From Entophlyctis helioformis (lineage: Eukaryota; Chytridiomycota; Chytridiomycetes; Chytridiales; Chytriomycetaceae), in contig JAHLKH010000076.1 in assembly GCA_025526915.1 (NCBI GenBank), positions 1-64,000 of the forward strand: DNA of 64,000 bases. The letters are read 5' to 3'. Both the position numbers and the translations under genes were made by a program. This document shows, in pieces, positions 1-64,000 of the stretch (positions are counted from its first letter, which is position 1; every line of letters begins with the position of its first letter). Under the pieces are notes generated by a model. The model ran no database searches. It had not been told where the DNA came from and worked only from the letters and a program-made list of their open reading frames with translations.

Positions 1-724
1 GAGGCGTCGCCGTCGACACCGGCAATGCACGCCGACGCGGGCCCAAAGACGTCCTGCCAGGCGTTGGTCAGGCGGGCACACAGCCGGCCGCCGTTGTGCG
101 CATCGCGGCGACGGGCCATGATGGCTGCCTCGAAGCGGCCGTCGGGCTGTCGCTGGCGGCGGGCAGACGGGTGTCTGGGCTGTTGCGGCGGCGGCGGGCA
201 CACGGCCGCATCCTCGATGAGCGACGAGATGGCCTCGCCGTAGCTGCTGCACACGCTGCTGCACAGGCCGCCGACGGGCGCGGCCGGACGCTGGAAGGCC
301 GGGTTGGAGAGGTGCGAGTTGCAGCCGGCCGAGAGGTCAAAGATGTCGGTCAGGCACACGAACGAGCGGTAGAACTGGATGGGCTGGCCGTCGTAGCCCG
401 AGCAGCCGGCCCAGTTGCGCCAGATGCCGGCCTGCATGTCGCCGCCGCTGGTGGTGGCCGCGACGAGGCGGTCCCACTGCGCGGCAGACAGCGGCGGCTC
501 GCCGTCGGCCAGGCCGTAGACCCGCGACAGCAGCGTGGCGTTGATGTAGAAGCCGTGGGCCCACGGGCTGCACGACGAGGTGCTGCCGATGGGGACGCAC
601 TCGGCAGGCGGCGACGGCGACGGCGACGTGGGCGATTCCACCGGCATCAGCCAGTGGCAGCAGTGGCATCAGCAGCGGCAGTGGCACCAGCCAGCAGCAG
701 CAGCAGTGTCGCGAGATGAAGCAT
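1..724 (-). CDS. Cysteine-rich secreted protein, C-terminus cut by window edge
   Basis: I do not recognise the family. On the minus strand a frame stays open from about 647 to the window edge and encodes a Cys-rich, Trp/Tyr-rich protein (CSPWAHGFYIN, GIWRNWAGCSGYDG, FVCLTDIFDLSAGC, LCSSVCSSYG), with a Pro-rich linker at its start. A convincing signal peptide (MLHLATLLLLLAGATAAADA) begins at the ATG at 724-722, but its frame ends in a TGA at 649-647 and is offset by exactly one missing base from the Cys-rich frame. Either a short intron or a one-base deletion separates the two. No AG acceptor exists between 601 and 720, so an intron would have to end downstream of the Pro-rich stretch. The likely product is an extracellular or wall-associated protein. 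Confidence 0.55.
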
Positions 725-1288
725 CGTGCGTGGCTTGAAGGAAGGATTGACGGCAAAGATGCTGCACGCGGCGGCCTTTTGAGCGCGCACGAGTCTGGCA
801 AGTGGGCTGTGCAGCTGCTGAGCAACGGCGCGCTGCGGGGCGGTGCGGAGTGGTGCGGTGCTGAGCGTGCTGACGTGCAGCACAGCACAGCCATGGGCAG
901 CAGCGGGCAGCACAGCGACACAGCGACACGCAGCAGAGGGCAACACAACGACAAGAAGCAGAAGCCCCGATCGATCGCCTGCCCCCATATTCGTCATTAA
1001 GCACGCCACAGCGGCCTGTTCAAGCCAGATCTCCACGCATGCCGTCTTGCAGCAAGCATGCGGCTGCCGAAGTTGCTCAGAGCATCCCGCGCACGGCTGG
1101 ACGCTGGCTGCCCGTCGAGTGCATCACCGAGAGCGGCCCGTGTCGAAGCAGCACATGCCGCCTGCACCACGATGCCGGCTCTGGTGGCGGCCAAAGCAGC
1201 AGCGATCCAGCCAATCAGCAGCGTGCTCTCAAGGCTGCAGCCGAAAATTTCTGGCCTTGCTCGGCTGGCTTGGCCGGCCACCACAAAC
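725..1288. promoter_or_regulatory. Divergent intergenic region
   Basis: About 560 bases separate the start of the secreted protein (-) from the start of the transporter (+). The region is rich in GCAGCA and CACAGC runs. I see no supported gene, and it presumably holds both promoters. Confidence 0.4.
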
Positions 1289-2778
1289 ATGGCGTCGAAG
1301 ACGACGTTCAGTGGCAGCAACACAAGCAGCGGCGGCGGCGGCAGCAGCAGCAGCAACAGCAGCAACAGCGCCCAGTGGATGCCGCAGCGCCGCGTGCTGT
1401 GGAACCAGCTTGTGTTTCTGGCCACGGGCCTGTTCTCGACGCTCGGCTCGCAGTCGCTCTACTACCGCGGCGCTGCCGGTAAGCCGCTGCCCACGGCCTT
1501 TGAAGCTTGAGGCTGCGAGGCGTGAGGCTGCCCCGCCAGCCCCGTCTGGCCTGCAATGCTCACCCGCCGTGCCCGTCACCCCGACAGACGCCCGCTCCAT
1601 GCTCACCATCCTCACCACATACCTCGGCATGGCCCTCGTCTTCCTCATCCCGCCATCCGAGCATAAACAGCCAAAGCACCAGCAGCACCAACAGCAACAG
1701 CAACAGCTGCCGTCCAGCAGGTCCCGCGTCCGCAACCACGACCTTGCCGACAACCCTGCCCACTCGACCGTCCTGTGGCTGTCTGCGCTCGACGTCCTCG
1801 GCTCGCTCGCCCTCACGATCGGCCTCTTCCTCGTCGGCTCGGGCATCTACCAGGTCGTCTACTCGAGCGTCATTGTCTTCACTGCCATCTTCAACCTGCT
1901 CCTCATGCGCCGATCGTTAGCGGTCGGCCAGTGGGCCGCCATCCTCGTCATCAGCGGCGGCCTGTGTGTCAGCGCTGTCGGGTCGATCGGCTGGGCCGAC
2001 GAGCCGCGGTTTGTGCGGTTGGACAACCCGATGCCCACGCCGCTGTCCAACGCGTCGCTCAGCGCGTCGTCCATGTCCATGGCCCATCTCGGCAACGCAA
2101 CGAGCGCACAAAGTGGCAGCAGCAGTGGTGGCATGCCCCCAGTCTCTGATCGCCGCCACGCCGCTGCCGCTCAACACCCGCCACAACAACATGGGGCTCG
2201 GCTTCGTTGCCACGCTCATTGGCACCTCGATCTACGCCTTGCTGTACTCGCTCAACGACTACTACCTCACATCGTCGCCCACGCGCATCAGCCCGCGCGC
2301 ACAGTGCACCTGGGTCGGCCTCTACGCCACGGTCATGGTGCTCATCATCATGGTGCCTGTGTCCCTGCCCACGATCGCCTCGTTGCCGCTCTCCGACCCG
2401 TCCGTGCTGGCCAGCTATGCCGCCCTCACGCTCGCCTCGCTCTACCACAACCTCTCGTACTTTGAGCTGATTGCCAGCACAGGTGCCGTGGCCACCGGCG
2501 TCGTCCAGGCCCTCCGTGCCGTCCTCGTGTTCGCCCTCAGCCATCTCCTCTTCTGCGACACGGACGCTGACCAGTGCTTTACGAGCGCAAAGGGCGTGGC
2601 TGCCTGTGTCGTTGTCTGCGGCGTGCTGTGGTTCGCGGTCGAAAAGGGCCGCGCGGACCGCCCCCCTGTCCGCCATTCTCCCATGTACTCTCGGCGTGTA
2701 TCATCATCGTCTTCTTCGTTCTCTTTCCCGTCCTCCTTTTCTTCTTCCTTCTCGTCCATAGACAAGCAGATCCCGTAA
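1289..2778 (+). CDS. Drug/metabolite-transporter superfamily membrane protein (SLC35-like)
   Basis: A polytopic membrane protein resembling nucleotide-sugar or drug/metabolite transporters. The probable model is join(1289..1478,1588..2012,2143..2778), 416 aa. A Ser/Gly-rich N-terminus is followed by hydrophobic helices such as LWNQLVFLATGLFSTLG, LSALDVLGSLALTIGLFLVG, IVFTAIFNLLLMRRSL and WAAILVISGGLCVSAVG, then a second block including GLGFVATLIGTSIYALLYSL. The helix SSVIVFTAIFNLLL with the following VGQWAAILVISGG resembles the end of an EamA-type repeat. The first intron (GTAAGC...CAG) is well supported. The second donor at 2013 was chosen only because it keeps phase with the acceptor at 2142; using it removes a Ser/Asn-rich loop that may in reality be coding. 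The C-terminus is Ser/Phe-rich. The substrate cannot be told from the sequence. Confidence 0.75.
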
Positions 2779-2825
2779 TATTTTGTTCAACCAGAATCAA
2801 CAGTGCCGTGATGTGTATTGCGCTC

Positions 2826-2852
2826 GTGGTGGTGGTGGTGGTGGTGGTGGTG
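2826..2852. repeat. GTG trinucleotide microsatellite
   Basis: About eight GTG units lie just downstream of the Scc2 stop codon on the opposite strand, so the repeat sits in its 3' untranslated region. Confidence 0.8.
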
Positions 2853-2862
2853 GCGAAGAGTG

Positions 2863-5800
2863 TCACGTTGTTGTTGTCATGCGGCGCTTCTTCTTGGTTG
2901 AGCTGGCTGTCGTCGGTGCTGGCTGTGCCGTCGTCGAGCCACCCGGCCCGCTAGAGGTCAGTGGATCGTGCTGCAGGCTGCTCATGGACGGCCGTTTGCT
3001 GCTTCTGCGGACAGGCGGCAGTGGCGGCACGGTGGATGCCGCAGTGCCTAGTGGGGTCGGTGGTCCGGATGCTGCTGGCACTGGCACTGGCGCTGATCGG
3101 TTCGTTGGACGCGTCAGATCATCCATCTCGGCTGCCGATTCTGCTTGTGGCGTGATGGGCATGTGGGCCTGTCCCGTTGCCAGCCTGCCCGTCTTGGAAG
3201 CCGCGATGGATGTCCGTCGTGCATTGGCAGACGAGGACGAGGACGGCGTCTGCGAGACCGACGACTGGATATGGGCTGGTGTTGGTGTGGGGAGTCCATG
3301 AGCAACGTCCTGACTGCCGGCTGCCTGCCAGTCCATGGGCACAGACTGCGACTGCGACTGCGACTGCGGCACGGATACAGACCGTGCCCGATCCGTCCTG
3401 GCCGACTCGAGGCTGCCAGCAACCGCCGCCGCCGTTGCAACCGTGTCGTCCATGATGTGGCCAATAAGCTGCGTGGCGATCGCAGCCACGTGCCGACAGA
3501 GCGCGACTTGTGACTCCTCGGTCGGCCACTCAAACACGCCGCCAGGCACCAGTTGCTGCCAGTCGACGGGATGCACGCCGCTGATGCCTGTCACCGCCGG
3601 CTTCTCGGTCGTCTTGGACGTCACGCTCGCCGGCTGGTACGCATTGCACCGTCTGTCGCATCATGCCCACACACCAGCCGCGTCAGCCACAGTCTGATCA
3701 CCAAGCCGGTACAGGGCAAGAGCGAGACCCACGCGTCGCTCAGCTGGTACGTCTGCTGCAGCCGATACTTGAGCGCACTCATGATGCCCAGGCCCATCGC
3801 GCGGTAGGTCAGCCCGCCAAGCCCGCCAGGGGTCTCTGCGGGACCGTTGGGGTTGCCCAGCGACTTGATCTGATCAAACACAGTCTCGCTGACGACCGAG
3901 AGGATCCGGTTGAGAGAGAAAACCACAATCAGCACCTCGTCCACGGTCTTGTAGTCCAGAACAGCCAGGTTGTCTGCAAGAAAGAACAGGAACAGCGCAT
4001 CCTGTGTTGTCGGGGAGTTGTTGGATCGTTGTCAGCTGTCAGTTGGCTGGAGAGCCATGCAAGGAAGCCGGGGCAATCTGTGCTTGCCTCGGGACTCGCA
4101 GACTTCTTGCGGTCCGTCTCAAACAGCCGCACAAGGCTGCGCAGGAAATCGTTGCGCTTGTTGCGTGCCGAGCGAATGAGGCTGTATATCTTGCTGATGC
4201 GTGCCTCGTGCTGCACAGTGACCGCGCCACCCTCTGACCGGGCCGTAACCGTCAAGTACCCAACAGCCCGCTTGCCGGCTGCTGTGCTTGACAGCGCAGA
4301 CAGTCGCACATGGTAGTCGTAGATGCATCGGACAGCCTCCATGTTCTTGGTATGGATGAACGACGCGTGCTTGTCGGCCAGTCTCTGGTGCATCGCAAAC
4401 GCGCGCGTTGCCATGACCGCATTGTCCGAAGACTCGATCGCGCACAGTGCAGGCACAGCCTAGCCCAACCGCATCGGTCAGTCGGTCAGCCAGCCAACAA
4501 GCATACCAGCCAGCCAACCAGCCAGTCGCCCAGCCAGCCAACAGCTACTCACGAGAATGGGGTGGATTAAGCCTTGCTCAACGACAAGCTCAATGACCTG
4601 GAACGCTGCTTGCGTCAACTGGACATCGCCGCTCAGCATGCACGCCAGGATATCCGCAAGGAACCGCTGCATGACCGACCCAGCGATGCCAGCCTCGGAG
4701 ATCTCGTCGGCATTGCCCACCAGCAGCTTGAGATCGATGGCCTGCGACCCAGCCCCCTCGCTCTTGACTCTCGCCTTGTCTCTCGCACCCTCGCCGCCGG
4801 CATCGGACAGACTCAGGACAGCGCGGTCGGCCTTGACGCTCTGCTCGCGCTCGAGGTACTCGACAAACACGGCGAGCAGCTGCCGCTTCTCTTTGGCCGT
4901 GCCGGACGGAGCAAACACACGCGCCACGGCACGCATGGACTCGTCGCGCAGGAACAGTGTCGGTTGCAGGAGAAGGAGGTTGCCCAAACACGCCAGCGCA
5001 ATCAGGTTCGTGTCCGGCGAGGCTGTCACTTGCAGCAGGTAGAATAGGACCATGTCGTACGCGCGGTCCGTGATCGGTTTCTGTCGTTTTGCAGTCTGGA
5101 TGTCAGTGATCGCTGGGGCTGGTGAGCTGATCGGACAACCACTCACTCCGTCTGCAATGGCCTGGATCTCTGGCAACGAGTACACTGGAGACAGCAAAAA
5201 GTAAGCAACAGGACTCAAGGCTTCACGCGCGTACGAGTGAGTGTGAGGATACCTCCAGCATCGTCGCGCTCGGTCGAAAAGTCGTAATGCCGCAGCACAA
5301 GCGTAAGCAGGATCAGACATCTCCATATTGTGCGAAGCGCGTTGGCTGGCAGCGTCTTGGTCTTGGCATACTGTGCCTTGGTCTTGTCCAGCACGCCTGT
5401 CCCCCCATCCGCCCTGTCAGCGCCAGTCTTCCAGCAGTCGAGCAAACAAAGGAGCGTCTCACCATAGCACGTTGTCACTACTCGCGCCAGTTTGGCCGAA
5501 TGGTGCGTGTGGTTGGCTACAATGATGCAGATGCACGGCACGGCAGACTGGATGATCTGAGAGCGAGCAAAAGCGTCAGTCCGACGCGCTGCTGTCCAAC
5601 CATCGCGTGCAAGCCATCCAACCGACCGTCTGTGGGCTCTTGTTGAGCAGCTGCAGCAGGTCCGTCTCGACTGCACCAACGAGTGCCGCATCCGCGTCCT
5701 TGATCATCGGCAGCACATTGCGGAAGATGGCCAGCACATTCTGCACAATCTGCTGCTCCTGCTGCGCGACCGCTGGATCAGACGCCGCCTGAGACGGTCG

Positions 5801-8800
5801 GATGAACGGATGGAGCGTCAATAGGTGCGGCGACACGAGATCAGGGGCGATATCACACAGCCTGAGGAGCAGCCCGAGATTCGCCGAAATGGCATCCTAT
5901 CGGCGCAAGTGCCGTGGGGTCAGTCCTCATAGCGCGCTGCATGCAATGGTGACTGGCGGCCAAGACTTGCCAGCTGCGATTGGCCATAGAGCGTCAATAG
6001 CTGGTCCATGAGACACAGCACCATGCAATGCACCTGTCCGAGCATCCCTGCCTTGGCGGCCTTGCCCGCCTGCTTCACGACACTGGACAGAAGCTCGCCA
6101 AACAGCGCTGCGCTCACGGCAGACTTGGCCAGCACGCGCGTGAGGATCGTCACCGTGGTTCGCAGGGCCGCCTTGTCGTCTTCCGGAAGACTCTGCCACT
6201 CGCGCACCGACGCGTAGTCGTTGTGGTCCTTGGCCGGCTGCAGCCACAGCTCGCTGAGCACCTTGACGGCCAAGTCGGCAACCGACGGATCGTCATGCAG
6301 TCGACCAAGGATCCGCGACGCGATATCCACAGCCATGGACTGCGCGTCCACCGCGTCCTTGGCAGACGTCGCAGTCGGTTTTGGTGCACTCTGGCCAACC
6401 GACAGCGACACGTACATTTCGCGAAACAGACGCAGGACACGCTTGCGGACGCTGGGGCTGACGTCCATGATGCGGTCGCAGAGCACCGGGTAGTACTCGC
6501 CCAGGACATCGCGGCCGCCCGAGAGCACGTACTTGCCCAGCAGGTCGACGGCGGCATCGCGCACAAGGGGGCTCGAGTCCAGCAGTCGGTCGCCAATGAC
6601 ACGGCGGATGCTGGTTGCAAGGACAAGCGACGGGTCGACGACCAACACTTCCTGCAGCGACTTGAGCGCGCGCGTGCGCAGTGCGACCGAGTCCGAGGCA
6701 ACGCCGCGGCAGATGCACTGGAGCACCGTGTCGCGAAGAGCGACGAGCAGCTGGCTGCACATGAGCCCGTTGGCAAGCGACTCGACATCGGACCGCGACA
6801 TGCTAGTGAGCGAATCTCCCGACGCCGTCGCCGAGAACGCACGGGCCGACAGTCTGGACGCGTGTGTCGCAACCACCATCTCGGCGAGCGTGGCAAGCCG
6901 AGGCCTGTGTTCCTGCGAGTCGGGGATCTGGAACGCAAACGGCAATCCAGCAGCCCACTTGGCCACTGCAAATCCAAGCATGCTCTTGAGCGTGTGGCCC
7001 TCGGCCGATCCGTTGGACTCTTGCAGCCACCACAGCAGCTGGTCCTGCAGCCTGCACATCAGCTGGGCGTCACCCTTGTTCATGTTGTGCGACGGCATCT
7101 CCTTGAACCCGGACGACGGCCCAAACGCAGACACCCAGTCCAGCCCCAGCCGCGTTGCCTTGGCGCCGTAGCCGCCAAGCCATTCCAGCGCAATCAGCCG
7201 CACGACCGTCATGTCATGTCCATGCTTGACTGAGTCGTCAAACGTGTTCATCATGATCTGCGTCGTCTTTTGCGCCATCGTCTCTGCTGCTGGCCATTCG
7301 GGGACGCCGACAAGCGAGAGCAGATCCTTGAGAAAGATGTCGAGCACGACACGGAACTCGGACTCGGTCGTGCCGGTGCGTCGACGGGTATCTGCCTTGA
7401 GCATCGGATCTAGCTGCTGCTCCGCTGATCCTGCACACCGGCCAAGCAGGTACTTGACCACAAACGACAAGGCTTGGTTGGCTGAATCGACAATCTCCTT
7501 GGACTGCTGCACAGCCTTGTCGACTGCGGTCATCGCTGCCTGCTCCTCGTCGCTCGGTTCGCCTTTCTGGTCAGCCGCATCGGCATGTAGCAACACTGCG
7601 TCCGACTTGGCTGCCGCAACCAAGGCTGGATCAAACCGCGACCCACAGCCCTGCACCAGCTCGAGCAGGAGCGCGCTGACGAGATGGATCGAGTGGGCAT
7701 TGGGCAGCCGGAACACGCGATGGCTCTTCTTGCCCAGCGAGCAGATCTTGGAGAAGCTCGTCATGATCTCCTCGAGAATGAAATGGCGGTGCGACGAGTG
7801 CTTGGCAAACAACACAACCAGCAGGCGCATGGCTTGCACAAGAACAGTACCGATGCCAAGCTCGGCATCAAACGACGAGGATTCCGTGAAAAAGAGCGGG
7901 ACGAGAATGTACACGAGCGTGATGATGGCTTGCTCGCTGAGGTTCGAGTGGGATGCAATGCCTGCCAGGTGGCCAATGCAGTCACAGATTCCCGACGTAA
8001 GCTCGACAAGAGCATGCTTGACGCGAGGCTGTCGAAGAACGGCCTGCTGGTCCTGTATGTGCACCGTCTGCTTCTCATCCCCGGCGTTGGCCAGAAGAAT
8101 CGCTTGAAGGACAGTGGCGGACAGCTGCGTCTTCAGGAGACCCAGAACCGATGTCAAGAGTCCCTCGCGACACAGCTTGCCGCGATGCTGGCCAGACATG
8201 CCTAAAGCTCTTGTTGCAGTGGCCATTCCCGCATTGGCGCCGTCTGTCGACTCTGCTGTCGTGGCTGTGCTGGATTCCGACACCGCCTCTGCCATGCCCA
8301 AGAGCAGTGCAACACGCGCAGCGTCAATGGACGCACGCATCGCTTGCAAATGCCCTGCAACAGACTCCTCCATCGCCGCGAAATCATCGCCGTCATGTAT
8401 GCCGGGAACAGCCCACACAAACGCGCTTGGCTCCTGGCTCGAGGACGCATCCGCCGCACTCGCATTGGCCCTGTTCAAGTTGCGCTGTGGAGACGACGTC
8501 ATCGAGACGGTGCCGGTCTGTGCCGATGTGCGAAAGAGCCCTGCGTGATCGGACAGCCGAACCGTGGTCTCTGAGAGGTCGATGAGACGAAGCAGCTGAC
8601 TCTCGCCCTCTTCCGTACTGCCGTCGTCGCTCATGCAAGCCACAAGGTCGTGGAAACGCAGAGGCAAGGCACGCGACAGATGCCGCAGCAGCTTTGCATA
8701 TGGAATAGTCGCTGGGCGTGCGATGCTGAATCCGTCAGCACCAGTGTCCATGCTGGTTTCCTTTGCACGTTCGGCTTCGTCCAGAATGCTGGTGATCAGA

Positions 8801-10357
8801 TTGGCGGCTTTGCGGACAGGATCGCTGCTGTCAGTACTGGACTTGAGCGGCTTTGGCACAGACACAGGCGCAGGCACTGCCACAGTTGCAGTTGCAGGTG
8901 CAGAAACTGGGGTGGGTATCGAGGCGGCCGATGGCACTTGAATCAGAGTTGCGCGTTTTGGTGCTTTGGGTGGCTCAGAAGCCTTTGCTGCAACTGGAAG
9001 CGGTGCCGATGACGAAACATGCGCAACGTTGGAGGTTTCCTGTGGCGCAGCGGATGAGGATGGCAGCGACGACGACCCGTGAGACTGAGACTGCTTCTGC
9101 TGCTGCTGCTGGCTGTTGCTGGCATCAACTTTTGGTTTCTTTAACTTGAGTTTGACGGGAGCCTGTGTCTCGAGAGGCTGTGAGGATTGCAAAGGTTCCA
9201 AGGGGGCTGCTGTTGGGGCTGGCTTGACAGGCTCAGCAGACGCAGAGTAAAAGTTGATTGCAGACAGTACAGGCTGCTGATGCTGCTGATGCTGCTGCTG
9301 TTGAGCTTGGTGCCTTTGCTGCTGTTGCTGTTGTAGTAGTAGCTGATGGTTGGCCGATTCGCGGATCCATCCAGACAAGACATCGCGCGGCGATGGACGT
9401 GATGCAAGCCCCAGCGACGATCCCGAATAGGCGACATGATCGCGGGCATCCAGACGCATGCAGTGGGCGAACGCGGGGTCGTACTGGGCATGCTGCTGCT
9501 GCTGCTGCTGGTAGGACTGGTGCTGCTGCATGTCCAGATACGCCGATGGAGGAGGCTGTTGGTGGATGTACGAGGGTTGCGCGGAGAGCATCTGTCCAGC
9601 ATCTCGCCATTGGCTTTGTGGCAGAGCAACGGTGAGTCAGCTGCATGCCAGCCAGTGCCAGCCAGTGCCAGCCGGTGCCAGCCAGTGCCAGCCGGTGCCG
9701 ATGCCTCCGCAAGGCTTCGGACAGTTTTGGTGATCTGGCCAAGCCACAGACGACGCCGTGCGACAGATGAACGCAGGCTGTCGGACAACTCACATGTGGT
9801 TGTGCTGGACAGACGAGAGGAGCGGTGCTATTGCCGGGAAAAGCTGCTGGTGGTGGAGCGGCTGCAGAGGAGGCAGTTGATGGAGCTGCGTGTACAGCTG
9901 CTCGTGGCGGGCGGCGGGCTGGAACGGCGGCAGCAGCAGGCTCACTGCACGAGGCCGTGAGACAATACAAGACGGTGTGAGACAGCGAGATGGTGTGAGA
10001 CAGTGTGAGACGGCAAGAGACAGCAAGAGACAGCGAGAGATGGCCAGCCAGTCGGACCGACGTACAGCTGCGGGTCGGGGTGTCTGCGGCAAAGGGCACC
10101 GACGCCATGAGTCCGAGCAGGTGTGGCAGGCTGTCCGGATTCGCCGGCTGGACATGCAGCGGCGGCTGATGCTGCTGATGCTGCACCGGATGCTGGTGTG
10201 GATGCTGGTGTGGATGCTGGTGTGGCAGGCTGCTCCCATTGCTGCCGGATCCTGGATGCAGCTGCAGGTGCTGTGAGAGCTGTCGGTGGTCTTGCCCTCG
10301 GACTTGCCCTCGCCCTTGGCCGTGCCCTTGGCTGGCACTCGCATGGTTCCCAGCCAT
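2863..10357 (-). CDS. SCC2: Cohesin loader subunit Scc2/Mis4/NIPBL
   Basis: Loads cohesin onto chromatin together with Scc4/Mau2. The model has eleven exons: complement(join(2863..3633,3702..4001,4088..4459,4553..5095,5147..5184,5253..5396,5463..5556,5627..5896,5971..9613,9794..9944,10066..10357)). It totals 6618 nt (2205 aa) with every phase consistent. The first ~330 residues are Gln/His/Pro-rich and low complexity. HEAT repeats follow; the family signature is near residues 1120-1180 (ALRTRALKSLQEVLVVDPSL, then SSPLVRDAAVDLLGKYVLSG and SVRKRVLRLFREMY). The conserved Nipped-B C-terminal motif ALFLFFLADNLAVLDYKT starts near residue 1850. The tail is Ser/Thr/Pro-rich and ends in a Lys/Arg cluster. 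Two introns use GC donors (GCAAGT at 5970, GCAAGC at 4087). The start ATG at 10357 is the best in-frame choice, but a further 5' exon is possible. One intron carries a 10-bp tandem repeat. Confidence 0.92.
9647..9699. repeat. 10-bp tandem repeat in an SCC2 intron
   Basis: About five to six copies of the decamer GCCAGTGCCA, with single-base variants (GCCGGTGCCA), lie inside the intron between the second and third coding exons of SCC2. Confidence 0.75.
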
Positions 10358-10806
10358 GCAGCGCGATGAGTGCACTCTTGGGGGAAAGTGCAGCGCCAGT
10401 CTGGCCATTTGGCTGCCAAAGCGACGACGGCCAGCCGATCGCAACGTCTGCGAGGCAGTCCAAGCAAGGAACTTGCCAGCCGATCGGACGGGCGGCCATG
10501 ACGCAGCAGCAACACAGATCTGGCGCGCAGCTGCTGTCGAGCATCGCCGCGACGAGAGTGTGCACTGAGCGGCATCTCGAGTGCATGGCACCGAGCAGGG
10601 TATTCCACTGGACGCCGCTCTCGGAGTGATCAGAGGTCGCAGGCACACCGGTTCTGCCATCCAAGGCCGGCGTGTGCGAGTGCGGGCTGTCCAGCGACGC
10701 AGGCAGCACAGCAAGAGTCGATCGACATGCTGCCGTCCATGTGCTCGTGTCTTGTCCGGCTGTCCAACAACTCTCGAGCCAGATCTGCAGATCGGCGGCC
10801 GCAGCG
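10358..10806. promoter_or_regulatory. Shared upstream region of SCC2 and the SANT-domain gene
   Basis: About 450 bases lie between two divergent starts. Frames on the minus strand stay open in places, so an additional 5' exon of SCC2 cannot be excluded. I see nothing else coding-like. Confidence 0.4.
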
Positions 10807-11722
10807 ATGGATCCCACCAGCGACATCTTCTCCGACGACCTGCCGCCGGCGTCGCTGCACACGGACGACGCCGTCTCGGACGGTGCCTGTGCACCACCAC
10901 AGCAAGCAGAACCAGCAGCAGCAGCAGCAGCAGCAGCAACACCACAGCCAGCAGCACAAGCACACGACGAGCTGGATCTGGCGGCAGCGCTGCTGGCCGA
11001 GCGGCAAGAGTGGATCAAGCGCATGCGGCTGCAGTTCTGTGTGCGCAAGGCCTTTGCCGGCACCAGCTCCATGATCCACGCCGACGGCAGCCTCAACCAA
11101 GAGTGAGCGAGTGTGCCTTGCCTTGCCTTGTCCACCTGCCTGTCCTCTCGCTAACGCAGCTTCCACAACCACAACCACAACAACAACCAGCTACTTCCGG
11201 CCGCCCAAAGGCACCGCGCTGGTATCGGACACGCCGCAGCGAGCATGGACCGACACAGAGCGCCGCAAGCTGCTGCACGGCATCGCAACGCTCGGCATTG
11301 GCCGCTTTCGCGAGATGGCGGAGCAGCTGCTGCCCGAGTGGAGTCCCAACGATCTGCGGGTCAAGACCATGCGGCTGATGGGCCGGCAGAACCTGCAGAT
11401 GTACAAGGGCTGGCGTGGCGACGAGGCGGCGGTGGCGGCACAGTTTGAGCGCAACAAGCGCATCGGGCTGCGGCTTGGGTGCTGGAAGAACTCGGTGCTC
11501 GTGGCGGACGATGAGGGCAAGGTGCTGGAGGCGATCCTTGCGACCGAGGATGCCAGTGGCAGTGGCAGTGGCAGTGGCACTGCGGTCAGTGTGGCCAACG
11601 GAGCGAGTGCTGGCGAAGCAGGAACGGACCAGGAGAACGTGGATCCGGTTCAACCCTCTGCAATGGCATCTGGAATGGCATCTGCAATGACATCTGCATC
11701 TGCTGCCAAGCGCAAGCGGTGA
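10807..11722 (+). CDS. SANT/Myb-like domain protein
   Basis: join(10807..11102,11191..11722), 275 aa, GT-AG intron, phases consistent. The N-terminus is acidic (MDPTSDIFSDDLPPA), followed by an Ala/Gln run and a charged helix (ELDLAAALLAERQEWIKRMR). The second exon opens with YFRPPKGTALVSD and a Myb/SANT-like module, RAWTDTERRKLLHGIATLGIG followed by RFREMAEQLLPEW; the order Trp, acidic patch, Leu and a second helix is typical of chromatin-associated SANT domains. The C-terminus has a Ser/Gly repeat and ends in KRKR, a possible nuclear localisation signal. An upstream acceptor at 11160 would put the exon out of frame, so the acceptor at 11190 was chosen. The protein is likely nuclear and acts in transcription or chromatin; no specific ortholog is assigned. 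Confidence 0.78.
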
Positions 11723-11752
11723 GCAGCACGCTGATGTGCAGATGCGGCGGCT

Positions 11753-13715
11753 TTATTGTCTGGCACGGATCGGAGATGGCGGCTGCTGCTGCATGTGCTG
11801 GATGTGCTGCTGGTGTCGTGCCTCTTCAACCACATCGTCTGCACACCAGCACCAACCACGCCACGCCACGCCACGATCACAGCCGTCAGTGTCCGGACGA
11901 CTTGTACATTCAACCATAAACAGCACGCCAGCCATACCCATATGCTGAAAATACGCATTATACAGTGCAACAAGCTGAAAGATCTTGCTCTTGAGTCTGT
12001 GCCACGCGTCGCCGTCGTCAGCCATCCGTGCGACCAGCAATGCCTGCAGATTAGTGCGTACCGACTTCCAAAAAAGATGCACTGGTTCTTGACGCCTATT
12101 GAGAGCCCACCGTCTTCTTCGCTGTCGGGGATGCCACAAAGAAACGTCTCTGCAATGCCGCCAGAGCGTTTGACGTTGTGTGCAAAGCGATGCAGCTGCT
12201 CCAGCATCTCGTTGATCTGGCGGCCGTGGAGTGTCAGCAAGCCATACCGCGTGTCAGATGGAGCAGACACTGATCGCTCACCTCGATGGGAACAGCGACA
12301 GCCGACATGGCCGCGATGTCGTCCATGGCAGCCAGCTGACCACTGAGCAACCCAGCATCACGCTCGCGACTCGCTTGCCGGTCAATTCCATGGTCACGAT
12401 CACGGCCACGGCCACGGCTGTTGGCGTCGCTGCCAAACAGATCTACATCATCCACATCATCCCACAATGAGCGCATGGTCTGTTTGGAGTCGGACAACGA
12501 CGTTGGTTGCCGATTGCCTGACTGAGACCGTTTCGAATCATGCCATGCGGTGCTGCCATCACCATTACCATCAGAGCGGAAGAGAGACGGCCTGCGGACA
12601 GTCGGGGCCGGCATCGACGTGGACGCATCCCATGGCGGGAGAACGCGTGCCGGTGAGCGAGTATGCCTGTCGTTGCTAGGATAGCCATGAGCCTCTTTGG
12701 CAGAGGCAGAGCGGTCGCGTGACCTTGAAGCGCGACGATGGGATGCTGATGCCGCCTGCTGTTTAGGTTTCTGTGCCGGTGGATGTTGCTGGCGATGCTT
12801 GGAACGCGACCGTTGCCTTTGCTGCTGCTGCTGCTGCTGCTGCTGTGGCCTGTTTGCCGCTGATGATCCAAACGGCTTTGGCGTGGGCTGTGTCCGTAAT
12901 TGCTGTTCTTGATGTTGCTGCACGCCTCCTATCCTTCCGCGGCTGCCGTTTTCCTTGTCAGCCGCGTTAGCAATGCCGGCGACCGTGTCGTGGCCGTCAC
13001 TGTGCATAGCCGCTGGGCCTGCCGCAAGTCTAGCAGCGTGGCCTAGGATCTGGTGCTCAATGTCTTGCTTGCGTTTAGAGACCTGGTCCAGAAGTGCTTT
13101 GGAGCGATCGTTGAGTTTCTGGCGCTCGCGGTCGTGCTTGCGCCTGAGTTTGGCCTCGTGGGCATGGATGATCTTGGCCGCCACGGCGTCCTTCTTGGAC
13201 GAGAGGATCTTTGTTGCGAGCGCCGGGTGCGCTTCGATAAAGTCCCATACGTTGCGCGGGAATGGCTTGTCGGCTGCGTGCTCGACCGGCGAGGCCGAGG
13301 GAAGCGGTGGCTCGGCGTGTGGAGCGGACGCGCTCTCTGCTCGCGACGCCGAAGGCTTGCCTGTCGGCTTGGACGCTGCTGTGTGTGCCGCGTGGCTGCT
13401 GCCGTGTCCCGAGACCGAGGGCACAACAACGACGGCCTGCCTGCCTGCCTGCGCCGCGAGGCTGTCCCTCGCAGACGGTGCAAGCGCAGACGCCGTCCTT
13501 GCGTGGCTGTTGCCGGCAGCGGAAGCGCGCGGCGTGGTCGCCTTGGTGCGTGCAGACGCGCCGTGCCGTCCATCGCCTGCTGCAACGGCTGCGCTGCCAC
13601 ACTGCTGCTCCATAACGGCGCGGTCTGTTTCTGCAGTCGAAGGAGCAGTCGAAGTAGCAGTAGCAGTCGAAGTAGCACCCAAGATATCTGCCCCAGTAGC
13701 AGCAGCGCCGCGCAT
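11753..13715 (-). CDS. Hypothetical Ser/Arg/Gln-rich coiled-coil protein
   Basis: I do not recognise the family. The large first exon (13715..12282) encodes an Ala/Ser-rich N-terminus, a conserved-looking block NVWDFIEAHPALATKILSSK, a strongly charged helix (AHEAKLRRKHDRERQKLNDR and on) with coiled-coil character, a polyGln tract, an RS-like stretch (ASRSRDRSASAKE) and an acidic motif (SLWDDVDDVDLFGSDA). A second exon (12216..12175) encodes INEMLEQLHRFAHN. The 3' end is tentative: a last exon at 12121..11753 with a 53-nt intron gives 614 aa and continues as LFWKSVRTNLQALLVARMAD. The reading frame runs towards, but stops short of, the end of the convergent SANT gene. The start at 13715 lies about 65 bases from the COX6A start, implying a shared promoter. 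Confidence 0.6.
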
Positions 13716-13781
13716 CTTGGTGCTGCTCAGTTCCCAAAATGCTCGGTTGACAATTGCCAGCGAGTTTCGCCCCAAACAACG

Positions 13782-14654
13782 ATGTTCGCTCGTGCCGCAC
13801 GTCTCGCTGCCAGCCGCCGCACCATGGCGACCTCGTCGGGCAAGCCCTTCCCGCCCATCGAGTACACGATGCCCAAGGAGGCCTACGAGGCCCGCCTGCA
13901 CGCCGCCGGTACGTCTGCTGCCTCGCTTTGGCCCGCTTCCGCCCCGCAGCCGCACGCCGCCCGCCCGCCCGCCCGCCAGCCGCCGCCAGCCTCGACCGCC
14001 GTTTTCTGCCGGCATGCGCTGGCCATCGTCCACGAGCAAAACAACTCATGCCAACGCATGACGCCTTGGCTGGCTGGCCTGTAGTTGGCCTGTTGGCCTG
14101 CAGCGGTCTGGCTGGCGGTCTGGGCGGTCCGGGCGGTCTGGCTGGCCACACACACACACACCAACACACACACCAACACACACACATACCAACTCGCACT
14201 CACACGCACTTGCCCTGTGCGGGCGACAGGCTCGGCCAAGAACTGGCTCTACATCAACGCCATTGTGGTGGTGCCTGCGCTGCTTGCCGTCGCCTACTAC
14301 ACGGTGCCGGCCGAGATTGAGCACCTGAACCACATCCGCGAGCACCCCAAGGAGTACATTCCCTGGCCCCACCTGCGGAAGCGCAAGAACGTGAGTGTCG
14401 CCTATGCCGTGCTGTGCTGTGTCTGCATCTGGACTGACCCGACCTGACCTGACCCGGCTCGATGCCCCGCCGTTCTCGCTGCCAGCCCTTCCCGTGGGGC
14501 GACGATGCGCTCTTCCACAACGAGACCTTCCTTCCCGTACGTGTCTGTCCATGCGCCTGCCTCGCTGTCTATTCTGTCGCCCGTGCACGCAGACGTCTAA
14601 CCACAGGGTGCACTGCCCGCTGCCCTCTCACAGTCGCCTCCCAAGGACGAGTGA
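13782..14654 (+). CDS. COX13: Cytochrome c oxidase subunit VIa
   Basis: A small nuclear-encoded subunit of mitochondrial complex IV in the inner membrane. join(13782..13908,14230..14390,14486..14536,14607..14654), 128 aa, all phases consistent. An Ala/Arg-rich presequence (MFARAARLAASRRTMATSSG) is followed by a single membrane helix (NAIVVVPALLAVAYY) and the family signature HLNHIREHPKEYIPWPHLRK, then RKRKN and PFPWGDDALFHN. The length and domain order match the subunit VIa family (yeast Cox13). Intron 1 is 321 nt and carries a CA-rich microsatellite. The gene is convergent with TOP2, about 145 bases away. Confidence 0.95.
14148..14191. repeat. CA-rich microsatellite in COX13 intron 1
   Basis: Interrupted CACACA/CCAACACACA tract within the first intron of the oxidase subunit gene. 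Confidence 0.75.
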
Positions 14655-14710
14655 GCCCGTGGCTGGCTTGGCCCGCGTCTGGCGTGTCTGGTCTGTCGTG
14701 TCTGTCAGGC

Positions 14711-14741
14711 CGACCGCACCGCACCGCACCGCACCGCACCG
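14711..14741. repeat. Pentanucleotide ACCGC tandem repeat
   Basis: About six ACCGC units lie in the short convergent intergenic region between COX13 and TOP2. Confidence 0.8.
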
Positions 14742-14798
14742 CATTCCCTCTTATCTCGCTCCGATCGCCCACCCCATGGAATGAACTCTCCCGTCTCC

Positions 14799-17700
14799 TC
14801 ATCTTGCTGTCCTTGCATTCATTCCCACAAGCATTCCCACAGGCATCCCCGCATACATCAGTCGCTGTCGTCGGCCACCTTGGTACGCGTCGCTCGCGTC
14901 GTCATCGTTGTCATCGTCGTCGTCATCGGCAATGCGGTACGATGCCACCTTGCGCGTCGCCGTGCGTGCTGCCCGCCCACGTCCAGCTGACGCTGCAGGC
15001 TGCTTGGTCACGCGTGCAACGACAAGACTGTCGTCGCCGTCGTGATCATGGTCCATCTCTGCCCCTTGATCATCCCCATCATCTCCTTCATCGTCATCAT
15101 CATCATCAGTCTCGGACACAACAACAGCAGCCTTGCCCTTCTTGGTTGCTGCCGCTGCAGCCTTGGGCTTGGCAGTAGCTGTGGCTTTGGGCTTGGGCTT
15201 GGCGACAGACGCAGCAGCCGGCTTGGCCTTGGAACCAGCCTTGGGCTTGGTCATGCCTGCCGCAGGGAACTCGAAGCTCTCATCCATGGTGCTGTCGTAC
15301 AGATCAACAACCGCAGGAGCCGCCACAATCTCGTCGTCGTCATCATCGTCGTCGTCAGAAATCACCATCGCCTTGGACGCAGCCGCAGAGGCAGCCGCAG
15401 AGGCAGAGGCAGATGCGGTAGCCTTGCCACCGCGCGGTTTCTTGAGGGCTTCCGTTGGCGCAACAGCTCGCTTGCTGCTCACAAACCGGCGTTTGGCAGC
15501 TGGCTCGCTGGTAGCCTCGGCCACATCGACAGACACGGCATCGTGGCTCATGCTGTCGTCGTCAGAGTCGACCTTGATCGCCTTGGCCGCCTTCTTGGCA
15601 CGCGGAACTGCTGCTGCCGCTGCAGTGCGTTTGGCAGGCACAACACCCGTGCCCGTCTCGGCAGCTGGCGCGCTGTGCCCACTGGTGCTGCTGCTGCTCG
15701 ACCCGCTGCCACTGCCACTGCCACTGGCAACAGCCGGATCGTCGCGCTTGACAGCATACGCCATGATCGACGGCTGAAGCAGCGTCGCCGTCTTGGGAAC
15801 TGTCGCAGCAATCGCACCGCTGGTCTCGACCTTGATCTCGCTCTTGACAGCAGCAGCAGCAGCAGCCTTGCCCTTGCCCTTGCCAGCCGCCTTCTTGACC
15901 GGCACAAAGTCATCCTCATCGTCCTCAAAGTCGTCCATGACATCATCGTCATCGTCGTCGTCATCGCTGCCTGCACGCTTCTTGACGGCAGCCTTCTTGC
16001 CAAGCGCAGCGCGTCCCGCACCGCCAACCGCAGCCGCAGCCTTCTTGGCCGCCGCAGACACACCAATCGCCTTGCGCTTGGACGCCGCAACAGCCCCCGA
16101 CGCCGTGAACGCGTTGTTGGGCCGCTGTGCCTCGAGCGCCTCGAGCGTCTGGCAAAAGTGGTCCCACTGCGCCAGGAACGCGTCCAGGTCCGTGCGCCAC
16201 AGGTCGTTGACGCCAAGGCGCGACAGCACGCGGATCTCGTCCTCCTTGCCGCGCATCTCGCGCTGCAGCTGCTCCACCTTTTCCATCGTGAGGTTCCAGA
16301 TCGGCATCGACAGCAGATAGTCGTAGCCGTGGTCTGCACCGCCGCTACCGCCGCCAGCCGCCTCGTCATCGTCCGCAGCATCCGCAGCATCGCCGCCAGG
16401 TGCACCGGCAGACCCAAGCCCGGCGCGCTTCTTGGGAATCGACTTGTACTTGCGGTCGTGGAGCTCCTTGAGCAGATCCTTCTTCTTGCGGTTCTGCACC
16501 ACAAGCCGGCCCTCGATAATCTCCGTGACAAAGCGCACCTTGCTCTCGAGCCGGTCATGGTCAAACGTGAGCTGCTCCAGCAGGTACTCCTTGCGCCGCT
16601 GGTAGTACTTGCGGCGCAGCTCGTAAAAGTCGCGCACAATGTCCTCGACGCTCTCGTACTTTTTGATGCGTCCCTCGAGGTCGAAGCAGACCAGGTTCGA
16701 CACGGACATGGACGACGTGAGCTTGAAGCGCTTCTCGAGCCCCTCTGCCTCGGCCTCGGCCATGACGCTCTCGCTGACCGTGACCACGAAATGCACCTTG
16801 GAGTCGGTGTGGTATTCCTTGTAGTCGCGGATCCACGCCGGCGACTTGTCCGTCCCATGGAGCCACGACTCGAGCTGCTCCTTGTACGACTGCGTCCACG
16901 TGCGGATAGGCAGCTCGGTAATCTCCACCGTCGTCGCGTCGAGCTTGCGGATCGTGCCCGTGATCCGGTACCTGTCGCCCGTCTCTTTTTCGATCGATCC
17001 CGTGAATCCGCGGTACCAGGGGTGCAGCTCGGGCAGGTCCAGACCGTCCATGAGGCGGTAGATGCACTCGACAATGTCTCGGGGGCTGCCGCAAGCATCA
17101 GTCAGTCAACCATTCAGTCAGTCAGCCAGTTAGTCCTGCCAGCAGACGCGACTCACTTGTAGTTGGGAATCGTCGACGACCAGCCCGTGCCGATACCATC
17201 CGACCCATTGACAAGCAGCATCGGCAGAATGGGCAGGTACCACTCGGGCTCGATGCGCTGCCCATCGTCGACAAGATACGTCAGCAGCGCATCGTCTGCC
17301 GGATGGAAAGCAGCGCGCGCCAGCGGCGACAGGTTCGTGAAAATGTAACGCGGAGACGCCGCATCCTTGCCGCCCTGCAGCCGCGTGCCAAACTGTCCAA
17401 TCGGCTCCAGCACCGGCATGTTGTTCGACCCGACAAACGTCTGTGCCATATTGACAATCGTCGAGTTGAGCGACTGCTCGCCGTGGTGGTACGCCGAGTG
17501 CTCGGCAACGTAACCCGCAAGCTGCGCCACCTTGATCTCGTTCTTGAGGTTGCGCTTGAAGCACGCGTACAGGATCTTGCGCTGTCCGGGCTTGAATCCG
17601 TCGACGGACGACGGGATCGACCGCGCATTGTCCGCAATCGAGAACAGAATGAGCTCACGGTTGATAAAATCCGGCAGCGAGATCTGCGGCACCGAGTGGT

Positions 17701-20414
17701 CCATGTACGTGCCCGGTTGGAACCGCCGGAGCCACTCCTTGCGCTCGTCCGCCTTTTTCTTATTGAACGCCATGTCAATGAGCTCGCGCGACTGCTCGTC
17801 CGACACGCTGAACGGCTTGAGGTGCTTGTCCATGTCCGAAAAGTACACCTTGGCGTCCGCCGTCGAACTCGTGCCCAGACCCTTGTAGTACTTGATCGTC
17901 CAGCCGCGGCCCTCGTCGTTGGCCTGTTTCCACTGCTCGTACTCGGGGATCGTGAAGAACGACACTTCGCGTTTGTTGGCTCCCGTGCCCCGGGTCACCT
18001 TGACAATCGGCGTGATAAACTCGAGGAGGAAGCCCGGGATGCGCAGCAGCGACGGCCAGAAATGGTCGAGAAAGTTGATAATGAGGCCCTTGATGTGCGA
18101 GCCGTCGTGGTCCTGGTCGGTCATGATCATGAGGTGACCGTACCGCAGCGACGACGTGTCCTCGTACACTTTGCCTTGCTGCAGCCCCATGATCTGCTTG
18201 ATGGCCGATATCTCTGCGTTGCCCATGATCTGCGCCGACGACGCCTCGCGCACGTTGAGCAGCTTGCCGCGCAGCGGGAACACGCCAAAGTTGTCACGGC
18301 CCACAACCGCGAGCCCAGAGACGGCAAGCGACTTGGCCGAGTCACCTTCGGTGAGAATGAGCGTGCACTTGGAGCCGTTGCGCGTGCCCGCATTGTTGGC
18401 GTCGTCGAGCTTTGGGTGGCCAGAGATGCGCTGCTGCTTGCCCGACCCGTCCGTCTTCTTGAGCAGCTGCTCCTGCTTGAACTTGGCGTACGAGAGCACG
18501 CTCTCGACGACCCCCGACTTGAGCACCTTTTTGAGAAACTCCTCCGAGACCGGGCAGGTCGACCCGAACGCGCTCGGCCGCAGCGTCATCGTGTCCTTGG
18601 TCTGCGAGTCAAACGTCGGGTTCTCGATGAGACAGTTGACAAACACCCAGATGTGGCTCTTGGCCTGGAACGGCTTGAGCGGCACGCCCTTCTTGTCCTT
18701 TTTCTTGACCGCCTCGATGATCCCCGCCACAATCTGGTCCGTCACCGCGTTGACGTGCGTGCCGCCCTTGGTGGTGCAGATCGAGTTGGCGAAGCTGACC
18801 TGGTTGAACTGGCCCTCGCTCATCGTGCAGGCAATCTCCCACCGATCGTTGACAACCTGGTGCGCGACAGTCGGCTTGACGCCCGTCTTGGGGTCCTCGG
18901 CAATGTACATCTGGATGTACTCTTTAAAGTCCTTGATCTTGATGCGGGTATCGTTGAGGTACACCTTGACGCCGCGCACACAGCCAGCAAGATCGTACAC
19001 GCGCTTCTTGAGCAGCGCCTCAAAGTTGTCGTCAATGCTCGCCATCTTGAACTTGGCCAGGTCCGGCATGAACGTGATGCGTGTATAGTCTTCGCCCTTT
19101 TTGTTGTCGCTGAGCACCGGCTCGCCCTTGATGCTCATGTTGTTGGAGAACACCTGCTTGAACTTGCGGCCAGAGCGCGAGTCGCCGTCTCGACCGTGAA
19201 CTGCGTGCTGAAAATGTTGCACAGCTTGGCGCCGTATCCGTTGCGGCCACCGACGACCTTTTTCTCCTCATCGTCGTAGTTGGACGACGTCAGCAGATGG
19301 CCGAAAATGAGCTCGGGCACGTAGACCTTTTCCTCGGCGTGGATCTCGATGGGGATGCCGCGGCCGTTGTTGTAGACCGAGATGCGGTTGTTCTCGCGGT
19401 CAATCGTGACTTTGATGGTGTCCATTGAAGAATCACGCATCTATGCATGTGTGTGAGTTGGCGATCGGCAGGTGTATACATGAATGGGAGCAAGAGCAGC
19501 CAGCATACCTTGTTGTCGGCAGCTGCGCGGTTGACAAGGATGGAAACGAGACCAGTGTCAGCACGACCAATGATCCTGGCAAGACACGGTGGCAGCCACG
19601 ACAAGCAGTAAAGCACAGACCATTGACAATAATCTCGTCAAAGATCTTGTAGAAGCCGGGCACAAAGGGAATGTCTTGTACACCATGCGGTCGTTCTCCA
19701 AGATCCAGAGCGGCTGCGGGGTCATTTCGATGGATCCAATGTACGAGTCGGGACGCAGCAAGATATGCTCGACCTGCGACTTCTTTTGGTAGATCTGTTC
19801 TCGATGCAGACATGCATGTCAGCAGCGCATCCTCAGCATGCCAGCCAGCCAGACACAGAGAGAGACATTCGCCCAGCTGCACCTCTTCGATAGTCTTGGA
19901 CTTGCCGTTCTTCTTTGGCGTGGCACGCTTGGGCGGCACCGCCGACGATCCAGCAGCAGCAGCAGCAGTGCCGTACTCGTCGTCGGATCCACCGTCCATT
20001 TCAGCCGACGGCGGAGTCTCCTGAAGGGCTTTTTTGGGTCTTGGGGCCGCCGCGGGCTTCTTCTTTGGCTTGGGAGCGGCATCGCTGGCGGATGCACTGC
20101 CCATGTCGTCGGCCGCGGGCTCCTGTGCAGCCGCCTTCTTGGCTCGCGGCGCTGCAGGCTTCTTGGGAGCAGCACCAGCGGCAGTTGCCTTGGGAGCAGC
20201 CTTTGGTTTGGCAGCCTTGGCCTGTTCACCAGCATCGCAGGTCAGCCGCCGAGCGCAGGCTTTGGTGGCAGTGGGAGAGACAGGCGGCAGCAACGGGTAC
20301 CGCAGCACCGGAGACAGCGGAGCAGCGCAGACGCACCTTTGCGGCAGGCTTGTACTCCTCCACGTCCGACGCCGAGTCGTTAAAGTCGTCAAAGTTGTCC
20401 TCGTCGCTGGACAT
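14799..20414 (-). CDS. TOP2: DNA topoisomerase II, with two single-base frame breaks
   Basis: ATP-dependent double-strand passage enzyme of the nucleus. Six exons: complement(join(14799..17085,17157..19440,19509..19522,19621..19794,19883..20221,20337..20414)). Seen in order: a Lys/Ala-rich N-terminus, the GHKL ATPase (RPDSYIGS, IFDEIIVN, then ADNK from a 14-nt exon, GRNGYGAKLCNIFST), TOPRIM (TEGDSAKSLAVSGLAVVG, MTDQDHDGSHIKG), the cleavage domain with the active-site Tyr in KDAASPRYIFTNLS, and a long Lys/Asp-rich tail (DDDDDDNDDDASD). Two places break the frame by exactly one missing base: near 19674 (between VYK and IPFVPGFYK) and near 19186 (between VETA and SRSGRKFKQ). With both allowed for, the length is 1725 aa. 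All catalytic motifs are present, so sequence error is the simplest view, but a degraded allele is possible. Confidence 0.9.
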
Positions 20415-20687
20415 GTCTGCTCGGTCGCCAAGTCAGCCAACGGCACTCGCGCACGCAGCCGACACACACACACAGCCGCATGCGCACACAACTGCATGCA
20501 CATGCACAGCCGTGCGGTCGTGGGTCGTGCGGTCGTCCAGACAACCGCCCCTGCCACAGCCGGCGCACTCCACTCACGATCTCAAACGTGTCCGAGTTTG
20601 GCAAACAAACGGGCAACTCGGACAACGGCTTCGGTTCCATCGCGATCGCACAATCGCACAGCAGATCCGGCTGCATCACTGCACGAC
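20415..20687. promoter_or_regulatory. Divergent promoter region TOP2 / MDH1B-N-like gene
   Basis: About 270 bases between opposite start codons, containing CACACA-rich stretches. No gene seen. Confidence 0.4.
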
Positions 20688-21387
20688 ATGGCCAGGTTTG
20701 TGATTGCTGGCAGGGCAGACGACCCGCAGTTTGCCAAGGTAGGCGCATGCTGCATGCCCAACATGTCAGCGGGACAGTGCGGCACGATGGCTGGGCATCC
20801 CGCACCGCCCCACAAAGCCAGGCATCCGAGTGCCAGAGCAGCCGACGACGGTCCGCGTTCTGCATCTGGCGGCAGCAATCTCCTCTCACTCTTTTGGCTC
20901 CATTTGTCGAAAAGCAGCACGGATCTGGCTGGCGATTGTGGCTGACGCTGATGGCTGCGGCAGGTCGAGATGCTCGGATACCACCTGCAGGACAACCTGC
21001 CCGACTTCAAGGTGCGGGTCCACGCCAAGACCGCTGCCGAGTGGCCGGCGTTTGTCAAGGAGATGTTTGGCACCTACGGATGGGGCGTGCGAGTGGCACG
21101 CGATCGCACGCACAAGCAGCCAGACAGGCTGGACCAGCTCATCTGGATCGAGAGCGGCGAGCTCATAGGCAAGTGCCGTGCGTGCTGATGGCGTGCTGAT
21201 GGCTGTGGCTGGCTGTGGCTGATGGATGAGCGGCCAACATGCAGGAAACGCGAGCGACTTTCTCGGGCTCATCCGGCATGCGTACAACCAAGAGTACAAT
21301 CTTGATCCAGAGCTGCTGGAGAGCATTGCGGCAGAGAACGTGGCCAACGTGGCCAACGTGGCTGCAGGCGTGTCGTCCAAGGCGTGA
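20688..21387 (+). CDS. Stand-alone MDH1B N-terminal (thioredoxin-like) domain protein
   Basis: join(20688..20738,20964..21168,21245..21387), 132 aa, phases consistent. The start MARFVIAGRADDPQFAK, then MLGYHLQDNLPDFKVRVH, WIESGELIG and NASDFLGLIRHAYN, match from memory the N-terminal, glutaredoxin/thioredoxin-fold region of the divergent malate dehydrogenase MDH1B. Here the gene stops after that region and no MDH catalytic domain follows before the next gene. MDH1B-type proteins are largely confined to organisms with motile cilia, which fits a zoosporic fungus (inference). The second intron uses a GC donor (GCAAGT at 21169). Function unknown. The assignment rests on remembered similarity and should be tested by profile search. 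Confidence 0.75.
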
Positions 21388-23120
<1,733 letters not shown>

Positions 23121-23304
23121 CCTTTACAATACACTGCTGCTATTTTCTGTCTCTCCCCCTTGCCCCTTGCCCCTTGCCACTCCTCTTCGCACAGGTGTTC
23201 ATTGCGCCATCGAATGCCTCTCAGGAGCACATGCAGATACCACTGCACCTCTGCCAGCATCCAACTCTGGGGCACGCGCTTCACACAAACGGTCCTCGCG
23301 TCGA

Positions 23305-26300
23305 CTAGTCCTGTCCTGACACGCCAAATGTGTCTGGATCGAGCAGCAGTCGAGTCGACGATGAATGCAGCCCAGATTCAGTGTGAGATGGCAGCATGGC
23401 GTGCACTGCCATGCCCGGAGAGGGGCCAGGCGGATCGTCGTGCTGCTGATCAAGCTGCGTAACTTGTGCTGCCGCCTGTCCGGCATGGGTCTGTGTCGCC
23501 GTCGACGATGGCAAGAGCGTCAAGAGTGAGCTGTGGCTTAACGATATCCAGTCTGGCGTCAGATGCGGAAGCGATGGTGCTGATGCTGCCCGCACCATGT
23601 GCGATGGCGCCAGGTACGTGCCCATCACGCCAAGACCCGACGGGCGAACCATGCGCGGCTGTCTAGGCTGCTGCATGGACGCATCTGGCTCTTGAATCTG
23701 GCTCAGACCAAGTCCGGCTTGTGCACCTATAGAACCAGGATGCGTCAAGACCATGCAGGGCTGGCTCAACGCCAACAGGTTGCGTGCTTCAGTTCCAGGG
23801 GCCGAGATCGCCTGAGCAGGAAGGGACGGTCGGCCAGGCTCATGGATGCGATGCTCGATTGCATCAAACGCAACCTCGCCGAGATAGTCCACAATGGCCT
23901 GAACGCCGTCTGTAAAATGGACAGTCAGCCACCACCGTGCTTTCGACAGCAGATACGTAGATAATGGGCAGACACACCTCTGACCGGGGTCGTGACCCGC
24001 CCTGCCATGTCTCGCACAAACAGCTGGCCAATGTACACGACCCACGAGATGAACAGCCGGCCAAACTGTGTGACAGACTCGGTATCGGTCATGTGCTGCT
24101 CGTGTGTCAGCAATCATGTTCACCACTGCCCATGACCCATGTCGAGCATCGCCACCAACATTGACGTATCGGTTCAGGAGGCTATTGATCCATGACCACC
24201 ACTGCACGACCGTCGCGTGGGACTGCAGCAGCATGCGAATGTCATTTTGGACTGCATTGGATTGGACATGGATGATCAGTGCATGATGCTGCCAGTCAGA
24301 TATGCAGTGCACCAGCTCAGCAGCAAGTGCGCGATCGTCAACCCTCGTACCAATATCGCTGACGTCATTGTCAAAGCACTGGCACACCCAGCGCGCACGC
24401 TCGTTGAACGCCTCCAAGTCCATGTGCGCGATTTCTTTGCGGACCGTTTCGACCAAGGCGTGGTTGGAGAGTGCGGTCATGGCTGGTTCAAGTACCTGGT
24501 TGAGATTGATGAATCGCTTGAGGAACGAAACAAACACCTTGAGGCCTGTGTGGCGGGAAAATGAGATGCCAGAGCAGTGTGCATGATCTGGCAATGGCAG
24601 CGACTCACAGCGGATCTTGCTGGTCATGAGCACAGCAGAATAGGTTTCGAGCGATGAACGCGTCGTCTCCAGAAGACCGGCAGATAGCAGCGTCAGCTGT
24701 TCGACCGTGTCCTGCGGCACAATGTTGATCACGGACAGCGGCATCTTGCGCCGCACCACCTGCATCCCATTAAAGTTGTCAGCATCGCACCATCAACGCC
24801 GGACGGTTCCCGACTCAACCCCGGACGCACCAATAGCTGCGACTGGTCGTACTGGACAATCCAGTCAATCAGCGATCGTTCGCAAAGAGCAATGCGCTGA
24901 TCAGCCGGCCGTGACTGCCAGAACGTCTGGATCGCACTCGGGATCTGCATCGGCTTGTCAGTCATTGGCTCCAGCTTTTGCGTCCAACCAAGGGATGCAT
25001 GGACGGGTACAGCCGTTAATGTCTTGCCTGCTGCAAATGTAAGCCGTGGAACATGCCGTGGACAACCGACCAGTGGTCCATGTATGCATCCATAAACCCT
25101 CCAGCACCCACTGATGATGCATGCAACCGCGGCGTCAGCATACATGACAAGCCAATGCCTGCAAGGAGCGCGATCCAGGCATACTGTCTGAATGCTGGTA
25201 CTCGAATCCAGACGAAGTCAGCGACGATGACTTCTGTAGCGGCATCGCGGGGTTGGTTGAGTCTTCAAACGAAAACGCAGACTCGGTCAAGCGGCCGCCG
25301 TTGAGCATCGGACTTGGCCTGGACGTTGCATGGAGTGGTCAATCCGTCAGTACAGATTTGTGCCGGCTGAACATGCGAGCAGAGACTTACTCCATGGGCG
25401 AAGGCTGTGGTGGCAGCATCTTCTGGCTGAAATCCAAGGGCGGAGGAATCGGCATATTCGAGAACCTGGTGCTGCCTGTCTTTGGGCTGAGCTGCTGGTT
25501 TCCATCTGCACCTGCTGCTCGACCATGTTGTGAAACAGCGGATGATCGGTTGGTCGCCGAAGCGAGAAGTTTGGCTGAGCAAATGCCGAAGCCTCGGCCG
25601 AGGACGGCATCATCACAGAGATAACCGGCTTGTTCTGGCCGTGGACTTGCGAGCTTGAAACGCCAAACGACTGCGACAGCAGTTGCGACTCTGACAGCTG
25701 GCGCATCAGCGGTGGATAGGGAGGATGCGTTGCCAGCTGGCCAACAGGCTTTGGCAGCGGAGTAGGGGTTGCTGGATGCGAATCAGGCTGCTGCTCTGGA
25801 TGGGATATCGGCATCTTGCGCTCTGGCTTGAAGAAATCGCTGGCAGATGATCCAGCGGATCCGCCTGATCTGCTCTTTGCAGCCGCAGAGCCAGCCAGAG
25901 TGGTGCCGCGAAGCCGCTGTTCGACTTGGTCGTTTGTGAGGTCTCTCCACTCGACGCCAATGTAGTGGTACTTGGATTCCTTGCGAGGGCCCAGCCGGCG
26001 AACGCCAATGCCTTCAACCGAGCTGTGGATGATTCGGCCAAACATGGACTTGTTGATGCCTTCGTAGCCGGCAAGCTTGGCGTCGAGCGAGTACAGGTCG
26101 TACACGTCTTCACGGGTGATGGCAGATGACTGCCCAGCCTTTCGGAGAGCATCGACGATCCTGCCACGTTACAGAGATGCAAGTGTCAGTTGGGTTGTGT
26201 TCAACGCGAAGCGAATCGATGCCGCGACGCGTCCAAACTCAGACAGTGGCAACGCGTCGTGTCATTGACTCGGCAACTAATGCGGCAGGGCGTGCACGAC

Positions 26301-27416
26301 AGTCATGGAATGCATAATGCATATCATACCATTGTTTTGCATACTCCAGGTCCATGTTGAATGGGGCGGCTGATGGGGTGCTCGAGCGGCGCTTGTTGCT
26401 GTTGCCAGCAGGCAAGGATGCCGAGTCGGAGAGGTAGGAGTCAGAGGCACCAGCTCGCCCAACGCTGACAGAAGACGAGTGAGAAGAACGGCGGCCGCCT
26501 TGCTTATAGTCCTGGTCGCGCTCATCGTCTGGCTCGTCCTGGTCGTCGTCTTCGTCCTCCTCATGCTCGGTGTCGCGGCCGTCATCGTTGCTGTTCCGGA
26601 ACTGGCTTGCAGGATATGGGCCAGAAGATGCTGCTGCCTGCGCAGAGCCTGATGGGTCGCCAGGGGTAGAGGAGGGCGATCCAATAAAGATGGATTCCGG
26701 CGAGGGGGCCGCTGGCAATGTCTTTAGTGCCGCAGCCGCCTGTGGCTCGTCGGCCTCGTCAGCGGCCATGCAGGCTTGGTTCGAGTCGCTGGTGGCTGAT
26801 CTGTCACCAGTCGCTGAGGTGGTTGGTTGGCTAGTAGCCGATGCAGAAGCAGACTTTAGGGCCGCGGCTTCTCGCGCGTGTGCAAGGGCATAGCGCTGGC
26901 GCGGGCTCTTGTGGGCACCGGTGTCGTTGTGGTTGCTGTCGTTGGAGTCGCACGACGGCGTGCCCGACACGCTACGCGGTCGCTTTGGGCTGCCGCGACC
27001 TGCGCCGTGCATGCTGCTTGTGGGTTGGTTTGAATGGATGCAAGCGTCGTCAGGGCCGGCGGACGTGGCTGGCATCGCTGCTTGTGCAGATTGTGTTGCG
27101 CGGGGAACGTGCAATGAGCGTGCGATGAGCGTGCGACGTTTGCAGGCGGTGCATTCATGCCGAAAATACACTCACTGTTGCCGTGATTGCCGGCGTGATT
27201 GCTGGCGTGTCCATTCGAAATGGGCGACGAGAGCAGCGACGACAGGTGCATGACGGCTGCTGCATCATCGTCCGGAGCATGATTCGACCGGAACGCTTGG
27301 CTTGAAGGCTGCTCGGCCTGCTGCTGCTGCTGCTGCTGCTGTCGTGGCTGCCGACGTTCGTGCCGCTTATGCGGTGATTGCGTGCGTTTCCGCATGCGGT
27401 TGCGCCGAGGGCCCAT
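23305..27416 (-). CDS. RFX-family winged-helix transcription factor
   Basis: A nuclear DNA-binding factor. Exon 1 (27416..27176) and exon 2 (27077..26270) encode a basic, polyGln and Ser/Asp-rich N-terminus (MGPRRNRMRKRTQSP; acidic run HEEDEDDDQDEPDDERDQD). Exon 3 starts at 26160 and completes the RFX domain around residues 345-425: ITREDVYDLYSL, GINKSMFGRIIHSS, then the diagnostic VRRLGPRKESKYHYIGVEW. Further exons carry a Pro/Gln-rich middle and C-terminal helical regions (IPSAIQTFWQSR, ERSLIDWIVQYD, VFVSFLKRFINLNQVLEP, FGRLFISWVVYIGQLFVRDM) that fit the RFX B/C/dimerisation portion. The junctions between 25900 and 23950 were not all resolved, and a frame change near 25480 may be a 46-nt intron or an indel. 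In fungi RFX proteins control cell-cycle or DNA-damage genes; in animals, cilia genes. Confidence 0.82.
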
Positions 27417-27537
27417 GGGGATGGCAGCAGCCTTCTCGCAGATCAATGTCACGGTTGCCTAGCAGTCACTGGATGGTTGCTGGGACAACCGTGTTGAGCA
27501 GATGCGGCTGCTGGCTGGTTCAACGCCAATCTCCAAA
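27417..27537. promoter_or_regulatory. Short divergent promoter RFX / PPIE
   Basis: Only 121 bases separate the two opposite start codons, so the promoters must overlap. No clear TATA element is visible. Confidence 0.5.
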
Positions 27538-29055
27538 ATGGCGGACACGGTCGAGATCTCGGGATACAGCGGGCCAATTGGCAAGAAGAAGGAGCAGGCG
27601 ACCGTCTTTGTTGGTGTGTGCGCTCGCTCGCTGGTGTGCTCTCTGCCGTTTGGTGCCTTGCATAGCCGTGCGAGTGTGGATGCGCCGACTGAGCGGCCGG
27701 CCAGCTGACTGACTGACTGCTCGCTGTGTCTTCGACAGGCGGTCTGGATGCCAAGGTCACCGAGGAGATTCTGTATGCAGCCTTTCTGCCGTTTGGCGAC
27801 ATCATGCAGGTCCAGATACCCAGAGACACCCACGGCCGTGAGTGCTGGCCGTCTGTCCTCCTGCGCCTCTGCCACTCTGTCTGTGACTGGATGGCCAAGT
27901 CGTGCCGGAGCCGACACTGACGCAGTCTGCAGAGCCAGGAACACTTGCGCACAAGGGATTTGGGTTTGTCGACTACGAGCTGCCAGAGGATGCTCGGGCG
28001 GCGATGGACAACATGCACATGGCCGAGCTGGCCGGCAAGGTCATCAAGGTCACGATGGCTAGAGCCACTCGCGGCAAGCCAGAGCTGCAGACTCGTGCCA
28101 GTAAGCCGGCTCGCCGCCTGCCCTTTGTTGCTGCACCAGGTGGATCTGGCGAGCACGGATGCGGATCTGACACACCTTTTGCCATCTGCACTGGCTGCCA
28201 GTTTGGGAGGACATGGAGTGGATCGAGGAGCAGGAGCAACGGACAGCAGCAAGAGAAGAGGCAGCCGCAGACGCAGCCGCAGACGCAGCAGGATCAGGAT
28301 CGCCGACCAAGACAGGAGCAGCCGCCTCTGACCCGCCCACCAAGAAACTCAAGATGGCCAAAGGCGCTGCCTCTGCGTCTACATCTGCCACATCCACCGA
28401 CACATCCAAGCCAGCCGCCTCGCGTAGCGGCAACCCGCGCGTCTACATGGACATCCGGATCGGCGCACAGGCGGCCCCGCACCGAATCGTGTTCCTGCTC
28501 CGTGCCGACACGACGCCAAAGACCGTCGAGAACTTTCGCGCGCTGTGCACCCACGCCAAAGGCTTTGGGTTCAAGGGCTCTGCGTTCCACCGCATCATCC
28601 CGGGGTTCATGTGCCAGGGCGGTGATTTTACAAAGGGCGACGGCACGGGCGGCAAGTCCATCTATGGAGCCAAGTTTGCAGACGAGAACTTTGTGTTGAA
28701 GCATACCAAGGCCGGCGTACGTCTGCCCTGCCCTGTCCTGTCCTGCCCTGCCCTGCCTGTCCTGCGCTTGATATGCCTTGCGTGTCTTGCGTGTCTGACT
28801 CGCGTGTGTGCGTACCGACTGACACGGGCTGTGTGCAATGGTTGGTAGTTGCTGTCCATGGCCAATGCTGGCCCAAACACGAACGGATCGCAGTTCTTCT
28901 TGACAACGGCCGAGACGCCGTGGCTTGATGGCAAGCACGTTGTGTTTGGCGAGGTGCTGTCGGGCATGGACGTTGTGCGCATGATCGAGGCGCAAGGCAC
29001 CAAGCAGGGCAAGCCCAAGCAGCGCGTCACTATTGTCGACTGCGGCGAGCTGTGA
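27538..29055 (+). CDS. PPIE: RRM-cyclophilin peptidyl-prolyl isomerase E (Cyp33)
   Basis: A nuclear peptidyl-prolyl cis-trans isomerase with an RNA-recognition motif, associated with the spliceosome and chromatin in other species. join(27538..27613,27739..27837,27933..28100,28202..28716,28849..29055), 354 aa, all phases consistent. RRM near residues 22-110: RNP2-like TVFVGGLD and RNP1 [10 protein letters not shown] Glu/Ala-rich linker with a Lys cluster ([10 protein letters not shown]) follows. The cyclophilin domain has [16 protein letters not shown] (catalytic Arg, Phe, Gln), [13 protein letters not shown] and the cyclosporin-contact Trp in [12 protein letters not shown]. Its length is somewhat above the ~300 aa of animal PPIE because of the linker. 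The last intron carries CCCTG/TCCTG pentamer runs. Confidence 0.95.
28727..28765. repeat. CCTG-rich imperfect pentamer repeat in PPIE intron 4
   Basis: Alternating CCCTG, TCCTG and GCCTG units just after the donor site of the last PPIE intron. Confidence 0.65.
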
Positions 29056-29209
29056 TGGACTGGACGTGCCCGTCTTGACCATAATGCAATGAATTGGACA
29101 ATGAGGCACAGCCAGCCATGCAATAGAAATGACATGTTCATTGTTGCGTGGATGCCTTGTGTGTGTGTGTAAAAAAGTAGTGGGAGGGGAACGCGAGATG
29201 CTGCCGCAT

Positions 29210-32200
29210 TTAAAAGTAGCCCTTGGTGGTGAGCATTTTGCGGCGGTCCTCGGGAATCGTGCGCCACAACTCGGCGCGTGTGGCGTCGTCCACCTGCGAC
29301 AACAACCGCCGGAGCGCGTTGAGCATGCGGTTGACGAGCTCGTCGTGGCCAGTGAAGCCAGGAATGGCGAGCACCTGTGTGAAAATGTCAACGAGCTTGG
29401 TGAGGTTGGCCGCGTTGGACAGGGGGATGGCGGGGTGGCTGCCCTCGATCAGGTCCAAAAGGTACGAGTACGTGTCCTCAAACTCGTCCTCGTCCTCGAT
29501 GATGGGCAGGGCGTTGAACCAGTGCGGCAGCACTTGCGCAAGGTCGAATGCACCAGAGGTTCCGTAGGTGCGGCAGATCTTGCTGATGGCCGAGATGGCG
29601 TTTTCGGTCGCAAGAGTGTTGTCCTCGGAGCGGGCATCGGCGTGGCGGACAACAGAGAAGAGGTTCTGGAGGGCAGAGACAGAGAATGCGCGGTACGGCT
29701 CGCCGCCAACCTTGGCAGCAATGCCGACACCAAACGCGGCAGTCTGGCGGACAGACGGGTCCGCGTCTGTGGATGCAGCCAGCAGACGCTCGAGGAAGCG
29801 GGGCTGGTAGCGGACAGACTCGACGGGAGCAAACTCGATAATGTCCTGGTAGACGCTCAGCGCCAGGCGACGGGCGATGGGGTCCTGGCTGGCAATGAAC
29901 GTGTCAATGACAGGGACGATTTGGTCAAAGTACGGCAGGTAGGATGCGCGGTGGTTGCGGATGGTTGCACGGAAAGCGCGGGCGATCTACAAACAATAAA
30001 CGTGTCAGCACATGCGCTGGATGGAGCAACGCAAAGCTGCTCGGAGGATAGGCGGTAAAAAGACGTACAGAGTCAATGAGGTTGTCGTCGTTGATCTCCT
30101 CCTCCTGGAGCGTCTGCTCGTCCTCGGGGTCGTAGTCAGGGTCCTTGCGGGAGACTAGCACATACAAGCGGGTCGACAAGGGAATGGTTAGCAATCAAGG
30201 ATGCAATCAAGGCACATGTGGGCAAGCAGCGCTGTCCAGGCTGGTGCACAACATCCCACACAGACACGGTTGATCTGCTTCAGATCAAGTGTAATGTAAT
30301 GTAAAGATCGTCTGCATCCGGCCGCGCAATGAATGCTGGCCGCTGAGTATTGCAGAATTATTGGTCATCACGAGCAGACGGCCGTGATGTGAAGGATGAG
30401 GCAGCAAGGACGAGCAGCAGATGCAAGACACCAGGCAGATCATGCTCAAAGGATACATACTTGCACGGTCCTGGGCACGCTGCATGTACTCCTCAAGCTG
30501 GATCTGCGCATACTCGATGAACGACTTCATGATGGGCTCGTTCAGGCTCATCGGGCCGACAATGTCGAGCGACTATGGCACAGAGAGAGTGTGTCAGTAT
30601 GATCAGACCATAAAAATGAAAACAATGCGTGCTGCTGGCAAACAAATGCAGAATAGCTACCTCCTCAAAGGTCTGGAAGAGCTGCGAGACGAGCTCAAGG
30701 TCCTGCTCGCCCTTCATGGCCTCGAGGACCTTGGGGGCAACGGTCTGCCAGAGGCCAATGGTTCTCTCGGCCGGGTAGCCAGCCTTGGTCCACGACTGCA
30801 AGAGGAGAGGAATGACAGCAGCCGCGGCATAGCGGACACCGTCGTGGAAGTAGAACTCGAGGAGAGGCACAACAAGCTCCATGGTCTTTTCGACGTACTC
30901 GTGGAAGAGCGGGCCGAGCTCCTTGGCGTAGCAAAGAAGCATCTCAATGGCAGTGCACTTTTCGTCGAGGATCGCGGTGCGGATACCGATTCTCTGGCCG
31001 TTGACGTTGAGCATCTCCCATTCCTCAGCCTCCTCGGGATCGGCGTCGTCAAAGATGGCAATGTCGGGCTTGATGCCTGCAGACTTGTACAGTGGGGGGA
31101 GCACAAAGCCCATGAACGGAGCAAAATCGTGGCCGAGCACCTTGCAGATGCGGGCCCAGGCGCTGAGCAGGAACGAGGACTGGGGGTCGTCGTCCTCTGT
31201 GATGGACGCCTGGGTCTGCTGGAGCAGCGTGATAAACTCCTGGGCGTTGGGAGCAAAGACCTCCTTGCCAACGGCCATCGCGATCAGGGTGGCGCACTCC
31301 ATGGTCTTGCCGCGCAGACTGCGGAGCTCCTTGCCGGTGGCGTTGCGCAAAAAGTCCATGAGGACGGGCATGATGGCCGGGTAGAACTCGGCAAACTTGT
31401 CGTTGGCCGAGTCGGCAATGGTGGCCAGCGTGGTGATGGCCTGCTCCTGGGCGTACGTCTTTCCGGTGCCAAGAAGGACCGTGAGCTTGGGGATAATGAC
31501 GCCGAGGTAGGGCGAGATGCACTCCTTGCTGGCGCTCTCGGCAAAGTTGACAAGGGCGGCGGCGGCGTAGGTCTGGACGCGGAGACGGTCGGTGCTCTCG
31601 ATGACGTAGACGAGATGCGTGACAATGGGCTCGTGGAACTTTTCCTGGATCTTGGGCGAGAAGTCTGTGCACATCTGGCCAATGGCGTTACAGGCGGCGT
31701 GGCGGACACGAGGGTGGGGGTCGCGGAGGTGCGGGAGAACGATGCCGACAACCTTGTCGAGCTCGGCAAACATGATCTTGCGGCAGCCCTCGCCAATGGC
31801 CGAGATGCAGCGAAGGGCAGCGTGTCTGCGCTGCCACTCTTGGGCCGAGAGGAAGGCAGGGATGATCTGGAAGGCGATGGGGAGCACCACCTTGCCGCCC
31901 ATGTGGCGGGCAATGCGGTCCATGCTCTGCTCGCCAACGGTCTCGTTGGACTCCTGGTCAATGTCGTCCAGGTCCTCGGTCTGGTACCACTCCTCGTCCT
32001 CGTCGTGCTCGCTCATCCACTCGAGCATGATCGGGATGACGGTGGACGCAAAGGCGGCGTGCTTGCGCATCATGCCGGGTGCAGCCTCTGCCAGCGTGAG
32101 CAGGAGCTCGAGACACGTCTGGCGGACGCCGTTCTCCATGTCGGTGTTCTTCATGACTGACGTCATGAACTCGACCACCTGCGGCACGACGGGGCGGAAC

Positions 32201-33603
32201 AGCTTGGGGAAGGCCTCTGCGAGCTCAATGAGGTAGCCGATCGCGTCCGTGGCGGACAGCTCCATGTTGGGGTCGGCCAGGACGGGCGGCAGGGTGCCGA
32301 GCATGAGCGGCACTAAGTCGGTCATGGAGTCGCGGGCGCTGGGCTCGGCGTCGATGAGGTAGTAGGCGGCGGCGCGGAGCGCAGCCAGACGGACTTCGAC
32401 GTCGGCGTCCTGGATGCCGGCGACAAAGATGGTGCGGATGGTGGCGGGCGACTCGTTGACGAACAGCGAGGGGATGCCGGCCATGATCTGGAAGGTGGTC
32501 TGGCGCAGGAGCGGCTGCGGCGACGACGCAAAGTGCAGCGAGGCCTGCACCAGCTCGGACCAGTAGCCTGGCGGGGGGTTGGGGGCAGAGGCGGTGGGAG
32601 GTGCGTGTGAGACAAGGCATTCAGGCATTCAGGTTGGCATTGAGGCAGGCAGGCAGGCATTCATGCAGGCAGGGGGGCGTGAGACAGCGGCAAGCCAGGC
32701 CAAGCCACGTACTGCCTTTGTCGTGCATGTGCGAGGCCAGCTCCGAGACGGTGTCGCAGATCTTGTTGCGCACCGAGGCGTTGGCCTCGTTGGAGAGCGC
32801 CTGCAGCAGCTGCGTCTGCACAAACTGGCGGGTCTCCTCGCCCACAAAGACGTAGTTGGACACGTCCTCGACGCTGGCGCCGGCGGCCTCGGCGGGTGCG
32901 GGTGCGGCCGGGCGGGCACGCAGCGCCATGCGGCGCAGCAGGATGGACGTGAGCGAGCGGATCTGTTGGCGAGCGGGCGAGTGTGCGAGTGAGTGAGCGC
33001 AGACAGGCAGCCAGCGCAGTCAGAAAAAAACGGGCCGTGATGAGCAGCGGGTCAGTGGACGGGTGCAGACAGGTGCAGGAGCAGGCAGGTGCAGTCGGTG
33101 TTGCTTGTGTGCAGCGCAGGCAGGCTGGCGGGCAGGCTGGCTGGCGGGCGGGCAGGCTGGCTGGCGGGCGGGCGAGCAGCCGAGCAGCCGCACGAAAGGG
33201 GCCAGCCAGCACGGCTCGTCTGCTGGCTCGTTCGACGGCTCGTTGGCAGCACACTCATAGAGCCAGCATGCCGTGCAGGCCAGTACAGGGCATCCACAGC
33301 CAGCCAGCCAGAGAGCCAGCGAGCCAGACACACACACACAGACACACACACAGAGACACAGAGACGCTTGCACACACAGGCACCTGCACACATTCACGAC
33401 AAGCAGAGACGCACCTCGACATCGGGGTGGTTGACCATCAGGTAGGCGAGACCTGCAAGAAGGACCTGCGGCTGGTTGAGCAGCCAGTGCTCGTTGAGCT
33501 GCTGCTCGGCGGCCGCGCGCACGGCATTGTCCTGCGTCGACAGCTGTGCAATGAGCTGTGCCAGCACCTCGAACAGCTGCAGGCTGTTGGCGTCGCTGAA
33601 CAT
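29210..33603 (-). CDS. Importin-5 / karyopherin Kap121 (Pse1)
   Basis: A nuclear import receptor built of HEAT repeats that binds cargo and RanGTP. Six exons: complement(join(29210..29986,30069..30154,30461..30572,30661..32567,32713..32962,33415..33603)), 3321 nt, 1106 aa, matching the usual ~1090-1100 aa of Kap121/IPO5. It begins MFSDANSLQLFEVLAQLIAQ, then NEHWLLNQPQVLLAGL and the conserved RSLTSILLRRMALR. An acidic loop (EHDEDEEWYQTEDLDDIDQE) lies at the position of the importin-beta acidic insert. HEAT segments such as WQRRHAALRCISAIGEGC, DPHPRVRHAACNAIGQMCTD and YAAAALVNFAESASKE follow, and the C-terminus is intact. Every exon phase is consistent and no frame break is seen. Intron 1 (452 nt) carries a GC-rich tandem repeat. 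Confidence 0.94.
33119..33176. repeat. GC-rich ~20-bp tandem repeat in importin intron 1
   Basis: Two to three copies of a GGCAGGCTGGCTGGCGGGCG-type unit. Short CACACAGA runs follow at 33330-33380. Confidence 0.7.
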
Positions 33604-33778
33604 GGCGGGATGGGTCGTGTGGGTGCAAGTGCTCAAGCCCGTTCAAAAAAACTTAATGTGGATGTTTCGGGGCGTGTTTGACCGTCGGCGTCGTGGCTGG
33701 ACATCCATCCAGGCCCGTCGTCTGGCTTGAACGGCAGGATCAACAACAGCAAGTCTATTCATTCGCAACTCTACTGCT

Positions 33779-35303
33779 CTAGTTCTTGGTGCCCACGCAC
33801 TTGGAAAACACGGGCCGCTGCGGGATGCGGAACAGCGTCGTCTTCTTGAACGCGAGCTCGCCGATCATGTCGACCGAGATGTCGAGCGAGGCACATGACG
33901 AGGCAGAGAGCTTGGCAGTGCTCATTTCGGTGCTGGCGCGGGCACCGACAGCGGCCTTGGCAGCCGCGTCGACAAAGATGGCCGCGCCGTCAACGTTAAA
34001 GTTGAAGATGCTGGCACTGAGGGCAAGCTTGGGGACCAGCGACAGGCTGACCTCGGCATTGGCGCCGGCGTCGCCGTTCATGCGCACGTCAAAGACGGGC
34101 TTGAAGCCAGACGCGGTCGCGCGGGACTTGGTGCGGACCGTGGCGCGGAAGTCGGGAATGCGGGCTCGGATGTCGGCGCCAAAGCTGCCATCGCCAAGCA
34201 GGGCAGCCTCGGCACGGATGGCAAACGAGATGGTTGGGCCCAGGCTCAGGATGCCCGGGATGTTGATGGGGCTGAGCGACTGGGTGAACACGGGCACGTC
34301 GGATCCCAACTGCTTGCTGAGAGGAAGAATGTTGGCCTCGAACGCGAGGTTGGCGCCGACCTCGAGGTCGCCTTGCCACTCAAAAATGAACTCGAACGAC
34401 TTTTTGAACAGCGCGCCTTTGACGTAGAACGTGGCAACGGATCTCGAGTGCACGCCGCAGGGATTGCAGCCCGCACGCACAGCACCGGCCTTGGCCGGGA
34501 TCGGGAGGTCGACGGTCTTGACAATGTCCTTGTCGAACTTGAGCGGCAGGGCCTGCGGTGCACAGGGGCCGATAGGCAGCATAAGGGCGAAAGGGTCAAT
34601 AGACGGCACAAGAGTTTCAGGCACGGGTCCATAAATGGGCCGTGCGGCAAACACTTACAAACGATTGGTCGATAGGGATGCCGGGAAATTTGTCCAGAAA
34701 GCTGCGCTTGGTGATGTTGTGGCTGTGGGCGGCGCTGTGGTCGGCAGCAGGAGCAGCGACAATCTCAAAGGTGCCGGTCACGCCAGCGTCGGCGGGGTCG
34801 GACGTTGTGAACGTCAGAGTGCTGGCATTTTTGTCCGCGACCCAGGTGTCCGTGAGACGCATGGCAAACTCGGTGCTGCCGTTGGCGCCGCACTTGTGGA
34901 CGGCGGCAATGATAAGAAGCGTGCGCTCGACCTTCCAGCTGGGCATGCTGGACGCCGACGAGAAGGCAACCGACACCGAGTCGTTGGTGCACCGGATCGA
35001 GCTGATGCCGGCGACGTTGGCAAGGTTGACCGACGGCACCGAGGCGACGATGCGCATCGCAGCAATGGTCGCCGACGAGTTGCCCAGGCGAGTGTCGTAC
35101 CAGTTGGCGACCGAGTCGGCAGAGGGCTTGTTGTCGTACTCGACGGCTCTCATGCGGCACGAAGGAGCAGCAGCGGCGACGGTCTTGGCAACGTCATGGA
35201 CGGCCGGCTTGGGTTGATCACGAGCAGCCTTTGGCAGGCACTTGGCCTTGGACGCACTGGCCGCCGACACAGCGATCGCAAGAAGGACTGGAGCAACGAG
35301 CAT
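33779..35303 (-). CDS. Secreted beta-rich protein, resembling fungal DUF7223-type proteins
   Basis: complement(join(33779..34552,34659..35303)), 472 aa, GT-AG intron in phase 0. It starts with a signal peptide (MLVAPVLLAIAVSAASASKA) and has paired cysteines and several N-glycosylation sequons (NSS, NDS, NGS, NAS). The second exon contains GCNPCGVHSRSVATFYVKGA, WQGDLEVGANLAFEANI, INIPGILSLGPTISFAIRAE and a Lys-Cys tail. The CxxCG motif followed by an amphipathic beta-strand block and an IPGI-SLGP motif recalls secreted fungal proteins of the DUF7223 type, as far as I can recall. No catalytic motif is seen. A cell-surface or extracellular structural role is likely. Confidence 0.72.
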
Positions 35304-35643
35304 GGCGTTCGATGGGGCAAAACCAGAGGGCTGCCGTGGCCTTTATGTATGGTTCAAGGCTAAAGCCTCGGCCGAGAGTCTCGCCAAAAATGTCCATATT
35401 TGGTGCGATGCCATCTGTAACACCAGCGCATTTTTGTGACAGCTCACATGGCAAAGGGCGGCTCCAGCGCCCCCGTCGCCCTTGGAAAGTATCCGCTATG
35501 ATGCCAGCTGCACACTGTTCGCGAGCCGCCCCTCCTCGTGACTGGCCGCTGCAGGCGATGCTGGCGATGCAAGACAGCTCGTGACCGGCTTGAACGTGCG
35601 CGCTTTTGCCTTTGGCCTCTCCCCACAACCACCAATCACAACG
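35304..35643. promoter_or_regulatory. Divergent promoter region secreted protein / homocitrate synthase
   Basis: About 340 bases between opposite starts. Nothing coding-like is visible. Confidence 0.45.
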
Positions 35644-38056
<2,413 letters not shown>

Positions 38057-38314
38057 TTGTTTGTCTCTGGCTGCCTCTCTGTCTGCCTGGCTTTCATTCC
38101 TTCCGCCTGCCACTTTTATCATGTTCTCTGCTGTTGATCCGTCTCTTGTTTGATCCATCTCCCGATCCATTCCGCCCTGGACGCTCCGTCCAGCCCCACT
38201 CGACACGATCCATGTCCCCACCTCCACCATCCAATGAATGTCCACAACGCCACCACACTCGATGGGTTGTCCAAATTGTCGATCCATATCGCTCTCTCCC
38301 CCAAACCTTCAAAC

Positions 38315-40767
38315 ATGTGCGAAACAGCCGCCAAAAAAGCAGCCGTTGCCTCGGGCGCCGCTCCGTCCAAAGGCGCCGTGACGCCCGCATCGATCAAGGC
38401 GGCGGCCATTGGCCTCGGCTCGGCAGCGGCGTGTGCGGCATCGGCAGCAGCGTCGACGCTCAAGCACCAGCTGGCGCATCCCGGCGTGCCCATGAAGCAG
38501 TTTACCCGCGAGGCCATTGCAGAGCGGGTTGCAGCGGGCGAGGTCATCATCATTGTCCAGGACAAGGTGTACAACCTCACCAAGTGGGTCAAGCACCACC
38601 CGGGCGGCGACCTGGCCGTGCGCCACATGGCCGGTAAGTCTCGGGTGCGGCCGCTGGCGATGCATGCATGTCCCCTGTGCGGCCGTGCGCTTGGCGTGTC
38701 GGCGGCCGTCTACGGGCAGCCAACGGCACAATCCATTGCTGTCCAGCACGCACCCAAAGGCACACCTACACATACACATACACAGACGCCCGCCCGCCGA
38801 GCGCTGGCCAACCAGCCCATCCGTTGAAGCGGTGGCCGAGTGAGGCCGCTGCCGCCGCTGGCAAATTTTTGCAGGCACGCAGACGCACACACGCAGAGGC
38901 ACGCAGTGTTTCGTGCCGGCTGAGCATTGATTGACCCTCACTCGCTGGGCTGTGCCTGTCTGCCTGCCCGCGGGCGTGCGTGCGTGTCTGTGGGGGTGCT
39001 GCTGCGCAAGGCCTGCCAGTACCCCAGTGCCCCCGATGCCCCGATGCCCCGTGCCTCTGTTTGCCGTGCCAGTCTGCAGCAATTGTTCCGATGCTGGCTG
39101 GCTGCCCGACTGGCCCTGCTTGGCTGGCTGTCGGAACGACCGGCGGAATGACTGGTCCTGACCAATGCTGACTGGCTGACTGGCTGGCTGACTGACGACA
39201 ACAAACAGGCCGCGACGCCACAGACGCCATGATTGCCTTCCACCCCGAGTGGGTCTTCCTCGAGCGCCTGCCCCACTTCATCATTGGCGAGCTCGTGGCC
39301 GATGCCCGCGTCACCTCGCCCATCTCGGCCGACTTCCGCCGCCTCGAGTCCAAGCTCCACGAGATGGGCATGTTCAAGACCGACTACGCCTTCTATGCCC
39401 GCGAGATTGCCAAGTTTGTCGCGCTCTGGCTGGCCATGATCTACTTTGCCGTCTTTGGCCCCAAGACCCTCGTCGCCTACCTGTTCAGCGCTCTCTGCGC
39501 CGCCACGCTCTGGCAGCAGGCGGCCTTTGTTGCCCACGACAGTACGTCGCCCTCTGCCTGTGCTGCTGGCTGCGTCTGCTGCTGGCTGCCGTCCTTGTTT
39601 TGTCGGGACGCTGTTCCTGGCGTGGCTGCTACCCCGGCGATCTGACACGAGCCTCGCTTGCCCTGGTGTCTTCCGCGCATGCCCATCACGATCCGTCGCT
39701 CGCCCCGACGCACTTTGATCTCTCTGATCTGCCTGGCCTCGCTCTGCACGTGTTCCGCCCGCCCGTCTCTCACAACATCTGCGGATTCTCGTCGCGTCTT
39801 GTCTCGATCGCATCTCCGCCCATCACGTGCGGCGTGTCCGTTCCGCCGCGTCTCCATCTGCCTGTCTGTTTAACCATCGTCTCCCCTCACTATCGCCTCG
39901 CCTCGTCCAGCCGGCCACTCTGGCATCTCGCACGACCGCAAGATCGACACGGGCTTCGGCATCGGCCTGGCAAACTTCTTTGGCGGCCTGTCGATTGGCT
40001 GGTGGAAGCGCAACCACAACGTCCACCACATCATCACCAACGATCCAGAACACGACCCCGACATTCAGCACATGCCCTTCCTTGCCATCACGGCGCGTCT
40101 CGCCAACAACCTCTACTCCACCTACTACAACCGCATCATGGAGTTTGACGCCATTGCCAAGGTCATGATCCCCATCCAGCACTACACGTTCTACATTATT
40201 CTCGCCTTTGGCCGCTTCAACCTCTACGTCAACTCGTGGGCATACGTTTTTGCCACCAAGCACGACGTTCCCTACCGCTACCACGAGATTGTCGGCATGA
40301 CCTTCTTCTGGGTGTGGTACCTCTGGCTCCTGTCGAACCTGCCCACCGCATGGCACATTGTCGGCTACGTCCTCGTCTCGCACATGGTCACCGTGTTCCT
40401 GCACATGCAGATCACGCTCTCGCACTTTGGCATGCCGACGGCATCCATCAAGGAGCAGGAGGTCGAGGAGTCGTTTGCCGAGATGGCGCTCCGCACCACC
40501 CTCGACGTCGACTGCCCGCGCTGGATGGACTGGTTCCACGGCGGCCTCCAGTTCCAGGTCGAGCACCACATTTTCCCGCGTCTGCCGCGCCACAACCTCC
40601 GCAAGGTGCGTCCGGCCATTGAGGCGTTTGCCAAGGACCACGGCCTCGAGTACCACTCTCTTGGCTTTATCGACTGCAACAAGCACACTCTCGGTGTTCT
40701 CGAGCAGGTCGCGCACCAGGTCGCTGCCATCATCGCCGTCGACCCCCGCAAGGTCCACATCCACTAG
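38315..40767 (+). CDS. Cytochrome-b5 front-end desaturase (delta-8 sphingolipid or delta-5/6 acyl type)
   Basis: A membrane-bound di-iron desaturase of the endoplasmic reticulum. join(38315..38633,39209..39541,39911..40767), 502 aa, phases consistent. The fused cytochrome b5 domain has heme-ligand HPGG at residues 95-98 and a second His in AFHPE. Histidine boxes: HDTGH (216-220, split by intron 2), HNVHH (253-257) and QVEHH (433-437), the Gln-for-His in the third box being diagnostic of front-end desaturases. The segment GWWKRNHNVHHIITNDPEHD recalls fungal delta-8 sphingolipid desaturases (from memory); a delta-5/6 acyl activity cannot be excluded. The start at 38315 (MCETAAKKAAV) was chosen over upstream in-frame ATGs because it is closest to the conserved part. 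Confidence 0.9.
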
Positions 40768-40822
40768 ACTGTTTCTTTGCGTCTTTCTATCCTTTTCTTT
40801 TCTTTTGTCTCTTCATCATTCG

Positions 40823-40869
<47 letters not shown>

Positions 40870-41189
40870 GTCACCACTGACTTGGTCTGATCCGTCAAGT
40901 GGTTGTGCTGCTAGACTTGAATCTCTCTATCCAATTCCCGCCCCGTCTCTCGCTCTTGCACGACGCGGGCACATTGTCGACAGCTATGATCAATGAAGTA
41001 TTGAGTCCATTCGAGTCCGTGCAGGTTCCGCCGTCCATTCGAGTCGCCTGTTGCATCCTCGCGAGCCACCCAGCCCCGACCCGCGGAACAAACGGGCAGT
41101 GGCCATCTGCGGATAATCCACGCGTTCAAAGGCCGTTGTGGTTGCCACCTTGCGCTTCATCTTCAACCTCAACATCCATCTCGACAACG
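40768..41189. other. Intergenic region with CT microsatellite
   Basis: About 420 bases between the desaturase stop and the first ABCA start. It opens with a CT/TTTC-rich tract, otherwise featureless. Confidence 0.5.
40825..40866. repeat. (CT)n microsatellite
   Basis: About 20 uninterrupted CT units just downstream of the desaturase stop codon. Confidence 0.95.
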
Positions 41190-44100
41190 ATGGACAAGGT
41201 TGTGTCGGCCGCCATGGCCAACAAGGACAAAAGCAGCTCCAACAACAGCGCCACAGCCGACCAGATCCAGGCCGTGCCACTCGCCGACAGAGCCATCAAC
41301 GCCGCCGGCTCCGCAAGCGCCGCTCCGCCGGTCGCTGCAGGCGTCCAGGGCTCGTCGCAAGTTACGATTGGCGACGGCCAACCCAGCGCCAACAGCAACA
41401 GCAAAAGCAACGGCACCGGCAACGGCAACGGCACCGGCAACGGCAACGGCAACGGCACGTTTGTCCTGCGCGACGACCGCAACACCAACAACGCCATGTC
41501 GGGCCAAGGTGCGTTTGGTTCTGATGGGGCAGATCCTGCCTGCCCGCTCCCGCTACTGCTGCTGCTGCTGCTGCCGCCGTCTGCCGTCTGTCGTCTGCGA
41601 CGTCGGGCTTGCGGCGGCCGACAGAGCCGCCAGCGGCTCATCCGCCACGATTTCCGAGCGACCGAGCGAGCGCAGTGCAGCGCAGCACAGCCAGCGCAGC
41701 CGTGTGCTGCCATGGCGTGCCCTGCTGCCTGCACCCACGAGCACAGCGCACAGCTCACGGCAGACAACAGATTGGCGTGGTGCTGGCTTGCAGGCACCTG
41801 CCGATACGCTGCCGCCGTCTGCGCTCTCACTGCTGACACCGCCCACATCCAGTTGCCATTGTCGCCCAGAAGCCCCGCCAGGCAACCGCCCTGGCTCTCA
41901 AGGCGCTCACATACCAGAAGCGCCAGATCTTCAACAACGTCTGCTGCATTGGGCAAGTGCTCGCTGTGTCTGCCCGCCTGTCTGTTCCTGCCTATGCCCG
42001 CCTGCGTCTGCCTGCGTCTGCCTGCAAGCCACGCCGTGTTGTCTTGCAACCAGCGGCCCGTGCACCCGCTGGCATATGCCAATCTGTGTACTTTGCTGCG
42101 GCAGTGCAGCCCAGCACAGCCGCGGCAATCTCGCCGTCGCTTGCTTGGTCACCCCCTTGAGTGCGTCCTGCTAACACGCCCCTCGCCCTGCATAGACTCT
42201 GCCCTCTGCTGATGGTCTTTATCGCCGCCCTCCTTGGAAACGTCATCAACAACCTCATTGCCAGGTCCAACCCTGCCAAGGGTACGCCTGTCTGCCTGCC
42301 TGTCTGTCCGCCTACCTATCTGCCTGCCTGCCTGCCTGCTCACGCCTTGCATCGCTGCGCAGAGATCCTGTACTGCTCAAACGTCCCTGGCGTCGACAGC
42401 CTCAACATCCCCATCTGGAACAACAGCGATCCCCGCCTCGTCCTGTCCCCTGGCAAGGGCGTCTATGCCGCTGCCAACGATGACAATGTCGTCAATGTCA
42501 ACTACGCCAACGTCGCCTCCTTCTCGTACGACGGCCCTCCTGGCGCGGCTGCTGCCGGCTTCCAGCGTCCCTGTGTCTTTTGGTACGGCGAAGACTACCC
42601 CCTCTCGGCCCTCTACGAGCGCTCTCCCAACGCCACTGGCGTCTCCATTCGCGACGCGTAAGTGCCCGTCGTGTGTGTGTTCCCGTTGCACTTCATGTGT
42701 GCTCACACCAACGCCATCCAAAGCACCTACACGGCGTCGCCCCTCGGTGGCTGGCTCGGCATCTTCCTCAACCCGGCTGCCGCGAGCCTCCTCTCTCCCG
42801 CCAGCATCCAAAAGTTCACCGCGCTCCAGCAGCGCACGTCTGCTATTTATAGTGTTGCTCCTGGTGTCGACCTGGCTGCCGTCGGCACCAAGCCCATCCA
42901 GCCCCGTCTCTCGGTGTCGGACTTTGCTCTTCTTGCCAATTCGCCCGTCCAGCCGTCCGTCTTTATCAACCCCGCCGGATCCCCAACCGGTCTTCTCGGC
43001 ACCATTCCCAGCCGCTACTTGCCCGAGTTTGGCGACTTTGCTGCTCCCGAGCCCGGCAGTCCTCCAAGGGGCCAGGCAATTGAGGGTGTGCTCCGCGTTC
43101 CCTTTTACAACCTCACGACCGGTGGCAGCGACGCCATTGACGACGCCATTGGAGCGGCCATCAACAAGGTCATCCTCGAGATCGCCAAGGTTGACAAGTC
43201 GATTCTCCAGAATGGCAACGCCATCCGTGACGACCCCATTGGCATCACCAACTTCTTCAGCAAGATCAACCGCATCTTGAACGACCTGCCCCACATCGGT
43301 GTCTACTTCACCAAGATCGACCACGCCCTCAAGCAGTACAGCTGGAATCTGCACTACGGCACGGACATCCGTCTCTCTGGCGCGTCCAACTTCCCCAACC
43401 CTGGCACGCGTGCTCTGCTCCAGCAGACTCTTCTCGACAATGCAGTGCTCCGCAACTCTGACCCCGCCCGTTTTGGCTCGGCCCGCATCACGCAAGGTCT
43501 CCGCATTCTCCCTCAGGTTGCCTCCACCAAAGTCAGTCTCGAGTTTGGCGGTCTCATTGGCAGCATTCTGTACCCGTTCGGTGTCTCTTTCCTCCTCCCT
43601 GTAAGTCGCCATCCCATCTTGTTTGCATTTGTGGTGCACGCTTCAGCAACTGACACTCTGGACCCGACAGATCTTCTCCATCATCCTCGTGCAGGAGAAG
43701 GAAGCCCGTATCCTGTCATGATGAAGATGAACGGCATGAAGTCTTGGGCATACTACGTCAGCCACTACGTCACCTTCTTCATCCTCTACGTCATCTCGAC
43801 CACCATCTTCCTGATCACTGGCAACGTCACTCAGCTCACTCTGTTCACTCGCACGGAAGTCGGCGTCTACGTCCTGCTCTTCTTCATCTGGGGCAACGTT
43901 CAGATCGCGCTCGCCTTCTTCTTCGCGACCCTCTTCAACCGCAGCCGTCTTGCTCTTGGTATGTTGCACATTTTCGCTGGCATTGTGCATGAGTGCTTGC
44001 AAAGCCGTTCTAACCGCCATCTTGCTCTACTGGTCGTTCCAGTCGTTGTTTTCCTGATCGTTCTCTGCTCCGTCATCATCTCGCTTGCCATTGACCAGAT

Positions 44101-45596
44101 TTTCATCCAGAGCTCCGTTCCCGAAGCCTTCTTCATCTGGCCGCCGTTTGCCTTTTACCGCGCTCTGTCGACTCTGAACTCGGCATCGTTCCTTCCGACT
44201 CGTCGTGTATGTTTGGCTGCCATTGTTCCTTTGCCGTGTCTGCTGTGTCATCCAATGCTCCAACTGACCAACGCCTATCCTGTCATTGCAGCCGTACAAG
44301 ATGGACATGCTCAAGCCTGGTGACCCCATCTACTCTGCCATCATCTTCATGGTCGTCGAGATCTTTGTGTTCCTCGGTCTTGCCGGCTACCTCAACGCCG
44401 TCTTCCCGTCCGAGTTTGGTGTCCAGAAGCCGTGGCACTTCCCGATCACCGACCCCATCAACGCCTACAAGCGTGCTCAGCGCAAGAAGGCCAACGGCGG
44501 TGTCGACCCCAAGTCTGAGGCTGAGCTTGCCCTCTCGGTCAACGTCGACGAGGCCGAGACCAAGTTTGAGGACGATGATGTCAAGGCCGAACGTGCTCGC
44601 GTCGACAACTCTCAGTACGACCCTGCCTCTCCGCTTGTCATGAAGCACATGCGCAAGGTGTACGGCGGCCGCGGTGGTGCTGGTCCCAAGCTCGCTGTCA
44701 AGGACGTCACGTTTGCTGTCGAAGAGGGCATTGTGTTTGGTCTCCTCGGTCCCAACGGTGCCGGCAAGACCACGCTCATCAGCATTCTCACTGGTCTCTA
44801 CGAGGCATCGACTGGCTTTGCCACCATTGGTGGATACGACATTCAGTCTCAAACGTCCGAGGTGTACAAGCGCGTCGGCATCTGCCCGCAGTTTGACATT
44901 CTCTGGGAGGAGCTCACCGTCGGCGAGCACCTGTACTTCTATGCGCGTCTCAAGGGCATCCCTGCCAAGCAGGAGAAGATCGCTGTCGCCCAGGCCCTCA
45001 CCAACGTCTCACTGACTGCCTTTGAGAACCGTCTTACCAAGGGTCTCTCTGGCGGTGAGAAGCGTCGCCTCAGTATCGCCATCGCACTTCTTGGCAGCCC
45101 GTCTGTCGTCTTCCTGGACGAGCCCACGACCGGTCTCGATCCCGAGGTCCGCCGTCTTGTCTGGAACATTGTCAACGAAGCACGCATTGGCAAGACCATT
45201 GTGCTCACCACACACTCGATGGAGGAGGCCGAGGCTCTCTGCCAGCGCATCGGCATCATGGCCAAGGGCACGCTCCGCTGCATTGCCAACCCCATCCGTC
45301 TCAAGCAGACCTACGGCTCTGGATTCCGCCTGTACTTCAACTCGCTCATTGAGGACACTCCCCGCGCGTCGGCGTTCCTCGAGTCGATCCTCCCTGTTGG
45401 ATGGACCAAGATCGACGCTTTCGCCACCAACACGTCGTACGAGTTCCCGCCAGTTGATGGAGTGCTCTCGTACCTGTTTGAGAAGATCGAGGCCGAAAAG
45501 GCCAACTACGGCATCCTCGACTGGGGCATTGGCCAGACCACTCTCGAGGAGGTCTTTATCCGCCTGATCAGCGACGATGATGCTGGCGCCGATTGA
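41190..45596 (+). CDS. ABCA-type half transporter, copy 1 (one apparent frame break)
   Basis: A lipid-type ABC transporter with one membrane domain followed by one nucleotide-binding domain. join(41190..41508,41853..41952,42196..42281,42363..42657,42724..43600,43671..43958,44043..44206,44292..45596), about 1144 aa. The N-terminus is Ser/Asn/Gly-rich with an NGTGNGNG repeat, followed by ALALKALTYQKRQIFNNVC, the first helix, a large loop and a helix cluster after the conserved IFSIILVQEKEARIL. NBD: Walker A LGPNGAGKTTLISILTGL, signature LSGGEKRR, Walker B VVFLDEPTTGLDP, then TTHSMEEAEALCQRIG. Near 43713 the frame breaks by one missing base: the copies at 45741 and 50134 read through the same ARILVMM/ARILMMM segment. 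The second intron has a GC donor (GCAAGT at 41953). First of three tandem paralogs. Confidence 0.88.
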
Positions 45597-45740
45597 TTTC
45601 TTCATCCGCGCCGCCCTCAACGTCATTCCCTCCCACTCTGTTTTGCCTGCATCCTCCGACATCGAATTGAAGCCGCTTTTCCATCATTTTCTGCGGCGTT
45701 GCCTTGACTCAATCTACTCGTCACTCGGATATTCTTCAAA

Positions 45741-48700
45741 ATGGGCGGTGACGAGACCGCATGTGAGGAGCGCTGTTTGGATGTCAACGCTCTCGCTTGT
45801 CCTGTGCAGATCCACGTACCGAGTGTGGCACTGATGCATCCGTGTGTCTCCTTGACGTCGCGCTGCGTTCTGCTCTCTGTGTGCGCTGCTGCGTGTCACA
45901 CACTGGCCCCAATCCCTGGCGGACTGACGCGGTCTTGTTCGTCCGGCTGCCACGCGTGTTCTATCCCGATATTCTCGTCGGATCATCTCGCAACGGGTGG
46001 ATCTCAGCGAGACTCCGACCACGCCGGCTGGCTGCGCTTGCCATCAAATCCTACGTGTACCAGAAGCGCCAATGGTTTACCAACCTGTGCTGCATCGCGT
46101 ATGTCTTTTGTAGCCCTGCCATGCGCCGTCTTGGCCTTGTCTGCTTCTGCTCGTATGTTCCGTGCCTCTGATTGACCCCAACTCTTGCATTGCAGGTGCT
46201 GCCCGCTCATGATGGTCGTGATCTCGTCGCTCATTGGCGGCCTCCTGACGGCCCTCATCACCCGCTCTCTGTCCTCAAACGGCAAGTCGCATTACGCGTT
46301 TCTTTGAAATGACGTCACCTCGCCATTCCATGCCCTGCCAACTCACACTCGATAATCAAACGCCCGCCTCTGTCACGACGCCAACCCGGCCGACCCTGTT
46401 GCGATACGGCACCACCAGAGTTTATCTACTGCTCAAACAGAAACGCCATGACTCCGCTCAACGTGCCCAACTGGAACACATCCGACCTCACGGTGCTCCC
46501 GCAATCGCCTGGCGATGACTTCAAGTCCATCGGCGCTGCTCAGAGTGTCGTGTACCACTCCAACTATGCCGTGATTTCGTACACGGGCGGCAGCACTCGT
46601 GCAACGTTTGTGTCTAGCTCAGGCAAAATGCCATGTATGCGAGTCTTGGCAGCTGTCGGTGCATGGCTGCATTCGCTGACCTTGTCTCGGGTTTCGGCGG
46701 GTATGTGCAGGTGTGTACTGGTATGGAGACCAGTACCCAACAGGTGGCAGTCTATACGAGCAGGCACCGAGCGTCTCTGGAAAGCTCCTGCGTGACAGGT
46801 AACAATGGCATGCATTGACTCTTGCCTTTGTTGTAACGATCCGCTTTGTTTCCCGGACATTATGCCATGCCATGCCATGCCATGTCATTTTATGCCTGAC
46901 ACTGCTTTCTGCTGCCAGCTCGTACATTCACCAGCCATCCATTGGATGGATCAATGCCATCACGGCCGGATTGACCAACGGACTTATCGACACGACGACA
47001 TACACGCTCTTCAACTCGCAGCAGCAGCGCCAGTGGACCATCTACGGAAACTCGCCCGATGTCAGCTCCTCCTCTCTAGGCACACTGGCCAGGCAGTCCA
47101 ACATCTCGTTCCAGCAGTTTAGCGCAATCCCAGCCAACACGCCCTCGTTTGTGCCAACTACCATGTCTCCAGCCGCAGGTATTCTGGGAACACTCCCAAC
47201 GCGCTACTGGCTCGATCTCGGTAGCTATGGCGGCTCGCGTGGTGCTCAGGAAATTCCGTGGTTCCAGTACCAAACCGGCGACGACAACGCAATGGACGAC
47301 TACTTTGGCACTGCCCTTCAGACCGTCATTGACCAGATTGCCCGTCTCGACAAGAGCGCTCTGCAACGGTCGAGCCAGGCAACCGTGGCGGCTAAACAAA
47401 ACCTGTATCTGCAGATCGACGCCATCCTCAACCAGCTTCCCTATGGAGGTACGCTAAATCTTGAAGATGGCAGCTTCCATCCTTCCTGCCAGCACTAGAC
47501 TAACAATAGTGCGCACCATCAGCCATCTACTTTACCAAGGTGGACAATGCCGCAAGAAAGTACGCGTTCAACATGCACGTTGGAACGGATACGCGCGTTG
47601 CTCGTGCGTCGCGGTTCCCGGCCATGGGTGCACGCCAGCTCGCCCACCTCACCCAACTCACCAATGGTATCTTGCGCAACACCAACACGGCCACGCTCGG
47701 CAACGCTCGGATCACACAGGGCTTGCGCATGTTCCCTCAGCTTGGCTCAACGGCTTTCAAGTTCTCCTTCTCCGGAGTCATTGGCGGCATCCTGTACCCA
47801 TTCGGCGTCTCGTTCCTGCTTCCTGTATGTGCGACCGTGCGATCCGCAAGTGAACGGCTTGATTTGCTGACTGCAGTGTGCTGCCCAAACCACGCGCAAC
47901 AGATCTTCACAATCATCCTTGTGCAGGAAAAGGAGGCTCGTATCCTTGTCATGATGCGCATGAACGGCATGACGAGTATCACATACTACATCAGCCACTA
48001 CCGTAAGCAGCCAGCCGTGCCGTTGTATGCCGCAGTCGGTCTCACACATACATTGCACCAGTCACGTTCTTCTTCCTGTTTACCCTCTCGACGTTTGTGT
48101 TCCTTCTCTTTGGCCGTTTGACGCGGCTGACCTTTTTCACCGTGACCGAGTCGGCTGTGTACCTGCTCCTCTTCTTCCTCTGGGGTAAGCTGCTCCACTC
48201 ACTGCGGGAATGCGTGGTGCACAATGTAGACGAGGCTCACTGAGGCGATCCACTTTCTATCCAGGCAACGTGCAGATTGCGCTGTCGTTCTTCTTCTCGT
48301 CCCTCTTCAACCGCAGCCAATTCACTCTTGGTGAGCAGACGCACACATGCCACGTTCCCTCCACTGGCGAGGACTCCCAGCTGACACGCATGGACAGTCA
48401 TTGTGTTCTTGCTCGTGCTCTGTAGTGTCATTATCTCGCTCGCCGTGGAGTCGCTGTATTCGGCGGATTCGCCACCTGCTGGATACTACGTGTGGCCACC
48501 GTTTGCCTTTTATCGTGCTCTTGGTACCATCAACCGCGCATCCTACTCAGCAGGCCTGCAGGTTCGTGCGACTCTCTCATCCACTCCACTTTCGTAAGCA
48601 CACCGGCTGGCACGACTGACTTGGCTGTTTGTGCACGGTATGCAGCCGTACAAGATGTCGATGCTTGTGCCTGGTGATGAAGTGCGTACAGTCATGGACG

Positions 48701-49953
48701 CTCTAGCCATTGAGATCTTTGTGTTCCTCGGTCTTGCCGGCTACCTCAACGCCGTCTTCCCGTCCGAGTTTGGTGTTCGCAAGCCGTGGCACTTCCCGAT
48801 CACCGAGCCTATCGCCGCCATCCAAAAGTACAGACGCAAGAAGGCCAACGGTGGTGTTGATCCGCTCTCCGAGACCGTCCTCGCTGTTGCCGTTGATGTC
48901 AACGAAGCCGAGACCCAGTTTGAGGACGCTGATGTCAAGGCCGAGCGTGCACGCGTTGATGACCAAAAGTACGACCCTGCCTCTCCGCTTGTGATGAAGC
49001 ACATGCGCAAGGTGTACGCTGGCCGTGGTGGTGCTGGACCCAAGCTCGCTGTCAAGGACGTCACGTTTGCTGTCGAAGAGGGCATCGTGTTTGGTCTCCT
49101 TGGTCCCAACGGTGCCGGCAAGACCACGCTCATCAGCATCCTCACTGGTCTCTACGAGGCATCGACCGGAGTGGCGACTCTCGCAGGCTTTGACATCAAG
49201 ACGCAGACGTCCGAGGTGTACAAGCGCATCGGCATCTGCCCGCAGTTTGACATTCTCTGGGACGATCTAACGATCGAGGAGCACCTGTACTTTTATGCGC
49301 GTCTGAAAGGTGTGCCGAGGGATGAGCTGGAAGACTCTGTCCTCAAGGCGATGCAGAACGTGTCGCTGGACAAGTTTGCAACGCGCATCACAAAGGGTCT
49401 CTCTGGCGGCGAGAAGCGTCGTGTGAGCATTGCGATTGCACTCGTCGGCGATCCCAAGGTGGTGTTTTTCGACGAGCCCACGACCGGTCTCGATCCCGAG
49501 GTCCGCCGTCTTGTCTGGAACATTGTCAACGAGGCACGCATTGGCAAGACCATTGTGCTCACCACGCACTCGATGGAGGAGGCCGAGGCTCTCTGCCAGC
49601 GCATCGGCATCATGGCCAAGGGCACGCTCCGCTGCATTGCCAACCCCATCCGTCTCAAGCAAGTGTACGGCTCTGGATTCCGCCTGTACTTCAACTCGCT
49701 CATTGAGGACACTCCCCGCGCGTCGGCGTTCCTCGAGTCGATCCTCCCTGTTGGATGGACCAAGATCGACGCTTTCGCCACCAACACGTCGTACGAGTTC
49801 CCGCCTGTCGAAGGAGTGCTCTCGTACCTGTTTGAGAAGATCGAGGCCGAAAAGGCCAACTACGGCATCCTCGACTGGGGCATTGGCCAGACCACCCTCG
49901 AGGAGGTCTTTATCCGCCTGATCAGCGAGTCGGACGCATCTGCCGAGTACTGA
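45741..49953 (+). CDS. ABCA-type half transporter, copy 2
   Basis: Twelve exons: join(45741..45762,46008..46098,46196..46281,46419..46634,46711..46798,46919..47448,47523..47824,47903..48002,48062..48184,48265..48330,48398..48561,48646..49953), 1031 aa, every phase consistent and intact. The first coding exon is only 22 nt (MGGDETA). The membrane domain has the first helix after LAIKSYVYQKRQW, then the extracellular loop and five or so helices. NBD: Walker A near residue 749 (GPNGAGKTT), LSGGEKRR near 847 and VVFFDEPTTGLDP near 868; the Phe before the Walker B Asp differs from Leu in the sister copies. One intron has a GC donor (GCAAGT at 46282). Exon sizes 86, 88, 530, 302, 100 and 164 recur in copy 3. 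Likely role: lipid or sterol export or flipping (family knowledge). Confidence 0.92.
46861..46885. repeat. CCATG pentanucleotide repeat in an ABCA copy 2 intron
   Basis: About four ATGCC units. The same pentamer repeat recurs in a Fanzor intron near 60855. Confidence 0.7.
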
Positions 49954-50133
49954 TGGCGCGACCAGCGTCGTGTGTGAATCGAGTGTGAATCGAGTGTGAA
50001 TCCTGCTGTGTTTTCTGTACAATGAACAGTGGAACCCCTGCCGCGTCGATCCAACTCCCCCAAATCTGGTCCACGTGCTGTGGCGGATGAGCACCGCAAA
50101 AATTTTCATCGACAAGTTTCCTCGGCAGACGCA

Positions 50134-53100
50134 ATGGCGGAACCAACGCCTCGAGCGACGCAGGTGTCGATGGACGAGGGCGATCGCCCAAACTTTAGCA
50201 CGACGAGCAGGGCGCCAATGGTCCACGCCGCCAAAGAGCGCAGCAGGCCGCGGCGCTTTGAGGCGCTTGCCCTCAAGACCGTTGCGTACCAGAAGCGCCA
50301 ATGGGTCACAAACATTGTCTGTGTCGGGTGAGTTTTTCGCTGGCGGCGTTGAAGGCGCTGCTCGCATCGACGCCAGCGGGCGGAACATCAGTTGCAGCCG
50401 ACGCATGCCTGCAGGGGCTTGCGGGGGGCTTGCAGGGACTGGCTCCGATGCCTGCCATGGATGCCTGCCATGGATGCCTGCGATGGCTGACCTGCTTGCG
50501 GCCGCACGCCCCCCAGCCTCTGCCCGCTGTTCATGGTCCTGGCGTCGTCCATCCTCGGCGCCGTCATCACCGGCCTGCTGGTCAAGTCCAACACCAACAC
50601 CGGTCGGTCCAACGCCGCCTTGCCAGTGCGCCGAGAGCGGCAGATCTGACGGCGCCACTGCCCTGCCCTGCCCTGCCGACAGAATTCATCTCGTGCTCCA
50701 ATAGAAACGCCATGACGCCCATCGGCGTGCCCAACTGGGACGAGACCGATCTGCGCAACCTGCCGCAGTCGCCTGGCAGCGACTTTGCCGCCATTGGCGC
50801 GACGCAGGACACCGTCTTCCACTCCAACTGGGCCATCATCCGCCCCTCTGGCGCTGCGATCAACGCCGTCTCGGGCAAGCAGCCCTGTGCGTTCCCACCA
50901 CCATCACGCTGTCGCTGATGTCTGACCGTGTCTAACCCCGCTCACCCCATGTCACCGACGGCGTGCCCAGGCTCGTACTGGTATGGCGACGAGTATCCCA
51001 CCGGCGGCAGTGTGTACGAGCCCACACCAAACGTCACGGGAAAGCTCCTGCGTGACAGGTAGGCGTTTCCCCGCGTCTTGTCTGTGCGCCATCGCAGGAT
51101 GCCCGCGACGACCCTGCAACTTGCTCACACTGCCCGTAAACCTTCCCCAGCTCCAACATCCACAAGCCCACGATTGGATGGATCAATGCCATCACCACCG
51201 GCCTGGCATCAAAGCTGATCGACACCACCACGTACACGCTCTTCAACTCGCAGCAGCAGCGCCAGTGGACCATATACGGAAACTCGCCCAATGTCAGCTC
51301 AGCGTCGCTTGGTGCACTGACCAAGCAGTCCAACATCTCGTTCCAGCAGTTTGCTCTCCTGCCGCCAACTTCGCCTGCTTTTGTTTCCACCAACACGACG
51401 CCTGCGGCTGGCATCCTCGGCACTCTGCCAACGCGCTACTGGCTCGATCTCGGCAGCTATGGCGGCTCGCGTGGCGTTCAGCCTGTTCCGTGGTTCGAGT
51501 TCCAGGACGGCGACAGCAGCTCCATGGACGACTACTACAGAAAGGCTCTGCAGACCGTCATTGACCAGATTGCCCGTCTCGACAAGAGCGTCCTGCTGCC
51601 CACCAGAAACTCGACTGTCCAGGAGATTCAGAACCTGTACCTGCAGATTGATGTCATCCTCAACCAGCTTCCCTATGGAGGTAACATCATTTCTTGCTTG
51701 CAAGCATATGTATGCGAATCCATGCAGCTCCAAGGCAATACCTGACACGTCTGCACACAACATCAGCCATCTACTTTACCAAGGTCGATCACGCTGCCAA
51801 ACAGTACGGCTTCAACATGCACGTCGGCCGCGACTCGCGCGTTGCTCGTGCGTCGCGCTTCCCTGCCATGGGTGCACGCCAGCTCGCCCACCTCACTCAG
51901 CTGTCCAACGGCATTCTGCGCAACTCGAACACGGCCACGCTCGGCAATGCCAGAATCACGCAGGGTTTCCGCGTCTTCCCCCAGCTTGGGTCCACCGCCT
52001 TGACGTTCCAGTTCTCCGGTGTCATTGGCGGCATTCTTTTTCCTTTCGGTGTCTCTTTCCTTCTTCCTGTATGTCGTCTTGCACAACCGTGTCCTGCCTG
52101 ATCGGCTCGGAACTGACACTTTGGACCCGACAGATCTTCTCCATCATTCTTGTGCAGGAGAAGGAGGCACGCATTCTCATGATGATGAAGATGAACGGCA
52201 TGAAGACCTGGGCGTACTACCTCACCCACTACCGTAAGCGTCAACGCATATCAGGATGCCCATGCTTGACTTGTGATCGGCAGCCATTGTCTCACACTTG
52301 CCATCATCTCAGTTACCTTTTTTGTTCTGTTTGGCGTGTCGGCCATGGTCTTTTTCGTGTCCGGATACTTTGCCAAGCTGTCCTTCTTCACCCTGACAGA
52401 CCCGGCCGTGTACCTTGTGCTCTTTTTTGTGTGGGGCAACGTCCAGATTGCTCTCGCCTTCTTCTTTGCCTCTGTCTTCAAGCGCAGCCAAGGAACGCTG
52501 GGTGAGCTTCGCGCTCTCGCCTGACGAGGAGATGCACATGATTAGAAACCTAACGCCGTGATATGCCTTCAAGTTGTGGTGTTCTTGCTCGTGCTCTGCA
52601 GTGTGCTCGTCTCGCTTGCCATTGATCTGCTCTACCCGCGCGAAATCCCGCCTGCAGGCTACCAACTCTGGCCGCTGTTTGCCTTTTACCGTGCTCTGAG
52701 CCGTATCAATCGCGCCACATTTGTCAGCCGCAGCATTGTACGTCTGTGTCGTGTTTGCTGTGCCATCCAAGGCTCCAACTGACCAACGTCCATCCATCCT
52801 GTCCTTGCAGCCGTACAAGCTGTCGATGCTTGTGCCTGGCGACGAGGTTTACACCGCTATCGTCTACCTCTCGGTGGAGATCTTTGGGTTCCTCGGTCTT
52901 GCCGGCTACCTCAACGCCGTCTTCCCGTCCGAGTTTGGCGTGCAGAAGCCGTGGCACTTCCCGATCACCGAGCCTATCGCCGCCATCCAAAAGTACAGAC
53001 GCAAGAAGGCCAACGGCGGTGTTGATCCGCTCTCCGAGACCGTCCTCGCTGTTGCCGTTGATGTCAACGAAGCCGAGACCCAGTTTGAGGACGCTGATGT

Positions 53101-54121
53101 CAAGGCCGAGCGTGCACGCGTTGATGACCAAAAGTACGACCCTGCCTCTCCGCTTGTGATGAAGCACATGCGCAAGGTGTACGCTGGCCGTGGTGGTGCT
53201 GGACCCAAGCTCGCTGTCAAGGACGTCACGTTTGCTGTCGAAGAGGGCATCGTGTTTGGTCTCCTTGGTCCCAACGGTGCCGGCAAGACCACGCTCATCA
53301 GCATCCTCACTGGTCTCTACGAGGCATCGACCGGAGTTGCGACTCTCGCAGGCTTTGACATCAAGACGCAGACGTCCGAGGTGTACAAGCGCATCGGCAT
53401 CTGCCCGCAGTTTGACATTCTCTGGGACGATCTAACGATCGAGGAGCACCTGTACTTTTATGCGCGTCTGAAAGGTGTGCCGAGGGATGAGCTGGAAGAC
53501 TCTGTTCTCAAGGCGATGCAGAACGTGTCGCTGGACAAGTTTGCAACGCGCATCACAAAGGGTCTCTCTGGCGGCGAGAAGCGTCGCCTCAGTATCGCCA
53601 TCGCGCTCGTCGGTGATCCTATCGTTGTCTTCCTTGACGAGCCCACGACCGGTCTCGACCCAGACGTTCGTCGTATGATCTGGAACATTGTCAACGAGGC
53701 ACGCATTGGCAAGACCATTGTGCTCACCACGCACTCGATGGAGGAGGCCGAGGCTCTCTGCCAGCGCATCGGCATCATGGCCAAGGGCACGCTCCGCTGC
53801 ATTGCCAACCCCATCCGTCTCAAGCAAGTGTACGGCTCTGGATTCCGCCTGTACTTCAACTCGCTCATTGAGGACACTCCCCGTGCGTCGGCGTTCCTCG
53901 AGTCGATCCTCCCTGTTGGATGGACCAAGGTTGATGCTTTCGCCACCAACACGTCGTACGAGTTCCCGCCTGTCGACGGAGTGCTCTCGTACCTGTTTGA
54001 GAAGATCGAGGCCGAAAAGGCCAACTACGGCATCCTCGACTGGGGCATTGGCCAGACCACCCTCGAGGAGGTCTTTATCCGCCTGATCAGCGAAGACGAT
54101 GCTGGTGCCGATGCCAACTGA
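50134..54121 (+). CDS. ABCA-type half transporter, copy 3
   Basis: Ten exons: join(50134..50327,50517..50602,50683..50886,50971..51058,51151..51680,51767..52068,52134..52233,52313..52501,52574..52737,52811..54121), 1055 aa, intact and in phase. Relative to copy 2 it lacks one intron inside the helix cluster: the 189-nt exon equals the 123+66 nt pair of copy 2. The N-terminus is basic (RPRRFEALALKTVAYQKRQW). The membrane domain diverges from the other copies, while the NBD is nearly base-identical to copy 2 over long stretches: Walker A GPNGAGKTT, LSGGEKRR, VVFLDEPTTGLDP. No frame break is seen. Transport substrate unknown; lipids are likely by family. Confidence 0.92.
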
Positions 54122-54232
54122 TCCGACCCATGTATGTCTTTTTATCTTGTCTGCAGCATGCCGCTCTGCCACGTTTAGACACTTTGCTTCCATTGAATAC
54201 TCCTATGACGTGTATATGAGGTGTTTTTAGAA

Positions 54233-55978
54233 TCAATAGTCTTCAACCGTGAGGGTCATGCCAGCCTTGCGGAGACGTTCAATGAGGAGCATGCCCATGC
54301 TGGACGCTGTTGTAGCCACGCCGCCGGTGAGCGACTTGAAATTGCCCGTAGCAGGCGTGCCGATCTGTGCACGCTGGAGCGCGAGGCACATGGCGGCTTC
54401 CGAGACCATCTTGGCAGTCTCGCCGTAGCCAGGGTCAGACACGCCCTTGACAAGAGCCTTGGCCTTGACCTGCTCGCCGGCATCCTGTCGATATGAGACG
54501 GGATGGTCAGGCACGCGCGTCTTTACAGTCACACAGCCCGCATCCTATCCGCCGATCCAACATACATTGCGCTGCGAGTATCCAACAATGTCGTACGAGA
54601 AGCGGCCGTTCTTGAGCGTGGCATCGGTCGGTCCGGTTCCAGGAGGCACAATCCTGCCGACGATCCATCCAACAAACGGGATGACGAGCGACATGAAGGC
54701 AATCCAGACAGCGACCGCCTGGAACACGGCAAGAAGCAGGTTGCTCCACGCCTTGGTTTCCGTAACTCGGAAGACGGGGCCGTAGTTGTTGAACCAATTG
54801 GAGCGGCGCACAATACCCGAGTTGGGCAAGTCCATTGGCCAGAATGCCTGCCACGAGCCAAAATCACGGTCGTAGCGGATGAGCGTCGGGATGACCGTGA
54901 GCTTGTCCTTGGACTCGGGAACATGGAAGTTGCCGTTGGTGATCATGGGCACGAGCTCAGAGATGCGGTTGATCTTGAAAATGTCGCTCATGCTGGCAAG
55001 CGTGCCGCCTGAAATGCCGCCGACAAAGTCGTTGAGACTGATCTTGACGGTTTGAGTCTGGAGGCCCTTGGACGCGAAATGGTTTGCAACCCTGTGTGCA
55101 CAATGTGAGCGCGTTGCATCAACAGAAGCGATTCGCATGTGCGGCTCACATGAACGTGCCGAGGTCCGAGGGGATCGAGTCGAAGCCGCAGCTGTTGACA
55201 ATGAGCACGTTGTTCTTGACGGCCAGATCGTGGTACTTTTCGGCCATGGCCCGAATGAAATGAGGTTCGGCAGTCAGGTCGACGTAGTCGGTCTTGATGC
55301 GGACGCATGCGCTGACGAGCTTCTCGCCGTACTTGGCGTAGGGACCAACAGTGGTGATGACGACCTTGGCCTGAGCGACCATCTTGTCGAGCGAGTCTTG
55401 GCCGTTGGAGTCGGCGATGATGATGTCGGCCGACTCCTGCAAACAGCGGGCAGCAGAGTGTTCATGTCAGCGATGCAAGATCTGGCTGTGAGCAGTGGTG
55501 CTGCATGCACTCGACTCACAGAGATGCCGGTGCGTGCAGCCACACGGTCAAGGACCTGCTGGAGCTTGGCCTTGTTGCGGCCGCCGACAGCGAACTTGAT
55601 GCCGTTGGCCTGGAGAGCGTGGAGTGGGAACCGAGCGAGGTTGCATGAAGACGATCGAGCGGACCAAGCCACACACACACAAGCCAAAGACGGCACAGAC
55701 GATCCAGGTGGTGAGTCGCAGATGCTTGTGCGGCAGCACACAACCCAGTGATAGCCACGGCCCAAGCAGCCTCACTCACAGCGGCGTTGTTGGTCAGGTA
55801 TTCGACGACGAGCGCACCGGTGAAGCCGGTTGCTCCCCTGAAGCAGCCGCATGCGCCACACGAGTCAGCACCATTGGCAGACAAGCATCAGGCGGACAGG
55901 ATGCCAACAGAGCAGGTGGCGAGTGACGCACCAGACGACAATGTCATACGGGCGGGACGAGGTTGCGACAGTGGACAT
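54233..55978 (-). CDS. Saccharopine-dehydrogenase-like oxidoreductase (SCCPDH), copy 1
   Basis: complement(join(54233..54484,54566..55091,55150..55436,55520..55609,55780..55837,55932..55978)), 419 aa, phases consistent and length near animal SCCPDH (429 aa). Rossmann nucleotide-binding motif at the N-terminus (GATGFTGALVVEYL), then AVGGRNKAKLQQVL, the ISTVGPY-like VITTVGPYAKYGEKLVSACV, DYVDLTAEPHFIR and NSCGFDSIPSDLG. A hydrophobic segment (AVAVWIAFMSLVIPFVGWIVG) and GTGPT follow, and the C-terminus has DPGYGETAKMVSEAAMCLAL. SCCPDH proteins are membrane or lipid-droplet associated and are not the lysine-pathway enzyme; the substrate is unknown. First of three tandem paralogs. Confidence 0.9.
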
Positions 55979-56199
55979 GATGAGGTCTCTTCGAGTTGAA
56001 GTCTTTGGCGGCAACCCAAGACCGTTGGTTGACGTGCGGGCAATCTACACGGGTCGCAACTGAAACTCCGCTTCAGATACCGATCGAGGACTCTGGTGGT
56101 CATGAAGCGTTCATTTCGCGATAAGATGCAATGAGAAGACAAGGGCGGGCGGATGGATGGCTGCACTGCTGAGAAAGTGTCAATGTGGTCGGTGGCATT

Positions 56200-57968
56200 T
56201 TAGAGGCTCTTGACCTCAAAGGTCATGCCAGCCTTGCGGAGACGCTCGACAAGGAGCATGCCCATGGTGGAGGCAGGCGTGGCAACACCACCTGTGACAG
56301 ACTTGAATCTGCCGGTGGCCGAGGTGCCGATCTGAGCACGCTGGAGGGCGAGGCAGAGAGCAGACTCAGAGATCATCTTGGCAGTCTCGCCGTAGCCAGG
56401 GTCAGAGATGCCCTTGACCACAGCCTTGGCCTTGACCTGCTCGCCGGCATCCTGCTCATCCAAATCTCATGGTGTGAGTTGGCTGATCGCTGTTGGGGGT
56501 CATCACGCATGGTAAGTGCAGCCACGCGCAACTCACGCTAAAGTGGGACTGGCCGACAAGGTGGACGGTAAAGCGGCCTTTCTTGATGGCGGCATCAGAG
56601 GGACCAGAGCCGGGAGGGAGAACCTTGCCGATGATCCAGCGAGTGATCGGGAACCAAATGAAGAAGAAGCCAGCGGAAATGGCAATCGTCGTGATAAGGG
56701 CAGCAAAGTAGTTGGAGCAGCGCATGCTCTCGGTGTACTGGAAGCCCTCGCCGTAGTTGTTGTACCAGTGGGAACGGTACACGTTGCGGATGTTGGCAGC
56801 TCCATGACACCGATCGTCTGCCAGGCGTTGAAGTCCTTGTCAAAGTCCATGATGACGGGCTTGGCGCGGACGATCTCCTTGGACTCGGGCACCGAGTAGT
56901 TGGCGTTTTGGCCAAGCGCAATGAGCTCCTTGCGGGGCACGGTGCTCATGATCTCAATGGCACTGCCGATGGTACCACCAGAGATACCGCCAGACAAGCC
57001 AACGAGCGAGTACTTGACCGACTTGGTCTTGAGGCCCATGGCCGCAAAGTAGTCGGCGATGCTGTTAAAGTGCAAAGGGAGGTCGGTCAATAGACTGCAA
57101 TGTGTGCATCGGCAGAAGCGATTCGCATGCGCGGCTCACATGAACGTGCCGAGGTCCGAGGGGATCGAGTCGAAGCCGCAGCTGTTGACAATGAGCACGT
57201 TGTTCTTGACGGCCAGATCGTGGTACTTTTCGGCCATGGCGCGGACAAACTGCGGCTCGCCGGTAAGGTCGACGTAGTCGGTCTTGATGCGGACGCAGGC
57301 GCTGACGAGCTTCTCGCCGTACTTGGCGTAGGGACCAACAGTGGTGATGACGACCTTGGCCTGAGCGACCATCTTGTCGAGCGAGTCTTGGTCGTTGGAG
57401 TCGGCGATGATGATGTCGGCCGACTCCTGCAAACAGCGGGCAGCAGAGTGTTCATGTCAGCGATGCAAGATCTGGCTGTGAGCAGTGGTGCTGCATGCAC
57501 TCGACTCACAGAGATGCCGGTGCGTGCAGCCACACGGTCAAGGACCTGCTGGAGCTTGGCCTTGTTGCGGCCGCCGACGGCGAACTTGATGCCGTTGGCC
57601 TGGAGAGCGTGGAGTGGGAACCGAGTGAGGCAGCATGAAGACGATCGAGCGGATCAAGCCACACACACACAAGCCAAAGACGGCACAGCCGATCCAGGTG
57701 GTGAGTCGCAGATGCTTGTGCGGCAGCACACAACCCAGCGATAGCCACGGCCCAAGCAGCCTCACTCACAGCGGCGTTGTTGGTCAGGTATTCGACGACG
57801 AGCGCACCGGTGAAGCCGGTTGCTCCCCTGAAGCAGCCGCATGCGCCACACGAGTCAGCACCATTGGCAGGCAAGCATCAGGCGGACAGGATGCCAACAG
57901 AGCAGGTGGCGAGTGACGCACCAGACGACAATGTCATACGGGCGGGACGAGGTTGCGACGGTGGACAT
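56200..57968 (-). CDS. SCCPDH-like oxidoreductase, copy 2 (one apparent frame break)
   Basis: complement(join(56200..56451,56537..57061,57140..57426,57510..57599,57770..57827,57922..57968)). Its exon pattern matches copy 1, but the fifth exon is 525 nt instead of 526. The missing base lies near 56796, between GVMELP and YRSHWYNNYGEGF; copy 1 has CCC where this copy has CC. Everything else is conserved: GATGFTG, VITTVGPYAKYGEK, NSCGFDSIPSDLG and DPGYGETAKMISESALCLAL. Exons 1-4 with their introns are almost base-identical to copy 1, while exons 5 and 6 differ clearly. It is probably functional with a sequence error; alternatively it is a freshly broken copy. Confidence 0.85.
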
Positions 57969-58200
57969 GATGAGGTCTCTTCGAGTTGAAGTCTTTGGGG
58001 GCAACCTCATACCTCTCACACGACCAAATCCATGCGGCGTTCCGCATTGATCCGCATTGTTTGGTAGTCGCGCAAATATATATCGCGTTTTTTGCAAGCG
58101 CGATCTGACACGTGCCCTGCTGCCCGTCTCTGCCATGAAATCGCAGAATATCTTCATTATGACGGCAGGTGACAGGCGGGCCACTGGAAGCAGTGCAGAT

Positions 58201-59857
58201 TCAGGCGTCACTGACATCCATTTCGAATCCAGCATGCGCGAGGCGTCGAAGCAGCGTGGCGCCAAGACCAGATGCCGCAGTAAGGATGCCGCCCTCGTGT
58301 GTCGGGAATGTGTTGCGGACAGGGTCGCGTAGACTGCTCTGCTCCAGAAGCAGACAGAATGCACTTTCGCCAAGGATAACGGCTGTGCCATAGTAGCCTG
58401 GATCTTGACCGAATCTGATCCTAGCCGAACACTTTTGAGACTGCATGTGTGACATTCCATGTCAGTGTATGCATTGTGCACCATGCACAGCAAACCCACA
58501 GCCAGGATGATGACATGCGCGTACCTTGTCGCTCGACTCGCCAACAATCTTGACGTCAAGGCTGCCTGCCCGCATCGACTTTTCGCTGGGGCCAGTGCCT
58601 GGAGGGACAATGCGGCCAACCAGCCATCGCACAAGGCGCAGCTGCAGCAATGCAAACACGAGCGTCTGTCCAAACGCAGCGAGTGCGGCCATGAGCGCAT
58701 TGCCGTGCGCCAGCGTTTCATAGAAAGAAAAGTTGGATCCGTATCCCAGCAGCGCGTTGGAGCGACGCGAGTAGCGCACGTTTCCGGGCGAGGGCATGAA
58801 CCAGCTCTGCCACGCATTGAGATCCTCGTCAAAGTAGTAGGACGGCATCGTGGCCGGATGCTGGTTGTACGTTGAGCTGTTAGCCGGCTCAAGGCAGTTG
58901 GGGTTGTCGTCAATGGCACGCAGAATGGACTTGTCCAGTGAGAGGGTCGTCGACAGCGAGTGGATCGTTCCACCAGAGATGCCAGACGCCTTGAGCTTGA
59001 CGACAGAGTAGCGCACGGTGCCTGTCGTGAGGTTCTTTGCTTTGAGGTGTCTTGTGATGCTGCATAGCCAACCGCCCAAACAATGTCAGTCGCAAGCACG
59101 GCCAAGAGCTGCAGCGCTGAGACGGAAACACACAGGAATGCACCCAGATCAGGCAAGAATGCCTCGAATGCGCAGCTGGGCAGCACGACTGTCTTGCTGG
59201 CAACGGCTCGGTCGTGCAGCGTGTCGATCAGCTTGCGGATAAAGTGCGTCTCGCCCGTGCAGTCCAAGTAGTGTGTGCTGTGGCGAATGCATGCCTCGAC
59301 GATCGACGGCCCATGCTCCCAGAACGGACCGACGGTTGAGATGAGCACGCGGGTGCTGGCTGCCAAAGCATCGATGGATGCATTGTCGCCGCCCTCTGCA
59401 ATGATGATGCCAAGCGTGCTCTGCAGGCGATGTCAGATCTCGCCGCACGATAAGCTCCGACATTGCTGAGCATGTCATCCATATACCTTGATGTCTGGGT
59501 TGAGCTGGATAAGACGCTGGCGGACAGCCTCGAGCTTCTGCTCGTTGCGGCCAGCGATGGCGAGCCGCAGGTTCTGCTGCAATCAAGGCAGTGAGTATCC
59601 CATGCACAGTGGTCAGCCCAGAGAACGCTGCAGGTGCCGCGCCAGATGACCGACCTTTGGCCAGTGCTCGGCGAGATAAGCTGCCGTCACACCGCCAGTA
59701 AAGCCAGTTGCACCACTGCACACACACACACACACAGAGGCAGAGAGAGGCAGAGAGAGGCAGATGGCATGGCTTGCGTAAGACGGGTGTGGTGTGCAAC
59801 ACAGTGCCTGCCATGCGCCACTCACAGAACGGCAATGTCAAAGGACTTCGACGCCAT
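58201..59857 (-). CDS. SCCPDH-like oxidoreductase, copy 3
   Basis: complement(join(58201..58440,58525..59059,59134..59420,59487..59576,59655..59715,59826..59857)), 414 aa, intact and in phase. The most diverged copy: GATGFTGGVTAAYLAEHWPK, LAIAGRNEQKLEAVRQRL, VLISTVGPFWEHGPSIVEAC, YLDCTGETHFIRKLID, LPSCAFEAFLPDLGAFL, then a membrane-like segment (AAFGQTLVFALLQLRLVRWLVG) with PPGTGPSEKS. The intron positions equal those of copies 1 and 2, so the trio arose by duplication of an already intron-containing gene. Intron 1 contains a CA/GT microsatellite. The start lies about 100 bases from the left 12-bp repeat of the Fanzor unit. Confidence 0.88.
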
Positions 59858-59954
59858 TTCCGGTTTGTCCGTCAACCTGGGCCCGATATTGATACAATTA
59901 CCAAGGATTTTGGAGTTAAATTCGACCAGAGAGGCGACGGATGCAAGCCCACAT

Positions 59955-59966
59955 ATCACGTGATTG
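59955..59966. repeat. Left 12-bp motif of an imperfect inverted pair flanking Fanzor
   Basis: ATCACGTGATTG. Its reverse-complement partner at 63164-63175 differs at one position. It contains the palindromic E-box core CACGTG, so both a terminal-repeat and a regulatory reading are possible. Confidence 0.35.
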
Positions 59967-60058
59967 AAGGTTCGAGTCAGCAACGAGCATGCGACGACAG
60001 GCGGGCGAGGCACATCCAACAAGCATCTCACCTTCTATTGAAGTGACCCGTTAGGTCG

Positions 60059-60076
60059 ATCGGGAGGTGCCCCGAT
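60059..60076 (-). ncRNA. Hairpin abutting the Fanzor stop codon (candidate guide-RNA scaffold or terminator)
   Basis: On the coding (minus) strand the sequence directly after the TGA at 60079-60077 is ATCGGG, a six-base loop (GCACCT), then CCCGAT: a perfect 6-bp stem. In TnpB and Fanzor systems the guide RNA overlaps the 3' end of the gene and the element end, so this is where a guide scaffold would be expected. A 3'-UTR stem or chance pairing are the alternatives. Confidence 0.35.
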
Positions 60077-62993
60077 TCAAAGTGTTGTTGTTGGCAGACA
60101 TGGCAGCATGATCTGATCCCATGAGGCCACATGCGACTTGAAGGGAAGCAGATCAGGTGACGGAGGCTGCTGGACGACAGGCTGATCAGGCGGTGTCGCG
60201 AGCAGCATGATGTGATGTTGTGCACGCCGCTGGATGTCATGATGAGTTGCCTCAATGTCTGCAAGGTACTCTTGCGTGGCTGGATTGCTGTCAGGTGGCG
60301 TGTGCGTCAAGTAGAGCGGTCGTTGTCCATAGAGCAGATGCCACAGTGCGACCATCCCGATGTTGGTGGCTCCAAGAACGTCTCGGTGGTAGACGGTCTT
60401 GCAGTCTGTGCACTCGTAGCGTCGCAGGTTGGTGCGGTTCTTGTCTGGGATCCGCTGCTTGCACTGCGGGCACATCTGGCTGGTCAGGTTCTCGTTGCAG
60501 CGGTAGATCTGTGTGTGTGTGGTGCATGATCGTGTGGTCAGTTGGTGCACAGATGGATGGATGGCATCAGACGCACATAGGCATATCCAGACGACCGCAG
60601 ATGCCTGATGAGAAACTTCTCAAACACAGCGTGCCGGCCACCTTGGCCTGTAAAGTCGATGCCAAATGCCCACACAACGGGAATGTTGTCCTTTGCCGGC
60701 TTTGTTCGGTCGACAGGGAGGCCTTGAGATGCATCGGATGCACGCTCTCCAGTCTTTGATCCTGCCAGCTTCATGATGCCCTCAAGAGCGTTTCCGCGAT
60801 CAGACGTGCTGTTGCTGCGCATGGTGAACCGCTTGGCCTTGACCTTCTGTGGAATGCCATGCCATGCCATGCCATGCCATGCAGCACGATCAGCAGGCAA
60901 TCAAGCAGCATGGCGGTCATGTCAATGGGCATCCAGAAACAGAGAAAACGTACCTGTGCATTCAGGAATGGCGTGCAGTACGCATGGCAGCGCAGATCCC
61001 AAAAGGCTCTCTCGCCAGGCTTGACGTTTGGATTGGCATGCTTTGCTGTCTTGAATGCAATCGCCTTGTGGATGTCGGCTGCCTTGGCATATCGATTGTT
61101 GAGCCTGGCACAAGAGACAGGCACTGTGAGTTGATCTGGTCAAGAGTGCGCGTGGCAGAGTCATTGCATGCATACCACCGCTGAAGGCTGTGCTCGGCTC
61201 GTGCCATGCCAGAGGAGAGCACGTAGTTGGACTCGAGGGTATAGGTGAAGGTTGCCAGATCGACCAGCATGCTGGACGCGCCATACATGTACCGCTCGCC
61301 CCAATCAATGCCGACAATACGCACAAACCGGTAGCCCTTGTTGGTGAACAACTTGTTGGCTTTGACAATGTTGAGCAATCGCTGCGAGGTGTAGAAGCTG
61401 AGCTTGCCCTGTCATGCCATGACATGAGTGAGGAATGTGCAATGCATGTGCACCAATGCGCGAGTTTAGCATGCAAGTGACTTACAGGATTGGTCGCTTT
61501 TGGCTTGGTGGCTGATGGGTCGGCAGGATTGGCGGCTGTGGATGGCATGTCAGTCGGTGTGGACAACAAGTGCGCGTCTGGATTGGCACAGCAACTCACA
61601 TTCGCCATCCAAGTGATCATGCCCATCATCAGCCTCATCGTCATCATCATCAGAATCATCATCATTGTCAGGCATGCCATCAGCAAGGCTGGGCTGCTCG
61701 CCTAAAGATGCCATGTTGGAGCATGCAGATCAAGGCGGCAGTCAGAACCAATGTGTGCACCAAAGCATTCAAGCACGCCACATACTGCGAGGCGACTCTG
61801 GACGGTCTGTGCGATAGTCCAGCGCCAGCTGAAAGATGCTGTATCCGTCCGTCCGGAAGCTGCCCACCGCGGTCGGTTTGCTTGGAATTGCAGGAGGAAG
61901 ACCATCGATCACGGCGTCTATAAACTCCTGGCGCTCCTTGTCAACCAGACCCTTGTGCTCAGCCAGTTGCATCGCATCAGCAATGACTGCGTCATTTGCT
62001 TGGACCTGCTCAAACACCTCCTTGTCGGCCTCGTCTGGCGTCTGATAGCGGCCTTTCTTGGGGCGGAGGCCGGGAAGGAGTATGTTGAGGATACAGAGCT
62101 CCTTGCTATTGCTGAACGCCTTCTTGATCGTCGTGTTGGATGACGCGAGGCCCAAGCTGGCTTTTTGGTAGTCTTGGATAAAAGTGCAGTGTCAGCATCA
62201 TATCATGTAGACATGGCATAAACAGGCAGTGCGACCTACTGAGTACAGCAAGGAGCTGCAGTCGCAAGTATGCCAAAGCAGCACTTTGCTCGCCACGGAT
62301 GCGATCATCACTACTCCCCATCACCGCCCAAAAGAGCGTTGTCTCGGTGATGAGGATGAAGGGATCGCGGCTGGCTGCTTGCGGGCACAGCTTGTTTGTT
62401 GTGCCAGCAAGCTTGGACAGCTCGTAAAAGATCACGATCTCTGACCGAGACACATCAGGCACAAGCGTCTTGAGCTCGTGCAGCTCTTGCGGGACTGTAT
62501 CAATACCGCTGTCCTCAGTGGCTGAGGAAGAGCTGGATGCCGCGTCCTTGGTGGTGGCTGCCTTCCTGCCCCGTCGCTTCTTGGGCCTGCCGCCCTTGTT
62601 GGCTGACGAAGAGGTGGACCGGCCCCGCTTGAGACTTGAGGTGGGAGGAGCAGTGTCCAAAGTGGCCAGCGGTGTGGCGTCCTTGATTGCTGGTGGTGTA
62701 GCGTCCTTGGCAGCCTTGGCAGCAGCAGCCTTGGCGGTCTTGAAAAGTGCCGCAATCCACACTCTCACATCCTCAATGGATGCACTGGGCATCATCTTGA
62801 GGGCTGCAGTGACGGCCAGCTCAGACTGGCTAGAGATGTAGTGCCGCGCGAGCATGCCACACACATCCCTGGCCAGATTGCTGTAAATGTCATGCCTTGC
62901 ATCCGTGCAAAGGCTGCCATCAAGCCTGTAGGGCAAGACAGCCTCCATAGTGCCCGCGTGCACAGCGTCTGCCGTCTGTGCACTTGTGTGCAT
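60077..62993 (-). CDS. Fanzor (eukaryotic TnpB-like RNA-guided nuclease), intact
   Basis: Eight exons: complement(join(60077..60508,60577..60846,60954..61104,61176..61408,61486..61535,61600..61701,61786..62172,62240..62993)), 792 aa, all phases consistent and no frame break. The N-terminus is Ala/Ser-rich with a strong basic nuclear-localisation cluster (NKGGRPKKRRGRKAATTK). An acidic Asp run (DNDDDSDDDDDEADD) lies near residues 390-410. RuvC-I is in RIVGIDWGERYMYG (Asp466). A central block PVVWAFGIDFTGQGG precedes RuvC-II with Glu655 in RCNENLTSQMCPQC. The zinc finger has Cys662, Cys665, Cys682 and Cys685. RuvC-III is YHRDVLGATNIG (Asp692). This order and the CPQC...C..C...HRD-GA-NI signature are those of TnpB/Fanzor. 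Seven spliceosomal introns indicate long residence in a eukaryotic nucleus (Fanzor1-like). The frame stays open upstream to 63065, so the start is tentative. Confidence 0.88.
60855..60882. repeat. ATGCC pentanucleotide repeat in a Fanzor intron
   Basis: About five ATGCC units within the intron between exons 6 and 7 of the Fanzor gene. Confidence 0.75.
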
Positions 62994-63065
62994 CAAGGCC
63001 GACAGCTCTGCATCTGCCTGCACCACGGCTGACAGGATCGCGTCGGCCTGGATTGTCACCGTCAA

Positions 63066-63502
63066 TCAACGATCTTAGCTCAGGTAGGGAGGGATCAGAC
63101 CGCAATAAGATAGCTTAATTCTATGGAAAGAACGCAAGAGCCACAACGCGAAGCCACAGATCCCAGTCACGTGATCTTGGCTGCGGAATACAACGAGAAG
63201 CGTTGATACCTCCTTTTCCTGGGTGCCGTGGAACCAACCGAGACATATTTCGGCAACGGACTGCCGATGAGGTGACCACAACAAGACGCGGTAGAGGCTT
63301 TGGAGGAGACGGCTGGCTAGAAGCGACGGGTATAACGGCCCGGACGGACGCGGCAGACGTGCAGACCAAGAGACGGAATGGATAGAATGGCCAGAATGGA
63401 CACAACCAGGAGATTGGTACGGGTAGAGTGGACGCGATGGAAGAGCCAGGAGATCGAAAGAAGAGATTGTGGTGGACCAGGAGGATGCAGCGTGGCGTGG
63501 CG
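63066..63502. other. Region upstream of Fanzor without a supported gene
   Basis: About 440 bases with somewhat lower GC. It contains the right 12-bp motif at 63164-63175. Open frames here lack convincing coding character. Confidence 0.4.
63164..63175. repeat. Right 12-bp motif of the inverted pair flanking Fanzor
   Basis: CAGTCACGTGAT, the reverse complement of ATCACGTGACTG; 11 of 12 bases match the left motif at 59955-59966. The two bracket a 3.2-kb segment containing the whole Fanzor coding region. Confidence 0.35.
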
Positions 63503-64000
63503 TTACGCGGTGGAATGAGACGGTGTGACATGGCGCAGAGCGACGTGGCGCGACAAGACGGACGCGTCGGAAGAGGCCAGAGACGGAGAGCCGAGACGAG
63601 AGGAAGACTGGAAGTGCACAGCGTGTGGAACGACGCCAAGTACAATGGATAGCAGCACGGCCGGCGTCGCCTTGTCTGGCGTGAGGATTGCGACCTTGTA
63701 CTCGCTCTGGGGGTCTGCCGCGACGCGCACCAACGCGTTGCCACGGCCTGTCCTTGGTAGTGGGCTCGCAGCATCCATGGAGATCTGCTGGAACGGTACT
63801 TGGGCGTGCACCACGGGACATGAGCGGCGTGGACACTTGATGACGGAGCTCAGCGTCCTTGTGTGCCAGGCTCCAGAAGTGGACTCTACTCTTGCCACTC
63901 CGACGGCCGAGGCGTTGAGGAGCGACCAACTGCCGTGCGGCAACACGCAGACTCGGTGGAGGATGATGGTATGCGATCTGTTGCCCATTGCAGGTCGTGA
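63503..64000 (-). CDS. Unidentified partial ORF at right edge
   Basis: The frame is open from the right edge to 63503 and may extend beyond it; an in-frame ATG is at 63988. Codon third positions favour C/G, as in neighbouring genes, at least down to about 63640. Visible features are a possible zinc-binding pair in IKCPRRSCPVVHAQ and a block LVRVAADPQSEYKVAILTPD. The 3' part (Ser/His-rich) looks less coding-like, so an intron donor may lie near 63640. I do not recognise the family. It could be a host gene or part of a mobile element next to Fanzor. Confidence 0.35.
   Translation of the reverse strand, partial: SRPAMGNRSHTIILHRVCVLPHGSWSLLNASAVGVARVESTSGAWHTRTLSSVIKCPRRSCPVVHAQVPFQQISMDAASPLPRTGRGNALVRVAADPQSEYKVAILTPDKATPAVLLSIVLGVVPHAVHFQSSSRLGSPSLASSDASVLSRHVALRHVTPSHSTA

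Follow-up and report, generated by a model that had tools for sequence, protein, structure and literature searches.

The locus at the end of the 64,000-nt window (positions 1-64,000 of Entophlyctis helioformis contig JAHLKH010000076.1, called C76, in assembly GCA_025526915.1) is with high probability the disabled 3' part of one copy of a DNA transposon with terminal inverted repeats (TIRs), whose right gene is a seven-intron gene of Fanzor type, whose left gene encodes a protein with a FEN fold in a weak model, and whose sister copies would home by RNA-guided cutting and FEN-aided repair. The family bears on why eukaryotic transposons keep RNA-guided nucleases. It has at least 170 right ends within 29.6 Mb of chytrid genome, exact borders, dozens of insertion sites, several copies with an unbroken frame in the Fanzor exons read, and a linked nuclease gene of repair type, which makes guide, motif and repair outcome readable from genomes and testable.

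Structure of the right gene

Rebuilding the gene from the letters reproduced the structure given in the original prediction. Eight exons join in phase to 2,379 nt, that is 792 codons plus stop with no internal stops, across seven introns that are all GT-AG and 64-107 bp long, and the translation contains the RuvC triad D466, E655 and D692, the zinc-finger Cys pairs 661/664 and 681/684 and the basic cluster GGRPKKRRGRK. The features are, in the direction of the gene:

63064..64000, minus strand: part within the window of the insertion C76:63064-65937
63060..63063, minus strand: GACG, 4-bp duplication on the right side of the insertion (border reading)
62240..62993, minus strand: exon 1, counted from the ATG of the original prediction, which is taken as internal, the frame running on upstream in sister copies
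61786..62172, minus strand: exon 2 (rebuilt gene model)
61600..61701, minus strand: exon 3, acidic (rebuilt gene model)
61486..61535, minus strand: exon 4 (rebuilt gene model)
61409..61485, minus strand: intron 4 (27-mer search of the genome)
61176..61408, minus strand: exon 5, RuvC-I, with the D466 codon at 61306-61304, followed by W and G
61105..61175, minus strand: intron 5 (27-mer search of the genome)
60954..61104, minus strand: exon 6 (rebuilt gene model)
60577..60846, minus strand: exon 7 (rebuilt gene model)
60077..60508, minus strand: exon 8, ending in the stop, with the E655 codon at 60493-60491, the zinc finger C661-C684 at 60475-60402 and the D692 codon at 60382-60380
59880..60076, minus strand: 3' region as far as the element's right end, where an omega/reRNA scaffold would be expected
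59880..59902, minus strand: right terminal inverted repeat GGTAATTGTATCAATATCGGGCC (end alignment and genome site search)
59872..59879, minus strand: CAGGTTGA, first 8 flanking bases and place of the 8-bp target duplication, its left partner not found up to C76:73500

The seven-intron gene model is conserved in sister copies beyond chance. Each of the seven splice donors is present in 23 of 23 aligned rows, the window counted in, and all seven acceptors in 19 of 23, with L018, L031, C102 and C219 each without one as aligned. Diversity among close copies is 0.040, 0.031 and 0.057 at codon positions 1, 2 and 3. The same joins occur in host-annotated proteins for exons 1-2 (P0007), exons 5-6 and 6-7 (P0001) and exons 7-8 (P0004), and other host-annotated proteins deviate from the model, for example by reading through intron 7 (P0002).

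Assignment to the TnpB/Fanzor type

The presence of a TnpB/Fanzor-type nuclease gene in this chytrid is supported by the profile match of the spliced protein to PF07282, the Cas12f1-like TNB zinc-finger domain (42.7 bits, above the cut-off of 26.3; E 6.5e-11). The RuvC domain is split, with D, E and D around the zinc finger, all three invariant in 7 aligned rows. In the excerpts of PMC10711439, the strict Fanzor fingerprint combines DPG at RuvC-I ('near exclusively') with a Glu that precedes the zinc finger by six residues. The second half is present, E655 lying six residues before the first Cys 661, but RuvC-I reads DWG rather than DPG in the window, L001-L005, L008, P0001 and P0007-P0010, which are the members read that cover this motif. 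Because of this difference the family is called Fanzor-type, and the strict Fanzor label is withheld. No outside homologue of either gene appeared among the scored candidates (7999, 4299 and 8000, within length limits), nothing significant turned up in PDB by sequence, and an AlphaFold model of exon 8 alone (pLDDT 42.7) was set aside.

Copies, ends and target duplications

The family is a TIR DNA transposon of Entophlyctis helioformis with 8-bp target duplications. The search for further copies located PF07282 at 150 or more scored places of the 29.57-Mb assembly, and the window DNA used as query brought up full-length copies of 92-95% identity, their match to the window beginning at 63063. 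Mutual homology of 18 anchored copies extends upstream throughout the 1.6-2 kb fetched, reaching about -5.8 and -6.0 kb in C172 and C122, which were read further. The left end GGCCCGGTTCTCATACCATTACC and the right end GGTAATTGTATGAATATCGGGCC from the end alignment are inverted repeats at 19 of 23 positions (imperfect 23-bp ends, GGCCCGGTTCTCATACCATTACC / GGCCCGATATTCATACAATTACC). At three mismatches or fewer the genome contains 170 right-end sites and 86 left-end sites, 2 of the latter being right-end sites too, and the same search returned no site for the reversed end patterns.

Among 46 end pairs, a set that contains duplicates of one another (for example C297/C67, C35b/C436 and C18b/C272) and from which five pairs with damaged left ends were left out beforehand (C122, C158, C168, C172 and C36), the flanking octamers match at 7 or more of 8 positions in 25 and exactly in 14, the former level being reached by 13 of 2070 swapped end pairs; 21 of the 46 are without a 7-of-8 duplication. 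The ends are spaced 7.2-9.8 kb apart in 32 pairs, less than 2.2 kb in 4 and more than 10 kb in 10. Pfam recognised no transposase of the element's own in the pieces searched, which hold part of its frames.

Short end-to-end copies of ~1.0-2.2 kb are L135/L070 (C109), L136/L140 (C35), L103/L120 (C436) and L101/L118 (C199), and the zinc-finger exon 27-mer is still present in those at C35 and C109. One right flank is common to L023, L025, L029 and L032 (C36, C122, C60 and C408), the left flanks of C60 and C122 being different, and either segmental duplication or one-ended repair may explain this shared flank.

State of the window copy

The window copy is disabled by another element. It had been described as intact, and the frame is open from 62993 to 60077, but the native frame is taken to start further upstream and to be split by an insertion at 63063. 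Beyond the ATG first proposed, 18 of 18 sister copies with the anchor carry on upstream in an open frame for 110 nt or more, the upstream part of L022 and C102 is one open frame with dN 0.303 and dS 1.082 over 109 codons, and diversity in the region -360..0 of close copies is 0.018, 0.029 and 0.039 at the three codon positions. Because the upstream frame is open, dN is below dS and third-position diversity is highest, the ATG at 62993 is taken to be internal and the N-terminal coding region of the window copy to be split.

The splitting sequence (C76:63064-65937) is 2,874 bp long, runs beyond the window end and has 145-bp direct terminal repeats identical at 142 of 145 positions. It is identified as an insertion because element sequence resumes at C76 65938-68344 with 97.5% identity to C172; its part within the window gave no Pfam match at E 0.01. 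A 5' truncation of the window copy was ruled out, since the 5' stop of homology is the insertion point. In sequence read to 73500, the homology of C76 to C172 stops at 68804 (-2591 in relative numbering). Neither the left end nor most of the left gene of the window copy was found up to C76:73500, and the genome search at three mismatches or fewer placed no left-end site on C76. Probable activity of the window copy, as first suggested, is not supported, in view of the split frame and of a left inverted end that was not found on the contig. Recent activity suits the family, given full-length matches of 92-95% identity and four sister copies (L017, L022, L024 and L027) whose frame runs from this internal ATG to a terminal stop; with the window, these make up the 5 of 21 close rows that reach such a stop without a break.

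A 268-bp repeat with TG..CA ends sits in the left part of the window copy (C76 68345-68612, L079), and a stretch related to it lies ~450 bp further out (C76 69069-69320).

Left gene

The left gene of fuller sister copies probably codes for a flap-endonuclease-like protein. Its predicted structure, a weak model with a mean pLDDT of 49.6, matches the FEN/EXO1/T4 RNase H 5'-nuclease fold, and the acidic residues of the protein stand in the order expected for the FEN/EXO1 superfamily. The protein resembles the FEN1/EXO1/T4 RNase H superfamily in predicted fold but differs in matching no sequence family above cut-off and in sitting inside a transposon. The XPG-family profile XPG_I_2 scored 15.3-17.2 bits, below the cut-off of 24.2, in 4 of 4 proteins scanned, Pfam and PDB sequence searches gave no match to FEN proteins, and the XPG_I profile had 4 matches in the host's own genome, none of them at a place known as the element.

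Near the left end, a stretch of ~1.4 kb (L037 4777-6155) is 94% identical between C172 and C219, with 75% over the next 2.9 kb, as if it had been swapped or were strongly constrained.

Proposed mechanism and the 3' region

In the proposed mechanism, an intact sister copy would produce the Fanzor-type protein, which would bind an RNA transcribed across the 3' region and the right TIR, the 3' tail of this RNA, copied from the flank, serving as the guide. The RNA-protein complex would then cut the homologous empty site, repair templated by the occupied chromosome would copy the element back, and the FEN-like protein may trim 5' flaps or ends during repair or transposition. Published Fanzor1 reRNAs, in the excerpts of PMC10711439, include the TIR and the duplication at this end of the element. 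A more far-reaching version appears rather unlikely, namely a two-nuclease element in which a TnpB-type RNA-guided nuclease from outside the DPG Fanzor lineage and a FEN/EXO1-like 5'-nuclease would work together, cutting empty sites and directing gap repair towards copying the element in, with proteins that diversify in conflict with the host and introns and ends that stay near constant.

The last 197 bp of the window copy are identical at 0.913 to C102, at 0.888 to C219 and at 0.83-0.89 to five further copies, and the identity of the 3' region to diverged copies falls below that of the catalytic exons. Among close copies, diversity is 0.078 in the 3' region against 0.039 in introns. Folding of the 3' end in 5 sequences gave z from -1.57 to +1.43 (window +1.43) and no structure signal, compensatory changes occurred in 0 of 21 predicted pairs over 33 sequences, and the single Rfam match was under the gathering score (E 0.12).

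Conserved introns and variable exons

Between the window and seven diverged copies, the introns (within window positions 60509-62239) differ less than the exons beside them in 42 of 44 comparisons, which share the window as reference throughout and are not independent, so that their p value should not be read literally. Nine sequences gave diversities of 0.078, 0.149 and 0.126 for introns 1-3, compared with 0.213, 0.318 and 0.341 for exons 1-3; introns 4-7 span 0.051-0.083 and exons 5-8 span 0.084-0.206, with 0.084 and 0.096 for exons 6 and 7, and the 3' region has 0.127. These figures make the contrast strong in the N-terminal half and modest near exons 6 and 7, which are catalytic. Within the RuvC block of these nine sequences, the 97 fourfold sites whose codons are invariant have a diversity of 0.120, and third positions reach 0.212 where the codon varies. 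The left gene (L082/L037) has an intron K of 0.106-0.124, a dS of 0.514-0.602 and a dN of 0.142-0.181 in four between-subfamily pairs. A 27-mer from intron 4 occurs at 170 genome places, 89 of them exact, one from intron 5 at 177 places at three mismatches or fewer and one from a catalytic exon at 221 places, the last two being exact at every place among those listed. Either the introns would be constrained, or diversifying selection may keep old exon variants while recombination homogenises the rest. In MHC genes, old exon variants are held by diversifying selection and the remainder is homogenised by recombination.

Insertion sites and flanking sequences

After removal of 6 duplicates, the right-flank set comprises 31 independent flanks, whose starts are enriched in A at positions 2 (22/31) and 4 (21/31), with CARA in 8/31. 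A CARA-like duplication start was rejected as a target-adjacent motif, the motif still lying next to the right end once the copy is in place, and for this reason a transposase preference is the likelier source of CARA. A preference for gene starts was also rejected, with an ATG within 60 nt in 19/31 right flanks versus 18/31 antisense.

In the window, a saccharopine-dehydrogenase-like gene (PF03435, E 5e-13; minus strand, window positions up to 59857) starts ~20 bp past the right end of the element; its original promoter may therefore lie beyond the element.

Copies with damaged left ends (L044 on C36, L037 on C172, L054 on C219, L040 on C5 and L131 on C193) have ~3-25 bp of right flank after the left target duplication, read mostly by eye, as though incomplete copying of the element had been followed by joining to a broken empty site. 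These left duplications are 8+3 bp in C219 and, by eye, 8+25 in C36 and 8+7 in C172. Abortive RNA-guided homing, considered as their origin, fits C219, C36, C172, C5 and C193; it was not retained, as C75 and C14 have large left losses without such a duplication (C58, C40 and C292 were not judgeable).

Alternative explanations

A LINE- or Helitron-like element with constant right ends and trimmed left ends has a negligible probability. The homology of the window at first appeared to end at a fixed 5' point, C172 and C36 combine a damaged left end with long left duplications, and 5'-truncated Helitron-borne Fanzor1 elements are described in the excerpts of PMC3627910. However, the paired ends with TIRs and 8-bp duplications refute this reading for the family, the 5' stop in the window reflects the insertion point and no truncation, and introns are retained. 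Target-primed insertion of LINE type, raised by a 15-bp left/right match at C172, was dropped on the TIRs and 8-bp duplications. It is very improbable that the gene is a domesticated, host-retained Fanzor whose seven introns and open frame would account for its retention. Many copies flanked by transposon ends have this gene with these introns, the N-terminal coding region of the window copy is split and nearness to a start codon shows no trend in the flanks, in opposition to the frame open from 62993 to 60077 and the element's 3' end ~20 bp ahead of the saccharopine-dehydrogenase-like gene, which agree with domestication. The host retention put forward in the original prediction is not supported: the locus counts among at least 170 right ends of the transposon, and since close copies have the seven introns in common, these are older than the expansion.

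The DWG motif bears on the claim of one bacterial clade as the Fanzor source. According to the excerpts of PMC10711439, the shifted Glu occurs in two clades, D-Phi-G and DPG, the latter containing the Fanzors. Independent capture by eukaryotes of a D-Phi-G shifted-Glu TnpB, not descended from the known DPG Fanzors, agrees with DWG in each covering member read and with the Glu six residues ahead of the zinc finger, and is nonetheless unlikely, a lone P-to-W change in a fast-evolving Fanzor1 giving the same picture. For the introns, a function of their own (for example small or guide-like RNAs), rather than fast exons, is a possible though unlikely cause of their slowness. Such a function would suit the lower diversity of introns 4-7 than of fourfold sites in invariant codons and the 89 exact matches of the intron 4 27-mer. 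Introns 2 and 3 are less slow, however, exons 6 and 7 lie near intron values, repeats within introns 6 and 7 vary, and the 0.212 at third positions of variable codons is equally suited to old exon variants with homogenising recombination.

Relation to known elements

Fanzor genes in TIR transposons, in chytrids and at high copy were known already (excerpts of PMC3627910, PMC10432273 and PMC10711439). Searches of the literature, made in listings and excerpts, did not turn up a link to a FEN/EXO1-like gene, the DWG variant or slow introns; no literature joining Fanzor with XPG was found, and none of the literature naming Entophlyctis helioformis concerns transposons, judged by title.

The Fanzor1 element SPu-1 of Spizellomyces punctatus, whose protein SpuFz1 is RNA-guided in vitro, shares with the present family a chytrid host, multiple copies, inverted ends and a RuvC-type nuclease (excerpts of PMC3627910 and PMC10432273), the in vitro RNA guidance being that of SpuFz1. 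SPu-1 is ~2.1 kb long with a single ORF and a TA duplication, whereas the Entophlyctis element spans 7.2-9.8 kb (32/46 pairs) and has seven introns, an 8-bp duplication, a second gene and DWG. ROr-4, PBl-3 and MCi-4 of Mucoromycota are likewise fungal Fanzor1 DNA transposons with TIRs, long duplications and no encoded transposase (excerpts of PMC3627910), but have 9-bp duplications and MuDR-like TIRs in place of the 8-bp duplications, other TIRs and added FEN-like gene of the Entophlyctis element. CMe-1A of Cyanidioschyzon merolae, a Fanzor element of unknown class in the same excerpts, is alike in its ~150 copies and differs in being ~3 kb long and free of TIRs.
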